Shown here: piece by piece, positions 1 to 64,000 of the stretch | Position numbering within the stretch: position 1 is the stretch's first letter | How the letters are laid out: each line of letters starts with the position of its first letter | Source: Microbacteriaceae bacterium PS02067 | GTDB lineage: Bacteria > Actinomycetota > Actinomycetes > Actinomycetales > Microbacteriaceae | Reading direction: 5' to 3' | Assembly (NCBI GenBank): GCA_029960085.1 | Contig: JASCPG010000002.1 | Location: 1-64,000, forward strand | Length of the DNA stretch: 64,000 nt | The notes under the pieces: model-generated | The model's database searches: none | The model's input: the letters and a program-made list of their open reading frames with translations, nothing else | What the model was told of the DNA's origin: nothing | Translations under genes and position numbers: made by a program

Positions 1-1
1 G

Positions 2-211
2 ACCGGCGCCCCGGGCGCTCCGGGTGCCCTGCCGTTCGCGGCACCGACGGCCGCACTCCGGCCTCCGCCGGGCGTCGCGCCGCAGGGTCAGCGGTTGCGC
101 CGCGGCCGCCCCTGGGGGTTCATCATCATCGGCATCCTGTTCATAGGCTTCTGGCTGCTCGTCCAGTCAGGCCTGCTCGCGGGAGGTCTCAGCGGGTTCC
201 TCAACCGCTGA
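2..211 (+). CDS. C-terminal fragment of a membrane protein (5' end outside window)
   Basis: An open frame enters from the left edge and ends at TGA 209-211. About 69 residues are visible. First comes a Pro/Ala/Gly-rich linker (repeated GAPGAPGA-like steps, then PPPGVAPQGQ). A basic stretch (RLRRGRP) follows, then one hydrophobic segment of about 20 residues (WGFIIIGILFIGFWLLVQSG), and the protein ends GGLSGFLNR. This looks like a Pro-rich cytoplasmic region followed by a C-terminal membrane anchor. The family cannot be named from the fragment. The gene converges with the lipoprotein gene ending at 260, and only about 48 nt separate them. Confidence 0.6.
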   Translation, partial: TGAPGAPGALPFAAPTAALRPPPGVAPQGQRLRRGRPWGFIIIGILFIGFWLLVQSGLLAGGLSGFLNR

Positions 212-259
212 GGCCGCCGGCCGGGTGCCGGAAGCGCCGGGCAGGGCCCGGGGCGCGGC

Positions 260-712
260 TCAGCGATAGTCGTCGGGGTTGCCCGGCGCGCACGTCGAGG
301 TCGCCGCGAAGGCGTACGACCCCGGCCCGGTCTGGAAGCTGATGCTCTGCACGGGGCCGCCCTCGCCGAAGACGACGGGAGCGTGCGACGTGTCCATGCG
401 GGCAGTGATCCCGAGAGAGGTCCAGTAGTCGAGCACCGTCTGCGCGTCGGCTTCATAGTCGGCATCCGGGATCGGGGCGCCGTACGTGTAGCCCCACTTC
501 ACACCGTCGCCGCAGCGCATCGCGCTCGGCACGTCGCTCTCGTCCCAGCCCGTGGCGTCGAGCTTCGCGGCCGAGTCGTGCACAAGGGCGACCAGGGCGT
601 CGCGGGTCTCTTCGGGTGACATCCGTGCCTCCTTGGGGCTGCAGCCGGTGACGATCAGCGCCAGGGCGCACAGCGCGCCGAGCGCGCCGAGCGCGGTTCG
701 CGTCCTACGCAC
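260..712 (-). CDS. Small secreted lipoprotein, function unknown
   Basis: 150 aa. The N-terminus is a lipoprotein signal: basic MRRTR, a hydrophobic core of about 15 residues, then the lipobox VTGC with Cys24 as the expected lipidation site. The mature part is acidic and polar with two further cysteines (one in AMRCGDG, one in STCAPG), so an extracytoplasmic disulfide is possible. It starts at GTG 712 behind a strong AGGAGG that overlaps the stop of the upstream hydrolase (TAG 722-724). The two genes are therefore translationally linked and it is the last gene of a three-gene leftward operon. I do not recognise the family. By context it probably works at the cell surface with the hydrolase. 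Confidence 0.75.
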   Translation of the reverse strand: MRRTRTALGALGALCALALIVTGCSPKEARMSPEETRDALVALVHDSAAKLDATGWDESDVPSAMRCGDGVKWGYTYGAPIPDADYEADAQTVLDYWTSLGITARMDTSHAPVVFGEGGPVQSISFQTGPGSYAFAATSTCAPGNPDDYR

Positions 713-721
713 TGAGTCCTC

Positions 722-2530
722 CTAGTAAACCGACTGAGATGCGTTGATGATCGCCTGCTGGAAGAGCGTGGGCTCATGATCGAGCCTAGGCGTGACCTCA
801 TCGCCGCGACCGGTCGTGGCGAGAGCGACATTGCGCAGCGATTCCGTACCGGGGTCGAGATACCCCGTGCCGTCGGGGGTGCTGACGCCGTGATCGGTGA
901 CGGACGTACCGCCCTTGCCGGTGTCGACGCCGAACGTCTTCGCCCCGAAGTCGTCACCGACAGGATTCACGGGGTGGTCGCTGAAGGCGCGCCCGAACCA
1001 CGCCCACTTGTCGCCCGGCGCGGGGTCGATCGCCCAGACGTCGTTCGCCTGCCCGGCGAAGACCTGGTCTGCGTGCAGATCGGATGCCTCGTCGATGCTC
1101 GGGGTGAGACCCGCAGAGCCGATGCTGACGAAGGAGTCGACGTGCACTCCGGGTTCGGTCAACGCGATCGAGGCCGTCGTCGTGCCGTAGCTGTGTGCGA
1201 GGACGTTCAGCTGCGCGTCAGGACGTGTGGCCTCGAACCCGCGCAGCGCCGTGCCGAGGTGCGGCGCCCCCTCCCGCGCGAAATCCGTGCCGAGCACACC
1301 GAACGGTCCCACCGGCGGCGCCTCGTATCCGATCCAGGCGACCACCGCGTGGGTCTGCCCGGGGGCCATCAGTCCCTGCGCGGCGGAGACGTTCCGCGCC
1401 GATTCCACCCAGTCGCCCATCCCCTCGGCGGACGAGCCCATGCCGGGGACGGCGTAGGTCACGTTCTGAGCCGTGTCCATGTTCCCGATCGCGATGGCGG
1501 CAAGAGGCGGCGAGCCACCGGTCAGCGAGATGAGCTGGCGACCGGGCGCGAGTGCGTCCTGGATGCCCTTGAGGCCGCGCAGCCGCTCGAGCATCTCGGC
1601 GACGGCTGCCTCGTTCTGATATCCCCCGGCGCCACCGTACGATGACGCGGTGGTGCCGAAGCGGCCTGCATCGATATCGTCCTCGATCTGGGTGATCTGC
1701 TGAGTGAGCCACATGCGGTTCGCCGTGTCGCGATCGCTGTACGCGACACCCTCGAGGTTGCCGATGATCGACGGCATCGCCTGGATCAGGAGGGTGCGCT
1801 CGCCTTCGCCGAGCCCGGCCCACCAATCGCGCACCTTGACGGGGTCGGCGGACATGAGCTTCGCCGCGAGGTCGGGATCCGTGCGGGCGAGGACGGCGAG
1901 GTCGGTCACCGACAGGCGGTCGAGCAGGGCATCCCCGGTGTTCGCGCCGCGCAGCCGCGACGGCGCGAGCGCACCCTGCACATCCCCCGCCGTGAGCGCG
2001 GCGACGCAGGCGCGGTTCACCGCCTCGCGATCAGAGACGAGGTCCTGCCAGGCGGCGTCGACGGCGGCGAGATCGGCCTCGCTCTGCGCGATCCAGTCGG
2101 CGTAGGTCGCGGATCGCTCCTGGGCATCCGTCGACGCCCCGATCGCCATGTCTGTGGTGGCCTCGATGTCGGCCGTGCGCTTCTGCCTCTTGTACAGGGC
2201 GAGGTCGGCCGTGGCGTCGGCGCGGCGCAGCTCGAGCCGGGCCTGCTCGTCCTTGATCGACTGGACGCCCTGCGCGTACGTCGAGAGCGCGGATGCCTCG
2301 GCATCCGCCTGCCCCGCCAGCGTCGACAACTCGGCGGCGAGGGCCGTCGCGCCGACGATGAACGCCTCGCGCGACTGCCCGGTCCACACCTCCGGCGACG
2401 CCTCGGCGATCGCCGCGGTCACCTGGTCGTGCGCCGTGCGCAGGGTCGTCGCACGCGACGCGCGCAGCGACGCGGCGGCGCTGATGCCGCCGACGTCTCC
2501 GCGCCCGGGGTCGGCCGCGTCGACGCTCAC
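722..2530 (-). CDS. DUF1023-type alpha/beta hydrolase with WXG-like helical N-terminus
   Basis: 602 aa. Residues about 1-200 are almost entirely alpha-helical and Ala/Glu/Arg-rich, with a WxG turn at residues 49-51 (VWTGQ), as in WXG100/LXG-type secreted helical hairpins. The C-terminal half (about 350-575) carries the Abhydrolase_8/DUF1023 features: VVAWIGYEAPP near 396-406, the nucleophile elbow AHSYG with Ser447, and candidate Asp and His partners in VWAIDPAPGD and TDHG. The substrate is unknown; a lipase or esterase role is inferred from the fold. There is no Sec signal, which fits export by type VII secretion, if it is exported. It starts at GTG 2530 inside a GTGA overlap with the small upstream gene and is followed by a lipoprotein. 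Confidence 0.8.
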   Translation of the reverse strand: MSVDAADPGRGDVGGISAAASLRASRATTLRTAHDQVTAAIAEASPEVWTGQSREAFIVGATALAAELSTLAGQADAEASALSTYAQGVQSIKDEQARLELRRADATADLALYKRQKRTADIEATTDMAIGASTDAQERSATYADWIAQSEADLAAVDAAWQDLVSDREAVNRACVAALTAGDVQGALAPSRLRGANTGDALLDRLSVTDLAVLARTDPDLAAKLMSADPVKVRDWWAGLGEGERTLLIQAMPSIIGNLEGVAYSDRDTANRMWLTQQITQIEDDIDAGRFGTTASSYGGAGGYQNEAAVAEMLERLRGLKGIQDALAPGRQLISLTGGSPPLAAIAIGNMDTAQNVTYAVPGMGSSAEGMGDWVESARNVSAAQGLMAPGQTHAVVAWIGYEAPPVGPFGVLGTDFAREGAPHLGTALRGFEATRPDAQLNVLAHSYGTTTASIALTEPGVHVDSFVSIGSAGLTPSIDEASDLHADQVFAGQANDVWAIDPAPGDKWAWFGRAFSDHPVNPVGDDFGAKTFGVDTGKGGTSVTDHGVSTPDGTGYLDPGTESLRNVALATTGRGDEVTPRLDHEPTLFQQAIINASQSVY

Positions 2531-2799
2531 TGCAGACTCCGCGCGAGTCCGCCGTCGAGGCGCGCGAAGGCGGCCACGGCCCGCGTGGGGAAGACGGCCG
2601 CGGCATCCGCTGCCTCCTGCAGGATGTCGGTGCGCGCCACCCGCTGCTCGCTCACCTGTGCGAGCGCGTCGGCGACGCCCGTGTCACCGAGGACGCCGTT
2701 GCCGAGCTCCGGCAGCTCCCAGGTCACCGAGGTCGCGGCGGTGCGCACTTGTGCCGCCACCGCGCTCACCGCGCTCCGGTTGATCACGACGTCGGCCAC
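2527..2799 (-). CDS. Small helical WXG100-like partner protein
   Basis: 90 aa starting at GTG 2799. The protein is predicted all-helical and Ala/Val-rich, with a central Gly-containing turn (GNGVLGDTG) and no cysteines or signal peptide. This is the size and layout of ESX/WXG100-type secretion partners, although a strict WxG is not seen. Its stop overlaps the start of the hydrolase gene (GTGA, 2527-2530), so the two are translationally coupled and probably made in equal amounts. I infer a chaperone-like or co-secreted partner of the hydrolase. The assignment rests on size, helix content and context, not on a decisive motif. Confidence 0.6.
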   Translation of the reverse strand: MADVVINRSAVSAVAAQVRTAATSVTWELPELGNGVLGDTGVADALAQVSEQRVARTDILQEAADAAAVFPTRAVAAFARLDGGLARSLQ

Positions 2800-2886
2800 A
2801 GTCCGACCTTATGCCGTCTCCGTCGGCGCGCGCGTCCCCCTTTCGGTGGACGTTCCCGGTCTCGCGACTTGAGCGCGCGCGCCCCG

Positions 2887-2968
2887 TCACGGAGACAGGA
2901 GAACTCACCAACACAGGACGTTGTAACGTCAAACAGTCCTGCCTCGGTGAGATCTCCTGCGTCGGTGA
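2887..2968. repeat. 82-nt imperfect palindromic repeat, copy 1
   Basis: An 82-nt element from TCACGGAGACAGGAGAACTC to ...CTCCTGCGTCGGTGA. Two arms of about 34 nt are inverted copies of each other with a few mismatches, around a short centre. It lies in the gene-free stretch 2800-3296 upstream of the small WXG-like gene. The direct repeat extends beyond the palindrome: about 2875-3007 is repeated at 3119-3251, including a GC-rich tail ending GGGATGCCAGGC. The sequence between the two copies (3008-3118) shows no gene or motif I can name. Confidence 0.8.
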
Positions 2969-3130
2969 TGCCGGCCGCGGCCGCCGAGGAGCGCGGGATG
3001 CCAGGCACCCGCGACTCCAGGGGATGCCATGCGCCCGGTGTACAAGGGGCTGCCACACAGCGGCGACGCCGCGAATGGACCCGGCGGGCGGGCAACCCGC
3101 GCACTGACTCGCCACCACGCGCGCGCCCCG

Positions 3131-3212
3131 TCACGGAGACAGGAGATCTCACCAACACATGCCGCTTTAGCGTCAAACAGTCCTGCCTCGGTGAGATCTC
3201 CTGCGTCGGTGA
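3131..3212. repeat. 82-nt imperfect palindromic repeat, copy 2
   Basis: This has the same length and arms as the copy at 2887-2968, differing mainly in the loop (GCCGCTTTAGCG here). It lies between the end of the ABC ATPase gene (3297) and copy 1. Both copies carry the same GC-rich right flank, so this pair arose by local duplication rather than by two independent insertions. Confidence 0.8.
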
Positions 3213-3296
3213 TGCCGGCCGCGGCCGCCGAGGAGCGCGGGATGCCAGGCATCCGGATGCCCCCACACGGGCGCAGCCCGGGCAGCCCCCAGCCCG

Positions 3297-4940
3297 TCAG
3301 CGCGCGGCGCGGCGCTCGGCCTGGGCGACGGGATCGGGGACGGGAAGGGAGGCGATGAGCTTGCGCGTGTACGCGTCCTGCGGGTCGCCGAGCACGCGGG
3401 CCGTCGTGCCCTCTTCGGCGATGCGGCCCTTGTGCAGCACGACGACGCGGTGCGCGAGCAGGTCGACGACCGCGAGGTCGTGCGTGATGAACAGCGTCGC
3501 GAAGCCGAACCGGTCCTGCAGCTCGCCGAACAGGTCGAGCACGCGCGCCTGCACCGACACGTCCAGTGCGCTCGTCGGCTCGTCGGCGATCAGCAGCTTC
3601 GGGTCGAGCGCGAGCGCACGTGCGAGGGATGCCCGCTGGCGCTGCCCGCCGGACAGCTCGTGCGGGAACCGGTCGCCGAACTCCTTCGGCAGCTGCACCG
3701 CCTCGAGCAGGTCGTCGACGCGGTCGCGGGCGTCGGCGGCATCCTTCGCTCCGCCGTGCACGATGAGGGGTTCGGCGACGCACTGCGCGATCGTGAGCAG
3801 GGGGTTGAAGCTCGTCGCCGGGTCCTGGAAGACGAAACCGAGCTCCTTGCGCCGCGCGCGGAAGTGCCGCTCCTTGACGCCGCGCATCTCGGTGCCGAGC
3901 ACCCGCAGCGACCCGCCGGCAACCGGGGTGAGACCTGCGATCGCGCGCCCGATCGTGGTCTTGCCCGACCCGGACTCGCCGACGAGCCCCAACACCTCAC
4001 CGGGCCGGATCGCGAAGTCGATCGCGTGCACGGCACGGAACGTCGGCGACCCGAGGCGCCCCGGGTACTCGATCACGAGACCCTTCGCCTCGACGACGGG
4101 CGCGGCCGAGGCATCCGCCGACGCCGGCAGCGCCCGATCGACGAGCTCGACGCGCGGGACCGCGGCGAGCAGTCGCTTCGTGTACTCGTGCTGCGGCGAC
4201 GCGAAGATCTGGCCGACGGGGCCCGTCTCGACAACCTCGCCGTTCAGCATGACCGCGACCCGGTCTGCGAGATCGGCGACGACCCCCATGTTGTGGGTGA
4301 TGAGCACGATCGCCGTGCCGGTCTCGTCGCGCAGGCGCCGCAGCAGATCGAGGATCTCGGCCTGCACGGTCACGTCGAGCGCGGTCGTCGGCTCGTCGGC
4401 GAGGATCACGGCCGGGTCGAGCGCGAGCGCCATCGCGATGACGATGCGCTGCTTCTGCCCGCCCGAGAACTGGTGCGGGTAGTCGTTCACGCGCTTGGCG
4501 GGATCGGGGATGCCGACGCGGCCGAGCATCTCGACGGCCTTCGCCTTCGCCTCGGCGCGCGAGTACGACCCGTGCGCGCGCAGGCCCTCGGCGAGCTGCC
4601 ACCCCACCGTGAACACGGGGTTCAGGGCCGTCGACGGCTCCTGGAAGATCATCGCGGCCTTGGTGCCGCGCACCTCGCGGAGCTTCTCGGACGACAGGCC
4701 CACGACGTCGACCCCGTCGAGCACGACCGCGCCGCGCTGGGCGGCGGTCTCGGGCAGGAGGCCGAGGATCGACCGCGCCGTGACGGTCTTGCCACTGCCG
4801 GACTCGCCGACGATCGCGAGCACTTCGCCGGGCCGGACGTCGAGCGACACGTCGCGCACGGCGTGGACATCGCCCCCGTCGGTCGCAAACGTGACGTCGA
4901 GGTGACGGATCTCGACCGCCAGATCGGTGTTCGCGGTCAT
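3297..4940 (-). CDS. Peptide-type ABC transporter ATPase, two nucleotide-binding domains fused
   Basis: 547 aa from ATG 4940. The open frame runs further upstream but only as a shadow of the permease gene. The protein has two complete ABC domains in tandem (DppD/DppF-like halves joined in one chain). Each has Walker A GESGSGKT (first at about residues 45-52). The first has signature FSGGQKQR and Walker B VILADEPTTALD, and the second has LSGGQRQR and LLIADEPTSALD. It powers import of oligopeptides or similar solutes through the two permeases encoded just upstream. The start overlaps the permease stop by ATGA, so translation is coupled. It is the last gene of the SBP-permease-permease-ATPase operon. 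Confidence 0.93.
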   Translation of the reverse strand: MTANTDLAVEIRHLDVTFATDGGDVHAVRDVSLDVRPGEVLAIVGESGSGKTVTARSILGLLPETAAQRGAVVLDGVDVVGLSSEKLREVRGTKAAMIFQEPSTALNPVFTVGWQLAEGLRAHGSYSRAEAKAKAVEMLGRVGIPDPAKRVNDYPHQFSGGQKQRIVIAMALALDPAVILADEPTTALDVTVQAEILDLLRRLRDETGTAIVLITHNMGVVADLADRVAVMLNGEVVETGPVGQIFASPQHEYTKRLLAAVPRVELVDRALPASADASAAPVVEAKGLVIEYPGRLGSPTFRAVHAIDFAIRPGEVLGLVGESGSGKTTIGRAIAGLTPVAGGSLRVLGTEMRGVKERHFRARRKELGFVFQDPATSFNPLLTIAQCVAEPLIVHGGAKDAADARDRVDDLLEAVQLPKEFGDRFPHELSGGQRQRASLARALALDPKLLIADEPTSALDVSVQARVLDLFGELQDRFGFATLFITHDLAVVDLLAHRVVVLHKGRIAEEGTTARVLGDPQDAYTRKLIASLPVPDPVAQAERRAAR

Positions 4941-5938
4941 CACGGAACCTCCCCGAGGATCTCCTGCGCGGTCGGCTGCGTCGTGGCGACGGCATCCTGC
5001 GGGGTCTGCTTCGCGTTCGCGCGGCGCCGCGCGCGCAGGCGCGGGTCGGCGAGGTCGTTGAGGCTCTCGCCGATGAGGGTGATGCCGAGGATGGTCAGCA
5101 CGATCGCGATCCCGGGCGGGATCGCCGTCCACCAGATGCCGGACGCGACGTCGGAGATCGACTTGTTGAGGTCGAAGCCCCATTCGGCCGCCGCCGTCGG
5201 CTGGATGCCGAAGCCGAGGAAGCCCAGAGCGGCGAGCGTCGAGATCGCCTCGGACGCGTTGAGGGTGACGATGAGCGGCAGTGTGCGGGTCGAGTTGCGC
5301 AGCACGTGCCGGAACATGATGCGCGGCGTCGAGGCGCCGATGACCTTCGCCGACTCGACGAACGCCTCCGACTTCACGCGCACGACCTCCGCGCGGACGA
5401 CCCGGAAGTACTGCGGGATGAAGACGACCGTGATGGATGCCGCGGCGGCGATGATCCCCGAGCGCAGATCCGACTGACCACCCGAGATCGCGATCGCGAC
5501 GACGATCGCGAGCAGCAGCGTCGGGAACGCATAGACGGCGTCCGCGATGACGACGAGGGTCTTGTCGACCCAGCCGCCGAGGTAGCCCGAGACGAGCCCG
5601 AGGAGGATGCCGATGAAGACCGACATCGCGACCGCGACGACGACGACCATGAGGGCCGTCTGCGCACCCCAGATGACGCGGGAGAGAACGTCGAACCCGC
5701 CGACCGTGGTGCCGAGGAGGTGGGCCGCGCTCGGCGGCTGCTGCGCCCCGAAGTTGTTGCCGGAGGCATCCGTCAGCTGGCTGTAGCTGTACGGCGCGAT
5801 CCACGGCGCGAGCAGCGCGCACAGGACGAAGAGCGCCGTGAGCACGAGACCCGCCACGAGCATCCCGCGCTGGAGCCCCACGCTCTGCCGGAGCTGACGG
5901 ATGACCGGGAGGCGGCCGATCAGTGGACGCTTCGCCAT
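4940..5938 (-). CDS. ABC transporter permease, DppC/OppC type
   Basis: 332 aa inner-membrane permease. An N-terminal cytoplasmic stretch and first membrane helix (about residues 25-50, LVLTALFVLCALLAPWIAPY) match the OppC N-terminal domain. The rest has the BPD_transp_1 helices, with the EAA-type coupling segment EAISTLAALGFLGFG toward the C-terminus. It pairs with the DppB-like permease one nucleotide upstream (5940) and is coupled by ATGA to the ATPase downstream. The substrate is inferred only from the family (di/oligopeptides, sometimes nickel or sugars). Confidence 0.92.
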   Translation of the reverse strand: MAKRPLIGRLPVIRQLRQSVGLQRGMLVAGLVLTALFVLCALLAPWIAPYSYSQLTDASGNNFGAQQPPSAAHLLGTTVGGFDVLSRVIWGAQTALMVVVVAVAMSVFIGILLGLVSGYLGGWVDKTLVVIADAVYAFPTLLLAIVVAIAISGGQSDLRSGIIAAAASITVVFIPQYFRVVRAEVVRVKSEAFVESAKVIGASTPRIMFRHVLRNSTRTLPLIVTLNASEAISTLAALGFLGFGIQPTAAAEWGFDLNKSISDVASGIWWTAIPPGIAIVLTILGITLIGESLNDLADPRLRARRRANAKQTPQDAVATTQPTAQEILGEVP

Positions 5939-5939
5939 G

Positions 5940-7031
5940 TCAGTACCTCACTCTCGGGTCGATGAACGCGGCGATGATGTCGACGATGAAGTTCGTGACC
6001 GCGACGATGATCGCGATCATCGCGACGATGCCCTGCACCGCCACGAAGTCGCGCGAGGAGAGGTAGGCGGCCAACTGGAAGCCGAGCCCCTTCCACTCGA
6101 AGGTCGTCTCGGTGAGCACCGCGCCGCCGAGCATGAGGGCGATCTGCAGTCCGATGACCGTGATGATGGGGATGAGCGCGGGGCGGTAGGCGTGCGTGCG
6201 GACGAGCCGGCTCTCGCGCACACCGCGCGAGCGGGCCGCGTCGATATAGGGCATGTTGAACGTACCGATCACATTCGTGCGGACGAGCCGCAGGAAGATG
6301 CCGGCCGTGAGGAGTCCGAGCGTGAGCGCGGGCAGGATCGCGTGCGAGACGACGTCCCACACGTACGCCGGGTTGCCACTCGCGAGTGCATCGATCAGGT
6401 AGATACCCGTGCTGCCGTCGCGCTTCAGGGCGATCTCGGTGCGGACGTTCGCGCGTCCCGAGACCGGCAGCCACCCGAGCCACACCGAGAAGACGAGCTT
6501 CGCGACGAGGCCCGCGAAGAACACGGGCGTCGCATAGAAGAGGATCGCGCTCACGCGCAGGATCGCGTCGGGCCAGCGGTCGCGGAGCGCTGCGGCGAGC
6601 ATGCCGAGCGGGATGCCGACGATGAAGGCCACGACGAGCGCGTAGACGACGAGTTCGAAGGTCGCGAGGCCGTAGGTCACGAGGATGTCGATGACCGGCT
6701 GGTTGTCGGTGATCGTGGTGCCGAAGTTCAGCGTGAAGACCTGGCCCAGGTACTCGAAGTACTGGACGAAGATGTTGCGGTCGTAGCCGGCCTCGTGGAT
6801 GCGCTCCGCGAGCTGATCTGCGGGAAGCCGGCCGCCGAGGGCCGCCGTGATCGGGTCGCCCGTGAGCCGGATGAGGAAGAAGACGAGGGTGACGAGGATG
6901 AGGATCGTCGGGAAGATCAGCAGGAAGCGGATCAGGATGTAGCGTCCGAGCGTCGACCCGCCGCCACGGGTGCGCGGCACCTCGAGTGCGGGGGGCGGCT
7001 CCGCGACAGCGGCAGCGGCGTCGGTGGTCAT
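5940..7031 (-). CDS. ABC transporter permease, DppB/OppB type
   Basis: 363 aa. A polar N-terminus of about 30 residues precedes a first membrane helix (RFLLIFPTILILVTLVFFLI). A large periplasmic loop and five further hydrophobic segments follow, as in OppB-family permeases. The coupling region reads AARSRGVRESRLVRTHAYR. It is the first permease of the importer operon. The gap to the substrate-binding protein gene is about 109 nt and holds a diverged palindrome pair. The next permease starts 1 nt after its stop. Confidence 0.92.
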   Translation of the reverse strand: MTTDAAAAVAEPPPALEVPRTRGGGSTLGRYILIRFLLIFPTILILVTLVFFLIRLTGDPITAALGGRLPADQLAERIHEAGYDRNIFVQYFEYLGQVFTLNFGTTITDNQPVIDILVTYGLATFELVVYALVVAFIVGIPLGMLAAALRDRWPDAILRVSAILFYATPVFFAGLVAKLVFSVWLGWLPVSGRANVRTEIALKRDGSTGIYLIDALASGNPAYVWDVVSHAILPALTLGLLTAGIFLRLVRTNVIGTFNMPYIDAARSRGVRESRLVRTHAYRPALIPIITVIGLQIALMLGGAVLTETTFEWKGLGFQLAAYLSSRDFVAVQGIVAMIAIIVAVTNFIVDIIAAFIDPRVRY

Positions 7032-7052
7032 GGGTGTCTACCTTACGGGCGC

Positions 7053-7136
7053 CGTTCCGACCTGCCGCTTCGCGGCTCGCCGAGCGGCGGGGAGGGATTC
7101 CCCACCGCCCGGCGAGCGCGTCGAGCCGGAGCGGCG
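7053..7136. repeat. Diverged inverted palindrome pair inside the ABC operon
   Basis: Between the substrate-binding protein stop and the permease start. The left part (GTTCCGACCTGCCGCTTCGC and on) resembles the TTTCGACTCGCCGC repeat seen 58 kb into the window. The right part is an inverted relative (GCGAGCGCGTCGAGCCGGAG). It can form strong stem-loops in the mRNA and may set the high SBP to low permease ratio by partial termination or 3' end protection. Confidence 0.45.
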
Positions 7137-7140
7137 TCGA

Positions 7141-8790
7141 TTACTTGGTGATCGGTGCGAAGCGCAGCTTGAACGAAGCGTCGAGCGTGATGCCCGACAC
7201 GTCCTTGCCGGTCACGGCGACCTGGGCGCCCTGCAGCAGCGGCACGGTGGAGAGGTCGCCCGCGACGAGCTTCTGGATCTGCTCGATGTCGGCCTGACGC
7301 GTCGCGGCATCCGGCTCGACGGCCTGCTTCAGGATCAGGTCGTTCACCGTCTGGTTGTCGTAGTGGTTGCCGAGGAAGTTCTTCGTGAGGAAGAACGGCG
7401 TCAGGTAGTTGTCGGCGTCGGAGTAGTCCGGGAACCAGCCGAGCTGGTACGCGGGGTACACGTCGGCCGTGCGGTCCTTCGAGTACTGCACCCACTCGGT
7501 CGACTGCAGGTCGACCGAGAACAGGCCGTCCTTCTCGAGCTGCGACTTCACGAGCGCGTACTCGTCACCCGACGACGGGCCGTAGTGGTCCGGGCTGTAC
7601 TGGAGGCTGAGCTTCACCGGGGTGGTGACGCCGGCCGCCTCGAGGGTGGCCTTCGCCTTCGCGGCATCCGGGCCGCCGTTGCCGTCGCCGTAGAGGCCCT
7701 TCAGCGCGTCGGTCGCGCCCGCGAAGCCCTCGGGGACGTAGGAGTACAGCGGGGTGTAGGTGCCCTTGTAGACCTGCGTCGAGATCGCCTCGCGGTCGAC
7801 GAGGTCGGCGACCGCCTGGCGGACGGCGAGCGCCTTGGCCGGGTCGGCGTCGGCGGTCGTCGCGCCGTACGGCTGCGTGTTGAAGTTGAAGACGATGTAG
7901 CGGATCTCGCCGCCGGGGCCGTCGACGACCTTCACGTCCTTGTTCTTGCCGAGGTCGTCGACGTCGGTGGCGGACAGGCTCCGGTACGCGACATCCACGT
8001 CACCCTGCTGGACGGCGAGCTTCAGGTTCGACGACTCGGCGAAGTACTGCAGCACGACACCGCTGTTGACCGGAGCGGCGAGCAGGCCCTTGTAGTTCTC
8101 GTTGGGGCTGAACTCGACGGCCTTGTTGAAGTCCCACGAGGTGACCTTGTACGGTCCGCCGAACGCGTCGGCATCCACGATGTCCTTGTCGGGGGTCACC
8201 GCGTCGGCCGAGAAGACCTCCTCGTCGACGATCGCGCCGGGGAAGCTCGTGAGGATGAACGGGAACACCTGGTCGTTGTCCGTCTTGAGCTTGAAGACGA
8301 CGGTCGTGGCGTCGGGGGTCTCGACGCTGTCGAGGTTGTAGAGGAGGCTCGATGCCCCGTTGGGGTCGGCGATCTTGAGGTTCCGGTCGAACGAGAACTT
8401 CACATCCGAGCTCGTCAGGTCGTGGCCGTTGGCCCACTTGAGGCCCGCGGGGAGCTTCACGGTGTACTCGTTCGGCGCCGTGAACTCGGCCGACTCGGCG
8501 AGGTCGGGGACGACCTCGGTGGAGTTGTAGTCGGTGTTGACGAGGTACGGGAAGACCTGGGTCTGGACGGCGAGCGACCCGTTGTCGTACGAGCCGGCCG
8601 GGTCGAGCGTCGTGACCTTGTCGGTCGTGCCGACGATGATGGACGAGCCCGAGCCGGCGTCGCCGGACTGGCCGCCGGTGCCGCCGCCGCCCGTGGCGCA
8701 ACCGGCCAGGACGATGGAGGCGACGCCGAGCGCCGCGGCGACGCCGACGACACGGCCGCGGGAGAACCCGCTGGTGTGGTGCAGTGACAT
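7141..8790 (-). CDS. ABC transporter substrate-binding lipoprotein, family 5 (peptide type)
   Basis: 549 aa from ATG 8790, preceded by AGAGGT. The signal peptide (basic RGR, then a hydrophobic VVGVAAALGVASIV) ends in the lipobox LAGC with Cys31, followed by a Gly/Ser linker. The mature part has the SBP_bac_5 pattern: TLDPAGSYDNGS near the start, LAESAEFTAPNEYTVKLPAG, and GLKWANGHDLTSSDVKFSFD. It would capture peptides or related solutes outside the membrane and deliver them to the DppBC-like permeases encoded downstream. It is the first gene of the leftward operon. The open frame upstream of 8790 has no coding look and was discarded. Confidence 0.93.
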   Translation of the reverse strand: MSLHHTSGFSRGRVVGVAAALGVASIVLAGCATGGGGTGGQSGDAGSGSSIIVGTTDKVTTLDPAGSYDNGSLAVQTQVFPYLVNTDYNSTEVVPDLAESAEFTAPNEYTVKLPAGLKWANGHDLTSSDVKFSFDRNLKIADPNGASSLLYNLDSVETPDATTVVFKLKTDNDQVFPFILTSFPGAIVDEEVFSADAVTPDKDIVDADAFGGPYKVTSWDFNKAVEFSPNENYKGLLAAPVNSGVVLQYFAESSNLKLAVQQGDVDVAYRSLSATDVDDLGKNKDVKVVDGPGGEIRYIVFNFNTQPYGATTADADPAKALAVRQAVADLVDREAISTQVYKGTYTPLYSYVPEGFAGATDALKGLYGDGNGGPDAAKAKATLEAAGVTTPVKLSLQYSPDHYGPSSGDEYALVKSQLEKDGLFSVDLQSTEWVQYSKDRTADVYPAYQLGWFPDYSDADNYLTPFFLTKNFLGNHYDNQTVNDLILKQAVEPDAATRQADIEQIQKLVAGDLSTVPLLQGAQVAVTGKDVSGITLDASFKLRFAPITK

Positions 8791-8997
8791 GCTTTTACCT
8801 CTGCTGTTGTGGGACGGCTCCGCACGCGCGCGGAACCCATGCGGAACATCTTTCACCCGCCGCGGCGCCCGCCGTGTGCAGAAGCCGCAAACCGTAACGA
8901 GACTGAAACGCTCCGCCATGAGGTGCGGACCGGTTCCGCGTCTGCCCATGACGGATGTCACGGGCACATCGTGACGGGCGTGTGAGGCATCCGACGT

Positions 8998-9012
8998 CCC
9001 TCCGCGGGAGGG
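8998..9012 (+). promoter_or_regulatory. Inverted repeat covering the ribosome binding site of the chimeric gene
   Basis: CCCTCC-gcg-GGAGGG, perfect 6-bp arms. The right arm is the Shine-Dalgarno for ATG 9020 (7 nt spacing). If folded in the mRNA it would hide the ribosome binding site. The rest of 8791-9011 is a divergent intergenic region with no other motif I could name. Confidence 0.4.
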
Positions 9013-9019
9013 TCGAAGC

Positions 9020-9811
9020 ATGAACGACACGAACCTGCTCGCGGTGGATGCCGCGGGGCTGCGCAAGAACTTCGGGACCGTCCGCGCGGTCGACGGCGTC
9101 GACCTTCGGGTGCGCCCGGGCGAGATCGTCGCCTTCCTCGGCCCGAACGGCGCCGGCAAGACCTCCACGATCGACATGCTGCTCGGACTGTCCGACCCCG
9201 ACGAGGGGAGCGTCCGCGTGTTCGGCGAGAGCCCGCGCGCCGCGATCGCGCACGGTCTCGTCTCGGCGGTGCTGCAGACCGGGGGACTCCTGAAGGACAT
9301 CACCGTCCGCGAGACGCTGCAGCTCACGGCGAGCCTGTTCGCCGACACCCGCCCGATCGAGGAGGTGCTCACGCGCGCCGGCATCGCCGGGATCGCCGCG
9401 GCATCCTCTCTTCACACCGCGCTCCCTGGCTGCCGTTCGCTCATCGTCACGACGTTCGGGAGGCCGGGCTACCTCACGCGCGCGATGCGCGCCGGCGCCT
9501 CGGGATTCGTCGTCAAGGACACTCCCGCCGCACAGCTCGCCGACGCCGTCCGCCGCGTCGCGCAGGGACTGCGTGTCGTCGACCCGGCCCTCGCCGCCGA
9601 CTCCCTCGCCCAGGGTGAGTCGCCTCTCACCGAGCGGGAGACGGATGTGCTCGCGGTCGCGCGCTCGGGCGGGTCGATCGCCGACATCGCGCATGCCCTG
9701 CACCTGAGCGAGGGCACGGTGCGAAACCACCTGTCGAGCGCGATCGGCAAGACGGGCGCCCGCAACCGGGCCGACGCCGTGCGCGTCGCCGACGAGAACG
9801 GGTGGCTGTAG
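9020..9811 (+). CDS. Chimeric protein: ABC ATPase N-half fused to NarL/LuxR response regulator C-half
   Basis: 263 aa. Residues 1-122 are the front of an ABC-2 type exporter ATPase: Walker A GPNGAGKT at 41-48 and a Q-loop VLQTGG with Gln86. The ABC signature LSGGQ, Walker B, D-loop and H-loop are all missing. From about residue 124 the sequence is the back of a receiver domain: the conserved Thr pair in IVTTFGRPGYL and Lys166 in FVVKDT, but no phospho-acceptor Asp. A complete LuxR-type helix-turn-helix follows (LTERETDV ... LHLSEGTVRNHLSSAIGKTG). ATPase-permease-kinase-LuxR regulator gene sets are common in actinobacteria, so one in-frame deletion from the ATPase gene into the regulator gene would give this product. 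It cannot be a working ATPase. It may still bind DNA, uncoupled from phosphorylation. It could equally be a decaying remnant. Confidence 0.8.
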   Translation: MNDTNLLAVDAAGLRKNFGTVRAVDGVDLRVRPGEIVAFLGPNGAGKTSTIDMLLGLSDPDEGSVRVFGESPRAAIAHGLVSAVLQTGGLLKDITVRETLQLTASLFADTRPIEEVLTRAGIAGIAAASSLHTALPGCRSLIVTTFGRPGYLTRAMRAGASGFVVKDTPAAQLADAVRRVAQGLRVVDPALAADSLAQGESPLTERETDVLAVARSGGSIADIAHALHLSEGTVRNHLSSAIGKTGARNRADAVRVADENGWL

Positions 9812-9887
9812 GCATCCGTGGGTCATGGCGCCGACGCCGCGACCGGCACAGTCGCGGGCCCGTGCAGCCGCGCGGGGCGAGGTCCCA

Positions 9888-9969
9888 TCACGGAGACAGG
9901 AGATCTCACCGAGACAGGACCGTTTGACCCGGTTTCGGCCTGTCTCGGTGATTTCTCCTGCCCTGGTGA
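9888..9969. repeat. 82-nt imperfect palindromic repeat, copy 3
   Basis: This has the same 82-nt length and arms as the copies at 2887 and 3131 (TCACGGAGACAGGAGATCTC on the left, CTCCTGCCCTGGTGA on the right). Here the arms are closer to a perfect inverted repeat, and the loop (CCGTTTGACCCGGTTTCGG) differs. It sits between the convergent chimeric gene and DUF779 gene, where it could act as a two-way terminator. The remaining spacer to 10056 holds short GGATGCC/GGATACC-GCGCGGTGG direct repeats. Confidence 0.75.
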
Positions 9970-10056
9970 CCCGCTCGAGGAGGGATACCACGGGCGGATG
10001 CCGCGCGGTGGGGATACCGCGCGGTGGGGATGCCACGGGCGGATGCCGCTGGGGCG

Positions 10057-10449
10057 TCACCCCCGCTCGGCGAGCCCGAAGGCCTCGAGCTCCGCGGCAT
10101 CCAGCATGCGCGAGCGGATCAGGAACCGCAGCCCCGTCGGGCCCTCCACGCTGAACCCGGCCCCGCGCCCGGGGACGGCGTCGATCGTCAGGTGCGTGTA
10201 CTTCCAGTACTCGAACTGCGACTCGGACATGTACACCTCGATGGGATCGTCGAGCCCGGCGTCGATCGTGCCGAGCAGCACGTCCGACGGGCCGGTCTGG
10301 AACATCCCGATGGGGTAGCACATGGGGGCGCTGCCGTCGCAGCATCCCCCCGACTGGTGGAACATGAGCGTGCCGTGCTGCGCCGTCAGTTGGCGCAGCA
10401 GGGCCGCCGCGTCCTGCGACACGGCGACCCGGCTGGCTGGCGTGGTCAT
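10057..10449 (-). CDS. DUF779 family protein, aldehyde dehydrogenase partner
   Basis: 130 aa. The hallmark GGCCDGSAPMC, with three cysteines, is at about residues 34-44, and an aromatic stretch QFEYWKYTHLTID follows. These are typical of the DUF779 family, which is nearly always encoded next to an NAD-dependent aldehyde dehydrogenase. The Cys cluster suggests metal binding or a redox role, but the biochemical function is not established. It lies 19 nt downstream of the aldehyde dehydrogenase stop on the same strand, so the two are co-transcribed. It ends against the palindrome-containing convergent spacer. Confidence 0.88.
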   Translation of the reverse strand: MTTPASRVAVSQDAAALLRQLTAQHGTLMFHQSGGCCDGSAPMCYPIGMFQTGPSDVLLGTIDAGLDDPIEVYMSESQFEYWKYTHLTIDAVPGRGAGFSVEGPTGLRFLIRSRMLDAAELEAFGLAERG

Positions 10450-10468
10450 GGCTCGAGGAGGGCGCGGC

Positions 10469-12016
10469 TCAGAAGAAGCCCATCGCCCCTTCGGCGTACG
10501 ACACGAGCAGGTTCTTCGTCTGCTGGTAGTGGTCGAGCATCTTCAGGTGGTTCTCCCGCCCGATGCCGGACTGCTTGTAACCGCCGAACGCCGCGTGCGC
10601 GGGGTACTGGTGGTACGTGTTCGTCCAGACGCGACCGGCCTCGATGCCACGCCCGGCGCGGTACATCGTGTCGGCCGAACGGCTCCACACACCCGCGCCG
10701 AGCCCGTACAGGGTGTCGTTGGCGGTGTGGATGGCGTCGTCGAAGTCGTCGAAGCTCGTCACCGAGACGACCGGCCCGAAGATCTCCTCCTGGAAGATAC
10801 GCATCGAGTTCTGCCCCTCGAAGACCGTCGGCGCGACGTAGTAGCCGCCCGACAGCTCGCCGCCGAGGTCGACGCGCTCACCGCCGGCGAGGAGCTTCGC
10901 ACCCTCCGCCTTGCCGATCTCGATGTAGCTGAGGATCTTCTCCAGCTGGTCGTTGGATGCCTGGGCGCCGATCATCGTCGCCGGGTCGAGCGGGTTCCCC
11001 TGCACGATCTTGCCGACGCGGTCGAGGCCGTCGGCGAGGAAGCCGTCGTAGATCGAGCGCTGGATGAGTGCGCGGCTCGGGCAGGTGCAGACCTCGCCCT
11101 GGTTGAGGGCGAAGAACGAGAAGCCCTCGAGCGCCTTGTCGTAGTAGGAGTCCTTCTGGCGGGCGACATCCTCGAAGAAGATGTTCGCGCTCTTGCCTCC
11201 GAGCTCGAGCGTCACCGGGATGAGGTTCTGCGACGCGTACTGCATGATGAGCCGGCCCGTCGTGGTCTCACCCGTGAAGGCGACCTTGCGGATGCGCTTG
11301 TGCTGCGCGAGCGGCGCACCCGCCTCGATGCCGAAGCCGTTGACGATGTTGACGACACCGGCGGGCAGCAGGTCGCCGATGATGTCGAAGAGGAAGAGGA
11401 TCGACGCCGGAGTCTGCTCGGCCGGCTTCAGCACGACGCAGTTGCCGGCCGCGAGCGCCGGCGCGAGCTTCCACGTCGCCATGAGGATCGGGAAGTTCCA
11501 CGGGATGATCTGGCCGACGACGCCGAGCGGCTCGTGGAAGTGGTACGCGACGGTGTCTTCGTCGATCTGGCTGAGCGACCCCTCCTGGGCGCGCAGCACG
11601 CCGGCGAAGTAGCGGAAGTGGTCGATCGCGAGCGGGATGTCGGCGGCGAGCGTCTCACGGACGGGCTTGCCGTTCTCCCACGTCTCGGCGACGGCGATCT
11701 TCTCGAGGTTCGCCTCCATGCGGTCGGCGATCTTGTTGAGGATGTTGGCGCGGTCGGCCGGGGTCGTGCGCTTCCACGAGTCGAACGCCTTCCAGGCGAC
11801 GTCGACGGCGCGGTCGACGTCTTCGACGGTGCCGCGACCGACCTCGGTGAACGGCTTGCCTGTGACGGGGGTGATGTTCTCGAAGTACTGGCCCTTGATC
11901 GGCTCGACGAACTCGCCGCCGATGTAGTGGCCGTAGCGGGGGCGGTACTCGGCCACGGAGCCGCGCTGGCCGGGAGCTGCGTAGACGCTCGAGACGCCTT
12001 CTTCGACGATGGTCAT
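10469..12016 (-). CDS. NAD-dependent aldehyde dehydrogenase (ExaC/acetaldehyde dehydrogenase type)
   Basis: 515 aa from ATG 12016 with AAGGAGA upstream. The open frame runs to 12232, but that part overlaps an operator-like repeat and has no coding character. It oxidises aldehydes to acids. The visible catalytic parts are PWNFPILM (about 172-179), the general-base motif LELGGKS with Glu271, and the nucleophile in [11 protein letters not shown] with Cys310 (Cys312 is extra and typical of the ExaC branch). The C-terminus ends AEGAMGFF. It is followed by DUF779, the usual partner. A GAF-domain regulator of the type that often controls such genes is encoded at 16.0-17.4 kb. Acetaldehyde from alcohol oxidation is the likely substrate (inference). 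Confidence 0.93.
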
Positions 12017-12082
12017 GATGTCTCCTTCGACTGCATGAGCCGCGGCATCCCTTGCCGCGTTTCGGATGCCGAGGAAACTACG

Positions 12083-12110
12083 CCCCGCAACGTTGCATCC
12101 CGTTGCGGGG
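12083..12110. promoter_or_regulatory. Perfect 10-bp inverted repeat upstream of the aldehyde dehydrogenase
   Basis: CCCCGCAACG (12083-12092) and CGTTGCGGGG (12101-12110), separated by 8 nt. The left arm also begins a second palindrome, GCAACGTTGC (12087-12096), giving three GCAACG-type half sites. It is 67 nt upstream of the aldehyde dehydrogenase start and 61 nt after the marR stop. It could be an operator for the dehydrogenase promoter or a marR terminator. No U-run follows, so I favour an operator. Confidence 0.5.
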
Positions 12111-12170
12111 TCGGGATGCCCCTGCGGTTCGGTTCGCGGCGCGCGTCTGCGGAGGTCGGTTCGCGGGACG

Positions 12171-12662
12171 TCAGTTCGCGGTGAGCGCGGCCAGCCAGTG
12201 GCGAGCACCCTCGCGCAAGGCGTCCGCATCATCCGGGGAGATGAGCGCCAACAGGCGACGCTCGTTGGTCAGGTGCGCCGTGAACGCGCGATCGATGAGG
12301 TCCACGCCGTCGTCGGTGAGACGAACGAGGCGGCGGCGACGATCGTCGCCGTCGTCCACGCGAGCGACGAGCCCCCGCTCGACGAGACGATCGACCCGCT
12401 TCGTCAGCCCACCGGTCGTGACCATCGTGTGCTCCGCCAGGGCGCCCGCCGCGAGTTCGTACGGCGCACCCGAGCGCCGAAGGGCGGCCAGCAGGTCGAA
12501 CTCCGCCTCGGTCAGCCCGAACTGCGCATACACCGCGGTCAGCTCGTCGGTGAGGGCGAGAGCGAGCCGGTGGATCCGCCCGATGACGCCCGACGGGGAC
12601 GCGTCGAGATCGGGGCGCTCGCGGCGCCACTGCTCCTGGATGAGGTCGACGTGATCCTGCAT
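12171..12662 (-). CDS. MarR family transcriptional regulator
   Basis: 163 aa. Winged-helix MarR layout: an N-terminal dimerisation helix ([39 protein letters not shown]), a recognition-helix region ([23 protein letters not shown]), and the wing [18 protein letters not shown]. It probably represses itself and the divergently transcribed EamA transporter gene, since a perfect 32-bp palindrome lies between their starts. The ligand is unknown. The gene ends 154 nt before the aldehyde dehydrogenase start on the same strand, and read-through is possible. Confidence 0.9.
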
Positions 12663-12667
12663 ATCCC

Positions 12668-12699
12668 GACACTTTACCTTCCGGGGAAGGTAAAGTGTC
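12668..12699. promoter_or_regulatory. 32-bp perfect palindromic operator between marR and the EamA transporter
   Basis: Arms GACACTTTACCTTCC (12668-12682) and GGAAGGTAAAGTGTC (12685-12699), with a 2-bp centre. There are no mismatches in 15 bp per arm. The site begins 5 bp from the marR start and ends 4 bp before the transporter ATG. It must therefore overlap both promoters or start sites, as expected for an autoregulated MarR repressor. The length would fit one or two MarR dimers. Confidence 0.88.
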
Positions 12700-12703
12700 T
12701 TCC

Positions 12704-13576
12704 ATGGAAGCGAAAAGGATGCGGTGGATGCTCATCACCGCGATCGCGCCAATCGCGTGGGGCAGCACCTACTTCGTGACCCGCCACCTGCTGCCCCCCG
12801 ACGCCGCACTCTGGGGCGCCGTCATCCGATGCCTGCCCGCCGGGCTCATCGTGCTGCTCGTCGCGCGGCGGCTGCCCACCGGTGTGTGGTGGTGGCGGTC
12901 GCTCGTCCTGGGCGCACTCACCGTCGGCGGTCTCAACGTGCTGGTCTACATCGCCGCGCAGCGGTTGGCCACGAGCCTCGCCGCGACGATCATGTCGGCC
13001 TCGGCAGGGGCGCTCCTCGTGCTGAGCTGGATCATCCTCGGGCAGCGGCCGGCGCTGCGCGCCGTCGCCGGCGCACTGCTCGGCATCCTCGGCGTCGTCG
13101 TCATGCTGCAGCCCGGGGGCGGAGCCGCGGATGTGTGGGGCGTCGTGGCATCCATCGTCGCGATGCTGTCGTCCTCGCTGGGCTTCGTCCTCACGCGGCG
13201 GTGGGGAGCGGACATCCCGCCGCTGACGATGACGGCATGGCAACTGATCGCCGGATCGCTCGTCGTGCTGCCCTTCGCGATCGCCGTCGAGGGCGCCCCG
13301 CCTGCGCTCGACGGACCCGCGCTGCTCGGCTTCGCCTACGTCATCGTGATCGCCACGGCGGTCGCCTACGCCGCATGGTTCACGGGCCTCGCGCGGCTTC
13401 CCGGTGCCGTCGTGGGAGTGATCGGCCTGCTGAACCCCGTCACCGGCGTGCTTCTGGGCGTGTGGCTCGGCCACGAACCGTTCGGCCCGGCGCAACTGCT
13501 CGGCCTCGCCCTCGTCGTCGTCGGAGTGCTCGCGGGCGTGCTGACGCGCTCCGCGCCCGCGACACACCGCCGCTGA
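12704..13576 (+). CDS. EamA/DMT family drug-metabolite exporter
   Basis: 290 aa from ATG 12704; a GTG at 12695 lies inside the operator and was not chosen. Ten hydrophobic segments make two EamA repeats. The first starts WMLITAIAPIAWGSTYFVTR, the family's PxxWGsty-type opening. The second ends at GPAQLLGLALVVVGVLAGVL. Such proteins export metabolites, amino acids or drugs across the membrane. The substrate cannot be read from sequence. Divergent pairing with marR and the shared palindrome indicate induction by a compound sensed by MarR, probably the exported one. Confidence 0.88.
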   Translation: MEAKRMRWMLITAIAPIAWGSTYFVTRHLLPPDAALWGAVIRCLPAGLIVLLVARRLPTGVWWWRSLVLGALTVGGLNVLVYIAAQRLATSLAATIMSASAGALLVLSWIILGQRPALRAVAGALLGILGVVVMLQPGGGAADVWGVVASIVAMLSSSLGFVLTRRWGADIPPLTMTAWQLIAGSLVVLPFAIAVEGAPPALDGPALLGFAYVIVIATAVAYAAWFTGLARLPGAVVGVIGLLNPVTGVLLGVWLGHEPFGPAQLLGLALVVVGVLAGVLTRSAPATHRR

Positions 13577-13595
13577 CGGATCGAGCGCGCGGCGC

Positions 13596-15770
13596 TCAGA
13601 AGCGGGCGTCGACGGCGCGCGTGAGCGAGAGGAACCGCGGGTTCGTCGCGAGGTCGTCGAGCAGAACGGCCCGGCCCTCCCCGTCGGCGAGCGGGATCTG
13701 CCAGTTCGGATACTCCGTGTCGGTGCCCGGGACGTTCTGCGCCCGCCGCTCGCCGACGGCGTCGACGAGCGCGACGCCGAGCAGTTGCGACGGCGCAGCG
13801 GTGATGAAGACGTTGAGCGCCTCGATCACCTGGGCCTCGGATGCCGCGTCGGCGAGGAGGCCCCGGTCGCGCAGCACCGCGAGCACGGCCGCCCGCTCGG
13901 CATCCGCGTCGGCGAGCTCCTCCTCGACCGGACGGGTGAGCAAGCCCAGCCGCGCACGCAGCGCGACATGCTCGTCGGCGAGATACCCCGCGGTCGGCGG
14001 GAGGTCGTGCGTGTTGACGGTCGCAAGCAGCGAGCGGCGGTAGTGCTCGGGCGGTCGGAACCCGTCGCCCTCGCGCTCGAACCACAGCACGCTGGTGCCG
14101 AGAATTCCCCGGTCGGAGAGGTAATCGCGCACCCACGGCTCGACGTTGCCGAGGTCTTCGCCGATGAGGACGGCACCCGCGCGCACCGCCTCGAGCATCA
14201 GCACTCCGATCATCGCGTCGTGGTCGTAGCGGACGTAGGTGCCCGCCGCGGGGCTCGCGCCGGCCGGGATCCACCACAGCCGGAAGAGCCCGATCACGTG
14301 GTCGATGCGCAGCGCCCCGGCATGCCGCAGGAGCGTCCGGATCATGTCGCGCAGGGGGGCGTACCCCGCCTCGGCGAGCGCCTCGGGCAGCCACGGCGGC
14401 TGGTTCCACGTCTGCCCCTGCTGGTTGTACATGTCCGGCGGGGCGCCGACGGCAATGCCCTGGGCGTACATGGGGCGCAGCGACCAGGCATCCGACCCCT
14501 CCGGATGCACGCCGACGGCGAGGTCGTGCATGATGCCGAGCGCCATGCCGGATGCCTTCGCCGCCGCCTGCGCGCGTTCGAGCTGCTCGTCGCACACCCA
14601 CTGCAGCCAGGTGTGGAAGCGCACCCGCGGCGCGAGGTGTTCGGCGAGCTCGGCGACGAGCGGGGAGCGGATGTCCCACGCCTCGGCGGGGCGCTCGGTG
14701 CCGGCGTAGTGCTCTTCGAGCGCGCACCACAGGGCGAAGTCGCGGAGGGGCTGACCCTCCCGCTCGACGAAGCGGGCGAGTTCGGCGGCGCGGCCCGGCG
14801 ACAGGGGCACGCCGAACACCTCCTCGAGCGCCGCGCGCTTGGCCGCCCACACGGCGTCGCGGTCGATGCGCGAGGGGTCGTCGTCGGTCGCGGCGACGGG
14901 TGCGCGCGCCGCCTCGAGCGCCGCCCGGCCGGCGGTGTCGAGGTAGGCGGCCTCGCGGATATCCTCGGGGCGCAGGTACAGCGGCGCGAGGAAGCGTCGC
15001 GTCGCGGGACGGTACGGCGACGCCTCGATCGGGCTCGTCACCTCGGCGGCGTGGATCGGATTGATGAGCAGGAAGTCGGCGCCCTCGTGGCCGGCGACCG
15101 CGGCGAGATCGCCGAGATCGGCGAAGTCGCCCATGCCCCACGACGCGCGCGAGCGCACCGAGTACAACTGCGCCATGAGGCCCCACCCGCGGCCACGGCC
15201 GGGGCGGGTCGGCGGGTCGGGCATGCGCTCGGGGGCGACGATGAGGGTTGCGCCCGAGCGGTGGACGAGGCCGCCGCCGAAGGGCGTCTGGTCGGCGTGC
15301 AGCGTGTGCCACCCGAGCGGGAGGTCCGCGGGGAGCGGCACGGTGACCTCCCAGCGGCGCACACCGTCGACCTCCCGCGAGGCCGGCGTCTGGTCCGGGA
15401 TCGCCAGGTCGCGCGTCGATCCGTCCTCGAAGCGCACCCACAGGCGCACATCGTGCCCGTCGAGCACACGGACGACGATCACGCGGCCGCCCTGCCGTGT
15501 GACGACGGTCGGGGGGAGGGCGGAGCGCCACGGACGTTCGTCGGCGTCGACGAGGGCGGCCACGATGGCGGCATCCGTCGTGGCATCCACGTGCATCGCG
15601 CGCAGCACGGCGCGCAGGGTGGCGGCGGGCACCTGCACGCGGTCACCGAAGAACGACCAGTACTCGGTCGCGATGCCGTGCGCCTCCGCGAGCCGCACGA
15701 GGTCAGGCGTCGGCGCCTCGGGGGGGTCGGGGGCCTCGGGGGCCTCGGGGGCCGGGCTGTCAGGGGTCAT
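13596..15770 (-). CDS. malQ: 4-alpha-glucanotransferase (amylomaltase)
   Basis: 724 aa from ATG 15770, chosen for a perfect GGAGG five nt upstream over an ATG six codons earlier. Glycoside hydrolase family 77 enzyme that transfers alpha-1,4-glucan chains in maltodextrin metabolism. Visible family motifs: the nucleophile segment ALRIDHVIGLFRLWWIP, the acid/base segment VLIGEDLGNVEPWVR, and the transition-state segment NTHDLPPTAGY. The first 150 residues are the extra N-terminal beta-domain seen in actinobacterial MalQ. The extreme N-terminus is a Pro/Glu/Ala-rich tail. It stands alone, convergent with the EamA gene. Confidence 0.93.
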   Translation of the reverse strand: MTPDSPAPEAPEAPDPPEAPTPDLVRLAEAHGIATEYWSFFGDRVQVPAATLRAVLRAMHVDATTDAAIVAALVDADERPWRSALPPTVVTRQGGRVIVVRVLDGHDVRLWVRFEDGSTRDLAIPDQTPASREVDGVRRWEVTVPLPADLPLGWHTLHADQTPFGGGLVHRSGATLIVAPERMPDPPTRPGRGRGWGLMAQLYSVRSRASWGMGDFADLGDLAAVAGHEGADFLLINPIHAAEVTSPIEASPYRPATRRFLAPLYLRPEDIREAAYLDTAGRAALEAARAPVAATDDDPSRIDRDAVWAAKRAALEEVFGVPLSPGRAAELARFVEREGQPLRDFALWCALEEHYAGTERPAEAWDIRSPLVAELAEHLAPRVRFHTWLQWVCDEQLERAQAAAKASGMALGIMHDLAVGVHPEGSDAWSLRPMYAQGIAVGAPPDMYNQQGQTWNQPPWLPEALAEAGYAPLRDMIRTLLRHAGALRIDHVIGLFRLWWIPAGASPAAGTYVRYDHDAMIGVLMLEAVRAGAVLIGEDLGNVEPWVRDYLSDRGILGTSVLWFEREGDGFRPPEHYRRSLLATVNTHDLPPTAGYLADEHVALRARLGLLTRPVEEELADADAERAAVLAVLRDRGLLADAASEAQVIEALNVFITAAPSQLLGVALVDAVGERRAQNVPGTDTEYPNWQIPLADGEGRAVLLDDLATNPRFLSLTRAVDARF

Positions 15771-16013
15771 GGTTGCCTCCGCTGCCATCCTGCCACCCGG
15801 CGTCGCCCCGCGCTACGCGAGCGCGCAGGTCCGCCTCCGCCGAATCCCGGTCCGTACTCAGGCTCTGCGCCGACAGGTTCGCGCCTCGACCGCGGAAACA
15901 CGCGGAAGTACCCCGACGGGGCGCACGCGGATCCTGAATACGGTTCACAGCGTGGATGAGACGCCACCGCTTCGGGAGCGGGTGCCGGTGCCGGAGCGAC
16001 GGGCGGCGGCGGC

Positions 16014-17351
16014 TCAGGCCTCGAGCTTCTCGAGGCGGGCGACGAGACCGGCACGGCGCGGGGAGCGGGCCGGCAGCATCCCGAGCGCGAGGCGCAGCAC
16101 CTCGGCGTCGGCCTGGCCGTCGGGGGTGTCCGCGTACGCGAGGAGCACGTCGACGGATGCCTCGCCGAGCAGCGCGTCACGCAGGGCCATCCGCACGTTT
16201 TCGCGGAACTCCTCGACGCCCGGCGCGGTCGAATCCGGCAGAACCGCACCCCGGTAGGCGGCGAGCGCGACACGGTGCGCACCGCGGTCGAGCAGGGACA
16301 CAAGCTGGTGCGCATCGGTGTCGAGCTCGGCGGACAGGCGGTAGGGGCGCGAGGAGGGCACGAGGTGCGGCGCGAGGCGCTGCAGCACCTTGCGCAGCCG
16401 CACCATCTCGGGGCGCAGCGTGCTCTCTCCGGCATCGGCGCCGTAGACGAGCTCCGTCAGCCGGTCGGCCGACAACCCTTGCCGGTGCACCGCGAGCATC
16501 AGCAGGATCTCGGCGTGACGAGCCGACAGCTCAGCGATCGTCTCGCCGCTCTGGCCCGTCACCTCGATGAGCCCCCGGTCGCGCCCGAGCACGCGGAGCG
16601 TCGCCGTCTCTGGCGCACGCGGCGCACGCGCCGACCCACGCCCGCCGCGCCGTACGGGGATCGGCGCCGTCGCGGCGGCGCGGGCGCGCAGCCGCGACAC
16701 GAGGAGCTCGCCCTCCACCGCCCGCGCGGTGGCATCCACGAGCAGCTGCGCCTGCGGTGTCGCCGCCTCGAGGCCGCCCGTCACGTCGATGACGCCGAGG
16801 AGTCGCCGCGTCTCAGGGTCGTGGACGGGCGCGGCCGTGCAGGACCACGGCTGCACGAGCCGGTTGAAGTGCTCGGCGCCGTGGATCTGCACCGACCGCC
16901 CGAGGGCGAGGGCGGTGCCCGGCGCGGAGGTGCCGACGACCTCTTCCGACCAGTTCGCACCCGCAACGAAGCCCATGCTTCCCGTGAGATCCCGCACCCG
17001 CCGGTCGCCCTCGACCCATAGCAGGCGCCCGGCCGCGTCGCCGACCGCGACGACGACGCCGGAGTCCTGCTCGGGCAGCAGGAGCCCGCGGATCATGTCC
17101 ATGACGCTCGCGAGAGGATGCCTCGTGCGGTACTCCTCGAGCTCGCCCGGAGTCACGTCGAGGGGAGGCAGGCCCTCCGCTCCGACGAGGTTCGCGAGCG
17201 ACCGGCGCCAGGAGTCCTGCACGAGGCTGCGCACCTGCGTCAGCCGCGCATCGCTCTGGTTGCCGCCGACGAACTCCTCGTGCGCGCGCTCGATCAGCAG
17301 GCGAGACGTCTCGGGCGAGACATCACGCCGCGACGACCACGACGAGGGCAC
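16014..17351 (-). CDS. GAF-domain transcriptional regulator (AcoR N-terminal type) with winged-helix C-terminus
   Basis: 445 aa from GTG 17351 behind GGAG. Residues about 20-80 hold the conserved helical lead (RSLVQDSWRRSLANLV). About 85-225 is a GAF domain with VVAVGDAAGRLLWVEGD and the effector-pocket stretch ANWSEEVVGTSAPGTALALG, as in AcoR-like sensors. A basic Ala/Arg linker follows. Residues about 290-445 look like a DNA-binding winged helix (LSARHAEILLMLAVHRQGLSADRLTELVY, then MVRLRKVLQRLAPHLV). It lacks the sigma-54 AAA+ domain of true AcoR. Proteins of this kind usually sit by alcohol/aldehyde dehydrogenase genes, so control of the dehydrogenase at 10.5-12.0 kb is a reasonable inference. 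The 243-nt spacer before malQ holds nothing I can name. Confidence 0.75.
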   Translation of the reverse strand: MPSSWSSRRDVSPETSRLLIERAHEEFVGGNQSDARLTQVRSLVQDSWRRSLANLVGAEGLPPLDVTPGELEEYRTRHPLASVMDMIRGLLLPEQDSGVVVAVGDAAGRLLWVEGDRRVRDLTGSMGFVAGANWSEEVVGTSAPGTALALGRSVQIHGAEHFNRLVQPWSCTAAPVHDPETRRLLGVIDVTGGLEAATPQAQLLVDATARAVEGELLVSRLRARAAATAPIPVRRGGRGSARAPRAPETATLRVLGRDRGLIEVTGQSGETIAELSARHAEILLMLAVHRQGLSADRLTELVYGADAGESTLRPEMVRLRKVLQRLAPHLVPSSRPYRLSAELDTDAHQLVSLLDRGAHRVALAAYRGAVLPDSTAPGVEEFRENVRMALRDALLGEASVDVLLAYADTPDGQADAEVLRLALGMLPARSPRRAGLVARLEKLEA

Positions 17352-17482
17352 GGCGGCTCCGTTCGACGGTGAGGAGTGTGCCGCCCAGTGTAGACGGGAT
17401 GCCGTGAATAATCCCGGGTCCGGAAGACGACCGCCCGCGCCCCGGCCGGCGGCCGCGAACTCCCGTGCGCGGCCTCACCGCG

Positions 17483-18925
17483 TCAGCCCCGCGCGGCCCA
17501 CCATTCGCGCAGGCGCTGCTCGGCGGCATCCGCCCCGATGACGCCCTCGTCGAGACGCAGGTCGAGGAGGAACCGGTACGCCTCGCCGACCTCGCGACCA
17601 GGGCCGATGCCGAGGACCTCCTGGATGCGGTTGCCGTCGAGTTCGGGCCGGATGGCGTCGAGCTCCTCCTGTGCGGCGAGCTCGCCGATGCGCCGTTCGA
17701 TGTCGTCGTACGCGCGGCGCAAGCGAGCCGCCTTCTTGGCGTTGCGGGTCGTGACGTCGGCGCGGGTGAGGATGTGCAGGCGTTCGAGCTCCGCGCCCGC
17801 GTCGCGCACGTACCGACGGACAGCGGAGTCGGTCCAGGCCCCTTCCGAGTAGCCGAAGAACCGCAGATGCTGTTCGATCAGCTGGCTGACCGAACCGATC
17901 GTGTCGGAGTCGAACCGCAGCGCGGAAAGGCGCTTGCGGGACATCCGCGCGCCCTTGAGGTCGTGGTGGTGGAAGCTCACGCCGCCACCCGGTTCGAGCC
18001 TGCGCGTCGACGGCTTGCCGATGTCGTGCAGGAGCGCAGCGAGGCGAAGGGTGACATCGGGTGCGGCACCGGGGTGACGCTCGTGCTCGAGGTCGATCGT
18101 CTGCGCGAGCACCGTCAGGGAGTGCTCGTAGACGTCCTTGTGGTGGTGGTGCTCATCGATCTCGAGCCGCAGCGCGGGGATCTCGGGCACGATCTCCGCC
18201 ATGAGTCCGGTGTCGACGAGGATCCGGATGCCCCGGACCGGGTCGTCGCTCGCGAGCAGCTTCACGAGCTCTCCCTGTACCCGCTCGGGGCTGACGATCG
18301 CGATCGATTCGCGCAGCCGCGACATCGCGTCGAGGGTCTCGGGGGCGACGTCGAAGCCCAGCTGCCCCGCGAAGCGGGCGGCCCGGAGCATCCGGAGCGG
18401 ATCGTCGCCGAAGCTCACATCGGGGTCGCTCGGCGTGCGGAGGATGCCTGCGACGAGGTCCTCCACGCCGCCGGTCGGGTCGACGAGCGCCGGCACGGGC
18501 AGCCGCAGCGCCATCGCCCCGATCGTGAAGTCACGACGGTGCAGGTCGGCTTCGAGCGTGTCGCCGAAGGCGACGGTGGGCTTGCGCGTCACACCGTCGT
18601 AGCTGTCGGCGCGGTATGTCGTGATCTCGACCTGCTCGGCGACGCCCGAGGGCCCGGAGATCTTCGCGCCGATCGTGCCGAATGCGCGCCCGATGTCCCA
18701 CGTGGCGGATGCCAGGGGCTTCACGATCCGCAGGATGTCGTCGGGGCGCGCGTTCGTCGTGAGGTCGAGGTCGTGGGTGTCGCGTCCGAGCAGCGCGTCG
18801 CGCACCGGCCCGCCGACGACCGCCAGCTCGAAGCCCGCCTCCGCGAACGCCGCGCCGAGGCGCGCCATGATCGGGGAGGTCGCGAGTGCACCCAGACGGT
18901 CGAGGCCCTCGGCCATGTTGAGCAT
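17483..18925 (-). CDS. cca: CCA tRNA nucleotidyltransferase
   Basis: 480 aa. Class II nucleotidyltransferase that adds or repairs the 3' CCA end of tRNA. N-terminal catalytic motifs: GGPVRDALLGRDTHDLDLTT, with the DLDLT metal-binding aspartates, and RRDFTIGAMAL. The neck and body region has DPLRMLRAARFAGQLGF. In the C-terminal half is an HD-type motif (AALLHDIGKPSTR), so the protein may also have phosphohydrolase activity. Of the three tRNA genes in this window only tRNA-Ile encodes its own CCA, so the enzyme is needed. It is located before the DUF6049-murJ pair, as in many actinobacteria. Confidence 0.93.
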   Translation of the reverse strand: MLNMAEGLDRLGALATSPIMARLGAAFAEAGFELAVVGGPVRDALLGRDTHDLDLTTNARPDDILRIVKPLASATWDIGRAFGTIGAKISGPSGVAEQVEITTYRADSYDGVTRKPTVAFGDTLEADLHRRDFTIGAMALRLPVPALVDPTGGVEDLVAGILRTPSDPDVSFGDDPLRMLRAARFAGQLGFDVAPETLDAMSRLRESIAIVSPERVQGELVKLLASDDPVRGIRILVDTGLMAEIVPEIPALRLEIDEHHHHKDVYEHSLTVLAQTIDLEHERHPGAAPDVTLRLAALLHDIGKPSTRRLEPGGGVSFHHHDLKGARMSRKRLSALRFDSDTIGSVSQLIEQHLRFFGYSEGAWTDSAVRRYVRDAGAELERLHILTRADVTTRNAKKAARLRRAYDDIERRIGELAAQEELDAIRPELDGNRIQEVLGIGPGREVGEAYRFLLDLRLDEGVIGADAAEQRLREWWAARG

Positions 18926-18994
18926 GGGTTTCAGCCTACCGGCGCCTCCCCGTCGGGGCCGGGGAGTGGGGAGGGGACCTGTCGCACCCAGGAC

Positions 18995-20500
18995 TCACGT
19001 GAACCGCAGGAAACCCGTGAAGACGAGCTCCTGCACGCGCGGCAGCACGTCCGCGGCGAGCGCCGTGGCATCCACGTCGAGCAGCTGCGCGATCGCGCCG
19101 ACGAGGGCTCCCACGCTGAGGTCTCCGTCGCTCGCGCCGACGAGCGCGGCGAGGGCCGGGTCGACCTCGATCGTGCGCGAGAGCCCACCGCCCTGGCGCA
19201 GTTCGATGACCGACGGCGCCTCGGCGCCGGGCAGATGATGACGCGCCTCGGTGACGTCGCCGGCGACGACGAACGTCGCGGCGGCGAGCGCGTCGTCGTC
19301 GAGAACCGTGAGGCGGTCGTGGGCGGCGAGCGCCTCGGCGAGATGCGTGCCCAGCGAACCGTCGCCGAGCGGCTGGACGATCCGCTCGAACCGTCGCAGC
19401 GTGGGCGTGCCGGATGCCGCGCGGCGCAGCAGCAGGTACCCGAACCCGATCGCCGTGACGCCGCGCGCGGCGAAGTCGGCGAGCCAGGCTTCGACGAGGG
19501 TGGCGTACCCGGGAGTCCCCGGCGCGGTGCCGCCGTCGCGCACCCACAGTTCGGCGTAGGCGAGGGGGTCGAGCTGTTCGCGTTCGACGATCCAGGCATC
19601 CAGCGGCACCGGCGAGGCATCCACCCACGCCCGCACGCGGTCGAGGCCATCCTCGCCGCCGCGGTACTCCCAATTGCCGAGGAGCTGCGCGACACCACCG
19701 GGCGCGAGCACCGCGCCGACCCCCGTGACGAACGCCCGCACGAGCTCGTCTCCCGCGAGCCCCGCGTCGCGGTACTCGTAGGCCGGCACGCCCGCGACGC
19801 GCGGCGTGATGACGAACGGCGGGTTCGACACGACACGGTCGAACTCCTCGCCCGCGACCGGGTCGAACAGGCTCCCGAGCCGGGTCTCGATGCCCCGGCG
19901 GTCGTTGAGCAGGGCGTTCAACCGCGTGAAGGCGAGCGCGCGCTCGGAGATGTCCGTCACGACGACGGTGTCCGACGCCGACCGCAGCGCCTGGATGCCA
20001 CATCCCGACCCGAGGTCGAGGACGCGCCCCACCGGGGTCGGCAGCTGCAGCCCGGCGAGGGTCAGAGACGCCCCGCCGACGCCCAGCACATGCCCGGTCG
20101 GCAGTGCCCCGCCGACCGCGGCCTCGTCGAGGTCACTCGCGATCCACCACTCCCCACCGGTGTACTCCTGCGGGCGGACGAGGGCGAGCGGGACGACCTC
20201 CCCGGCCGTCACCTCCGCGAGGCCCAGCGCCACGAGACCGGCGGAGCCCGTGCGCGGCAGGGCGGCATCGACGGATGCCACGGCCGCCGGCGACCCGAGG
20301 AACAGCGCCCGCGCGAGCGTCGCCACGGGCTCGGTGGCGACCGCGAGGGCGGCGAGTGCCGGGCCGCGAAGGCCGTGTCCGACGGCTTCATCCGCGAGCG
20401 CACCCCACGTGTCGCGCACGGCCGAGGACGTGTAGCCCGCCTCCAGGAGATCGGCGCGGAGACCCGCGACGATGTCGGGCGTGGGGGTGATCTCTGGCAT
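18995..20500 (-). CDS. Class I SAM-dependent methyltransferase with NPPF motif
   Basis: 501 aa from ATG 20500; an in-frame ATG at 20518 is an alternative. The N-terminal 150 residues form a non-catalytic domain. The methyltransferase core starts at VLDLGSGCGIQALRSA (SAM motif I) and continues to VSNPPFVIT (motif IV), the signature of enzymes that methylate amide or exocyclic amino groups (PrmC/RsmC/HemK-like). A C-terminal domain of about 170 residues follows. The likely target is rRNA or a translation factor, but it cannot be fixed from sequence. It is transcribed towards cca with a 69-nt gap. Confidence 0.82.
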   Translation of the reverse strand: MPEITPTPDIVAGLRADLLEAGYTSSAVRDTWGALADEAVGHGLRGPALAALAVATEPVATLARALFLGSPAAVASVDAALPRTGSAGLVALGLAEVTAGEVVPLALVRPQEYTGGEWWIASDLDEAAVGGALPTGHVLGVGGASLTLAGLQLPTPVGRVLDLGSGCGIQALRSASDTVVVTDISERALAFTRLNALLNDRRGIETRLGSLFDPVAGEEFDRVVSNPPFVITPRVAGVPAYEYRDAGLAGDELVRAFVTGVGAVLAPGGVAQLLGNWEYRGGEDGLDRVRAWVDASPVPLDAWIVEREQLDPLAYAELWVRDGGTAPGTPGYATLVEAWLADFAARGVTAIGFGYLLLRRAASGTPTLRRFERIVQPLGDGSLGTHLAEALAAHDRLTVLDDDALAAATFVVAGDVTEARHHLPGAEAPSVIELRQGGGLSRTIEVDPALAALVGASDGDLSVGALVGAIAQLLDVDATALAADVLPRVQELVFTGFLRFT

Positions 20501-20609
20501 CCCTCTATTCCAGCGCATCCCTCGGAGTGCCGCACTGCCATTCCCCCTGTGCGCGGGGGGTCGCGGGTGGCGTTCAGGACAGGGACCCTAGACTCTCCCC
20601 GGACCCGCC

Positions 20610-22838
20610 ATGACCTCCACTCGCCCTTCCCGCGCGCCCCGAACCCGCCGGTTCCTCGCCGCGCTCACCGCCACGGTCGCGCTCGCCGCGGCCGTGTTCG
20701 GGGCGGGCGCCGCCGTCGCGGCGGACCGCGAGTCGGCCACCAGCCCTCCCGATGAACCGTCGATCTCGTTCACCGCTGCGCCCGCGGATGGAGGCGTCCT
20801 CGCGGCGGGTCAACCGCTCACGGTGTCCCTCTCGGCGCGGAACTCCACGTCGCTGTCGGTCGCGACAGGCACCGTGCATCTGTCCACGTCGGCGCGCCCA
20901 CTCGCGACCCGCTCCGACCTGCGCGCGTGGCTCGAGGGCGAGGGCCCCGCCGACCGCACCGACGTCGCGCTCGCCGACACCGCCATGCCGGGGATGGCCG
21001 CCGGCAGCACCTCGGTCCTCACCGCGACGGTCGACGGGGCGCTGTTCGCCGGGTACGCCCCGGGGGTGTATCCCCTGCGCGCGTCGTACGACTCCGACGG
21101 TGGCGGCGGCATCGCGACGAGCGTCGTCGTGATCCCGGGCGACCCGGGCACCGGCGCCCTCGGGGTCGTCGTCCCGATCACCGCGCCCGCCATCGGGACG
21201 GGACTGCTCGACTCCGAAGAACTCACCGAACTCACCGCTGCGCGCGGAGCCCTGCGGGTGGAGCTCGACGCCGTGACGGGAACGAGCGCGATCCTCGCCG
21301 TCGATCCCGCCATCGTCGCAGCGATCCGCGTGCTCGGAACGAAGGCCCCGGCCACGGCCACGCAGTGGCTCGACGACCTGATGGGTCTGCCGAACCCACG
21401 GTTCGCGCTGCAGTTCGCCGACGCCGACCTCGCGACCCAGGTCGCCGCCGGCCTCAAGGCCCCGCTCGCCCCGACGACGCTCGACTCGTACATGACCGCG
21501 TCCTCGTTCCCCGCCGCGTCCTCGCCGACCCCGCAGCCCTCCGGCAGCCCGGACGGCTCCCCGGGCTCCAACGGCTCGACCGGCGGCATCCCCACTCTCG
21601 CCGACCTGATGGATGTGGGCGCGGGCCCGGGCGTCGTCTTCTGGCCCGCAACCGGCACGGCGGGGGCGGAGGTCGTCGCGGCCGACGCGGCGCAGTCCAC
21701 GCCGACGAGCCCCGCGATCACCCTGATCGATTCGGGAGCGCTCACGACCGACGACACCGTCGCGCGTGCGCAGGCAGGCGACGCGCAACTGCTCGTGTAC
21801 GACGCGGATGCCTCGACGGCCCTCGGCTCCGCGGCATCCGCCACTTCGTCGATCGACCGCCAGGGCGCCCTCGCCGCGGCATCCGCCTACGCCGCCCTCG
21901 CGGTCGCGAAGGCTCCGGGCGCTCCCCTGCTCGTCGCCGTGGATCGCAGCTTCGAGCGCACCGACCTCCGGGGTGCGGTGGTCGCCGCGCAACAGCTGGG
22001 CGGGCGCACCGCGACCGGGCTCGCGCAGATCGCCGCGACCCCGCCCGCGTCGGTCGGCCTTCGTGCCGTGGCGGGAGACGACTCGCGCGCCGACGCCCTC
22101 GGGCACCTGATCTCCGATGAGACCGCGCTCGCCGACTTCTCGTCGATCCTCACCACCCCCGAGGTGCTGACCTCGCCCGAGCGTGCGAGCATGCTGCAGG
22201 TCCTCGGAAACGCCTGGCGCCTCACCCCCGACCGGGGGGCGAGTGCCTTGGCGGACCATCGCGCACAGACGAAGAAGACGCTGGCATCCGTCTCGATCAC
22301 GCCGTCGAGCTCGATCACGCTCGCCGCGACGAGCGCGCCGCTCGGCTTCGCGGTGCGCAACGACCTGCCCTGGCCGGTCTCGCTCGTGCTCATCGCGACA
22401 CCGGGTGACGCGCGCCTCGTCGTGCAGAACACGACCCCCGTCGAAGCGGGGCCGGAGCAGACGACGCGCGCCAAGGTGCCGGTCCAGGCCCGCGTCGGCA
22501 GTGGCGAGTCGACCCTGCACCTGAAGCTGCGGAGCCCCACGATGGTCGCGATCGGCGACCAGGTGTCGTTCGCGGTCTCGGTCCGCGCGGAGTGGGAGTC
22601 GGTCGGCCTCATCGTGATGGCCGCGATCGTCGGACTGATGCTCGTGCTCGGCGTCGTCCGCACCGTCACGCGACGGCGGCGGCGGCGTGCCCTCGCGCAG
22701 CGGTCGGAGGAGGACCCGGAGGTGGACCCAGCGGAGGATGCCTCCGCCGCCGACCGCTCCGACGACGTCACCGGCCCCGCGGGCGCCCCTGTCGACCGCG
22801 CTGATCCCTCCGACAGTGAACGAGGTGGGGATGCCTAG
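20610..22838 (+). CDS. DUF6049 family membrane-anchored exported protein
   Basis: 742 aa. An N-terminal signal peptide (RTRRFLAALTATVALAAAVF ... AVAAD) leads to a large extracytoplasmic region of beta-rich sequence with a Pro/Ser/Gly linker near residues 300-330. A single C-terminal membrane helix (GLIVMAAIVGLMLVLGVV) follows, then a basic RRRRRR stop-transfer and an acidic tail. Proteins of this kind are encoded directly before murJ in many actinobacteria. The function is unknown, but a role in lipid II flipping or its control is suggested by context. The last 8 nt overlap the murJ start, so the two are translationally coupled. Confidence 0.85.
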   Translation: MTSTRPSRAPRTRRFLAALTATVALAAAVFGAGAAVAADRESATSPPDEPSISFTAAPADGGVLAAGQPLTVSLSARNSTSLSVATGTVHLSTSARPLATRSDLRAWLEGEGPADRTDVALADTAMPGMAAGSTSVLTATVDGALFAGYAPGVYPLRASYDSDGGGGIATSVVVIPGDPGTGALGVVVPITAPAIGTGLLDSEELTELTAARGALRVELDAVTGTSAILAVDPAIVAAIRVLGTKAPATATQWLDDLMGLPNPRFALQFADADLATQVAAGLKAPLAPTTLDSYMTASSFPAASSPTPQPSGSPDGSPGSNGSTGGIPTLADLMDVGAGPGVVFWPATGTAGAEVVAADAAQSTPTSPAITLIDSGALTTDDTVARAQAGDAQLLVYDADASTALGSAASATSSIDRQGALAAASAYAALAVAKAPGAPLLVAVDRSFERTDLRGAVVAAQQLGGRTATGLAQIAATPPASVGLRAVAGDDSRADALGHLISDETALADFSSILTTPEVLTSPERASMLQVLGNAWRLTPDRGASALADHRAQTKKTLASVSITPSSSITLAATSAPLGFAVRNDLPWPVSLVLIATPGDARLVVQNTTPVEAGPEQTTRAKVPVQARVGSGESTLHLKLRSPTMVAIGDQVSFAVSVRAEWESVGLIVMAAIVGLMLVLGVVRTVTRRRRRRALAQRSEEDPEVDPAEDASAADRSDDVTGPAGAPVDRADPSDSERGGDA

Positions 22839-24444
22839 TCACGCCCGCGCGAGCGCCATCATCGGCGCCGGGACGCTCTTCTCACGCCTGACGGGGCTGC
22901 TGCGTACCGTCATGCTCGTCACGGTGATCGGCTCGTACGGCAGCCGCGCAGCCGACGCGTTCACCACCGCGAACCTGCTGCCGACGAACATCTACGAACT
23001 ACTCGCCGCCGGCGTGATCACCGGCATCATCGTGCCGCAGATCGTCAAGGCGGCGACGCACAGCGACGGCGGCTCCCGCTTCGTCTCGAAGCTCCTCACC
23101 CTCGGCACCGTGCTGCTCGTCGGGGCCACGGCCATCGTCATGGCCATCGCGCCCGCCCTCATCTGGCTGTACTCGTCGCGGTACCCACCCGATCAGCACG
23201 CGCTGGCAGTCGCGTTCGCGTACTGGTGCCTCCCGCAACTGATGTTCTACGGCCTGTACGCCCTCCTCGGCGAGGTCTCGAACGCCCGGCGGGTGTTCGG
23301 CCCGTACAGCTGGGCGCCGACCGTCAACAATCTCGTGTCGATCGCCGGGTTCGGCGTGTTCCTGGCCCTGTTCGGCGGCCCCCTCAAGCAGGTCTCCGAC
23401 TGGGGACCGACCGAGATCGCCGTGCTCGGCGGTACCGCGACCCTCGGCATCGCGCTGCAGGCGCTCGTCCTGCTGTTCTTCTGGAAGCGCACGGGTCTGC
23501 GCGTGCGACCGGACTTCCGGTGGCGCGGCATGGGTCTCCGCCACATCGGCGCGCTCGCCTACTGGACCTTCCTCACCGTCGTCGTCGGTCAGGTCGCCGG
23601 GGCGCTGCAGGCCAACGTCGTGTCGGATGCCTCGGGATCCTCGGGCATCACGGTCGTGACGATCGCGTGGCTCATCTTCATGCTCCCCCACTCGATCGTG
23701 GCGATGTCGATCTCCACGACGTACTTCACGCGGCTCTCCGAACTCGTGGCGCAGGACCGTCGCGAGGAGGTCGGCCCGAACCTCGACGAGTCCATCCGGG
23801 CGATCGCCGTGTTCGGATTCGGCTTCATGGCCGCCATCGCGGCGGCATCCGTGCCCCTGTCGCGCGTCTTCGTCGACTCCGCCGACGGTGCCGTCGCGAT
23901 CGCCTGGGTGCTGTGCGCCTACCTCGTCGCGCTCGTGCCGTTCGGGGTTCTCGTCGTGATCCGCCGCGCGTTCTTCGCGTTCCACGACACGAAGACCCCC
24001 TTCCGGTTCTCGCTCGTGCAGGCGATCCTCGCGGCTGCGGGAGCGGGACTCGCCTGGGTCGCCGCCGTCAACGGCCTGCTCCCGGTCGCCTGGCTGGCCG
24101 CAGCGGTCGCGTTCACGCAGTCGATCTCCTCCTTCGTGCAACTCCCCATCGCCGTGCACCTCCTCCGCCGCCGCCACGTGGGTGACCTCGACCTCGCCCC
24201 CACATGGCGGGCGCTCCGCCGCTTCACGGTCGCCGCGATCCCCGCCTTCGGTGCGGGATGGCTGACTTTCGTCCTCGTCGGCGGCGCGACCGGGTGGACG
24301 ACGGGGTCCCCGCTCTCGGGGCTCCTCGGTGCCGCCGTCGTCGGCGCGGCATCCCTCCTCGTCTACATCGGCATGCTGGCGCTCGTGCGGGCCCCCGAGA
24401 TGGCGATCGCGACGCGCGCGCTGCGCCGACTGCGGGGCCGCTGA
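22831..24444 (+). CDS. murJ: Lipid II flippase MurJ
   Basis: 537 aa from ATG 22831, preceded by GAGGTGGGG. The open frame extends 48 codons upstream inside DUF6049 and that part was discarded. Fourteen or so hydrophobic segments. MurJ/MviN features include ASAIIGAGTLFSRLTGLLRTVML at the N-terminus, ADAFTTANLLPTNIYELLAAGVI, and the conserved stretch NARRVFGPYSWAPTVNNLVSI. It flips the peptidoglycan precursor lipid II across the membrane. Unlike mycobacterial MurJ (MviN) it has no C-terminal kinase-like domain, although PknA/PknB and an FHA protein are encoded at 49-57 kb. Confidence 0.92.
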   Translation: MPSHARASAIIGAGTLFSRLTGLLRTVMLVTVIGSYGSRAADAFTTANLLPTNIYELLAAGVITGIIVPQIVKAATHSDGGSRFVSKLLTLGTVLLVGATAIVMAIAPALIWLYSSRYPPDQHALAVAFAYWCLPQLMFYGLYALLGEVSNARRVFGPYSWAPTVNNLVSIAGFGVFLALFGGPLKQVSDWGPTEIAVLGGTATLGIALQALVLLFFWKRTGLRVRPDFRWRGMGLRHIGALAYWTFLTVVVGQVAGALQANVVSDASGSSGITVVTIAWLIFMLPHSIVAMSISTTYFTRLSELVAQDRREEVGPNLDESIRAIAVFGFGFMAAIAAASVPLSRVFVDSADGAVAIAWVLCAYLVALVPFGVLVVIRRAFFAFHDTKTPFRFSLVQAILAAAGAGLAWVAAVNGLLPVAWLAAAVAFTQSISSFVQLPIAVHLLRRRHVGDLDLAPTWRALRRFTVAAIPAFGAGWLTFVLVGGATGWTTGSPLSGLLGAAVVGAASLLVYIGMLALVRAPEMAIATRALRRLRGR

Positions 24445-24482
24445 GCATCCTCGGCTGACACACAGCGGGGCCGCCGAGGCGG

Positions 24483-24508
24483 GGAATGTCGCGCGGCTAC
24501 CATGGGTT
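24483..24508 (+). promoter_or_regulatory. SigR/SigH-type promoter of trxB
   Basis: GGAAT (24483-24487), exactly 18 nt, then GTT (24506-24508). This matches the thiol-oxidative-stress sigma factor consensus GGAAY-N18-GTT known from actinobacteria. It would give a 5' UTR of roughly 40 nt before GTG 24556. trxBA is a classical target of this sigma factor. Confidence 0.7.
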
Positions 24509-24555
24509 GAATGCGCTGAGGCCCCTCGACGGGCTCGCGGACGAAGGAGAGAGAC

Positions 24556-25536
24556 GTGCGTCAGGTCATCATCATCGGTTCGGGTCCGGCAGGATTCACT
24601 GCCGCCATCTACGCGGCCCGCGCGAACCTCACACCGCTCCTGATCGCCAGCTCGGTCGAAGCCGGTGGCGAACTCATGAACACGACCGAGGTCGAGAACT
24701 TCCCCGGATTCCCCGAAGGAATCATGGGGCCCGACCTCATGGCGAAGATGCAGGAGCAGGCCGAGAAGTTCGGCACCGAGGTCGTCTACGACGACGTCAC
24801 CGCGCTCGACCTCGCGGGCGACGTCAAGACGGTCACGCTCGGCAGCGGCGCCGTCCATGAGGCGGAGTCGATCGTGTTCGCGACCGGGTCCGCTCCCCGC
24901 AAGATCGGCATCGAGGGCGAGCAGCGTCTCTCCGGCCACGGCGTCTCGTACTGCGCGACGTGCGACGGCTTCTTCTTCCGCGAGCAGCAGATCGCCGTCG
25001 TCGGCGGCGGCGACTCCGCGATGGAGGAGGCGACGTTCCTCACGAAGTTCGCCTCGAAGGTGTACGTCATCCACCGTCGCGAGGAGCTGCGCGCCTCGAA
25101 GATCATGCAGGAGCGTGCGTTCGCGAACGAGAAGATCGAGTTCGTCTGGAACAGCGAGATCATCGACATCCTGGGCGGCGACTCGGTCACTGGGGTGCTG
25201 CTGCGCGACACGGTCGACGGATCGACGCGAGAACTGCCGCTGACCGGGGTTTTCGTTGCGATCGGCAACGACCCGCGCACGCACCTCGTGCACGATCAGC
25301 TCGACCTCACCGAGCACGGCACCATCTGGGTCGACGGTCGCACCTCGCGCACGTCGCAGCCGGGCGTGTTCGCCGCCGGCGACGTGGTCGACCCGACGTA
25401 CCGCCAGGCGGTCACCGCCGCGGCATCCGGCACGACCGCCGCCCTCGACGTCGAGCACTACCTCGCCGCGCGCGCCGATGCGGGTGCCCCGGCCCCGGAT
25501 GCCTCGGAGATCGACGGCCTCACCGACGCCGCGTGA
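24556..25536 (+). CDS. trxB: Thioredoxin-disulfide reductase
   Basis: 326 aa from GTG 24556 with AAGGAGAGAG upstream. Flavoenzyme that passes electrons from NADPH to thioredoxin. FAD-binding IIGSGPAGFTAA at the N-terminus, redox-active SYCATCDG with Cys133 and Cys136, the NADPH-binding AVVGGGDSAMEEA just after, and the C-terminal FAD motif GVFAAGDVVD. The length is standard. The C-terminal 20 residues are a variable tail. It is followed by its substrate gene trxA after 107 nt, and both genes have their own SigR-like promoter. Confidence 0.96.
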   Translation: MRQVIIIGSGPAGFTAAIYAARANLTPLLIASSVEAGGELMNTTEVENFPGFPEGIMGPDLMAKMQEQAEKFGTEVVYDDVTALDLAGDVKTVTLGSGAVHEAESIVFATGSAPRKIGIEGEQRLSGHGVSYCATCDGFFFREQQIAVVGGGDSAMEEATFLTKFASKVYVIHRREELRASKIMQERAFANEKIEFVWNSEIIDILGGDSVTGVLLRDTVDGSTRELPLTGVFVAIGNDPRTHLVHDQLDLTEHGTIWVDGRTSRTSQPGVFAAGDVVDPTYRQAVTAAASGTTAALDVEHYLAARADAGAPAPDASEIDGLTDAA

Positions 25537-25566
25537 CCGTACCGGTCGACCGCGTCGCCCGACCGG

Positions 25567-25592
25567 GGAACAATCCACGCACACGCGACGTT
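25567..25592 (+). promoter_or_regulatory. SigR/SigH-type promoter of trxA
   Basis: GGAAC (25567-25571), 18 nt, GTT (25590-25592), the same architecture as upstream of trxB. It lies in the trxB-trxA gap, 52 nt before the trxA ATG. A short inverted repeat (TGACA-tgagag-TGTCA) follows at the expected transcript start. Confidence 0.65.
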
Positions 25593-25643
25593 TGACCCGC
25601 TGACATGAGAGTGTCACACCCTGGACGAATGAAGGAGCAGGAC

Positions 25644-25967
25644 ATGACCGCGAAGGCCACGAGCGAGACCACCTGGAAGCAGGACGTCTTGGACGCTGAG
25701 GGGCCCGTGCTGGTGGACTTCTGGGCCGCGTGGTGCGGTCCGTGTCGCATGGTCGGGCCGATCCTCGACGAGATCCAGTCGGAGAACGGCGAGAAGATCA
25801 CCGTCCTCAAGCTGAACGTCGACGAGAACCCCAACCTCGCGATGGAGTACCAGATCACGTCGATCCCGGCGATGAAGGTGTTCAACAAGGGTCAGGTCGA
25901 GAAGACGATCATCGGTGCCAAGCCGAAGTTCGCCCTCGAGCAGGACCTCGCCGCGTACCTCGGCTGA
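25644..25967 (+). CDS. trxA: Thioredoxin
   Basis: 107 aa from ATG 25644, chosen because GAAGGAG lies just upstream and the result has standard thioredoxin length; the frame opens 13 codons earlier. The active site WCGPC is at residues 30-34 with Cys31 and Cys34, and the cis-Pro loop reads SIPAM. It reduces protein disulfides in the cytoplasm and is recharged by TrxB, encoded upstream. The gene converges with a small hypothetical gene, with a strong hairpin between them. Confidence 0.96.
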   Translation: MTAKATSETTWKQDVLDAEGPVLVDFWAAWCGPCRMVGPILDEIQSENGEKITVLKLNVDENPNLAMEYQITSIPAMKVFNKGQVEKTIIGAKPKFALEQDLAAYLG

Positions 25968-26025
25968 CCAGCGTCCCCCGCTGTCTTTGCCTCGACACCG
26001 CGGGGGATGCCCAGACGGCTGAACC

Positions 26026-26379
26026 TCAGGATGCCTCGGCGCGTGCCGAGGCATCCGCTGCCGTCGACCACCGGCGGTGCGGCTCGTTGCCGAGCAGCCG
26101 CCAGACGGCGCGCGTGAGCTCGGGGTGGTCGAGGGAGATCTGCCGGAGCACCCGGTAGTTCCGCGACACGGACGGCTGTGCGCCGCCGTCGGCCGCGATG
26201 TTCTCGGCGCGGAGCGTCAAGACGACGAGTTCGTCGACCGTCGGCAGGTCCTCCATGAAATCCCACGGGTCTTCCCCGTCGCGGAGGCGCTCTTCCACGA
26301 GCACCGACAGTTCATCCGATGCCTCGGCGCGCAGCAGCTCGAGGCTGGCGCGGCGCGGGAGGGACGATCGATCGGTCAC
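26026..26379 (-). CDS. Small hypothetical protein between trxA and parB
   Basis: 117 aa, acidic N-terminal two-thirds (LRAEASDELSVLVEERLRDGEDPWDFMEDLP) and a helical C-terminal part with RNYRVLRQISLDHPELTRAVWRLLG. No signal peptide, membrane segment, cysteine or known motif. I do not recognise the family. It is transcribed in the same direction as parA-parB, starting 75 nt after the parB stop, so it may be the third gene of that transcript. Its last codons (ASARAEAS) are written by the hairpin at 26029-26056, so the C-terminal tail is dictated by the terminator. Confidence 0.65.
   Translation of the reverse strand: MTDRSSLPRRASLELLRAEASDELSVLVEERLRDGEDPWDFMEDLPTVDELVVLTLRAENIAADGGAQPSVSRNYRVLRQISLDHPELTRAVWRLLGNEPHRRWSTAADASARAEAS
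26029..26056. terminator. Perfect 12-bp hairpin at the trxA / hypothetical gene junction
   Basis: GGATGCCTCGGC (26029-26040), loop GCGT, GCCGAGGCATCC (26045-26056). It lies between convergent genes and inside the last codons of the minus-strand gene, so it can serve both transcripts. The arms begin and end with the GGATGCC word that is over-represented throughout the window. Confidence 0.6.
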
Positions 26380-26453
26380 CCCTCCAGCCTACGTCGTGGG
26401 CTCCTGTGCGAGGGTGTCCGGCGGAAGTCGAGAGGGCGGCAGCCCGGCGATGG

Positions 26454-27461
26454 TCAGGCGGCGCCGAACTCGGTCTCGCCGAGTTCACCGAGGATCCGGT
26501 TGAGATCCTGCACGGTGGCGAAATCAATGATGATCTGGCCTTTTCGTGCCGTCAGCGCGATCTTCACCTTCGTGTTGAGACGGTCGCCGAGCTTCTCAGC
26601 GACATCGTCGAGGTGCGCCCGACGAGCCCCTGCCTTGGGGGCCGGTGTCTTCACGCGGCCCGCCGGGGCACCCTTCGCCGCGGCTTCCGCCGCGCGGACG
26701 GAGAGGTCCTCGTTGACGATCTTGTCGGCCAGGCGCTGCATGGCATCCACGTCGTCGAGCGAGAGGATGGCTCGTGCGTGACCGGCGCTGAGCACGCCGG
26801 CCGCGACCCGCTGCTGCACCGGCATGGGGAGCTTCAGGAGCCGGATCGTGTTGCTGATCTGCGGGCGGGAGCGGCCGATACGGGTCGCGAGCTGCTCCTG
26901 CGTGATCCCGAAGTCGTCGAGGAGCTGCTGGTAGGCGGACGCCTCTTCCAGGGGGTTCAGCTGCGAGCGGTGGAGGTTCTCGAGCAGCGCGTCACGAAGC
27001 AGGTCGTCGTCCGCCGTCTCGCGGACGATGGCGGGGATGGACGTGAGTCCCGCGGCGCGTGAAGCGCGCGTGCGGCGCTCGCCCATGATGAGCTCGTATG
27101 CCCCGTCGTCGTTCTTCCGCACGACGACCGGTTGCAGCACACCGAACTCGCGGACGCTGTGGACGAGCTCCGCGAGGTCGTCGGGGTCGAAGTTGGTGCG
27201 CGGCTGGCGCGGGTTCGGGACGATGTCGTTCGGGTCGATGTGGACGAGACGCGCCCCCGGGATCTCGACGAGCTCGGCCGTGACCTCGACGGTCTCCTCG
27301 GTGTCAGCCACGGCGGCATCCGCTGCCCGCTCGACGATCTCGGTAGCGGCCGGCGCGGTGGATGCCCCGGGGAAGAAGACGTCGACGGGGCGCGTCTCGG
27401 CACTGTCCGTGGTGGGGATGAGGGCGCCGATGCCCCGTCCGAGTCCTGTGCGCTTGGCCAT
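26454..27461 (-). CDS. parB: Chromosome partitioning protein ParB
   Basis: 335 aa. It binds parS and slides along DNA as a CTP-dependent clamp to organise and segregate the origin. After a variable N-terminal tail of about 80 residues come the CTP/ParB-Srx domain (LVHIDPNDIVPNPRQPRTNF ... LIMGERRTRASRAAG) and the box with LHRSQLNPLEEA. The helix-turn-helix that reads parS follows (ITQEQLATRIGRSRPQISNTIRLL), and then the C-terminal dimerisation region. The start overlaps the parA stop by one nt (TGATG). Nine parS sites lie just beyond parA. Confidence 0.95.
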   Translation of the reverse strand: MAKRTGLGRGIGALIPTTDSAETRPVDVFFPGASTAPAATEIVERAADAAVADTEETVEVTAELVEIPGARLVHIDPNDIVPNPRQPRTNFDPDDLAELVHSVREFGVLQPVVVRKNDDGAYELIMGERRTRASRAAGLTSIPAIVRETADDDLLRDALLENLHRSQLNPLEEASAYQQLLDDFGITQEQLATRIGRSRPQISNTIRLLKLPMPVQQRVAAGVLSAGHARAILSLDDVDAMQRLADKIVNEDLSVRAAEAAAKGAPAGRVKTPAPKAGARRAHLDDVAEKLGDRLNTKVKIALTARKGQIIIDFATVQDLNRILGELGETEFGAA

Positions 27462-28393
27462 CAGCTGTTCTCCTCGTTCGTCTTCTGCTGCTGTCGCAGG
27501 ACCAGTTCCACGGCCGCTTCGCGGTACGAGATCGCGCCGACGGACTGCGGGTCGTACGCGATCACCGTCTGGCCGAAGCTCGGCGCCTCGGACACACGCA
27601 CGGTGCGCGGGATCACAGCGCGCAGCACCTCAGCCGGGAAGTGCGACCGGACCTCCTCCGCCACCTGCTGAGCGAGCCGCGTGCGGCCGTCGTACATGGT
27701 GAGGAGGATCGTCGAGAGGTGCAGCCGCGGGTTCAGGTGCTTCTGGATCATCCGGATGCTTCCGAGCAGCTGGCTGAGGCCTTCGAGCGCGTAATACTCG
27801 CACTGGATGGGGATCATCAGCTCATCGGCGGCCGTGAAGGCGTTGATCGTGAGCAGTCCGAGCGAGGGCGGGCAGTCGATGAAGACGAAGTCGACCCCTT
27901 CGCCGGGAAGTGCGAGGTAGTCCTCGAGGGCCGTCCGCAGGCGGTGTTCGCGCGCCACTTGCGAGACGAGTTCGATCTCGGCGCCGGCGAGGTGGATCGT
28001 GCTCGGCGCGCAGAGGAGGTTCGGGGACTCGGGGCTCGTCTGGATGATGTCAGCGAGGGGGAACTCGTCGATCAGCACGTCGTAGACGCTGGGAATGTCG
28101 GCGCTGTGCGGCACACCCAGCGCCGTGGAGGCGTTCCCCTGCGGATCGAGGTCGATCACGAGCACGCGCGCACCGAGGGATGCCAGTGCTGCCGCCGTGT
28201 TGACGGTGGTCGTGGTCTTGCCGACCCCGCCCTTCTGGTTCGAGATCGTGATGACCCGCGTGGGCCCGGAGAACTGCAGCGACACGGCATCCAACGCTTT
28301 GCGGCGGGACGTCAGGTCGGCCAGTTCGCGCGCAATGGGACTGTCATCGAGGGAGAAGGGTGCGGGAGCCGTCGCGTTCTCCGATTCCTGCAC
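27461..28393 (-). CDS. parA: Chromosome partitioning ATPase ParA
   Basis: 310 aa taking GTG 28393 as start (AGGAG six nt upstream; GTG 28396 is an alternative). The open frame runs on to 28522, but that part is repeat DNA. Deviant Walker A motif ISNQKGGVGKTTTTVNTAAAL, switch motifs VLVIDLDPQGNAS and FVFIDCPPSLGLLT, and the basic C-terminal DNA-binding segment are visible. It forms an ATP-dependent gradient on the nucleoid that moves ParB-parS complexes. It is translationally coupled to parB. Upstream is the parS-palindrome array, which must contain its promoter. Confidence 0.95.
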   Translation of the reverse strand: MQESENATAPAPFSLDDSPIARELADLTSRRKALDAVSLQFSGPTRVITISNQKGGVGKTTTTVNTAAALASLGARVLVIDLDPQGNASTALGVPHSADIPSVYDVLIDEFPLADIIQTSPESPNLLCAPSTIHLAGAEIELVSQVAREHRLRTALEDYLALPGEGVDFVFIDCPPSLGLLTINAFTAADELMIPIQCEYYALEGLSQLLGSIRMIQKHLNPRLHLSTILLTMYDGRTRLAQQVAEEVRSHFPAEVLRAVIPRTVRVSEAPSFGQTVIAYDPQSVGAISYREAAVELVLRQQQKTNEENS

Positions 28394-28525
28394 CACTGAC
28401 TCCTGTTCGTTGCGGGACCATCCCACTGTAGTCGACCACCCACCCCCCGGCTCCCCCGGCCACCCACCGGTATCCCCCGCCGGTGATCGAGTGCCGCGCG
28501 CAGCGCGGTGTATCGAGATCACCCG

Positions 28526-30049
28526 GTTTCACGTGAAACATGAGCTGTGAGTGTGTGGTTTCGATACGGCCGCTGCGCGGCCTACTCAACCACCGAGGCG
28601 CGGCTCACCACCCGGTGATCGAGTGCCGCGCGAAGCGCGGCGTATCGAGATCACCCCGTTTCACGTGAAACATCGTGCGACGTGAGTGGTTTCGATACGG
28701 CGGCTTCGCCCCCAACTCAACCACCGAGGCGGCTCACCACCCGGTGATCGAGTGCCGCGAGCAGCGCGGCGCATCGAGATCACTCGCCGTCCGCGAAGTC
28801 CTTCTTGCTGAGGGCGGGGAGATCCTCTCCGCGGAACTCGATGAGGGCTTTCCGCTTCGCGCGACTCCACCCCTGCACCTGCTTCTCTCGCGCGAAGGCC
28901 TCGTCGATGCGCGCGAACTCCTCGACGTAGACGAGTTCCAGGGGTCTACGGCGACGAGTGTACTCGGCACCCTCGCCGACGTCGTGCTGCCAGAGACGTC
29001 GTTCTATGTTGACCGTGCTGCCGACGTAGAAGGAACCATCCGCGCACTCGAGGATGTACATATACGCCATCACTCGAGTATCGACAGATGGGGATAGTGA
29101 CGTTCACACACGGGTGCGAAATGGGGATGAACAGCGACATTGGCCCACTGTGGAGGGGGCGGCGTGGTTTCGATACGGCGGCTTTGCCGCCTACTCAACC
29201 ACCGGGGGTGGTCCCGTCAGGCCGGTGATCGAGTGCCGCGCGCAGCGCGGTGTATCGAGATCACAGCGTTTCACGTGAAACATCGTGCGGCCTGAGTGGT
29301 TTCGATACGGCGGCTTCGCCGCCTACTCAACCACCGGGGGTGCGACGTGAGTGGTTTCGATACGGCGGCTTCGCCGCCTACTCAACCACCGAGGGGGGGT
29401 TCCGGTCCGGCCGGTGATCGAGTGCCGCGCGAAGCGCGGTGTGTCGAGATCACAGCGTTTCACGTGAAACACCGTGTGGCCGCGTGGTTTCGATACGGCG
29501 GCTTCGCCGCCTACTCAACCGCCGGGGCGGCTAGCCACCCGGTGATCGAGTGCCGCGCGAAGCGCGGTGTATCGAGATCACACCGTTTCACGTGAAACAT
29601 CGTGCGGCCTGAGTGGTTTCGATACGGCCGCTACGCGGCCTACTCAACCACCGAGGGGTGGTCCCGGTCCGGCCGGTGATCGAGTGCCGCGCGGAAGCGC
29701 GGTGTATCGAGATCACACCGTTTCACGTGAAACACCGTGTGGCCGCGTGGTTTCGATACGGCGGCTTCGCCGCCTACTCAACCACCGGAAGTGGTCCCGC
29801 AGGCCGGTGATCGAGTGCCGCGCGCAGCGCGGTGTATCGAGATCACCCCGTTTCACGTGAAACATCGTGCGACGTGAGTGGTTTCGATACGGCCGCTTCG
29901 CCGCCTACTCAACCACCGGGGGTGCGACGTGAGTGGTTTCGATACGGCGGCTTCGCCCCCTACTCAACCACCGGGGGTGGTCCCGCAGGCCGGTGATCGA
30001 GTGCCGCGCGCAGCGCGGTGTATCGAGATCACACCGTTTCACGTGAAAC
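28526..30049. other. parS: Cluster of eight parS centromere sites
   Basis: The 14-bp palindrome GTTTCACGTGAAAC occurs at 28526-28539, 28658-28671, 29268-29281, 29457-29470, 29585-29598, 29720-29733, 29850-29863 and 30036-30049, always followed by A. This matches 15 of 16 bases of the universal bacterial parS TGTTTCACGTGAAACA. All are exact in the core, so all should bind ParB, encoded 1-3 kb away. Confidence 0.95.
28780..29070 (-). CDS. GIY-YIG domain nuclease embedded in the parS array
   Basis: 96 aa from ATG 29070 (GTG 29073 possible). It is a single-domain GIY-YIG protein of the short UPF0213/YhbQ type: the two-strand core YMYILECADGSFYVGST, the following Arg-rich helix (NIERRLWQHD), and the metal-binding Glu in AFAREKQVQGWSRAKR. 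No DNA-binding appendage is seen. Cellular roles of such stand-alone proteins are mostly unknown. Its stop codon is written by the GATCAC end of a B palindrome. It takes the position that a parS occupies in the other eight units. The upstream 90 nt (29074-29163) are unique, then the next A palindrome begins. Confidence 0.88.
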   Translation of the reverse strand: MAYMYILECADGSFYVGSTVNIERRLWQHDVGEGAEYTRRRRPLELVYVEEFARIDEAFAREKQVQGWSRAKRKALIEFRGEDLPALSKKDFADGE

Positions 30050-30161
30050 ATCGTGCGGCCTGAGTGGTTTCGATACGGCCGCTGCGCGGCCTACTCAACC
30101 ACCGGGGGTGCGAAGTGAATGGTTTCGATACGGCGGCTTCGCCGCCTACTCAACCACCGGG

Positions 30162-30791
30162 TCAGGCGCGGGTGGCGCGGATGACGCGCGTGGGCTCGGC
30201 GATGACGCCCTCGCCGACCACCTCGACGCGCACGTCGGTCAGCTTGTACTTGCGAATGGCCTTCTCGGCGGCGTCGATCTCGTTCGCAGCGTTCGCGCCC
30301 TTCAGGAGGATCAGCTCTCCACCCGGGCGCAACAGCGGTGCCGTCAGCGGGATCAGCGTCTTCAGTGCACTGACCGCCCGCGCCGTCACGGCATCCAGCA
30401 CAGCGCCGCGCTTCCACTCCTCGCCACGACCGCGCACCACTTCCACATTGTCGAGACCCAGGGCCTCCACCTGCTCGGTAAGCCAGGCGACGCGTCGCTC
30501 CATCGGCTCGATCAGCACCCACTGCACATCGGGGCGCGAAATCGCCAGCACGAGCCCCGGCAGTCCGGCGCCCGATCCGATGTCGCCGACCACGCCGCCG
30601 GCGGGGAACAGCGGGGCCGCGACCGCCGAGTTGAGGATGTGGCGCGACCAGATCCGCGGCGGCTCGAGCGGGCCGATCAGCCCGCGCTCCTCGCCGTGCT
30701 CACCAAGCGCCTGCGTGAACTGCCGCGCCAGCGCGATCCGGTTGCCGAAGACGTCGGATGCCTCGCGCGGCTCAGCCTCGATCATCACCAT
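30162..30791 (-). CDS. rsmG: 16S rRNA (guanine-527-N7)-methyltransferase
   Basis: 209 aa from ATG 30791 (ATG 30785 is also possible). Methylates N7 of G527 in 16S rRNA. SAM-binding motif GDIGSGAGLPGLVLAI, then VLIEPMERRVAWL and the RsmG signature VTARAVSALKTLIPLTAPLL are visible. The start codon directly abuts a parS (30791-30806), so ParB binding could affect initiation of this reading frame. It follows khpB with a 22-nt gap, as in most bacteria, and its stop touches the last A palindrome of the array. Confidence 0.93.
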   Translation of the reverse strand: MVMIEAEPREASDVFGNRIALARQFTQALGEHGEERGLIGPLEPPRIWSRHILNSAVAAPLFPAGGVVGDIGSGAGLPGLVLAISRPDVQWVLIEPMERRVAWLTEQVEALGLDNVEVVRGRGEEWKRGAVLDAVTARAVSALKTLIPLTAPLLRPGGELILLKGANAANEIDAAEKAIRKYKLTDVRVEVVGEGVIAEPTRVIRATRA

Positions 30792-30806
30792 GTTTCACGT
30801 GAAACA
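30791..30806. other. parS: parS site at the rsmG start
   Basis: TGTTTCACGTGAAACA, a perfect 16-of-16 match to consensus parS. It fills the 22-nt gap between khpB and rsmG and its last base pair is part of the rsmG start codon. It is the only site of the nine that is outside the palindrome array. Confidence 0.93.
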
Positions 30807-30813
30807 CCCGCCC

Positions 30814-31320
30814 TCAGGCGCGGCGGATCACCGTGTGCCGGTCAGCGCCCTCACCGTACGACTCCGACACGAGCCCACGGTCGGCGACGATGTCGTGGAT
30901 CAGCTTGCGCTCGTAGCTCGACATCGCCGGCAGGGATGCCTGCGACGCGCCCTCGTCGAGACGGGCGATCGCACGGTCGACGAGCTTCTCGAGCTGACGC
31001 TGACGCGCGTCGCGCGAACCACCCACATCGAGGATGAGCCGCGAGAAGCGGCCTGTCTTGGTCTGCACGGCGATCCGGGTCAGCTCCTGCAGGGCCTGAA
31101 CCGTGTCGGGGTCGGCGAGCAGTCGCAGTGCGCCCTCGTCCTCGTTCTCCACCGACACGTAGGCCCGACCCGCGCGGACGTCCAGCGCGAGGTCGCCATC
31201 GATGTCCGCGATGTCCAGCAGCCCCTCGAGGTAGTCGGCGGCCACGTCGCCTTCCTGCTCGAGCTGCTCGAGAGTCGCGGCGGACCGCTCGTTCGCCGTC
31301 TCTTCTGCGATGTTGCTCAT
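30814..31320 (-). CDS. khpB: RNA-binding protein KhpB/Jag (R3H domain)
   Basis: 168 aa from ATG 31320 behind GAGAGGA. An acidic N-terminus of about 30 residues precedes a KH-like domain (residues about 30-95) and a C-terminal R3H domain with SSYERKLIHDIV and VSESYGEG ... RHTVI. It binds RNA and is linked to cell-length and envelope control in Gram-positives. Gene order yidC-khpB-rsmG is standard. The long N-terminal Jag domain of Firmicutes is absent. Confidence 0.9.
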   Translation of the reverse strand: MSNIAEETANERSAATLEQLEQEGDVAADYLEGLLDIADIDGDLALDVRAGRAYVSVENEDEGALRLLADPDTVQALQELTRIAVQTKTGRFSRLILDVGGSRDARQRQLEKLVDRAIARLDEGASQASLPAMSSYERKLIHDIVADRGLVSESYGEGADRHTVIRRA

Positions 31321-31334
31321 GATGATCCTCTCCG

Positions 31335-32456
31335 TCACGACTCGTTCTGGGGCTTGTTCTTCTGCGCCTGCTTCTTCGAGCGCTGCTTGCTCACCGGCTG
31401 CTGTCGCTTCGGAGCCTCCGCCTTCGCCTTCTGCGCCTCGTCGTACAGGCGCTGCTGCTCCGCCTCGTACTTCTCCAGCGGGACGACACGGCCCGAGGCA
31501 TCCAGCGCCTTGCCGCGCCGCGCGAGACGCTCCTCGCGTGCCTTGGCAGCGTCGGACCCCGGAGTCGGGAGGTTACGGATCACGACGAACTGCTGCACCA
31601 TCGTCCAGATGTTGGAGGTGAACCAGTAGAGCACGACACCGAGCGGGAAGAAGACGCCCGAGAAGATGAAGGCGAGCGGCAAGACGTACAGCATGATCCG
31701 CTGCATCTGGTAGGCCTGCCCGGTCTTGGCCTCGGGGGAGAGGTTCCGCGAGATGATCTGCAGCTGCGTGATGAACTGCGACGCGATCATGAGGATGACC
31801 AGGACCACGAGGATCGCGACCGTCGCCTCCCAGCCATCCGGCTTCTGGTTGACGGCCTCGATGAGGCTCGTGTGCAGGGGAGCCACGCCGAAGAGCTTCG
31901 CCTCGTAGAACTGCCACGTGAGCTCCTTGCTGAGAAGGCCCACGCCGCCGAAGCCCCACTCCGCGTGCTTCTTCACATCACTCAGCGTGTAGAACATGCC
32001 GAGGAGGATCGGCATCTGCACGAGCAGGGGCAGACAGCTCGAGACGGGTGTCGTGCCGTGCTTCTTGTACAGCGCCATGGTCTCGCGGCTCATCGCCTCG
32101 CGAGAGAGCTGATCCTTCTTGCCGCGGTACTTCTCCTGAACTTTTCGCAGTTCAGGAGCGATTTCCATCATCTTTCGCTGGCTCTTGATCTGCCGAACGA
32201 ACAGAGGAATGAGGGCCGAGCGCACGACGACGACGAGCCCGATGATCGACAGCACCCAGGTGATACCGGCATCCGCCGAAAGGCCGAGCGATGTGAAGAT
32301 CCAGTGCCAGAACACGAGGATCGCCTCGACGATCCACTTGAACGGCCACATGATGGCGCTGAAGAAGTCGAGCTGCGTGCTCGGCGCCGGTGTCGTCGGA
32401 GTCGGCACCACCGGGGTCGGTGTCGCGGCGGCGGCACGGTAGAGAAGATCCAGCAC
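31335..32456 (-). CDS. yidC: Membrane protein insertase YidC
   Basis: 373 aa from GTG 32456. The SD (AAGGA) lies inside the end of yidD. Inserts and folds membrane proteins with or without SecYEG. The 60KD_IMP core shows five hydrophobic segments: the first near residue 35-60, then [25 protein letters not shown] with the conserved groove Arg, and later [19 protein letters not shown] and the last pair around [25 protein letters not shown]. The C-terminal tail is highly basic ([19 protein letters not shown]), fit for ribosome binding. As usual in Gram-positive YidC the large periplasmic domain is absent. Confidence 0.95.
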
Positions 32457-32459
32457 GGA

Positions 32460-32846
32460 TCAGTCCTTTCTCGGCGACACGCGTGCGGGCGCGTCGTCTG
32501 TGGATGGCACGACGAACCCGTGCCGGGTGAGCTCATGGCGGAAGTCCCGATGCAGCGGGACGTCGTCGACCCCGCCCTGCGCCCACGGGTGGCAGCGGGC
32601 GAGGCGGGCGGCCGTCAGCGCGCTGCCCTTCAGCAGACCGTGCTGCTGGACGGCGCCGACGGCATAGGCGGAACACGACGGGTAGTACTTGCAGACGTCG
32701 CCGTACAGGTGCGAGATCGTCGCCCGGTATCCGTGCAGCAATGCGAGGCCGGCGTTTCGGGGGAGAAGCGGCACACTGCCGAGCAGGGCGGATCCCGACA
32801 GCGTTCCGGTCCCGAGAGAGTAGGACGGCAGAGTCGTGACGCTCAC
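32460..32846 (-). CDS. yidD: Membrane protein insertion efficiency factor YidD
   Basis: 128 aa from GTG 32846. The start overlaps the rnpA stop (GTGA). The conserved core [27 protein letters not shown] ... [24 protein letters not shown], with its three cysteines, identifies YidD. It is a small amphipathic membrane-associated protein that assists YidC. It lies between rnpA and yidC as expected, with a C-terminal extension of about 30 residues after VDDVP that is longer than in enterobacteria. Confidence 0.93.
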
Positions 32847-33181
32847 GCTGCGGCTCGCCGAGTGAGGCAGCGGATGACTTCCGCGCGGAGGTCCTGGAAA
32901 TCGGCGGATGCCGCGGTGGGCAGCGCCCGGATGACGACGTCTGCCCCGGGGCGCACACCGCCGAGCGCTTCGGCGCACACCGCCTTGAGGCGACGTCGCA
33001 CCGTGTTGCGGGTCACAGCGGTCCCCACTTGCTTGCTCACGATGAATCCGAACCGCGGAGCGCGGTCTTCGGAGGTGGTGACCACGTACGTCACCGTGTG
33101 CGGACCGGCACACCGGGAACCCCCGCGGACGACGGCTTTGTATTCCGCCCCGCGGGTGATGCGATTCCCCCGCGCCAGCAC
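32843..33181 (-). CDS. rnpA: Ribonuclease P protein component
   Basis: 112 aa from GTG 33181. An open frame upstream of 33181 is antisense or overlaps rpmH and was discarded. Protein subunit of RNase P, which matures tRNA 5' ends. The typical [18 protein letters not shown] start, [24 protein letters not shown] (the RNR motif that contacts RNA) and [11 protein letters not shown] are present. No strong Shine-Dalgarno is seen, and it starts 10 nt after the rpmH stop, so coupled translation is likely. Confidence 0.93.
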
Positions 33182-33191
33182 TGCGGAAAGG

Positions 33192-33329
33192 TCAGGCCGA
33201 CAGCTCGGTGCGACCCTTGGCGCGGCGCGCCGACAGGATCGAGCGACCGGCACGCGTGCGCATGCGGGCGCGGAACCCGTGCTTCTTGGCGCGGCGGCGG
33301 TTGTTGGGCTGGAACGTGCGCTTGCTCAT
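33192..33329 (-). CDS. rpmH: 50S ribosomal protein L34
   Basis: 45 aa, [20 protein letters not shown] at the start and [13 protein letters not shown] at the end. This is the full and normal length of bacterial L34, with about one third Arg/Lys. It starts at ATG 33329 behind GGAG. It is the first gene of the leftward rpmH-rnpA-yidD-yidC-khpB-rsmG run and diverges from dnaA; its promoter lies in 33330-33596. Confidence 0.97.
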
Positions 33330-33477
33330 GTGGATCACTCCGGATCGGCGGGGTCACCCGAACGCTCTAAGACCGGGGACACAGGTACAGGGGGACGTGC
33401 GCCTGCGGGCACACGTCAACCGACTAAGGATACGTCGAGAACCCTCAGACCTCAAACCGGGCACACCCGTTCGTGCA

Positions 33478-33587
33478 TTATCCACTGCCTGTGGATGAAG
33501 GGTGGCAGGGACACGCGGCCCGGATCTACCGTGGATTTTGCTCGGCACGGGCTCGCTGACTACCGTGGCACGCGTCAGTTATCCACA
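33478..33587. promoter_or_regulatory. DnaA boxes upstream of dnaA
   Basis: TTATCCACT (33478-33486), the reverse box TGTGGATGA (33490-33498), and a perfect TTATCCACA (33579-33587) ending 9 nt before the dnaA ATG. They lie in the 267-nt rpmH-dnaA spacer and suit dnaA autoregulation. The last box overlaps the leader just ahead of the dnaA ribosome binding site. Confidence 0.75.
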
Positions 33588-33596
33588 GGGGGTCCC

Positions 33597-35024
33597 ATGT
33601 CTCAGCACGATGTTCCGGATGTCCCGGTCTGGACCGCCGTGCTGGAGCATCTGGATGGTGACGATCGGGTCACTCCCCAGATGCAGGGCTTCCTGAGTCT
33701 CGCCGTCGCGCAGGGCGTCATGGGCGGAACGCTCTACCTCGACGTCCCGAACGACCTCACCGCAGCGCAGCTGAACAAGCGCCTCCGCGCCCCGATCATG
33801 GAGGCGCTGGCCCAGGTCGACGCCGAACCGTCGGCCACGTCGTTCCGCATCGTCGTCAATCCCGAACTCGCCGACGTCCACATCACGGCGCCGATCGTCG
33901 TTCCGTCCGTCGCCGCACAGGCCACCGTCGCCCCGATCGCACGGTCGTCGTCGGACGAGTACCTGGATGCCCCGGGCGCACCCTCGCGCAACGACACCCG
34001 CCTCAACCAGAAGTACTCGTTCGACAACTTCGTCATCGGCCAGTCCAACCGCTTCGCCCACGCCGCGGCGGTGGCGGTCGCCGAAGCGCCGGCGAAGGCC
34101 TACAACCCGCTGTTCATCTACGGCGACTCGGGCCTCGGCAAGACGCACCTGCTCCACGCCATCGGCTGGTACGCGATGAACCTCTTCCCGGGCATCCGCG
34201 TGCGGTATGTGTCGAGCGAGGAGTTCACGAACGACTTCATCAACTCGATCGCGAACAACAAGGGCTCGGCGTTCCAGGCGCGGTACCGCGACGTCGACAT
34301 CCTGCTGATCGACGACATCCAGTTCCTGCAGGGGAAGGCCGAGACGCAGGAGGCCTTCTTCCACACGTTCAACACGCTGCACGACCACGACAAGCAGGTC
34401 GTGATCACGAGTGACGTGCCGCCCCGCCACCTCACGGGCTTCGAAGACCGCATGCGGAGCCGCTTCGAATGGGGCCTCATCACCGACGTGCAGGCACCCG
34501 ACCTCGAAACGCGCATCGCGATCCTCCGCAAGAAGGCGCAGTCCGAGCGCCTTCTCGTGCCGGACGACGTCCTCGAGTACATCGCGACGAAGGTCTCGAG
34601 CAACATCCGCGAGCTCGAAGGCGCACTCATCCGCGTATCCGCGTTCGCGAGCCTCAACCGCTCGACGCTCGACATCTCCCTCGCGCAGACCGTGCTGCGC
34701 GACATCGTCGACACCGACGACGCCAACGTGATCCTCCCGACCGACATCATCGCCGCGACCGCGCAGTACTTCCGCCTGTCTGTCGACGACCTCTACGGCT
34801 CGAGCCGATCGCAGTCGGTCGCCACCGCCCGTCAGATCGCGATGTACCTGTGCCGCGAGCGCACGAACCTCTCGCTCCCCAAGATCGGCCAGCTCTTCGG
34901 CAACCGCGACCACACGACGGTCATGTACGCGTGCAAGAAGATCGCGGAGCTCATGAAGGAGCGCCGCTCGATCTACAACCAGGTCTCGGAGATCACGACG
35001 CAGCTCGGCCGCGTCGGCCGCTGA
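33597..35024 (+). CDS. dnaA: Chromosomal replication initiator DnaA
   Basis: 475 aa from ATG 33597 with GGGGG upstream; the frame is open for 1.7 kb further left only because of high G+C. Domain I is residues about 1-90 and linker domain II about 90-140. The AAA+ domain III has Walker [10 protein letters not shown] and Walker [12 protein letters not shown]. Domain IV carries the DnaA-box-reading signature [27 protein letters not shown]. It opens oriC, which most likely lies immediately downstream. Domain II is short compared with Streptomyces. Confidence 0.98.
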
Positions 35025-35446
35025 CCTCGACTTGACATCCCGGGGCGCTCTGCCTCATCATTCGCGTTCTTCACAGTGTGGAGAGCCTGTGGATAACTGT
35101 GCGCGGATGCCGGATGGATGTGAACGAATCCGGCGAACCTGTGGATGACGCGAGATGGTGCCTACCGGCCCCGATCCCGCTGTATGAAAGGTTTCCGCAG
35201 CCCGCCCACAACTTACACGCGTGTGGTTTCCGCTCGAGGAGCGGCATCCCGCCAGTTGTCCACAGTTTCCACAGGAGTTAATACCATGACAAAGAACCAT
35301 CTCTAGGAATCCCATTCGATCACCAGAGCGATGCGACCGACAGCTTCAGGCCGGAAGCCCTCCGGCACCACGTTTTGAGCGGGAGGCCCTAGCATGAGTG
35401 TGTTTCGTCTTCTCCGAGGGACCACCTCGACGTCAAGGGAGCCCCA
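35025..35446. other. oriC: Probable oriC (dnaA-dnaN spacer)
   Basis: 422 nt without a gene. A perfect reverse DnaA box TGTGGATAA is at 35088-35096, TGTGGATGA at 35140-35148, TTGTCCACA at 35256-35264 and a weaker GTTTCCACA at 35265-35273. Next to the last pair is the most A+T-rich stretch of the region (about 35270-35310), a candidate unwinding element. Position between dnaA and dnaN is standard for actinobacterial origins. Fewer strong boxes are visible than in Streptomyces. Confidence 0.85.
35286..35306 (+). other. Six-codon mini-ORF in the origin region
   Basis: ATG ACA AAG AAC CAT CTC TAG, with AGGAG 8 nt upstream. It lies in the A+T-rich part of oriC, 140 nt before dnaN. It could be a leader peptide or pure chance, and there is no independent support. 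Confidence 0.15.
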
Positions 35447-36589
35447 GTGAAGTTCCACGTGAATCGCGACGTGTTCAGCGAGGCCGTGTCGTTCGTCGTC
35501 AAGCTCCTGCCGCAACGCAACCCGCAGCCGATCCTGGCCGGTGTGCTGATCGAGGCATCCGAAGAGGGACTGTCGCTCGCGGCGTTCGACTACGAGGCAT
35601 CCGCCCGCACGACGATCGAGGCGACCGTCGACGAGCCCGGCACGATCCTCGTCCACGGCCGGCTCCTCTCCGAGATCGCGAGTCGTCTGCCGAACGCCCC
35701 GATCCAGATCGAGGTCGGCGAGGACGACGGGATCGTCCTCAGCTGCGGTTCGGCGCGCTTCACGCTCGCGTCGATGCCGGTGCAGGAATATCCCGCGATC
35801 CCCGAGGTGTCGGGAGAGTCGGGCCTCGTTCCCGCCGAGGACTTCGCGACCGCGATCGCGCAGGTGGCTTTCGCCGCCTCGCGCGACGATGTCACCCCGG
35901 TGCTCACGGGTGTCCAGCTCGAGGTCGCCGGCTCCTCGCTCAGTCTTGTCGCGACCGACCGCTACCGCGTCGCGCTGCGCGACGTGAAGTGGGACGGCGG
36001 CGGCGTCGCGACCGACGAGTCGACCACCGCGCTCGTCCCGGCGCGCACGCTGACGGAGGTCGGCAAGACGTTCGCCCACTCGGGTGACATCCAGGTGTCG
36101 TTCTCGGGGTCCGGCGACCGCGAGATCATCGCGTTCACGGCGAGCAACAAGACCGTGACGTCGCTCCTCATCAAGGGCAACTTCCCGCCGGTGCGGCGCC
36201 TGTTCCCCGAGCAGACCGACCACTACGCGGTCGTGAACACGGCCGAGCTCGCCGAAGCCGTCCGCCGCGTCTCGCTCGTGCTCGACCGGTCGGCGCCGCT
36301 GCGGTTCACCTTCACGGAGGACGGCGTGTCGATGGATGCCTCCGGCACCGAGCAGGCCCGCGCGACCGAGTCGGTCGATGCGACCCTCACCGGCGAGGAC
36401 GTGACGCTCGGGCTCAACCCGCAGTACCTGCTCGAGGCGCTCGGCGCCGTCAAGAGCGAGTTCGCGCGCATCACGTTCACCTCGAGCGACAACGCGAACA
36501 AGCTGAGCCCCGTGCTCATCACGCCGCAGACGTCGGGCACGCCCGAGAGCTTCAAGTACCTGCTGCAGCCGAACCTGCTGCTGCGCTGA
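35447..36589 (+). CDS. dnaN: DNA polymerase III beta sliding clamp
   Basis: 380 aa from GTG 35447 with AAGGGAG upstream. Three repeated clamp domains of about 120 residues each. Family features are MKFHVNRDVFSEAVSFVVKL at the start, the interdomain stretch GESGLVPAEDFATAIAQVAFAAS, and a near C-terminal segment with FKYLLQPNLLL; true E. coli clamps end MPMRL. It holds the replicative polymerase on DNA. It is followed by recF after 79 nt. Confidence 0.96.
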   Translation: MKFHVNRDVFSEAVSFVVKLLPQRNPQPILAGVLIEASEEGLSLAAFDYEASARTTIEATVDEPGTILVHGRLLSEIASRLPNAPIQIEVGEDDGIVLSCGSARFTLASMPVQEYPAIPEVSGESGLVPAEDFATAIAQVAFAASRDDVTPVLTGVQLEVAGSSLSLVATDRYRVALRDVKWDGGGVATDESTTALVPARTLTEVGKTFAHSGDIQVSFSGSGDREIIAFTASNKTVTSLLIKGNFPPVRRLFPEQTDHYAVVNTAELAEAVRRVSLVLDRSAPLRFTFTEDGVSMDASGTEQARATESVDATLTGEDVTLGLNPQYLLEALGAVKSEFARITFTSSDNANKLSPVLITPQTSGTPESFKYLLQPNLLLR

Positions 36590-36668
36590 GCGCACGGCGG
36601 CCTCGACCTGCCGGCCGAGGCGACGTCGTGCATGCCGCCTAGGCTGATCTGGTGCGGGAGGTGACGTC

Positions 36669-37877
36669 GTGATCGTGGAGCAGCTGAGTCTCGTCGACTT
36701 CCGCAACTACGCGGTCGCCGATGTCGCACTCGCCCCCGGCGCCAACGTCTTCGTCGGCCGGAACGGCCAGGGGAAGACCAATCTCGCCGAGGCGATCGGC
36801 TTCTTCGCGATGCTCGGCTCGCACCGGGTGTCGCAGGATGCCCCCATGGTGCGCGACGGGGCGGATGCCGCGATCGTGCGAATGCGCCTCGCCTACGGCG
36901 AACGCCGCGTCCAGCTCGAGGCGCAGCTCAACCGCACCGGCAGCAACAAGGCGCGCGTCAACGGGTCGCCCGTGAAGACGGCGGAGCTCCCGCGTTACGC
37001 GCAGGTCGTCCTGTTCGCACCGGAGGATCTCCAGATCGTCCGCTCCGATCCGTCCGCCCGCCGCCGCTTCGCAGACCAGTTGCTCATCCAGCGCGCACCC
37101 CGCATGGCGGGCGTCCTCGCGGACTACGACCGCGTGCTCAAACAGCGGAACGCCTTGCTGAAGTCGGCGCGCGCGCGAGGCATCCGGGGCGATGCGCTCT
37201 CGACGCTCGAGGTGTGGGACGACAAGCTCGTGCAACTCGGCACGGAAGTGATCCGCGCGCGCCTCGCTCTCGCGGACGATCTCACCGCACCGCTGACGGA
37301 TGCCTATGCCGCGATCGCCGGCGCCGATCACCGCCCGGAGCTCGAGTGGATGCTCTCCATCGGCGGCTCCGACCCGGAGGACGATGCCGACGCGGCGCCC
37401 CGGGGTGAGAATCCCGCCGGCGGTGCGCAGGACGCCGGCATCCGACCGGCGCGTGCTGGTCGCGAAGAGGTGCAGGCGCAGTTCCGGGCCGCGCTCGGCG
37501 CGAAGCGCGCATCGGAACTCGACCGCGGGATCACCCTCGTCGGGCCGCATCGCGACGACCTCGTGCTGCGGGTGCGCGGGCTTCCCGTGAAGGGGTACGC
37601 CTCGCACGGTGAGTCGTGGTCGGTCGCCCTCGCGCTGCGCCTCGCGTCCGCGGAACTCCTCCGCGCGCAGTCCCAGCTCGGCGACCCGGTGCTCATCCTC
37701 GACGACGTGTTCGCCGAGCTCGACGCCGACCGGCGCGCCCGCCTCGCGGCGCTCGTCGAGGGGTACGAACAGGTCGTCGTCACCGCCGCGGTCGAAGACG
37801 ACGTGCCGAGCGCGCTGCGCGCGCGGACCGTCCGGGTCGTGGCCGGCGCGATCGTGACGGAGGGTCGGGATGCCTGA
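36669..37877 (+). CDS. recF: DNA replication and repair protein RecF
   Basis: 402 aa from GTG 36669 behind GGAGGTG. SMC-like ATPase that loads RecA at gaps. N-terminal LSLVDFRNYAVADVALAPG, Walker A FVGRNGQGKTNLAEAI, signature region GESWSVALALRLASAELL, and Walker B VLILDDVFAELDADRRARL. A low-complexity Asp/Pro/Gly/Ala stretch of about 30 residues (near residue 236-266) interrupts the arm region and looks like a lineage-specific insertion. Its stop overlaps the dciA start by 8 nt. Confidence 0.95.
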   Translation: MIVEQLSLVDFRNYAVADVALAPGANVFVGRNGQGKTNLAEAIGFFAMLGSHRVSQDAPMVRDGADAAIVRMRLAYGERRVQLEAQLNRTGSNKARVNGSPVKTAELPRYAQVVLFAPEDLQIVRSDPSARRRFADQLLIQRAPRMAGVLADYDRVLKQRNALLKSARARGIRGDALSTLEVWDDKLVQLGTEVIRARLALADDLTAPLTDAYAAIAGADHRPELEWMLSIGGSDPEDDADAAPRGENPAGGAQDAGIRPARAGREEVQAQFRAALGAKRASELDRGITLVGPHRDDLVLRVRGLPVKGYASHGESWSVALALRLASAELLRAQSQLGDPVLILDDVFAELDADRRARLAALVEGYEQVVVTAAVEDDVPSALRARTVRVVAGAIVTEGRDA

Positions 37878-38403
37878 CGCGACCCCCTCCACGCCGCCCA
37901 CCCCGCCGGGTGACGCCGATCGCACGACCGTCCCCGAGACGGTGGGGACGTACCTGCGTCTGCGCGGACTCGAACCCTCCCCCCGTGCCGCGCGCCGGCG
38001 CCGGCGCCGCGCCACGGACGACGATGACAAGCAGCCGTTCATGCCGGGCCGTGACCCGAAGGGGTTCGGTGACGTGCTCGCTGACCTCACTCGGCAGTCT
38101 GGGTGGGACCCCCAACTCGCGCGCGAGGACCTCGTGCTGCAGTGGGAAGAGGTCACCGGCGTCGAGACCGCGCGGCACGCCTCGCCGGTCGCTCTGGCCG
38201 ACGGCATCCTCACCGTGCAGTGCGACTCGACGGCGTGGGCGAAGAACCTGCAGCTCATGCGCGCCGAGATCGTCACGCAGCTCATGCGACGCTTCCCGGA
38301 TGCCGGGGTGCAGAACGTGCGATTCGTGGGACCGGACGTTCCCTCCTGGAAATGGGGCCCCAGAGCCGTTCCAGGGCGCGGTCCTCGCGATACCTACGGA
38401 TGA
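37870..38403 (+). CDS. DciA-like DUF721 protein
   Basis: 177 aa. A disordered Pro/Thr/Arg-rich N-terminus (residues 1-60) precedes the DUF721 domain: GFGDVLADLTRQSGW ... LVLQWEEVTG, and the KH-like strand DGILTVQCDSTAWAKNLQLM ... ITQLM-type helix. DciA is the ancestral bacterial helicase loader or operator acting on DnaB. Location between recF and gyrB is the usual actinobacterial arrangement. It overlaps recF by 8 nt, so it is translationally coupled. The C-terminus ends in a short basic tail. Confidence 0.88.
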   Translation: MPDATPSTPPTPPGDADRTTVPETVGTYLRLRGLEPSPRAARRRRRRATDDDDKQPFMPGRDPKGFGDVLADLTRQSGWDPQLAREDLVLQWEEVTGVETARHASPVALADGILTVQCDSTAWAKNLQLMRAEIVTQLMRRFPDAGVQNVRFVGPDVPSWKWGPRAVPGRGPRDTYG

Positions 38404-38480
38404 ACCACGTCCAGCGGTGATCCCACACCTTTCATCGCGCCACAGGGCCATTCAGCGCTCGTAAAGGCTCATTCACCCGG

Positions 38481-38486
38481 TAAGAT
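38481..38486 (+). promoter_or_regulatory. Candidate -10 element of gyrB
   Basis: TAAGAT, 58 nt before the gyrB ATG, in the only gene-free stretch (135 nt) of the dnaN-gyrB run. No convincing TTGACA-type -35 is seen 17-18 nt upstream, so this is a weak call. Confidence 0.35.
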
Positions 38487-38499
38487 GGGGAGGTCCTGA

Positions 38500-40587
<2,088 letters not shown>

Positions 40588-40589
40588 TG

Positions 40590-40673
40590 CGTTTCGACTC
40601 ACTGCGCTCGCTCAACGACCGATCCGGTTCGACCCCGGTCATCGAGCGAGGAGCGCAGCGACGAGCCGAAACG
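40590..40673. repeat. Inverted palindrome pair between gyrB and gyrA (REPIN-like)
   Basis: Left element CGTTTCGACTCACTGCGCTC... (40590-40621) and right element CGGTCATCGAGCGAG...CCGAAACG (40636-40673) are reverse complements with a few changes. They are of the same class as the C/D repeats at 58.2-58.9 kb. They fill most of the gyrB-gyrA spacer and can fold into one long or two short hairpins in the mRNA. Confidence 0.8.
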
Positions 40674-40696
40674 TCCGGACCGATACGAGATGACAC

Positions 40697-43252
40697 ATGA
40701 CTGACGAAGAGCGCCCCGACCCGAACGCGCACTACAACCACGGCAACATCGACCAGGTCGACCTCCAGGTCGAGATGCAGCGCAGCTACCTCGACTACGC
40801 GATGAGCGTCATCGTGGGCCGTGCGCTCCCGGACGTCCGTGATGGGCTCAAGCCCGTGCACCGCCGTGTCATCTACGGCATGTACGACGGCGGCTACCGT
40901 CCCGACAAGGGCTTCAACAAGTGCGCCCGCATCGTCGGCGACGTCATGGGCCAGTTCCACCCGCACGGCGACAGCGCGATCTACGACGCGCTCGTGCGTC
41001 TCGTGCAGCCGTGGTCGCTGCGCTACCCGCTCGCCGAGGGCCAGGGCAACTTCGGCACACCTGGCAACATGGGTGCGGCCGCCTCGCGGTACACCGAGAC
41101 CAAGATGGCGCAGCTGGCCATGGAGATGGTCCGCGACATCGACGAGGACACCGTCGATTTCGAGCCGAACTACGACGGCAAGACGCAGGAGCCGACGGTC
41201 CTGCCGGCTCGCTTCCCGAACCTGCTGGTCAACGGATCGGTCGGCATCGCCGTCGGCATGGCGACGAACATCCCGCCACACAACCTGCGCGAGGTCGCCG
41301 AGGGTGCGCTGTGGGCGCTCGAGAACCCGGATGCCACGCGCGACGAGCTCCTCGAGGCGCTCATGTCGAAGATCCACGGGCCGGACTTCCCGACCGGTGC
41401 GCAGATCCTCGGCACGAAGGGCATCCGCGAGGCGCAGCGCACGGGCCGCGGCTCGATCACGATGCGCGCCGTCGTGAACGTGGAGGAGATCCACGGTCGC
41501 ACGTGCCTCGTCGTCACCGAGCTGCCGTACCAGGTGAACCCCGACAACGTGGCCGCGAAGATCCGCGACCTCGCCCGCGACGGGAAGCTCTCGGGCATCG
41601 CCGACATCCGCGACGAGACGAGCGACCGCACCGGCCAGCGCCTCGTGATCGTGCTGAAGCGCGACGCGGTCGCGAAGGTCGTGCTGAACAACCTGTACAA
41701 GCACACGCAGCTGCAGGAGAACTTCGGCGCGAACATGCTCGCGATCGTCGACGGCGTGCCGCGCACGCTCGCCCTCGACGGGTTCGTCTCGTACTGGATC
41801 GAGCACCAGGTCGAGGTCATCGTCCGGCGCACGTCGTATCGCCTCCGCAAGGCGGAGGAGGACGCGCACATCCAGCGCGGCTACGCCCTCGCCCTCGATG
41901 CGCTCGACGAGGTCATCGCCTTGATCCGTCGGTCCCCCGATGTCGACGCGGCCCGCCAGGGCCTCATCGAGCTGCTCGGCGTCGACGAGATCCAGGCCGA
42001 CGCGATCCTCGCCCTCCAGCTTCGCCGCCTCGCCGCCCTCGAACGGCAGAAGATCCTCGATCGTCTCGCCGAGCTCGAGCGTCTGATCGCCGAATACCAG
42101 GCGATCCTCGCCGACGATGCGCGTCAGCGTTCGATCATCGCCGAGGAGCTCACCGGCATCGTCGACAAGTTCGGCGACGACCGCCGCACGCACATCCTGC
42201 ACGGGTTCGACGGCGACATGTCGATGGAAGACCTCATCCCCGAAGAGGAGATGGTCATCACCGTCACCCGCGAGGGGTACATCAAGCGCACGCGCAGCGA
42301 CAACTATCGCTCGCAGCACCGCGGCGGCAAGGGCGTCAAGGGTGCGCAGCTGCGCGCCGACGACGTCGTCGAGCACTTCTTCGTCACGACGACGCACCAC
42401 TGGCTGCTGTTCTTCACGACGAAGGGTCGCGTCTACCGCTGCAAGGCGTACGAGGTGCCCGAGGCCGGACGGGATGCCAAGGGTCAGCACGTCGCGAACC
42501 TGCTCGCCCTCCAGCCGGGCGAGGAGATCGCGCAGATCCTCGACATCCGCGACTACAAGGTCGCGACGCACCTCGTGCTCGCGACCCGCGACGGCAAGGT
42601 CAAGAAGACCTTCCTCAGCGAGTACGACACGAACCGTCAGGGCGGGATCATCGCGATCCGCCTGCGCGGTCAGGACGAGGAGGACGGCGACGAGCTCGTC
42701 TCGGCGCTCCTGGTCGATGACACCGACGACGTCTTGCTGATCTCGCGCCGCGGCATGTCGCTGCGCTTCACGGCGACCGACGACTCGCTGCGACCGATGG
42801 GTCGGGCGACGGAGGGCGTCAAGGGGATGAGCTTCCGTGAGGGCGATTCGCTCCTCTCGGCATCCGTCGCGGATGACGGCGGGTTCGTCTTCGTGGTGAC
42901 CGAGGGCGGGTACGCGAAGCGCACGAGTGTGAGCGAGTACCGTCTGCAGGGGCGCGGCGGTCTCGGCATCAAGGTGGCCAAACTGAGCGAGGATCGGGGG
43001 GATCTCGCCGGTGGTCTGATCGTCGGTGAGGACGACGAGGTCTTGGTGGTTCTTGTCAGCGGCAAGGTGGTACGCTCTGCCGTGGCCGAGGTCCCCGCCA
43101 AGGGTCGCGACACGATGGGTGTCGTGTTCGCCCGCCCCGATGACGACGATCGCATCCTCGCGATCGCGCGCAACGGTGAGCGCACCCTGGGCTCGGCTGC
43201 CGCAGACGAGAACCCCGCGGCCTCCCCCGAAGAGAGTGACACTGACGTATGA
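40697..43252 (+). CDS. gyrA: DNA gyrase subunit A
   Basis: 851 aa. The winged-helix/tower part shows the active-site Tyr in [10 protein letters not shown] and the quinolone region [16 protein letters not shown]. Ser and Asp are present at the two classic resistance positions, so no common fluoroquinolone-resistance substitution is visible. The C-terminal beta-pinwheel begins with a GyrA box ([11 protein letters not shown]) that wraps DNA. The acidic C-terminal tail ([15 protein letters not shown]) is typical of actinobacteria. The stop overlaps the next start by ATGA. Confidence 0.97.
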
Positions 43253-43650
43253 GCACGGTAGCCGACAAGCTGGCGAAGAAGTCGTCGAGCAAGACCAGCG
43301 CGAAGCAGGTACGCCTGCGTCTGGTGTATGTGGACTTCTGGTCGGCGGTGAAGCTGTCGTTCCTGGCATCCGTCGCGCTCGCGATCGTCACGATCGTCGC
43401 GACGTTCCTGGTGTACATGGTGCTCCAGACGACGAACATGCTCACGAAGCTCGATGACCTGCTGAAGGCGTTCGACGACAACTTCACCCTGAGCGCGTAC
43501 GTGGGTCTCCCCCAGGTGATGTCGTTCGCCGCGATCGTCGCGATCCTGAACCTCATCGTGTTCACGGTGCTCGGTGCCGTCATCGCCGGCATCTACAACC
43601 TCATGGTGAAGGTCACCGGCGGCCTGCTCGTCGGCTTCACCTCGAACTGA
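43249..43650 (+). CDS. DUF3566 family membrane protein
   Basis: 133 aa. A basic N-terminus ([19 protein letters not shown]) precedes two membrane helices: [23 protein letters not shown] (about residues 45-67) and [26 protein letters not shown] near the C-terminus. An amphipathic loop joins them. DUF3566 proteins are encoded right after gyrA across actinobacteria. The function is not established. It is coupled to gyrA by an ATGA overlap, so expression follows gyrase. Confidence 0.9.
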
Positions 43651-43691
43651 CCCCGGACCCCGGCCACCCGGGCGACAAGTCTCCGTGCGCG

Positions 43692-43779
43692 GCGATCTGG
43701 ACTCCGGTGGTCGAGTGCCGCGCGCAGCGATCTGGACCCCGGTGGTCGAGTGCCGCGCGCAGCGCGGTGTATCGAGACC
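43692..43779. repeat. B-type palindrome with a 35-bp tandem duplication
   Basis: The unit GCGATCTGGACYCCGGTGGT... is repeated head to tail (43692-43726 and 43727-43761, one mismatch). The second copy continues into a complete B-type palindrome (GGTGGTCGAGTGCCGCGCGC ... TATCGAGACC, 43741-43779). It lies between the DUF3566 gene and tRNA-Ile and can form a hairpin at the end of the gyrBA-DUF3566 transcript. Confidence 0.75.
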
Positions 43780-43852
43780 AGCCCGATTTCGTCACGGCCC
43801 GAAGATCGGGTAAAGTCTTGGAGGTTGACGGCGGCACTCCCGCCCTCCAGAC

Positions 43853-43929
43853 GGGGCTATAGCTCAGGCGGTTAGAGCGCTTCACTGATAATGAAGAGGT
43901 CCCAGGTTCAAGTCCTGGTAGCCCCACCA
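43853..43929 (+). tRNA. tRNA-Ile (GAU)
   Basis: Acceptor arms GGGGCTA/TAGCCCC, D-arm with AGCTCAGGCGGTTAGAGCG, anticodon stem CTTCA/TGAAG around loop CTGATAA (anticodon GAT), T-loop GGTTCAAGTCC, discriminator A and an encoded CCA. A TAAAGT 37 nt upstream could be its -10. It is paired with tRNA-Ala as is usual after gyrA, without an rRNA operon. Confidence 0.97.
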
Positions 43930-43937
43930 CCCCCTCC

Positions 43938-44010
43938 GGGGCCTTAGCTCAGTTGGTAGAGCGCCTGCTTTGCAAGCAGGATGTCAGGAGTTCGAATCTC
44001 CTAGGCTCCA
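43938..44010 (+). tRNA. tRNA-Ala (UGC)
   Basis: Acceptor GGGGCCT/AGGCTCC (one G-U pair), anticodon stem CCTGC/GCAGG around TTTGCAA (anticodon TGC), T-loop GAGTTCGAATCTC, discriminator A. CCA is not encoded. It starts 8 nt after the CCA of tRNA-Ile, so both come from one transcript. Confidence 0.97.
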
Positions 44011-44132
44011 CATCACGCCGATCGGCGTCTCGATTGCCAGGACACGCGAGAACTCGGCATCCATTCCCACATGATGTGGCGAATGAACCTGGCCCGCTGC
44101 CCGCGGATCTCACGCTCCGTTAGGGTGTGGGG

Positions 44133-44552
44133 ATGGACCTGCGTGTCGCGGCCTACGCCGTCGTCGTCGACGAGCGCGGCGTGCTGCTCGCCCACTGGCA
44201 CGAGGGCCGACGTGCGGCGTGGACGCTTCCCGGCGGCGGTCTCGAGCCGGGTGAAGACCCGGCCGACGCCGTCCTTCGCGAAGTGCGCGAAGAGACGGGG
44301 TACGACGTCGAGATCGACGAACTCCTCGGCATCCATTCGCGTGTCATCCCCGCACGGCAGCGCATCCGTGACGATGCGGATGGGCCGTTGCACACGCTCC
44401 GCATCATCTATCGCGCGCACGTCGTGGGTGGGAGCCTCCGCAACGAGATCGGCGGATCGACGGACGAGGCCGGCTGGTTCGCACGAGACGCGGTCGACGC
44501 GCTCGCACACGTCGGGCTCGTCGACATCGCGCTCGAGATGGCGGGCGTCTGA
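44133..44552 (+). CDS. NUDIX hydrolase
   Basis: 139 aa from ATG 44133 (GTG 44127 is possible). A complete Nudix box is visible: GGGLEPGEDPADAVLREVRE followed by ETG, fitting Gx5Ex7REUxEExGU. These enzymes cleave nucleoside diphosphates linked to another moiety; here the N-terminal VVVDERGVLLAHWHEG and C-terminal half give no certain substrate. The protein is a stand-alone domain of standard length. It converges with the ybaK gene, and no regulatory site is evident. Confidence 0.92.
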   Translation: MDLRVAAYAVVVDERGVLLAHWHEGRRAAWTLPGGGLEPGEDPADAVLREVREETGYDVEIDELLGIHSRVIPARQRIRDDADGPLHTLRIIYRAHVVGGSLRNEIGGSTDEAGWFARDAVDALAHVGLVDIALEMAGV

Positions 44553-44576
44553 GGCGCCGAGCGCGGCGACGCGGGC

Positions 44577-45056
44577 TCAGCGCGGGGATGCCGGCTGGGA
44601 GATGTCCGCGACCGTCGCCCCGTACGCGGCGATGAGGTCGTCGGCGTCGACGAACAGACTGTACCCGTGCGCGCCTGCGCCCATCGCGATGCGGCGACCG
44701 ACGATCGAGGCATCCGCATACACCGGCCAGTCGCCCGCCGCGCCGATCGGCGTGATCGTGCCGCGCTCGTAGCCGGTCGCGGCGAGGGCGAGCTCGGGCT
44801 CCGGCAGCCGCAGCTTGTTCACGCCGACGAGTGCACGCAGCTTCGGCCATGAGATCGCGAGGTCACCGGGGATGAGCGCCAGCAGGTACGTATCGTCGGA
44901 GCGCTTGACGACGAGCGTCTTCACGATGTCCTCGGGCTCGAGCCCGAGAAGCCGCGCAGCCTCCGCAAGGCTCGACGCCGCCGGTCGCTCGCGGATCTCG
45001 ATGTCGAGACCGCGTGCGGCGGCGGCGTCGTGAACCCGATCGAGCGGATCAGGCAT
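44577..45056 (-). CDS. YbaK/EbsC-type aminoacyl-tRNA deacylase
   Basis: 159 aa from ATG 45056; the frame upstream belongs to a shadow of the neighbour. The YbaK fold is recognised from IVKTLVVKRSDDTYLLALIPGDLAISWPKL, with the catalytic Lys in KTLVVK, VGVNKLRLPEPEL, and the glycine-rich GYERGTITPIG. It hydrolyses mischarged tRNA (Cys-tRNA-Pro or similar) in trans. The start overlaps the end of the upstream gene by 8 nt, so the two are co-expressed. Confidence 0.88.
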   Translation of the reverse strand: MPDPLDRVHDAAAARGLDIEIRERPAASSLAEAARLLGLEPEDIVKTLVVKRSDDTYLLALIPGDLAISWPKLRALVGVNKLRLPEPELALAATGYERGTITPIGAAGDWPVYADASIVGRRIAMGAGAHGYSLFVDADDLIAAYGATVADISQPASPR

Positions 45057-45624
45057 CCGGAGCGCGCAGCGGGTCGTCCGCGACCCACAGCTCGTCGTCG
45101 GCCCGCAGCGTCTGCCACGCGGCGTACAGCACGCCGGCGGCCGCGGCGATGCCGAAGACGATCGCGATGACGCCACCGGCGCCGATCCCCTTCTTCGGCG
45201 GAGCCGTGTTCACGACGAGCTGGCGGGATGCCTTCTTGCCGTACTTCGCGGCCCGCTTCTGCAGCGCGGACACGTCGATCGCGGTGAACCCGCGGCCCGC
45301 CGCAAGGTCTTCACGCTTCTCGTTCGCGGCGTCCCACACCGACAGCGCCGATCCGATGACGGCACCCGCAGCGGGAACGATGTTCTTGTTGTAGATCCGC
45401 TTCGAGGTCGCGACTCCCTGATTCACGTACGGGGCGGCGTACTTCTCGTACGTCTGCCGCACGCCGGGGACGAACTGCTCGCGGTTGTAGTTGCCGAGCT
45501 GACGGCCGGCCTCGCGGGCGACCTCTCCGGCCTGACCGAGCAGCACCTGCTGCGACTCCCACAGAGTCGTCGCCTGGCTCTGAAGCTTGCGGAGTTCCTT
45601 CTTGCGCTTGCGGCTGAGGTTCAC
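45049..45624 (-). CDS. Hypothetical single-pass membrane protein with basic N-terminus
   Basis: 191 aa. Starts MNLSRKRKKELRKLQSQATT, then a helical coiled-coil-prone region (WESQQVLLGQAGEVAREAGRQLGNYN) and a Tyr-rich segment (GVRQTYEKYAAPYVNQG). One hydrophobic segment lies near residues 150-170 (GAGGVIAIVFGIAAAAGVLYAAW), followed by an acidic tail with DDELWVADDP. No enzymatic motif. I do not recognise the family. It overlaps ybaK and is divergent from the cyclophilin gene with an 89-nt gap. Confidence 0.72.
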   Translation of the reverse strand: MNLSRKRKKELRKLQSQATTLWESQQVLLGQAGEVAREAGRQLGNYNREQFVPGVRQTYEKYAAPYVNQGVATSKRIYNKNIVPAAGAVIGSALSVWDAANEKREDLAAGRGFTAIDVSALQKRAAKYGKKASRQLVVNTAPPKKGIGAGGVIAIVFGIAAAAGVLYAAWQTLRADDELWVADDPLRAPDA

Positions 45625-45713
45625 AAAGCCCTCCCTGATCCGGGGTCGTTTCTCCCCATCTTGCCAGACGTGCGGGAGCCGAGAAGGGCTTGACAGGTGT
45701 GAGAATGGTGAGC

Positions 45714-46271
45714 ATGACGATCCACACCGCCGTAGCGACCCTCCACACGAACCACGGCGACATCGTCGTCAACCTGTTCGGCGACCACGCGCCCCGCACC
45801 GTGCAGAACTTCACGGGCCTCGCGGACGGCTCGCAGGCCTGGACCGACCCCGCGACGGGCAAGGCCGGCGAGGGCCCGCTCTACACCGACGTCATCTTCC
45901 ACCGCATCATCCCGAACTTCATGATCCAGGGCGGCGACCCGCTCGGTCAGGGCATCGGCGGCCCCGGCTACAACTTCGATGACGAGATCCACCCCGAGCT
46001 GAACTTCAACGCGCCCTACATCCTCGCGATGGCGAACGCCGGCCTGCGTCGGAACGCCATCACGGGCAAGGCCGAGGGCACCAACGGATCGCAGTTCTTC
46101 ATCACGACCGACCCGACGCCGTGGCTGCAGGGCAAGCACACGATCTTCGGCGAGGTCGCCGACGACGCGTCGCGCGCCGTGGTCGACGAGATCGCGGGCG
46201 TGCGCACGGGCGCCGGCGACCGCCCGGTCGAGCCCGTCGTGATCAGCTCGATCGACGTCGTCGCCGCCTGA
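45714..46271 (+). CDS. Peptidyl-prolyl cis-trans isomerase, cyclophilin type
   Basis: 185 aa from ATG 45714; ATG 45705 has a better-spaced AGGTG and may be the true start. It has a complete cyclophilin fold with the catalytic stretch FHRIIPNFMIQGGDP and the substrate-groove motif NGSQFFITT, plus TPWLQGKHTIFGEV. No signal peptide, so it is cytoplasmic. It assists protein folding at proline bonds. It is followed 10 nt later by a rhomboid protease gene, a pairing often seen in actinobacteria. Confidence 0.93.
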   Translation: MTIHTAVATLHTNHGDIVVNLFGDHAPRTVQNFTGLADGSQAWTDPATGKAGEGPLYTDVIFHRIIPNFMIQGGDPLGQGIGGPGYNFDDEIHPELNFNAPYILAMANAGLRRNAITGKAEGTNGSQFFITTDPTPWLQGKHTIFGEVADDASRAVVDEIAGVRTGAGDRPVEPVVISSIDVVAA

Positions 46272-46281
46272 CGAGCGGCGC

Positions 46282-47127
46282 GTGACCGACGCCTCCTTCC
46301 GGACCAATCCGGACAACTTCTGCTATCGGCATCCCGACCGGCAGAGCTTCGTGCTCTGTCAGCGGTGCCTGCGGACCATCTGCCCGGAGTGCCAGACGCA
46401 GCTGCCGGTCGGAGTCATCTGCCCGGAATGCCGTGCCGAGGCGCAGCGCGGACAGCAGGCGACGGTCACACGGATGCCACGGCGCCGCCGATCCGTCGCG
46501 AGCAGCACACCGGTCGTCACCTACTCCCTCATCGCCATCACGTCGCTGTTCTACCTGATCGGGCTCATCCCGGGCGTCGGGCTCGAGGTGCGTAGTTCGC
46601 TCGTGTTCTTTGCGCCCCTTGCCTACACGGAGCCGTGGCGCCTGCTCACCGTGACGCTGGTGCACATGAGCCCGTGGCACATCGCGCTCAACATGCTCGC
46701 GTTGTGGGCACTCGGGCGAAGCCTCGAGCCTCTCGTCGGCCGCTGGCGGTTCCTCGCTCTCTATCTTCTGAGCGCTCTCGGCGGATCCGTTCTCACGGCG
46801 CTCCTCGCCCCCGGCACTGTGGTCGCCGGGGCATCCGGCGCGGTCTGGGGCCTTCTCGGTGCGATGCTCATCATCGGTCGTCACATCGGGGCGAACGTCA
46901 CCTCGATCGCGATCCTGCTGGGCCTCAACCTCCTGATCACGTTCCTACCGGGGTCGAACATCGCCTGGCAGGCGCACATCGGCGGTGGACTCGTGGGGGC
47001 ACTGATCGGGTTCGTCTTCGCGCGCACGCGCGCCGTCCGTCAGCAACGCTGGCAAGTGCTGCTGCTCATCGCTGTCGGCGTGGGGCTGCTCGCGCTGCTC
47101 GCCGTCCCACTCGCGATCTACCGCTAG
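46282..47127 (+). CDS. Rhomboid family intramembrane serine protease with N-terminal zinc finger
   Basis: 281 aa from GTG 46282. An N-terminal B-box-like finger with paired cysteines (CYRHPDRQSFVLCQRCLRTI, CPECQ, CPECR) is followed by the rhomboid core from about residue 75. It includes the HxxxN motif HIALNMLALW, the catalytic Ser in AGASGAVWGLLG and the catalytic His in NIAWQAHIGGGLVGAL. The active site is complete. Substrates are unknown. The finger may bring substrates or partners from the cytoplasm. Confidence 0.92.
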   Translation: MTDASFRTNPDNFCYRHPDRQSFVLCQRCLRTICPECQTQLPVGVICPECRAEAQRGQQATVTRMPRRRRSVASSTPVVTYSLIAITSLFYLIGLIPGVGLEVRSSLVFFAPLAYTEPWRLLTVTLVHMSPWHIALNMLALWALGRSLEPLVGRWRFLALYLLSALGGSVLTALLAPGTVVAGASGAVWGLLGAMLIIGRHIGANVTSIAILLGLNLLITFLPGSNIAWQAHIGGGLVGALIGFVFARTRAVRQQRWQVLLLIAVGVGLLALLAVPLAIYR

Positions 47128-47207
47128 TTGTCCACAGGCTCATCCACATCTGGGGATGAGTTACACGGGTGTAATTCACACCCGGTGGACAGTCGTGTGG
47201 AGAGGGG

Positions 47208-47447
47208 TCAGCGCCAGCGCGTCGTCATCAGGAAGCCGACGAACGCGATGCCGAAGCCGATGACGAGGTTCCACCCGCCGATGCCCGGGATCGGCCAGAC
47301 CGAGCCGCTCAGGTAGAAGACGATGACCCACACGAGGCCGAGGATCATGAGTCCCAGCATGATGGGCTTGAACCACACCGGGTTCGGGGCGGCATCGCCC
47401 TCGGAGCGCTCGATGAGGTGATCGTCATCCTTGCCAGAACGTGCCAT
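47208..47447 (-). CDS. crgA: Cell division protein CrgA
   Basis: 79 aa. A short polar N-terminus precedes two membrane helices, PIMLGLMILGLVWVIVFYLSG and GWNLVIGFGIAFVGFLMTTRWR. The linker GSVWPIPGIGGWN is the CrgA hallmark. The protein helps recruit peptidoglycan synthases to the septum in actinobacteria. It stands alone, divergent from the sortase gene and close to the pknAB-rodA-pbpA cluster, as in related genomes. The 80-nt spacer before it holds no clear motif. Confidence 0.95.
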   Translation of the reverse strand: MARSGKDDDHLIERSEGDAAPNPVWFKPIMLGLMILGLVWVIVFYLSGSVWPIPGIGGWNLVIGFGIAFVGFLMTTRWR

Positions 47448-47501
47448 GCCGAAATCCTACCTGCCAGCCGGGCCACAGCCATGCTGTGGGAGAATCCGAC
47501 C

Positions 47502-48272
47502 ATGGGGGATGCCACGCGCGCGGATGCGCCGACGGCCGCACGGCCCCGCCGTCGCGCGTCGTTCGTCGGCGTTCTCGGCGAGATCCTGATCACGGTCGGT
47601 GTCGTCGCGCTGCTCTACGTCGCCTGGCAGATGTGGATCGGTGACTGGATCATCGGCAACGAGAAGCACCAGGAGGCGAGCGCCCTCTCGCAGAGCTGGA
47701 TCGACGATCCCGCCCCGGCGCCGACGCCGAGCGACACCGCCGGCACCGACCCCGTCATCCCCGTGCAGGCGCAACAGGATCACGGCACTCCGTTCGGAGT
47801 GATGTTCATCCCCCGCTTCGGACCGCAGTGGCAGTTCACGATCGCCGCCGGAACCTCCCGCAAGGACATCCTCGACAAGGGTGAGATCGGCCACTACAAG
47901 GACACGGCCATGCCCGGCGGCATGGGGAACACCGTGTATGCCGCGCACCGGTGGACCTCCGGGGCCCCGTTCGACCCGATCGACAGACTCGTCATCGGCG
48001 ACGCGATCGTCATCCAGACTCCGGACGGCTGGTACACCTACCGCTTCCGGACGATCGAGTACGTGAAGGACACCCAGATCGAGGTGCTCCTGCCCGTCCC
48101 CCAGGAGGTCGGCATGGCCGCAGACGGGCGGTACCTGACCCTCACGAGCTGCGCGCCGAAGCTCAACATGCTCGAGCGGATCATCGCCTACGCCATCTTC
48201 GACGGCTTCACCCCGACCGCCGACGGGCCGCCGGCCTCCCTCGCCGCCCCGACCGTAGGAGCCTCGTCCTGA
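47502..48272 (+). CDS. Class E sortase
   Basis: 256 aa from ATG 47502. An N-terminal cytoplasmic tail and one membrane anchor (GVLGEILITVGVVALLYVAWQMW) precede an Asp/Pro/Ala linker and the sortase domain. The catalytic His is in NTVYAAHRWTSG, the Cys in YLTLTSCAP and the Arg in MLERIIAYA. Class E sortases attach LAXTG-type proteins to peptidoglycan; no substrate gene is in this window. The stop overlaps the next start (TGATG), and a glutamine amidotransferase gene follows, the usual order. Confidence 0.92.
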   Translation: MGDATRADAPTAARPRRRASFVGVLGEILITVGVVALLYVAWQMWIGDWIIGNEKHQEASALSQSWIDDPAPAPTPSDTAGTDPVIPVQAQQDHGTPFGVMFIPRFGPQWQFTIAAGTSRKDILDKGEIGHYKDTAMPGGMGNTVYAAHRWTSGAPFDPIDRLVIGDAIVIQTPDGWYTYRFRTIEYVKDTQIEVLLPVPQEVGMAADGRYLTLTSCAPKLNMLERIIAYAIFDGFTPTADGPPASLAAPTVGASS

Positions 48273-48430
48273 TGTACGCCGCACTCTGGCGGATCCTCCC
48301 CGGCCCCGCATGGCTCCGGGTGCTCATCCTCCTCGTCCTCGTCGCCGCGATCCTCTATGGCCTGTTCTGGTACGTCTTCCCGTGGGCTCAGCAGTTCATC
48401 AACCCGCAGGAGTCCACCGTCGGTGGCTGA
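48272..48430 (+). CDS. Small membrane protein between sortase and amidotransferase
   Basis: 52 aa, MYAALWRILPGPAWLRVLIL and on. One membrane helix (VLILLVLVAAILYGLFWYVF) and a short polar tail ending ESTVGG. It overlaps the sortase stop by 1 nt and the amidotransferase start by 8 nt, so it is in a tightly coupled operon and is very probably translated. Small proteins at this place are common in actinobacteria. The function is unknown. Confidence 0.8.
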   Translation: MYAALWRILPGPAWLRVLILLVLVAAILYGLFWYVFPWAQQFINPQESTVGG

Positions 48431-49055
48431 CGTCCTCGTCGTCGACAACCACGACAGCTTCGTCCACACCCTCGTCGGGTACCTCGACGAGCTCGGAGCC
48501 CGCACGCGTATCGTCGAAGCGGATGCCCTCGAGAACCCCGCGCAGGAGATCGCCGGGTTCTCGGGCATCCTCGTCTCACCCGGTCCGGGGACACCGGAGG
48601 ATGCCGGTGCGTCGATCGAGGTCGTCCGCGCGGCGTCCGCGTCCGCCATCCCGCTGCTGGGCGTGTGCCTCGGCCACCAGGCGCTCGCCGTCGCGTTCGG
48701 GGCGACGGTGCGCGAGGCGCCGGAACTCATGCACGGGCTCACGAGCGATGTGCGCCATGACGGCGACGACCTGTTCGCCGGGCTGCCCTCGCCGTTCGTC
48801 GCGACGCGCTACCACTCGCTCGCCGTGGTCCCCGCCTCCGTGCCGGCCGATCTCGTGGTCACGGCGACGACCGCATCCGGCGTCATCATGGGGATCCGCC
48901 ACCGCACCCTGCCAATGCAGGGAGTGCAGTTCCATCCCGAGGCGGTGCTGACCGAGGGCGGCTACCGCCTGCTGGGAAACTGGCTCGAAGGCATCGGATG
49001 CCGCGGCGCTGCCGAACGCGGTACGAGGCTCTCCCCGCACCGCCGCGTCGACTGA
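48423..49055 (+). CDS. Glutamine amidotransferase, anthranilate/aminodeoxychorismate synthase component II type
   Basis: 210 aa from GTG 48423 inside the previous gene's end. Class I GATase: VLVVDNHDSFVHTLVGYL, oxyanion strand ILVSPGPGTPEDAG, catalytic Cys in LLGVCLGHQALAVAFG, and the His-Glu pair in GVQFHPEAVLTEGG. It releases ammonia from glutamine for a chorismate-using partner, which is not in this window. Genes like this (TrpG/PabA) are fixed next to pknB in actinobacteria, including mycobacteria. It converges with pknB. Confidence 0.9.
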   Translation: MADVLVVDNHDSFVHTLVGYLDELGARTRIVEADALENPAQEIAGFSGILVSPGPGTPEDAGASIEVVRAASASAIPLLGVCLGHQALAVAFGATVREAPELMHGLTSDVRHDGDDLFAGLPSPFVATRYHSLAVVPASVPADLVVTATTASGVIMGIRHRTLPMQGVQFHPEAVLTEGGYRLLGNWLEGIGCRGAAERGTRLSPHRRVD

Positions 49056-49087
49056 CGCCGCCTCTTACCGACGCGTCGAACGCCGCG

Positions 49088-50791
49088 TCAGGATCCCGTG
49101 CAGACCGTGAGCACGACGGTCGAGTGGATCGGCACGTCTCCGGGGGCCAGCGACTGCGCGGCGATCGTCGGTCCGCCCGAGGTCGCGGGGCACGTCGCGT
49201 CCTCCTTGATCTCGGGGGTGAGCCTGACATCGTCGGCGGTGAGGGTGCGCTGCGCGGCATCCTGCGTGTACCCGACGACGTCGACGAGCGTGACGTTTCC
49301 GCTCGCGACGATGAGGTTGACGCTCGTCCCGGCCGCGACCTGCGAGCCTTCCTTCTGATCGGCGGAGATGACCGTCCCGGCCGCGAGGTCGGGGTCGTTC
49401 TGCGTCCGCACGGCGCCCAGTGAGAGCCCGGCGCCCGTGAGTGCCGTCGTCGCGGCCTCCGTCGACAGCCCCGTGAGTGTCGGCACCGTGCTCATCTCCT
49501 GCCCGGTCGACACGTAGACCCGGACGATCTGCCCCGGTGCCACGGCGTCGTCCGCAGTCGGATCGGTGCGGATGACGTTGCCCGCAGCGATCTTGTCGCT
49601 GCTCTCGTCATGTCGCTCGGCCTTCAGATCGTTCTGGGAGAGGAGTTCGTTCGCGCGGTCCCAGGACATCGTCACGACGTCGGGGACGATGCGGGTGTTG
49701 TCGGGGATCGTCGTTCCCGGCCTGCTCGTGACCACCCAGAACAGCACCGACACGAGCACCACGGCGAGCACGGCGATGCCAGCCCAGATCCACGCCGCCG
49801 GCGGACCGGGCTGCGTGCGCCGCATCGTCGTGTCGGCGGACAGCTGCCGGAGCGAACGCGCCGTCTCCGCCGCCTGGCGCGGGTTCGCGCCGTAGAGCTC
49901 GCTCGTCAGCGCGCCGACCTGACGCTTGGTCGGGACGCTCCCCTCCGCCGTGGCATCCAGCGCCGCGCGGAAGGATCCCGCGTCCTGGTAGCGCTGGAAA
50001 GGGTCCTTCGCGAGCGCGCGCAGGGCCACGGCGTCGAGCGACCGCGGCACGGTGTCGACGATCTCCGAGGGCGCGAGCGGCGTCTCGCTGACGTGCTGGT
50101 AGGCGACCGCGACGGGAGAGTCGCCGCGGAAGGGCGTCCGCCCCGTCAGCAGCTCGTACAGCACGATGCCCGCCGAGTAGAGGTCCGCACGCGCGTCGAC
50201 CGGCTCGCCCTTCGCCTGCTCGGGCGAGAAGTACGCGGCGGTGCCGATGATGGCCGTCGTCTCGGCAACGGTCGACGACGAGTCCGACACCGCGCGCGCG
50301 ATGCCGAAGTCCATGACCTTCACCTGGCCGGCCGGGGTGACCATGACGTTCCCCGGCTTGATGTCGCGGTGTACGACGCCCGCGCGATGGGAGTACTCGA
50401 GCGCCTCGAGGATGCCATCGGTGTAGCGCACCGCATCGGGGATCGGCACGGGGCCGTCGGCGATGATGTCCTTGAGGAGGCGCCCTGTGACGAGTTCCAT
50501 GACGATGTACGGCACGGGGTGAACGGTGCCGTCGGCATCCGTCTCGGTGTCCTCCCCCGCGTCGAACACGCGGACGATGTCAGGGTGCGACATGCGGGAC
50601 GCGGCCTGGGCCTCGAGCCGGAAGCGCGTGCGGAACGTGCTGTCGGCGGCGAGTTCGCGCTTGAGGATCTTGATCGCGACGTCACGACCGAGCGTCAGGT
50701 CCCGCCCACGGTACACGCTCGCCATGCCACCGCGACCGATGAGCTCATCGACCTCGTAGCGGCCGGACAGCACGCGCGGTTCTGCAGACAC
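49088..50791 (-). CDS. pknB: PASTA-domain serine/threonine kinase PknB
   Basis: 567 aa from GTG 50791 behind GGGAGAG. Cytoplasmic kinase domain, residues about 10-275: glycine loop LIGRGGMASVYRG, VAIKIL, catalytic [13 protein letters not shown], and MDFGIAR with the activation loop after it. A juxtamembrane region and a single helix (WIWAGIAVLAVVLVSVLFWVV) follow. Three extracellular PASTA repeats end with a Cys-containing copy. It senses muropeptides or lipid II and phosphorylates growth and division proteins. It is the last gene of the seven-gene leftward operon starting with fhaA. Confidence 0.96.
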   Translation of the reverse strand: MSAEPRVLSGRYEVDELIGRGGMASVYRGRDLTLGRDVAIKILKRELAADSTFRTRFRLEAQAASRMSHPDIVRVFDAGEDTETDADGTVHPVPYIVMELVTGRLLKDIIADGPVPIPDAVRYTDGILEALEYSHRAGVVHRDIKPGNVMVTPAGQVKVMDFGIARAVSDSSSTVAETTAIIGTAAYFSPEQAKGEPVDARADLYSAGIVLYELLTGRTPFRGDSPVAVAYQHVSETPLAPSEIVDTVPRSLDAVALRALAKDPFQRYQDAGSFRAALDATAEGSVPTKRQVGALTSELYGANPRQAAETARSLRQLSADTTMRRTQPGPPAAWIWAGIAVLAVVLVSVLFWVVTSRPGTTIPDNTRIVPDVVTMSWDRANELLSQNDLKAERHDESSDKIAAGNVIRTDPTADDAVAPGQIVRVYVSTGQEMSTVPTLTGLSTEAATTALTGAGLSLGAVRTQNDPDLAAGTVISADQKEGSQVAAGTSVNLIVASGNVTLVDVVGYTQDAAQRTLTADDVRLTPEIKEDATCPATSGGPTIAAQSLAPGDVPIHSTVVLTVCTGS

Positions 50792-50835
50792 TTCTCTCCC
50801 TGGGTGCTCTCGTCGGCCAGCCTAACCGAGAGCGA

Positions 50836-52545
50836 TCAGGGTGTGGTGGAGGGGGTGGGAGCGGGCGAGGTGTTCGGGATGGGTGCCTTGCCCTCGGGTG
50901 AGGCGTCGCTCGCGCGGTCACCGCACTGCGCGGTGTACGTGACGAGCACCATCGTCCCGGGAGCGCCGGTGGCGGTCACGGTGAGGCTGCGCGGGCTCGC
51001 CGGCGACTGGTAGGTCGTGCCGTTGTTGGCGTCGAACGTGCCGTTGATCACCGTGAGGTTGTACGCCGTGACCGACGATCCCGCCGGGCAGGTGAACGCG
51101 TCCCACGAGACGGTGAACGACGAGGACCCGGCCGGGTTGTTCGTCACCGTCGGTGCCGTCGGAGTGCCGATCGGCGACGGCTCGGTGTAGAACGTCAGCG
51201 TGATCGCGTCGTTGGGCTTCACGTTGCCGCCCTTGGGGTCCGTCTCGTAGATCGTGCCGACGACCTGGTCAGCCGACGCCGATGCGGCACCCGGCTTGCA
51301 GGTGACAGCGGTGAGCTTGTTGTCCCGGGCGATCTGCTGCGCCTGTTCGCACGTCCTTCCGATGAACCCCAGATCTGCGATGGGGACGGCGGTCGGGGTG
51401 GGTGTCTCGGACGGCGTCCGGCTCTGCGTGCTCGGGGACGACGGCGGGGCGGAGGTCTTCTCGCCTCCCGAGTTGCCGCCCTGGAGCAGGGCGAACAGCG
51501 TCCCACCGAGCACGAGCAGCAGGAGCACGATCAGCGCGACGAGTGGCCACGTCCACGGGCTGCGCTTCTTCTTCGCAGCCTCCGGTGCCGCATCCACGGC
51601 TGGCACGGCGGCCGCGGCCGGCAGGAGGCGTGTCGTGTCCTCGCCCGACGCGGTGAGCAGTTGCGTCATCTCGTCGAGGGGACGGGCTCCCGCGATCGCC
51701 GGGACGATCGCCACGGCGCCGGCGATGTCGCCGCGGCGCAGGGCCGTGGCGGCGCGCGCGACGGCCGAAGCGGTCGCGGGCCGGTCCTCGGGCTTTTTCG
51801 CGATCATGCTCATCACGAAGTTGCGGACGGGCTCGGCGATCGTGGCGGGCAGCGGCGGCGGGGCGTCGTTGATCTGCGCCATCGCGATCGCGACCTGCGA
51901 CTCGCCCGTGAAGGGACGCTTGCCCGCGAGACATTCGTACGCGACGATGCCGAGCGAATAGATGTCGGTCGCCGGGGATGCCGGGTGGCCGGATGCCTGT
52001 TCGGGTGACAGGTACTGGACCGTCCCCATGACCTGTCCGGTCGCCGTCAGCGGCACCTGGTCGGCGATGCGGGCGATGCCGAAGTCGGTGATCTTGACGC
52101 GACCGTCCGGGGTGATGAGGAGGTTCCCCGGCTTGATGTCGCGGTGCACGAGGCCCGCGGCGTGGGCGGCCTGCAGGGCGGCCGCGGTCTGCGCGACGAT
52201 GTCGAGAGTCTTGTCGGTCGAGAGCGAGCCCTCGCGCTCGAGGATCGTCGAGAGGGCCTCACCCGGCACGAGCTCCATGACGAGGAAGGCGGAGCCGTTC
52301 TCCTCGCCGTAGTCGAAGACGCTCGCGATGCCCTCGTGGTTCACGAGCGCGGCGTGGCGCGCCTCCGCGCGGAAGCGCTCGAGGAACCCCGGGTCCCCCA
52401 TGTACTCGTCTTTGAGGATCTTGATGGCGACCGTGCGTCCGATGACGTGGTCGGTCGCCTCCCAGACCTCGCCCATACCGCCGATCGCGATACGCGAGTC
52501 CAGCTCGTAGCGCCCGCCGAAGCTCACACCCTGCGTCGGTCTCAT
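50836..52545 (-). CDS. pknA: Serine/threonine kinase PknA with an unusual extracellular region
   Basis: 569 aa. Kinase domain with [35 protein letters not shown] and [10 protein letters not shown] cytoplasmic linker and one membrane helix ([24 protein letters not shown]) follow. The outer region is not plain PASTA: after a Ser/Thr/Pro linker comes one PASTA-like module with two cysteines ([20 protein letters not shown]). A fibronectin-type-III-like segment then starts near [20 protein letters not shown], also with two cysteines. Mycobacterial PknA lacks such an ectodomain. It is coupled by ATGA to pbpA upstream. Confidence 0.92.
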
Positions 52546-54002
52546 CTGCTCAGCACCGCCTCTATGACTTTCTTCGCGATGGGGGCCGCGATCCCGTTGC
52601 TCGTTCCGGACTGTCCGAGCCCTCCGCCGTTCTCGATCATCACCGCGACCGCGATCTTCGGGTCTGCCGCCGGAGCGAAACCGGTGAACCAGAGGGTGTA
52701 CGGATCGCCGGGGTTGTGCTCCGCCGTGCCGGTCTTCCCGGCCACGTCGACCCCGTCTATTCTTGCACCGCTCGCCGCACCGTTTTGGACATTGGCGATC
52801 ATCATGGTGGTCATCGTGCTGGCATCCTTCTCGCTCAGCGCACGCCCGAACTGGGTGTCTTCGAAGGTCTTCTGCACCGTCAGATCGGTGGCGACGACAC
52901 GGTCCACCATGCGCGGATTCATGACGACGCCCTTGTTCGCGATGCCGGCAGACACCATGGCCATCTGCAGCGGGGAGGCTTTGACGTTGGACTGACCGAA
53001 CCCGGTCTGCGCCGTCACGTCGTCGCTGAGAGGACCGGCGGGGTAGACCGAGGCGTGGGTGGGAATCGGGATGTCGAAGCTCGTGTCGAAGCCGTACTTC
53101 TCGGCCTCGGTACGGATCGCGTCGTCGCCGAGCTGGACCGCCAACTGCGCCATCGGGATGTTGCAGCTCAGGCGCAGCGCCGTGGCGAGCGTCACCGTGT
53201 CACCGGGGCCGCACTGGCCGCCGTCGAAGTTGTGGAGCGTCGTCGAGGTGCCCGGCAGGACGTACGTCGCCGGGTTCTCGAACGTCGAGTCGGGCGTGTA
53301 GCGGCCGGATGCCAGGGCGGCGGAGGCCACCACGAGCTTGAACGTCGAGCCCGGGGGGTTGAGGCTGTCGCCCGTCGCCCGGTTCCACAGAGGATTCGTC
53401 GGCTCGGCGAGGAGGGCGTCGTACGCGGAGTTCACGGCCTTCGAGTTGTGCTCCGCGAGCGTATTGGTATCGAAGCTCGGGCTCGTCACCAGGGCCAGCA
53501 CGCGCCCCGTCTTCGGATCGAGCGCGACCACGGCCCCCTCATACGAGCCGAGCGCGTCGAACGCCGCCTTCTGCACTGCCGGGTCGAGCGTCAGCAGGAC
53601 GTTCGACCCGCGCGGCGGCTGTCCGGAGATGATCTGCTCGATGCGAGAGAGGAACTGCGTGGACGCCGTCCCGGATAGCTCCCGGTTCATCGCCTGTTCG
53701 ATGCCGGTCGATGACCCCAGCACAGGATTGATGAAGCCGGTCACCGGTGCCCACATCTGCGGGTCCGTGTACTGACGCTGCCAGCTGTAGATGTCGGTGG
53801 AAGGCACCGACGACGCGATCACCTGGTCGCCCGCGATGATCGCCCCGCGCTGCACCTCGAACGAGTCGTACAGGGCGCGCCGGTTGTGCGAGTTCTCGCC
53901 GAGGTCACTCGCCTGCACGACCTGGATCCAGCTCGTCGACGCGAACAGCGCGACGAACATCGCGAGCATGACGATGCTCAGGCGGCGGAGTTCTTTCGTC
54001 AT
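52542..54002 (-). CDS. pbpA: Penicillin-binding protein, transpeptidase (PbpA)
   Basis: 486 aa class B PBP. An N-terminal membrane anchor ([22 protein letters not shown]) precedes a dimerisation/pedestal region and the transpeptidase domain. Active-site motifs are in order: SxxK in [10 protein letters not shown], SxN in [12 protein letters not shown] in [10 protein letters not shown]. It cross-links peptidoglycan with the RodA glycosyltransferase, encoded 1 nt upstream. The start follows the rodA stop directly, and pknA overlaps its end, so expression of synthase and kinase is tied. Confidence 0.96.
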
Positions 54003-54003
54003 G

Positions 54004-55389
54004 TCAGCCGATCACCACCCGGGGTCGGGAGCGCACGGCATCCGAGATCCGAAGGAGCAGCGCGACGATGATCCAGTTCGCGATGAGCGAGGAGCCACCG
54101 GCCGCGAGGAACGGCGTCGTGAGACCCGTGAGCGGGATGATGCGGGTCACGCCGCCGACCATGATGAACACCTGCAGGGCGATCGTGAACGACAGGCCTG
54201 TCGCGAGGAGCTTGCCGAAGTCGTCCTGCCCGGCGATGCCGATGCGGATGCCTCGGCTCGTGAACACCATGTAGAGGCAGAGGATCGCGAAGACGCCGAT
54301 GAGGCCGAGCTCCTCGCCGAGGCTCGGGAAGATGTAGTCGCTCTGCGACAGCGGGGTGAGGCCCGGCCGGCCGCGGCCGAGTCCCGTGCCGAGCAGGCCC
54401 CCCTGGGCGAGTCCGAACAGTCCGCTGACGAGCTGATAGCTGTCTCCGTCGACGGTGGCGGGGTCGAAGGGGTGCAGCCAGTTCGTGAAGCGGGCCTGGA
54501 CGTACGGCAGGATCGTCGTCGCGAACGCGACCCCGACGGCGACGAGCGTGAGGCCCAGGACGACCCAGCTCGTCTTGCCCGTCGCGACGTAGAGCATCGC
54601 GACGAACATGCCGAAGATGAGCATCCCGGTGCCGAGGTCGCGCTGCAGCACGATGATCGCCATCGCACCCGCCCAGAGCAGCAGCAGCGGGCCGAGCTCG
54701 CGCGGTCGCGGCCACGTCATCCCGAGAAAGCGCGTCCCGACCGAGGTCAGCGCTTCGCGGGTGCGCACGAGGTAGCCGGCGAAGAAGATCGCGAGACAGA
54801 TCTTGGCGAGCTCGCCCGGCTGGAAGGAGAAGAGGCCGCCGATCGAGATCCAGACATCCGCCCCGGCATCCGTGCCGAGTCCGGGCACGAACGGCAGCAG
54901 CAGCAAGAGGATGCCGGCGAACCCGAACAGGTACGTGTAGCGCAGCAGGACGCGGTAGTTCTTCAAGAAGACGACGATCGCGACGGCCGCGGCGATCGCG
55001 ATGACGAGCCACACGAGCTGCCGCGTCGAGAGGGCGGCCCAGCCGGTCAGCGACTTCTCGATGTCGATGCGGTAGATCATCGCGAGGCCGAGCCCCGACA
55101 GCACCGTGGCGATCGGCACGACGAACGGGTCGGCCTGCGGCGCGCGGTAGCGCAGCACGACGTGCAGGGCGAGGACCAGCACGGTGAGGCCGCCGCAGTA
55201 ATACAGGAACGTCCAGTCGATCTTCGCGGTGGCGCCGAGCTGTACGAGCGCGACGGCGGCCGCGTTGATGAGGAACGCGAACAGCAGCAGCCCCAACTCG
55301 CGGTTGCGCTGCGTCTGCGGCATCCGGATGCGTCGCAGCGCCTTCGCGACGGTCGTATCAGCGAGCGGCCCGGTTGCGGTGTCGGTCAC
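54004..55389 (-). CDS. rodA: RodA/FtsW family peptidoglycan glycosyltransferase
   Basis: 461 aa from GTG 55389, which overlaps the pstP stop (GTGA). The open frame extends further only as a shadow of pstP. There are about ten to twelve membrane helices. SEDS-family landmarks: the catalytic-loop region WLHPFDPATVDGDSYQLVSGLFGLAQGGLLGTG, with the conserved Asp, and DYIFPSLGEELGLIG. It polymerises lipid II into glycan strands together with PbpA. The length and the position in the fhaA-pknB operon are standard. Confidence 0.95.
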   Translation of the reverse strand: MTDTATGPLADTTVAKALRRIRMPQTQRNRELGLLLFAFLINAAAVALVQLGATAKIDWTFLYYCGGLTVLVLALHVVLRYRAPQADPFVVPIATVLSGLGLAMIYRIDIEKSLTGWAALSTRQLVWLVIAIAAAVAIVVFLKNYRVLLRYTYLFGFAGILLLLLPFVPGLGTDAGADVWISIGGLFSFQPGELAKICLAIFFAGYLVRTREALTSVGTRFLGMTWPRPRELGPLLLLWAGAMAIIVLQRDLGTGMLIFGMFVAMLYVATGKTSWVVLGLTLVAVGVAFATTILPYVQARFTNWLHPFDPATVDGDSYQLVSGLFGLAQGGLLGTGLGRGRPGLTPLSQSDYIFPSLGEELGLIGVFAILCLYMVFTSRGIRIGIAGQDDFGKLLATGLSFTIALQVFIMVGGVTRIIPLTGLTTPFLAAGGSSLIANWIIVALLLRISDAVRSRPRVVIG

Positions 55390-56624
55390 GGCGCATCCAC
55401 CCCCGTCTCGCGCATGGTCTCGACGATCTGCTGGGCATCCGCGAGTGAGCGTGCCGAGATCGTCTGCTGCACGGCCAGCCGCTGATAGAACGGCAGGTCG
55501 CTGAGCAGGATCCCGGTCTCCTCGTACGGCGTGGACAGCGAGATGGGACCGAGGTCCTGTTGGATGCCTCGATAGATGATGACGGAGTCCTCGTCGGCAC
55601 CGACGAAGTAGCGCGACTGCGTCCAGCTGTAGGCGCCGAGGAGGGCCGTGAGGAGAGCGGCGAGCACGACGACGGCGCCGACGATCCACCAGATGCGGCG
55701 GCGGCGCGCGCGGCGGCGATCCTCTTCGATCAGCTCCTCGAGGAACTCTGCGGCCGGCTCGAAGTGGCTCGGCTCGTTCGCGGCCTGCCGCGCGGGGTGC
55801 AGCCAGCTCGTGCGGCCCGTGCGCGCCGCGGGGACCTCGATGCCCTGCGGGTTCGATGCCGAGCCGACGATCGTCGGGGTCCCGCTGAACACCGGATGAC
55901 TACCGCCCACGTCGACGATGATGACGGTGACGTTGTCGGGCGCGCCGCCGTCGAGCGCCTGCTTGAGCAGGAGGTCCGCCGTGCGCCCGGGAGGAAGGCG
56001 CTGACCGAGGGTCTTCGCCGTGTGGGCGTCGTCCACGACGCCGGAGAGGCCGTCCGAGCACAGCAGCCAGCGGTCGCCGGGCTGCGTCGGCATGATGAAC
56101 GTGTCGACGTCCGGGTCAGGATCCATGTCGCCCAGCACGCGCATGAGCACGGAGCGGCGAGGGTGGTAGCGCGCCTCTTCGGGGGTGATGCGGCCGGAGT
56201 CGACGAGCCGCTGCACGAACGTGTGATCGGTCGTGATCTGGGTGAGCGCGTCGTCGCGGTAGAGATAGATGCGCGAATCGCCGATGTGCGCGATGACGGC
56301 GTAGTCGTCGACGAAGTCGAGCGCGCTGACGGTCGTGCCCATCCCCGCGAGCTCGGGCCGCTCGGCGACGGTGTCGATGAGGAGCGTCGCGGTGGAGGTG
56401 ATCGCGGCCTGCAGCGCCTGCTCGGCATCCCCCGTCGTCGCGAACGGGTGGTCGAGTTCGCGCAGCCGGTTCACCGCGATGCTGGATGCCACGTCTCCGC
56501 CCGCGTGCCCGCCCATGCCGTCGGCGACGACGAACAGGTTCGAGCCGCTGTAGCCCGAGTCCTGGTTGTTGGAGCGCACCTTCCCCGTATGGGAGATGGC
56601 GGCACTCGACCCCTCGAAGACCAT
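55386..56624 (-). CDS. pstP: PP2C-type serine/threonine phosphatase PstP
   Basis: 412 aa. N-terminal PP2C domain with the metal-binding motifs VRSNNQDSG, FVVADGMGGHAGGDVAS, VIAHIGDSRIYLYRD and GGAPDNVTVIIVD. A basic linker with RRARRRR precedes a single helix (IWWIVGAVVVLAALLTALLGAY) and an extracytoplasmic domain of about 80 residues. It removes phosphates placed by PknA/PknB and on their targets. It sits between fhaB (9 nt gap) and rodA (overlap). Confidence 0.96.
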   Translation of the reverse strand: MVFEGSSAAISHTGKVRSNNQDSGYSGSNLFVVADGMGGHAGGDVASSIAVNRLRELDHPFATTGDAEQALQAAITSTATLLIDTVAERPELAGMGTTVSALDFVDDYAVIAHIGDSRIYLYRDDALTQITTDHTFVQRLVDSGRITPEEARYHPRRSVLMRVLGDMDPDPDVDTFIMPTQPGDRWLLCSDGLSGVVDDAHTAKTLGQRLPPGRTADLLLKQALDGGAPDNVTVIIVDVGGSHPVFSGTPTIVGSASNPQGIEVPAARTGRTSWLHPARQAANEPSHFEPAAEFLEELIEEDRRRARRRRIWWIVGAVVVLAALLTALLGAYSWTQSRYFVGADEDSVIIYRGIQQDLGPISLSTPYEETGILLSDLPFYQRLAVQQTISARSLADAQQIVETMRETGVDAP

Positions 56625-56633
56625 GTCGCCGGG

Positions 56634-57173
56634 TTACTTCCGCAGCTCGAAGGTCGTCGCGCCGACCTTGATGGGCGCGCCGACGAGCACCGGGACGGGG
56701 CTCGCGACGCGCTCGCCGTCGTGCCAGGTGCCGTTCGTGGAGTCGAGGTCCTGCAGCATCCACTGGTCTCCCCAGAGGAGCAGCCGGGCATGGTGGCTGG
56801 ACGTGTAGTCGTCGCGGATCACGAGGCCGGACTCGCTCGAGCGGCCGATCGTGAGCGGCTCACCGGTGAGGGGCAGCTCGAGGCCGGCCTTGGGTCCGCT
56901 CGTGATGATGATGCGCGACACGGCATCCCGCGTGGCCTTCCGAGGACCGGAGGGCGCGGCGGACGGTTTCGCCGGCGCGACGGGAGCGGTGGCGGCCGCG
57001 GGTGTCGCCGGTGCCGCAGCGGGCGCGGCCGCAGCCACCGCCGGCTCGGCGAGCTTTCGGACCTTCACCCCGAACAGGTCCGCGCGCAGCGAGTAGACGA
57101 CCGCGCCGACGAAGAACCACAGGAGGACGAGGAAGCCGATCTGCAGAAGCAGGAGGGCCAGTTCGCTGGTCAC
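56634..57173 (-). CDS. fhaB: FHA-domain protein FhaB/FipA type
   Basis: 179 aa from GTG 57173, overlapping the fhaA stop (GTGA). An N-terminal membrane helix (LALLLLQIGFLVLLWFFVGAVVY) and a Pro/Ala-rich linker of about 40 residues precede a C-terminal FHA domain. This has the phosphothreonine-pocket motifs IGRSSESGLVI and SSHHARLL and the closing STNGTWHDGERV. It reads phosphothreonine made by PknA/PknB and links kinase signalling to cell-wall synthesis. Confidence 0.94.
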   Translation of the reverse strand: MTSELALLLLQIGFLVLLWFFVGAVVYSLRADLFGVKVRKLAEPAVAAAAPAAAPATPAAATAPVAPAKPSAAPSGPRKATRDAVSRIIITSGPKAGLELPLTGEPLTIGRSSESGLVIRDDYTSSHHARLLLWGDQWMLQDLDSTNGTWHDGERVASPVPVLVGAPIKVGATTFELRK

Positions 57174-57901
57174 GAAGTTCCGCCGATCCCGTAGGCGCGC
57201 GTGGCGTCGGATGCCGTCATGGTGGGCCGCGGCGGAGTGGCCTGCGCGACCACGCGGAAGGTGATGTCGGTGCGGCCGATCGTGATGATCGAGTCGGGCG
57301 GGAGGGGCGCCTCGGTGATCCGGCGCCCGTCGAGCTGCGTGCCGTTCGTGGAGTTCATGTCGCGCACCATGGCGCGCTCGCCGTCCCACAGGATCTCGAC
57401 GTGACGGCGGCTCGTCCCGGCATCCGCGATCGTGATGTCCGCGTCGGTGCCGCGTCCGATCACGGTGCGGCCCTTGTTCAGCGGATGCCTCTTGCCTTCG
57501 ATGTCGACGACGCCCCGCCACGCGACAGTGCCCGCGGCGGTCTGCGAGAGAACGCGGAGCGTGCCGGTCGCCTGCTGGTCGTCGGGCGCGAGCGCGATCG
57601 TCACCGGGCCGGCGAACGAGAAGCCCTGGTTCTTCGCGTGCTTCTGCACGAGGCCCAGCAGTTCGTCATCGAGGGTCGAGCCGATCGAGCGCATGCGTTC
57701 GGCGTCGGCCGGCGACATGTGCACCTCGAAGGCGTTGGGTGCGAGGATGCGGTCGCGGCTGACGACCGCGGCCTTGGCATCCAGTTCGGTGCGCAGCGCA
57801 GCCGCGATCTCGACCGGCTGGATGCCGCTGCGGAAGGACTTCGCGAACGCGCTGTTGACCGCGCGCTCGAGTCCCTTCTCGAAGCTGTCAAGTAGTCCCA
57901 C
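57170..57901 (-). CDS. fhaA: FHA-domain protein FhaA (DUF3662-FHA)
   Basis: 243 aa from GTG 57901 behind AGAGGAG; the upstream open frame runs over tRNA-Leu and was discarded. The N-terminal DUF3662 domain (GLLDSFEKGLERAVNSAFAK through about residue 120) is followed by a C-terminal FHA domain with VIGRGTDADITIAD, SRRHVEI and NSTNGTQLDGRRI. In mycobacteria FhaA binds phosphorylated MurJ, and a murJ gene is present at 22.8 kb. It is the first gene of the leftward fhaA-fhaB-pstP-rodA-pbpA-pknA-pknB operon. Its promoter must be in 57902-58044. Confidence 0.94.
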   Translation of the reverse strand: MGLLDSFEKGLERAVNSAFAKSFRSGIQPVEIAAALRTELDAKAAVVSRDRILAPNAFEVHMSPADAERMRSIGSTLDDELLGLVQKHAKNQGFSFAGPVTIALAPDDQQATGTLRVLSQTAAGTVAWRGVVDIEGKRHPLNKGRTVIGRGTDADITIADAGTSRRHVEILWDGERAMVRDMNSTNGTQLDGRRITEAPLPPDSIITIGRTDITFRVVAQATPPRPTMTASDATRAYGIGGTS

Positions 57902-58044
57902 GGGGCTCCTCTGGCTGGCTGGCCGGTGGGTCCATGCTAGTTGCACTGGCTGAGTGCCAACCGGATCGGCTGGTCCTTCGCTGATTCTGCGGCGGCGCCC
58001 GGCGTGATATCCTCGGGAAGTTGAGTCGGTGGCGACACCGATTC

Positions 58045-58128
58045 GCGCGAGTGGCGGAATAGGCAGACGCGCTGGCTTCAGGTGCCAGTGCCCGAAAGGG
58101 CGTGGGGGTTCAACTCCCCCCTCGCGCA
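58045..58128 (+). tRNA. tRNA-Leu (CAG)
   Basis: 84 nt with acceptor GCGCGAG/CTCGCGC, anticodon stem CTGGC/GCCAG around TTCAGGT (anticodon CAG), a long variable arm (TGCCCGAAAGGGCGTG) as in class II tRNAs, and T-loop GGGTTCAACTCCC. CCA is not encoded. It is divergent from fhaA. Confidence 0.97.
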
Positions 58129-58140
58129 CAGCGAAGATTC

Positions 58141-58173
58141 AACCCCCGACCTGGGATTTCCCGGGCGGGGGTT
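58141..58173 (+). terminator. Terminator hairpin after tRNA-Leu
   Basis: AACCCCCG...GGG and CCC...CGGGGGTT pair across a short ATTT loop, followed by GTCTCGTT. It begins 13 nt after the tRNA. Confidence 0.65.
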
Positions 58174-58219
58174 GTCTCGTTCCCGGGCCGCCGCCGATCT
58201 CGCGCGGAGGGCGCGGGGG

Positions 58220-58861
58220 CGTTTCGACTCGCCGCGGTGCGGCTCGCTCAACGACCGGGGGTGCTGTTCTGGTCGTTGACCGAGCGAAGCGAGTGGAAAC
58301 GTTCGTGGGGTGGGCGGGGGCGTTTCGACTCGCCGCGGTGCGGCTCGCTCAACGACCGGCGGTGCCGTCCTGGTCGTTGACCGAGCGAAGCGAGTGGAAA
58401 CGTTCGTGGGTGCGCGGGGCGTTTCGACTCGCCGCAGTGCGGCTCGCTCAACGACCGGCGGTGCTGTTCTGGTCGTTGACCGAGCGGAGCGAGTGGAAAC
58501 TTTTGTGGGGTGGGTGGGGCGTTTCGACTTGCCGCGGTGCGGCTCGCTCAACGACCGGGGTGCTGTTCTGGTCGTTGACCGAGCGGAGCGAGTGGAAACG
58601 TTTGTGGGGTGGGTGGGGCGTTTCGACTTGCCGCGGTGCGGCTCGCTCAACGACCGGGGGTGCTGTTCTGGTCGTTGACCGAGCGAAGCGAGTGGAAACG
58701 TTTGTGGGGTGGGTGGGGCGTTTCGACTCGCCGCAGTGCGGCTCGCTCAACGACCGGGGGTGCTGTTCTGGTCGTTGACCGAGCGAAGCGAGTGGAAACG
58801 TTCGTGGGGTGCGGGGGGCGTTTCGGCTTGCCGCGGTGCGGCTCGCTCAACGACCGGGGGT
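58220..58861. repeat. Tandem array of a 100-bp unit made of two inverted palindromes (C/D)
   Basis: C palindromes (CGTTTCGACTCGCCGCGGTG ... GCTCAACGACCGG) start at 58220, 58321, 58420, 58520, 58619, 58719 and 58819. Between them lie six D palindromes (GGTCGTTGACCGAGCGAAGC ... GTGGAAACG), each a diverged reverse complement of C. The linkers TGCTGTTCT and TTCGTGGGGTGGGTGGGG are also conserved. The period is 99-101 bp. The array fills almost the whole 737-nt space between tRNA-Leu and the GntR gene, and the last C ends 5 nt from that gene's stop. No gene is seen in it. Confidence 0.93.
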
Positions 58862-58865
58862 GCGG

Positions 58866-59504
58866 TCAGGCGATGGCGTGCAGCCAGCGCAGCTCCCGCT
58901 CGGCCGCGTCGCCGTCGCGACGGGCGATAGCATCTCGGAGACGACCGTAAGCCTCCGCGCGCTCAAGGGGTGAGGTCATGAACGGTTCCCAGCCGCGGAG
59001 GTTCCGCTGGATCGCGAGCTGCGCCTGGCTGATGACCCCGATGAACACGGAGTTGCCGGTGACGCGCGTCACCGCTTCGAAGAACACGTACGAGGCCTCG
59101 AACAGTGTCATGGCGTCCTGTTGCCCCGCCGCCACCAGGAGGTCCGCTTTCGCGACGAGGATCTCGAGTTCGTCGTCGGAACAGCGCCGCAGGGCCATCC
59201 GCAGTGCGTTGCCCATGAAGTAGGCGGTGAACTCCCCCGTCTCCTCGCGCTGCCCGTCGGTGGGCTCCGAGACCCGGGTGTAGCGACCGACCGCGATCTC
59301 GACGAGATCGAAGTGCTCGAGACGCTGCAGCGCCTCCCGCACGGGAGTGCGCGAGATGCCCAGTTGCGCCGCGAGGTCGACATCCCGCAGTCGCACGCCG
59401 GCGGGCAGAGTCCCTTCGAGGATCGCCGCGCCGATGCGCTTGTACACCTCGTCGCTCAGGATCTTGCCGCCGGCGAGGTCGATCGGGGGAAGGATGACAC
59501 TCAT
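58866..59504 (-). CDS. GntR family regulator, FCD subfamily
   Basis: 212 aa from ATG 59504; no good Shine-Dalgarno is seen, and the longer open frame upstream has no coding look. N-terminal winged helix ILSDEVYKRIGAAILEGTLP ... DLAAQLGISRTPVREALQRLEHFDLV (classic GntR recognition helix), then an all-helical FCD ligand domain (residues about 80-205) ending LRWLHAIA. The usual ligand is an organic acid. No metabolic neighbour reveals its target, and its 3' end abuts the tandem array. Confidence 0.9.
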   Translation of the reverse strand: MSVILPPIDLAGGKILSDEVYKRIGAAILEGTLPAGVRLRDVDLAAQLGISRTPVREALQRLEHFDLVEIAVGRYTRVSEPTDGQREETGEFTAYFMGNALRMALRRCSDDELEILVAKADLLVAAGQQDAMTLFEASYVFFEAVTRVTGNSVFIGVISQAQLAIQRNLRGWEPFMTSPLERAEAYGRLRDAIARRDGDAAERELRWLHAIA

Positions 59505-59680
59505 TGAGAAGAAGTGTACGAGCCGCGCCTGTGTGAGGCCGTGTTCCAAGGCTCGACGTCGTCGTGGCATCCATGGGTGTTTCACGGCAACTTCCCACCG
59601 TCCACCCCCTGCCCTCTGCGTCGATATATCAGTACAGTGAGCCGTGTCACGCCTCGCGTGGCCTATCCGGGGGGATCCGT

Positions 59681-59723
59681 CGACGCCCGGGCGACGCGCC
59701 CAGCGCGATACGCCCGGGCGTCG
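59681..59723. repeat. Perfect 13-bp inverted repeat in the GntR-csp spacer
   Basis: CGACGCCCGGGCG (59681-59693) and CGCCCGGGCGTCG (59711-59723) around a 17-nt loop. It lies in the 355-nt divergent spacer 59505-59859, with no gene nearby on either side for over 130 nt. Function unknown; an operator or structured leader is possible. Nothing else was found in this spacer apart from the -10 at 59802. Confidence 0.55.
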
Positions 59724-59801
59724 AATGGTTAGCGCGGGGGAACGGGCGTGCAACGTTTGTGTCACCATCGCGTCACAGGGGCGCGCATTTCGAGGCAGCC
59801 A

Positions 59802-59807
59802 TATAAC
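59802..59807 (+). promoter_or_regulatory. Candidate -10 element of the cold-shock gene
   Basis: TATAAC, 52 nt before the ATG, in an A+T-richer spot (CCATATAACG). It would give a 5' leader of about 45 nt. No clear -35 is seen. Confidence 0.4.
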
Positions 59808-59859
59808 GTGGGGTGCGTCGGCGCGCCTGCGTCGGCGTCGCACGTCAGTAAGGCAGTTC

Positions 59860-60066
59860 ATGGCAACGCAGGGCACCGTCAAGTGGTTCAACTCGGAGAA
59901 GGGCTTCGGGTTCATCGCTCCCGATGAGGGCGGCGCTGACGTCTTCGCTCACTACTCCGCCATCGAGTCGAGCGGCTACCGCTCTCTCGAGGAAAACCAG
60001 CGCGTCGAGTTCGAGATCGCCCAGGGCCCCAAGGGTCTGCAGGCGGAGAACATCCGACCCCTCTGA
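59860..60066 (+). CDS. Cold-shock domain protein
   Basis: 68 aa from ATG 59860 with AAGG upstream; a longer open frame to 59644 is not supported. A single OB-fold cold-shock domain with both RNA-binding motifs: [12 protein letters not shown] (RNP1) and VFAHYSAI (RNP2), then [17 protein letters not shown]. Standard CspA size. Nucleic-acid chaperone. A strong TTCG-capped hairpin follows 6 nt after the stop. Confidence 0.96.
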
Positions 60067-60072
60067 TCCGAT

Positions 60073-60100
60073 TGACGGCCCGCGTTCGCGCGGGCCGTCA
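60073..60100. terminator. Bidirectional terminator hairpin between csp and the HAD gene
   Basis: TGACGGCCCGCG, loop TTCG, CGCGGGCCGTCA: a perfect 12-bp stem. Its last three bases (60098-60100) are the stop codon of the HAD gene on the minus strand. The plus-strand transcript continues CTCTTCG. Confidence 0.75.
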
Positions 60101-60772
60101 CTCTTCGATCAACAGCAGGGCGCGCAGCTCGTCGACATCGTCGACCACGGCTGTTGCGCCCTCGCTTTCGTGTGGCCAGCTGAATCCCCACCGCACGAAG
60201 ATCACGGGCACGCCCTGAGCCGCGCCACCGTCGACGTCGTGGTGGCGGTCGCCGATGAGCACGGGACGGCTCGTATCCGCGCCCGCGGCACGCAGTCGGC
60301 GCAGTGCCTCCGCGACGATGTCGGACTTCGACGCGAGCGTCTTCTCATCCGCCGTCGCGCCCACGACAGCCTGCAGATACGGCGACAGATCGAAGTACTC
60401 CACGAGCGCCGCCACCTGGTTCTCGGGCTTTGAGCTGGCCGTCGCCTGCGACAGGCCGGCACTCGCAAGCTCCGCCATGAGATCGGCGATCCCCGGGTAG
60501 AGCTTCGCCCCGGTCGTGTAGCCGTCGGCCTTGCCGATCGCGCGGTAGTAGGAGACGGCCTCGCTCGACTCCTCGGGCGTCATGCCGACATTCTTCTGGA
60601 ACGACTCGAACATCGGCGGTCCGATCCAGTGGACGAGTTCCTCCCGTGTGGGCGCGGGCTTGCCGAAGTGCTCCAGCGCGATGGTGAGGCGCCGCAGGAT
60701 GCCGTCGGAGGCATCCACGACCGTTCCGTCGACGTCCCACAGAATGCAGGTCCAGGGCGATCGCACGGTCAT
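60098..60772 (-). CDS. HAD superfamily phosphatase (phosphoglycolate phosphatase-like)
   Basis: 224 aa. HAD motif I WDVDGTVVDASDG with the nucleophile Asp near residue 14, an alpha-helical cap (residues about 20-90), motif II ATASSKPENQV, and motifs III-IV around ASKSDIVAEAL and LIGDRHHDVDGGAAQGVP. This fits the Gph/PGP-like branch, which hydrolyses small phosphorylated metabolites; the substrate is unsure. It is encoded opposite to csp with a shared terminator. Confidence 0.9.
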   Translation of the reverse strand: MTVRSPWTCILWDVDGTVVDASDGILRRLTIALEHFGKPAPTREELVHWIGPPMFESFQKNVGMTPEESSEAVSYYRAIGKADGYTTGAKLYPGIADLMAELASAGLSQATASSKPENQVAALVEYFDLSPYLQAVVGATADEKTLASKSDIVAEALRRLRAAGADTSRPVLIGDRHHDVDGGAAQGVPVIFVRWGFSWPHESEGATAVVDDVDELRALLLIEE

Positions 60773-60904
60773 GGTCTCAGACTACCGAGCCCGTCGCACG
60801 ACCGGCCGCGCGAGCGACTTTCGGTGGTGTCAGCGGAGTCGGGGCGTCGCCTAGGGTGGAACGTCGGGGGTCCGCCTCCTTCCGTCGCACACGTAAGGGA
60901 ATCC

Positions 60905-61420
60905 ATGTCGAAGAATCGTTCCGTCCTGTTCGCCGCCTCTCTCGCCGTCGTCGCCGCGCTGTCCTTCGCAGGCTGCTCCGCGTCGAACGGGGCCGAGAAG
61001 CCCGCGTCGCCGTCCGCCAGCGCTCCGGCAGAGGCATCCACCGAGTCGAGCGCTCCGACCGACTCGAACACGGGTGACACCACCACGTACGCGACGGATG
61101 CCGAGGGCTGCTCGGCCGTCGTCACGGCGATGACCGACATCTCATCCGAGCTGACCACCGCCGTCAGCGGTGACCCGACGCAGGCCGTCGCGGCCCTGGG
61201 CAAGCTGACCTCGACGATGACCAACATCGCCGGTCAGATGAAGAGCCCGGAGAACAAGGCGGCGCTCGAGACTCTTGCGAGCTACTACCAGCAGTACGCG
61301 GACGCCCTCCAGACGAAGGACGCGTCGAAGCTCAGCGATCTGCAGACCGAGCTGACCAAGACGGGCAACAAGGTCGCCGACGCGAGCACGCAGCTCGGGA
61401 AGTGCGTCGTCGGCCAGTAA
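60905..61420 (+). CDS. Small secreted lipoprotein, function unknown
   Basis: 171 aa from ATG 60905 behind AAGGGA. Lipoprotein signal with lipobox FAGC, Cys24. A Ser/Ala/Thr/Pro-rich linker to about residue 60 precedes a helical domain (DISSELTTAVSGDPTQAVAALGKL ... YYQQYADAL). Two cysteines (AEGCSAVV near its start and GKCVVGQ at the very end) probably form a disulfide that closes the domain. No family recognised. It converges with nucS, with a strong hairpin between. Confidence 0.78.
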   Translation: MSKNRSVLFAASLAVVAALSFAGCSASNGAEKPASPSASAPAEASTESSAPTDSNTGDTTTYATDAEGCSAVVTAMTDISSELTTAVSGDPTQAVAALGKLTSTMTNIAGQMKSPENKAALETLASYYQQYADALQTKDASKLSDLQTELTKTGNKVADASTQLGKCVVGQ

Positions 61421-61436
61421 GGCGCGCATTACCGAC

Positions 61437-61474
61437 AACGGGCCGGTCGTGGTGTGAGCCACGGCCGGCCCGTT
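61437..61474. terminator. Bidirectional terminator between the lipoprotein gene and nucS
   Basis: AACGGGCCGGTCGTGG (61437-61452), loop TGTGAG, CCACGGCCGGCCCGTT (61459-61474): a 16-bp stem with one mismatch, then CCGTTTGTC. It lies between two convergent stops. Confidence 0.8.
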
Positions 61475-61488
61475 CCGTTTGTCGGTCC

Positions 61489-62184
61489 TCAGAACAGACG
61501 TGGGGCGCCCGACTCGATGCCCTTCATGCCTTCGTAGTCGAGCGTCACGCAGCGGATGCCACGGTCGCCGGCGAGCGTCTTCGCCTGCGGCTTGATCTCC
61601 TGCGCGGCGAAGACACCCGCGACGGGAGCGAGGTGCGGGTCGCGGTTGAGCAGTTCGAGGTAGCGCGTCAGCTGTTCGACGCCGTCGATGTCTCCGCGGC
61701 GCTTCACCTCGACGGCGATCGTCCCTCCGGCGGGGTTTCGCAGGAGGAGATCGACGGGGCCGATCGCGGTGGGGAACTCGCGCCGGACGAGCGTGAGGCC
61801 GTCACCGATCACGTCGACCTGTTCGGCGAGCAGCCGCTGGAGGTCGGCCTCGACGCCGTCCTTCTGGAGGCCGGGGTCGACTCCGAGGTCGTGCACCGAG
61901 TCGTGCAGCACTTCGTAGATGCGCACGAGCAGGGCATCCCCCGTCTTGGCGTGCGTCACGCGCCAGTGCTCCGTCACTCCGGCCGAGAGGGACTCTTCGT
62001 CGGGGGTCTCGACCGTGAGCGTGCAGGGCGGGCTCATCCAGTTGAGGGGCTTGTAGGAGCCGCCGTCGGAGTGGACGAGGAGCGACCCGTCGCCCTTGTG
62101 CACGAGCAGCCGCGTCGCGAGCGGGAGATGGGCGTTGAGGCGCCCGGTGTAGTCGACGGAGCAACGGGCAATGACGAGGCGCAC
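61489..62184 (-). CDS. nucS: Mismatch-specific endonuclease NucS
   Basis: 231 aa from GTG 62184; a very long open frame upstream is a shadow of the MFS gene. NucS/EndoMS begins [20 protein letters not shown] and has an N-terminal dimerisation domain and a C-terminal RecB-like nuclease domain. The latter has the catalytic series [24 protein letters not shown] followed by [12 protein letters not shown]. It ends with a basic/hydrophobic tail carrying APRLF, the clamp-binding-like end seen in the family. In actinobacteria lacking MutS/MutL it provides mismatch repair; no mutS or mutL is present in this window. Confidence 0.94.
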
Positions 62185-62237
62185 CCGTCGAGTGTACGGC
62201 CGCCCGCGGACGAGGCGTCGAGTCCGGCGCCGCCCGG

Positions 62238-63464
62238 TCAGTGGTGGCCGGCGCCGACCTTGGACCCCGCGATGGGCTTGGCCGCGCCCGAGGCGAAGCC
62301 GCTCATCGCGATCAGCGCGACGATGATCCACAGTGTGTTCAGGATGCCGATCTGGTGGCTGATCCAGCCGAGGACGGGCGGTCCGCACAAGAACGCGATG
62401 TAGCCGATGGTGGCGGCCGCCGACACGGATGCCGCGGCCTTGGCCGGGTCGTCCGCGGCCGCGGACATGCCGAGTGGGAATCCGAGGGACGCCCCCGCGC
62501 CCCACAGCGCGACGCCGATGTAGGCGACGGGCAGGTTCGGCGCGAGGATGAAGACGATGAGGCCGATGCCCGCCGTGACCGACAGGATGCGGAGCGTCCA
62601 CACGCGGCCGATCCGGTCGACGAGCGGACCGCCCAGGGCGCGGAAGGCCGTCATCGACACGGAGAACACCGTGAGGAAGATCGCTCCCGTCGCCTCCTTC
62701 TGGTGGTGACCGTCGACGACTGCGATGGTGAGCCAGTCGTTCGCGCTCCCCTCGGCGAACGCCATCCCGAGGACGATCGCCCCGATCGCGTAGGTCCGCG
62801 GATCGCGCCACACCGCGAGTGCCGCGCGCAGGCGCTCGCCGCGCGAGGCCGCGTGCTCGCCCTCCTCCGTTCGCGCCGCGTGCGCGGGGACGAACCGCAA
62901 CGCGACCGTGCAGACGATGGCGAAGAGAATCGCCACGGCGCCGAGGTGCCAGGCGACACCGACGCCCCACGCGGCCATGGGGATGCCGATCCCCGCACCA
63001 GCAACGGTGCCGAGGCTGTAGAAGGCGTGGAACAGGGGCATCAGCGTCTTGCCGAACTCCTGCTCGACGGCGGCCGCCTCGACGTTCATCATGACGTCGG
63101 TGGCTCCGAAGCAGAAGCCGAGGAAGGCGAGACCGGTCACGGCGATCGGGTACGCGCCGAGAACGTCGACAGCGAGCGCCGCGATCAGGAGCCCGGCCGA
63201 TACCCCGATGACGGTGGCGGACAGTCCGCGCTTCGCGCCCCATCGCGCGACGATGACGTTCGCCGACATCACGCCGAGGAGCGACCCGGCACCCAGAGCG
63301 AACAGCAGCCCGCCGATCTGGAAGTCGTCGATGCCGAGGCGCGTCTTGATGGTCGGAAGCCGCGATGCCCACGAGGCCAGGGCGACGCCGCACAGCAGGA
63401 AGAGCGTGAAGATCGCCGCGCGCCAGCGGACGAGGCGGGGACGGTCGAGGGCCGGGAGGGTCAT
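62238..63464 (-). CDS. MFS transporter (FucP/YbjJ-like)
   Basis: 408 aa from ATG 63464; GTG/ATG codons 12 residues upstream lie in the operator region. Twelve hydrophobic segments. An early [34 protein letters not shown] matches the YbjJ-like branch of the major facilitator superfamily, and the inter-domain loop is rich in Arg/Glu ([20 protein letters not shown]). The substrate is unknown, but divergent pairing with a LacI-type regulator suggests a sugar or related compound. Confidence 0.88.
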
Positions 63465-63479
63465 CACGCGATGAGTATA

Positions 63480-63493
63480 TCGAATCGATTCGA
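63480..63493. promoter_or_regulatory. 14-bp palindromic operator between MFS and LacI genes
   Basis: TCGAATCGATTCGA, a perfect palindrome with a central CG as in LacI-family operators. It lies 16 bp from the MFS start and 45 bp from the LacI start, where a repressor would control both. Confidence 0.6.
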
Positions 63494-63537
63494 CAATCAC
63501 GGGCGGAGGGCGTGAAGCCGGTTACGATGCAGGGATG

Positions 63538-64000
63538 ATGACGACGCGGCGCGCAACGATCGCCGACGTCGCTCGCTCCGCTGGGGTGGCGCCGTCGACG
63601 GCATCCGTCGTCTTCAGCGGCAAGGGTCCGGTGTCGGATGCCACCCGCCGCCGCGTCATGGCCGCGGCGGCGGACCTCGGCTACGTCGGGCCCGACCCGA
63701 TGGCCGCGTCGCTGCGGCGCGGACGTAGCGGCATCGTCGGGGTCGTCGTCGGGTCGAACCTCAATGACATGTTCCGCGATCCCGTGCAACGCCTCCTCAT
63801 GGACGGGCTCGCCGAGGCGATCGCGCCGCGCGGCGCGGGACTGCTGCTCCTGCGCAGCCACAAGGCCGTGGAGAACGCCCCCACGCTCATGACGGCACCG
63901 CTCGATGCCGCCGTCCTGATCGGATGCGACGGCCCGCTCCGCGACTCGCTGAACGAGGCGCATCTGCGAGGTCTTCCGATCGTCGTGATCGAGGGGGACG
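63538..64000 (+). CDS. LacI family transcriptional regulator (3' end outside window)
   Basis: Starts at ATG 63538 (ATG 63535 just before it), and the frame is still open at the right edge, with about 154 residues visible. N-terminal LacI helix-turn-helix and hinge: [20 protein letters not shown], then [20 protein letters not shown]. The first subdomain of the periplasmic-binding-protein-like sensor follows ([20 protein letters not shown], then [11 protein letters not shown]). The effector is probably a sugar. It most likely represses the divergent MFS gene and itself through the palindrome at 63480. Confidence 0.92.

Follow-up and report, generated by a model that had tools for sequence, protein, structure and literature searches.

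Chromosomal centromeres of the parABS type carry their parS sites near oriC. The locus described here resembles such centromeres in its exact parS palindromes beside parAB, and differs from them in the tight interleaving of parS with pairs of REP palindromes and a nuclease gene, with nine sites fitting within 2.3 kb. How did repeats and an enzyme gene come to lie among these sites, and did they multiply the centromere? The stretch of DNA that was analyzed (64,000 nucleotides, hereafter the window) is the start of a 109.7-kb contig in the draft genome of Microbacteriaceae bacterium PS02067 (3.03 Mb, 164 contigs). Its minus-strand gene order is jag, rsmG, array, parA, and parB, names that we assign from general family knowledge and gene order (Table 1). 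The reading that we favor, with a probability of roughly two in three, is that REPIN-like repeats served by a GIY-YIG nuclease of their own moved into a parS cluster already in place and copied portions of it.

Table 1. Features of the parB-rsmG region in the window (positions are those of the window).
Feature	Position	Strand	Basis
parB	26454..27461	-	ORF
parA, inferred start codon	27461..28396	-	ORF; homologues found at 119/134 genus loci
REP B1	28481..28522	+	palindrome search
parS 1	28526..28539	.	exact core
REP A1	28555..28594	-	palindrome search
REP B2	28613..28654	+	palindrome search
parS 2	28658..28671	.	exact core
REP A2	28686..28725	-	palindrome search
REP B3, right arm holding the GIY-YIG stop codon	28742..28783	+	palindrome search
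GIY-YIG nuclease gene (96 aa), in the parS position between B3 and A3	28780..29070	-	PF01541 E 6e-19, translation
REP A3	29164..29203	-	palindrome search
REP B4	29223..29264	+	palindrome search
parS 3	29268..29281	.	exact core
REP A4 + A5	29296..29390 (29296-29335, 29351-29390)	-	palindrome search
REP B5	29412..29453	+	palindrome search
parS 4	29457..29470	.	exact core
REP A6	29484..29523	-	palindrome search
REP B6	29540..29581	+	palindrome search
parS 5	29585..29598	.	exact core
REP A7	29613..29652	-	palindrome search
REP B7	29674..29716	+	palindrome search
parS 6	29720..29733	.	exact core
REP A8	29747..29786	-	palindrome search
REP B8	29805..29846	+	palindrome search
parS 7	29850..29863	.	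exact core
REP A9 + A10	29878..29972 (29878-29917, 29933-29972)	-	palindrome search
REP B9	29991..30032	+	palindrome search
parS 8	30036..30049	.	exact core
REP A11 + A12	30064..30158 (30064-30103, 30119-30158)	-	palindrome search
rsmG	30162..30791	-	ORF; homologue in 141/149 genus genomes including the window's
parS 9, beyond the repeat array	30792..30805	.	exact core

The array is built from eight B-parS-A units and one B-GIY-A unit. Eight exact GTTTCACGTGAAAC cores lie within it, as the sequence-only reading had described, and a ninth lies at 30792; these nine are all the exact cores (0 mismatches) in the 3.03-Mb genome, in which no core with 1 mismatch was found. The consensus assumed for these sites is the general parS one. 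Matches at up to 3 mismatches number 11 in the window versus 0.97 expected, and no shuffle reached 11. Whichever reading of the repeats holds, the sites are presumably functional in the centromere. The palindrome core is N4-GAG-hairpin-CGA-N4', in which the N4 arms are complementary to each other. Two other early observations held as well: B is a diverged reverse complement of A (12 A and 9 B copies), and the distance from B to parS is nearly fixed (45 bp in seven of eight units, 46 in one). The order B-parS-A had been claimed for nine units but applies to eight, since the third B is followed by the GIY-YIG gene and then A. From one B to the next, the steps measure 132, 129, 481, 189, 128, 134, 131, and 186 bp. 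The gap from parS to A is 28-30 bp. The eight B-to-A units have a mean identity of 92% (range 85-97%), and longer stretches of the array are also repeated. The inverted two-palindrome unit by which REPINs are recognized (B on the plus strand, A on the minus strand) is present in the window and at loci L105 and L109. The array is real; its exact number of units could reflect assembly of the draft, but similar arrays occur in single-contig relatives (L074 of G138 and L115 of G067). A single B-like palindrome lies away from the array at 43744-43779 (+).

The third unit encloses the nuclease gene, which the sequence-only reading had overlooked, instead of parS, and the right arm of B3 supplies the stop codon. 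The encoded protein scores 68.5 bits against PF01541 (cut-off 22.6). All 16 aligned sequences share Y5, Y15, G17, R25, H29, and E62, the residues that we take to be catalytic in GIY-YIG nucleases. The protein belongs to the same single-domain family as the small UPF0213-type GIY-YIG proteins of structures 1zg2 and 1ywl (profile E 4e-21 and 5e-16). Nuclease genes that reside among parS sites look constrained, with dN/dS values of 0.08-0.16 in eight pairs (dS >1 in seven) and a ninth pair that is saturated. They also mirror the relationships of their hosts (Mantel r 0.59, p 0.0005, n=13; r 0.56, p 0.025, n=5), which would also fit a domesticated gene. Decayed copies of the parS-resident gene, split, interrupted, or fused, were seen at L138, L144, L151, and L134; they suggest birth and death of the element, and the nuclease tree was built without them.

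Whether the repeats explain the number of parS sites can be judged from relatives in the genus (probably Microbacterium). At least one exact core is present in 143 of 149 genus genomes, with up to 14 per genome. The comparison used 134 rsmG regions (133 from relatives plus the window), and parA was located in 119; left out were the 15 intervals in which parA was not found in the stretch, 8 of the 149 genomes without an rsmG match, and 7 more on fragmented contigs. Sites were counted over the interval, 30 bases into parA, and across rsmG to 150 bases past it. Each of the 119 measurable regions holds at least two exact parS. The median stands at 6 whether or not the interval holds the nuclease gene (Mann-Whitney p=0.44), and independent tree pairs show no trend of parS number with gene presence. 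The parS cluster is a genus trait, because relatives without the gene and repeats have equal parS numbers. REP amplification was therefore rejected as the cause of the high parS number. The initial proposal of a centromere multiplied together with a REPIN-like repeat stands as local co-copying, given the similarity of the units and the differing site numbers of related genomes (L281 and L289, below), and falls as the explanation of many parS. Additionally, 61 of the 119 intervals have a parS cluster with zero regex-defined palindromes of the array kind, and the self-repeat content of the interval has a median of 51% with the nuclease gene versus 0% without it (p=1.6e-11). Because self-repeats track the gene and parS number does not, it seems that the repeats joined parS clusters rather than giving rise to them. 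The first parA codons coincide with part of a parS core in L063, L064, L067, and some other relatives; the window does not share this arrangement.

The simplest form of that proposal is plain tandem duplication, in which parS units multiplied through unequal crossing-over at the palindromes and needed no enzyme of their own. Its attraction lies in the 85-97% identity of the units, the repetition of longer stretches, and variable unit numbers: the related genomes L281 and L289 have 12 and 6 parS, and gene-free arrays differ too (12 in L119, 9 in L122). Turnover of parS number between close relatives showed no clear difference and looked no faster when the gene was present, a point against the nuclease-based reading. 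Tandem duplication leaves unexplained the tie between palindromes and nuclease, in the genus and beyond, and we give it very little probability.

This tie was measured with a palindrome regex composed after several arrays had been inspected, which gave 285 matches forward and 12 for the reversed control. In a separate search for perfect arms, which was noisy and returned no arms for many loci, the motif gave 227 matches versus 53 for CGA...GAG; TCG...CTC (222) is the reverse complement of the motif and hence no control. At least four palindromes lie between rsmG and parA in 25 of 52 gene-bearing genomes versus 0 of 67 gene-free ones (p=1.4e-11), with parS masked in this comparison and in those of two-palindrome counts and self-repeat content; in 5 of these 25 the gene is located elsewhere in the genome. 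The gene lies inside 23 of the 119 intervals, and at least two palindromes are found in all 23 versus 11 of the 96 that do not hold it. The tie is imperfect, however: 20 of the 52 gene-bearing genomes have fewer than two palindromes in the interval, and 2 of the 67 gene-free genomes have at least two (L186 has 3). On a ParA-RsmG tree, on which gene presence in the interval requires 12 changes, 20 independent gene-discordant pairs showed palindromes differing in the same direction in about 10, in the opposite direction in 0.1, and equal in 10 (median p 0.002).

In the genus as a whole, 24 of 74 nuclease genes sit just downstream of rsmG among parS sites, two of them with parA off the contig. 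These parS-resident genes fall in two clades of the nuclease tree, although a single origin with losses may also be compatible with that tree. One tree row, L153, was tagged parS from its 8-kb stretch while its gene lies outside the rsmG-parA interval; the two clades stand without it. Matching repeats on the two sides of the gene were found at 18 of 18 genus gene loci without parS and at 11 of 13 with parS, versus 1 of 53 control windows (parS was left unmasked in this and the other flank-matching tests, phylum-wide and of named loci). Twenty non-parS gene contexts were sampled, of which six had been inspected beforehand, all six with palindromes. Nuclease and repeats are associated, and we infer that the nuclease drives the spread of the repeats.

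The window genome contains a second copy of the nuclease gene, in a trpA-lgt interval of 1966 bp with 13 regex palindromes and no parS. In relatives the same interval measures 22-173 bp and lacks a nuclease gene in 22 of 22 cases (24 searched, 22 of which gave both genes), and comparison of these intervals indicates that the gene-repeat unit was gained. Strict matches to the second nuclease's palindrome number 100, spread over 21 contigs of the window genome, and none of them lies inside the parS array. In the window, REPs of its type (CGTTGAGCGAG...GAGTCGAAACG) occur four times at 58220-58752 (-) and once at 40590-40617 (-). A genome-wide family was also considered for the A palindrome and rejected, as 12 of its 12 strict matches in the window genome are array-bound; B-like palindromes outside the array number seven in that genome.

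The two parS-resident clades allow repeat type to be compared with enzyme lineage. Repeats of the parS-resident clade II share a mean 9-mer containment of 0.256 (26%) with those of related nucleases elsewhere versus 0.007 (0.7%) with repeats that accompany clade I genes in the parS interval itself, a difference reached by 0 of 500 label shuffles. Here parS and the gene were masked, the clade II comparison drew on the four rows out of six that contained repeats, 3 of 53 rows (two of clade II) lacked repeat 9-mers, and related rows are non-independent. Because clade II repeats match those of relatives elsewhere and not those of clade I co-residents, enzyme lineage, not location, sets the repeat type.

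A passenger model would instead have a homing-type GIY-YIG gene insert into existing palindromes, which spread otherwise. Free-standing GIY-YIG homing endonucleases are known, and the nuclease gene does sit exactly between B and A, replacing parS. This model is nevertheless at odds with the dependence of repeat type on nuclease clade and with the absence of intervals with at least four palindromes among the 67 gene-free genomes. Moreover, a profile search found the Y1 transposase (PF01797) in 0 of the 23 genomes with the gene in the interval, in a search that covered Y1 alone among transposases; the control search was positive in 5 of 14 known genomes, Escherichia coli included. The same result led to the rejection of RAYT-driven spread in these genomes. 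We consider the passenger model distinctly improbable.

The preferred reading, colonization by a repeat family with its own nuclease, would run as follows. Inverted B/A palindrome pairs would have colonized a genus-normal parS cluster between rsmG and parA, with the small GIY-YIG nuclease encoded within the array as their putative cognate enzyme. The nuclease, whose candidate activity is nicking or cutting at the palindromes, would be followed by recombination repair from other copies, which could spread and duplicate the pair and produce tandem growth. parS would be carried along because it lies between two palindrome arms. Such a system would be analogous to REP-RAYT, with a hydrolytic nuclease replacing the tyrosine transposase, and would mean that mobile-type repeats are able to lodge in the centromere, a chromosomal site that cells cannot do without, and to copy it. 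The palindromes are most likely hitchhikers there.

Alternatively, the array could be a centromere architecture selected by the host, in which palindromes aid parS by insulating it from rsmG or parA transcription, by limiting ParB sliding, or by providing homology that maintains copy number, with the nuclease retained for upkeep of the array. The apparent constraint on parS-resident genes and their agreement with host phylogeny are in keeping with this, as are their number downstream of rsmG (24 of 74, in two nuclease clades) and the confinement of the A-type palindrome to the array when the other nuclease's palindrome is scattered over 21 contigs. Two Cryobacterium genomes (L320 and L332) also have the gene in a parS cluster, across parB and downstream of it rather than between rsmG and parA. 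A centromere role keeps some plausibility because the A palindrome is array-confined and the Cryobacterium gene lies in a parS cluster beyond parB. However, 96 of the 119 genus intervals have a parS cluster of equal site number without the gene inside, 61 are palindrome-free by regex, and the same gene-repeat unit occurs at loci without parS, such as trpA-lgt. Host selection is thus an unlikely account of the array.

The partnership extends to other taxa. In a scan of named genomes (one per species, from which the best 80 loci were taken), a repeat links both sides of the gene at 69 of these 80 loci, versus 3 of 141 controls in the same loci, and no linking repeat was found at the other 11. 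Among the best loci with at least 300 bases per side, 63 of 73 are linked. Loci titled outside Actinomycetota are linked in 22 of 26 cases; these come from Chloroflexota, Chlorobi, Bacteroidota, Betaproteobacteria, Treponema, and others, with two mislabelled records excluded. L309 (titled Stenotrophomonas maltophilia P13) has Microbacterium-like jag, rsmG, parA, and parB beside parS and the nuclease gene, and in L340 (titled Planococcus sp. APC 4015) Microbacterium-like jag and rsmG adjoin parS and the nuclease gene; by their sequence, both records look mislabelled or contaminated.

The partnership has limits. A phylum-wide draw of 346 genomes yielded 26 with a nuclease match, and 7 of 28 loci (L245-L272) are linked: 5 of 5 at 53% identity or higher, and 2 of the remaining 23 (L261 and L265, with repeats CGTCATTGCGAG and TGTCGTTGCGAG on one strand). 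Because only these 7 of 28 are linked, the repeat link is limited to one subfamily plus a few further members. Among more distant homologues, the five at L251-L255, which we take to resemble YhbQ by sequence, lack linked repeats in the flank-matching test; the association is therefore not general to small GIY-YIG proteins.

REPs are common in bacteria, and the literature examined describes no enzyme dedicated to them other than the RAYT transposase. Compared with the REP/REPIN-RAYT (REP-associated tyrosine transposase) systems (PMC3116915; PMC8266576; PMC3733652), the repeats described here are likewise short, imperfect intergenic palindromes, often in inverted pairs, with a dedicated gene amid repeats of its own, a pairing of repeat type with enzyme lineage, and copies away from the gene, such as the 100 strict matches to the second nuclease's palindrome. 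In contrast, the gene encodes a GIY-YIG nuclease (PF01541) and not an HUH/Y1 transposase, and the core is N4-GAG...CGA-N4'. Many gene-flanking palindromes contain GAGTAG, counted as presence of the string and not scored as the published GTAG end tag.

Another REP class, tagged with CGTC, was described in a 2013 survey as apparently having no transposase of its own; its repeats have a CGTC or variant tag and an 8-9 bp stem starting with AT (Di Nocera et al., 2013; PMC3733652). The Microbacterium palindromes differ in that they were not found to bear a CGTC tag. In a plasmid collection, 12 loci were hand-picked from 37 matches, for spread and, in some cases, for species named in PMC3733652; 11 of the 12 are linked, under a looser E-value limit than in the named-locus test. 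Seven of the 12 have repeats of the CGTC description beside the GIY-YIG gene: Azospirillum, Sinorhizobium (CCTC variant), Rhizobium, Shinella, Neorhizobium, Neisseria, and Photobacterium (one side only). Within 40-kb regions of four Alphaproteobacteria (Sinorhizobium, Azospirillum, Shinella, and Rhizobium), chosen from plasmid loci already showing CGTC repeats, the gene has a CGTC-type REP no more than 300 bases away on either side in 4 of 4 cases versus 0 of 330 control windows; any linked repeat was found in 7 of 330. In the Azospirillum 40 kb, all four CGTC-type REPs flank the gene.

Small GIY-YIG nucleases may mobilize a large REP superfamily in several phyla, CGTC-tagged repeats included, which would spread by break repair and not by transposition, with one Microbacterium lineage resident at the centromere and parS as its cargo. 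To this wider proposal we would give even odds. The partnership points to a possible enzyme behind a type of short repeat found in many bacteria, and a clade-matched candidate makes the CGTC-REP question testable with one purified protein. The parS cluster is ordinary for the genus; the surprise is the nuclease-repeat partnership exposed there. GIY-YIG is named 0 times in the text of PMC3733652, and no paper linking GIY-YIG genes to REP-type repeats was found in the open-access literature, mostly abstracts; preprints and most subscription papers lie outside this scope, and earlier publication is possible.

The plasmid loci show varied settings of the gene. In a Planktothrix plasmid (L360), the GIY-YIG gene has an MmeI-type restriction-modification gene on one side and the DISARM gene drmA on the other, with TGTCATTCTGAG-type repeats around it. 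In an Azospirillum lipoferum plasmid (L353), the gene and its REPs occupy the sufB-sufC gap of a suf cluster.
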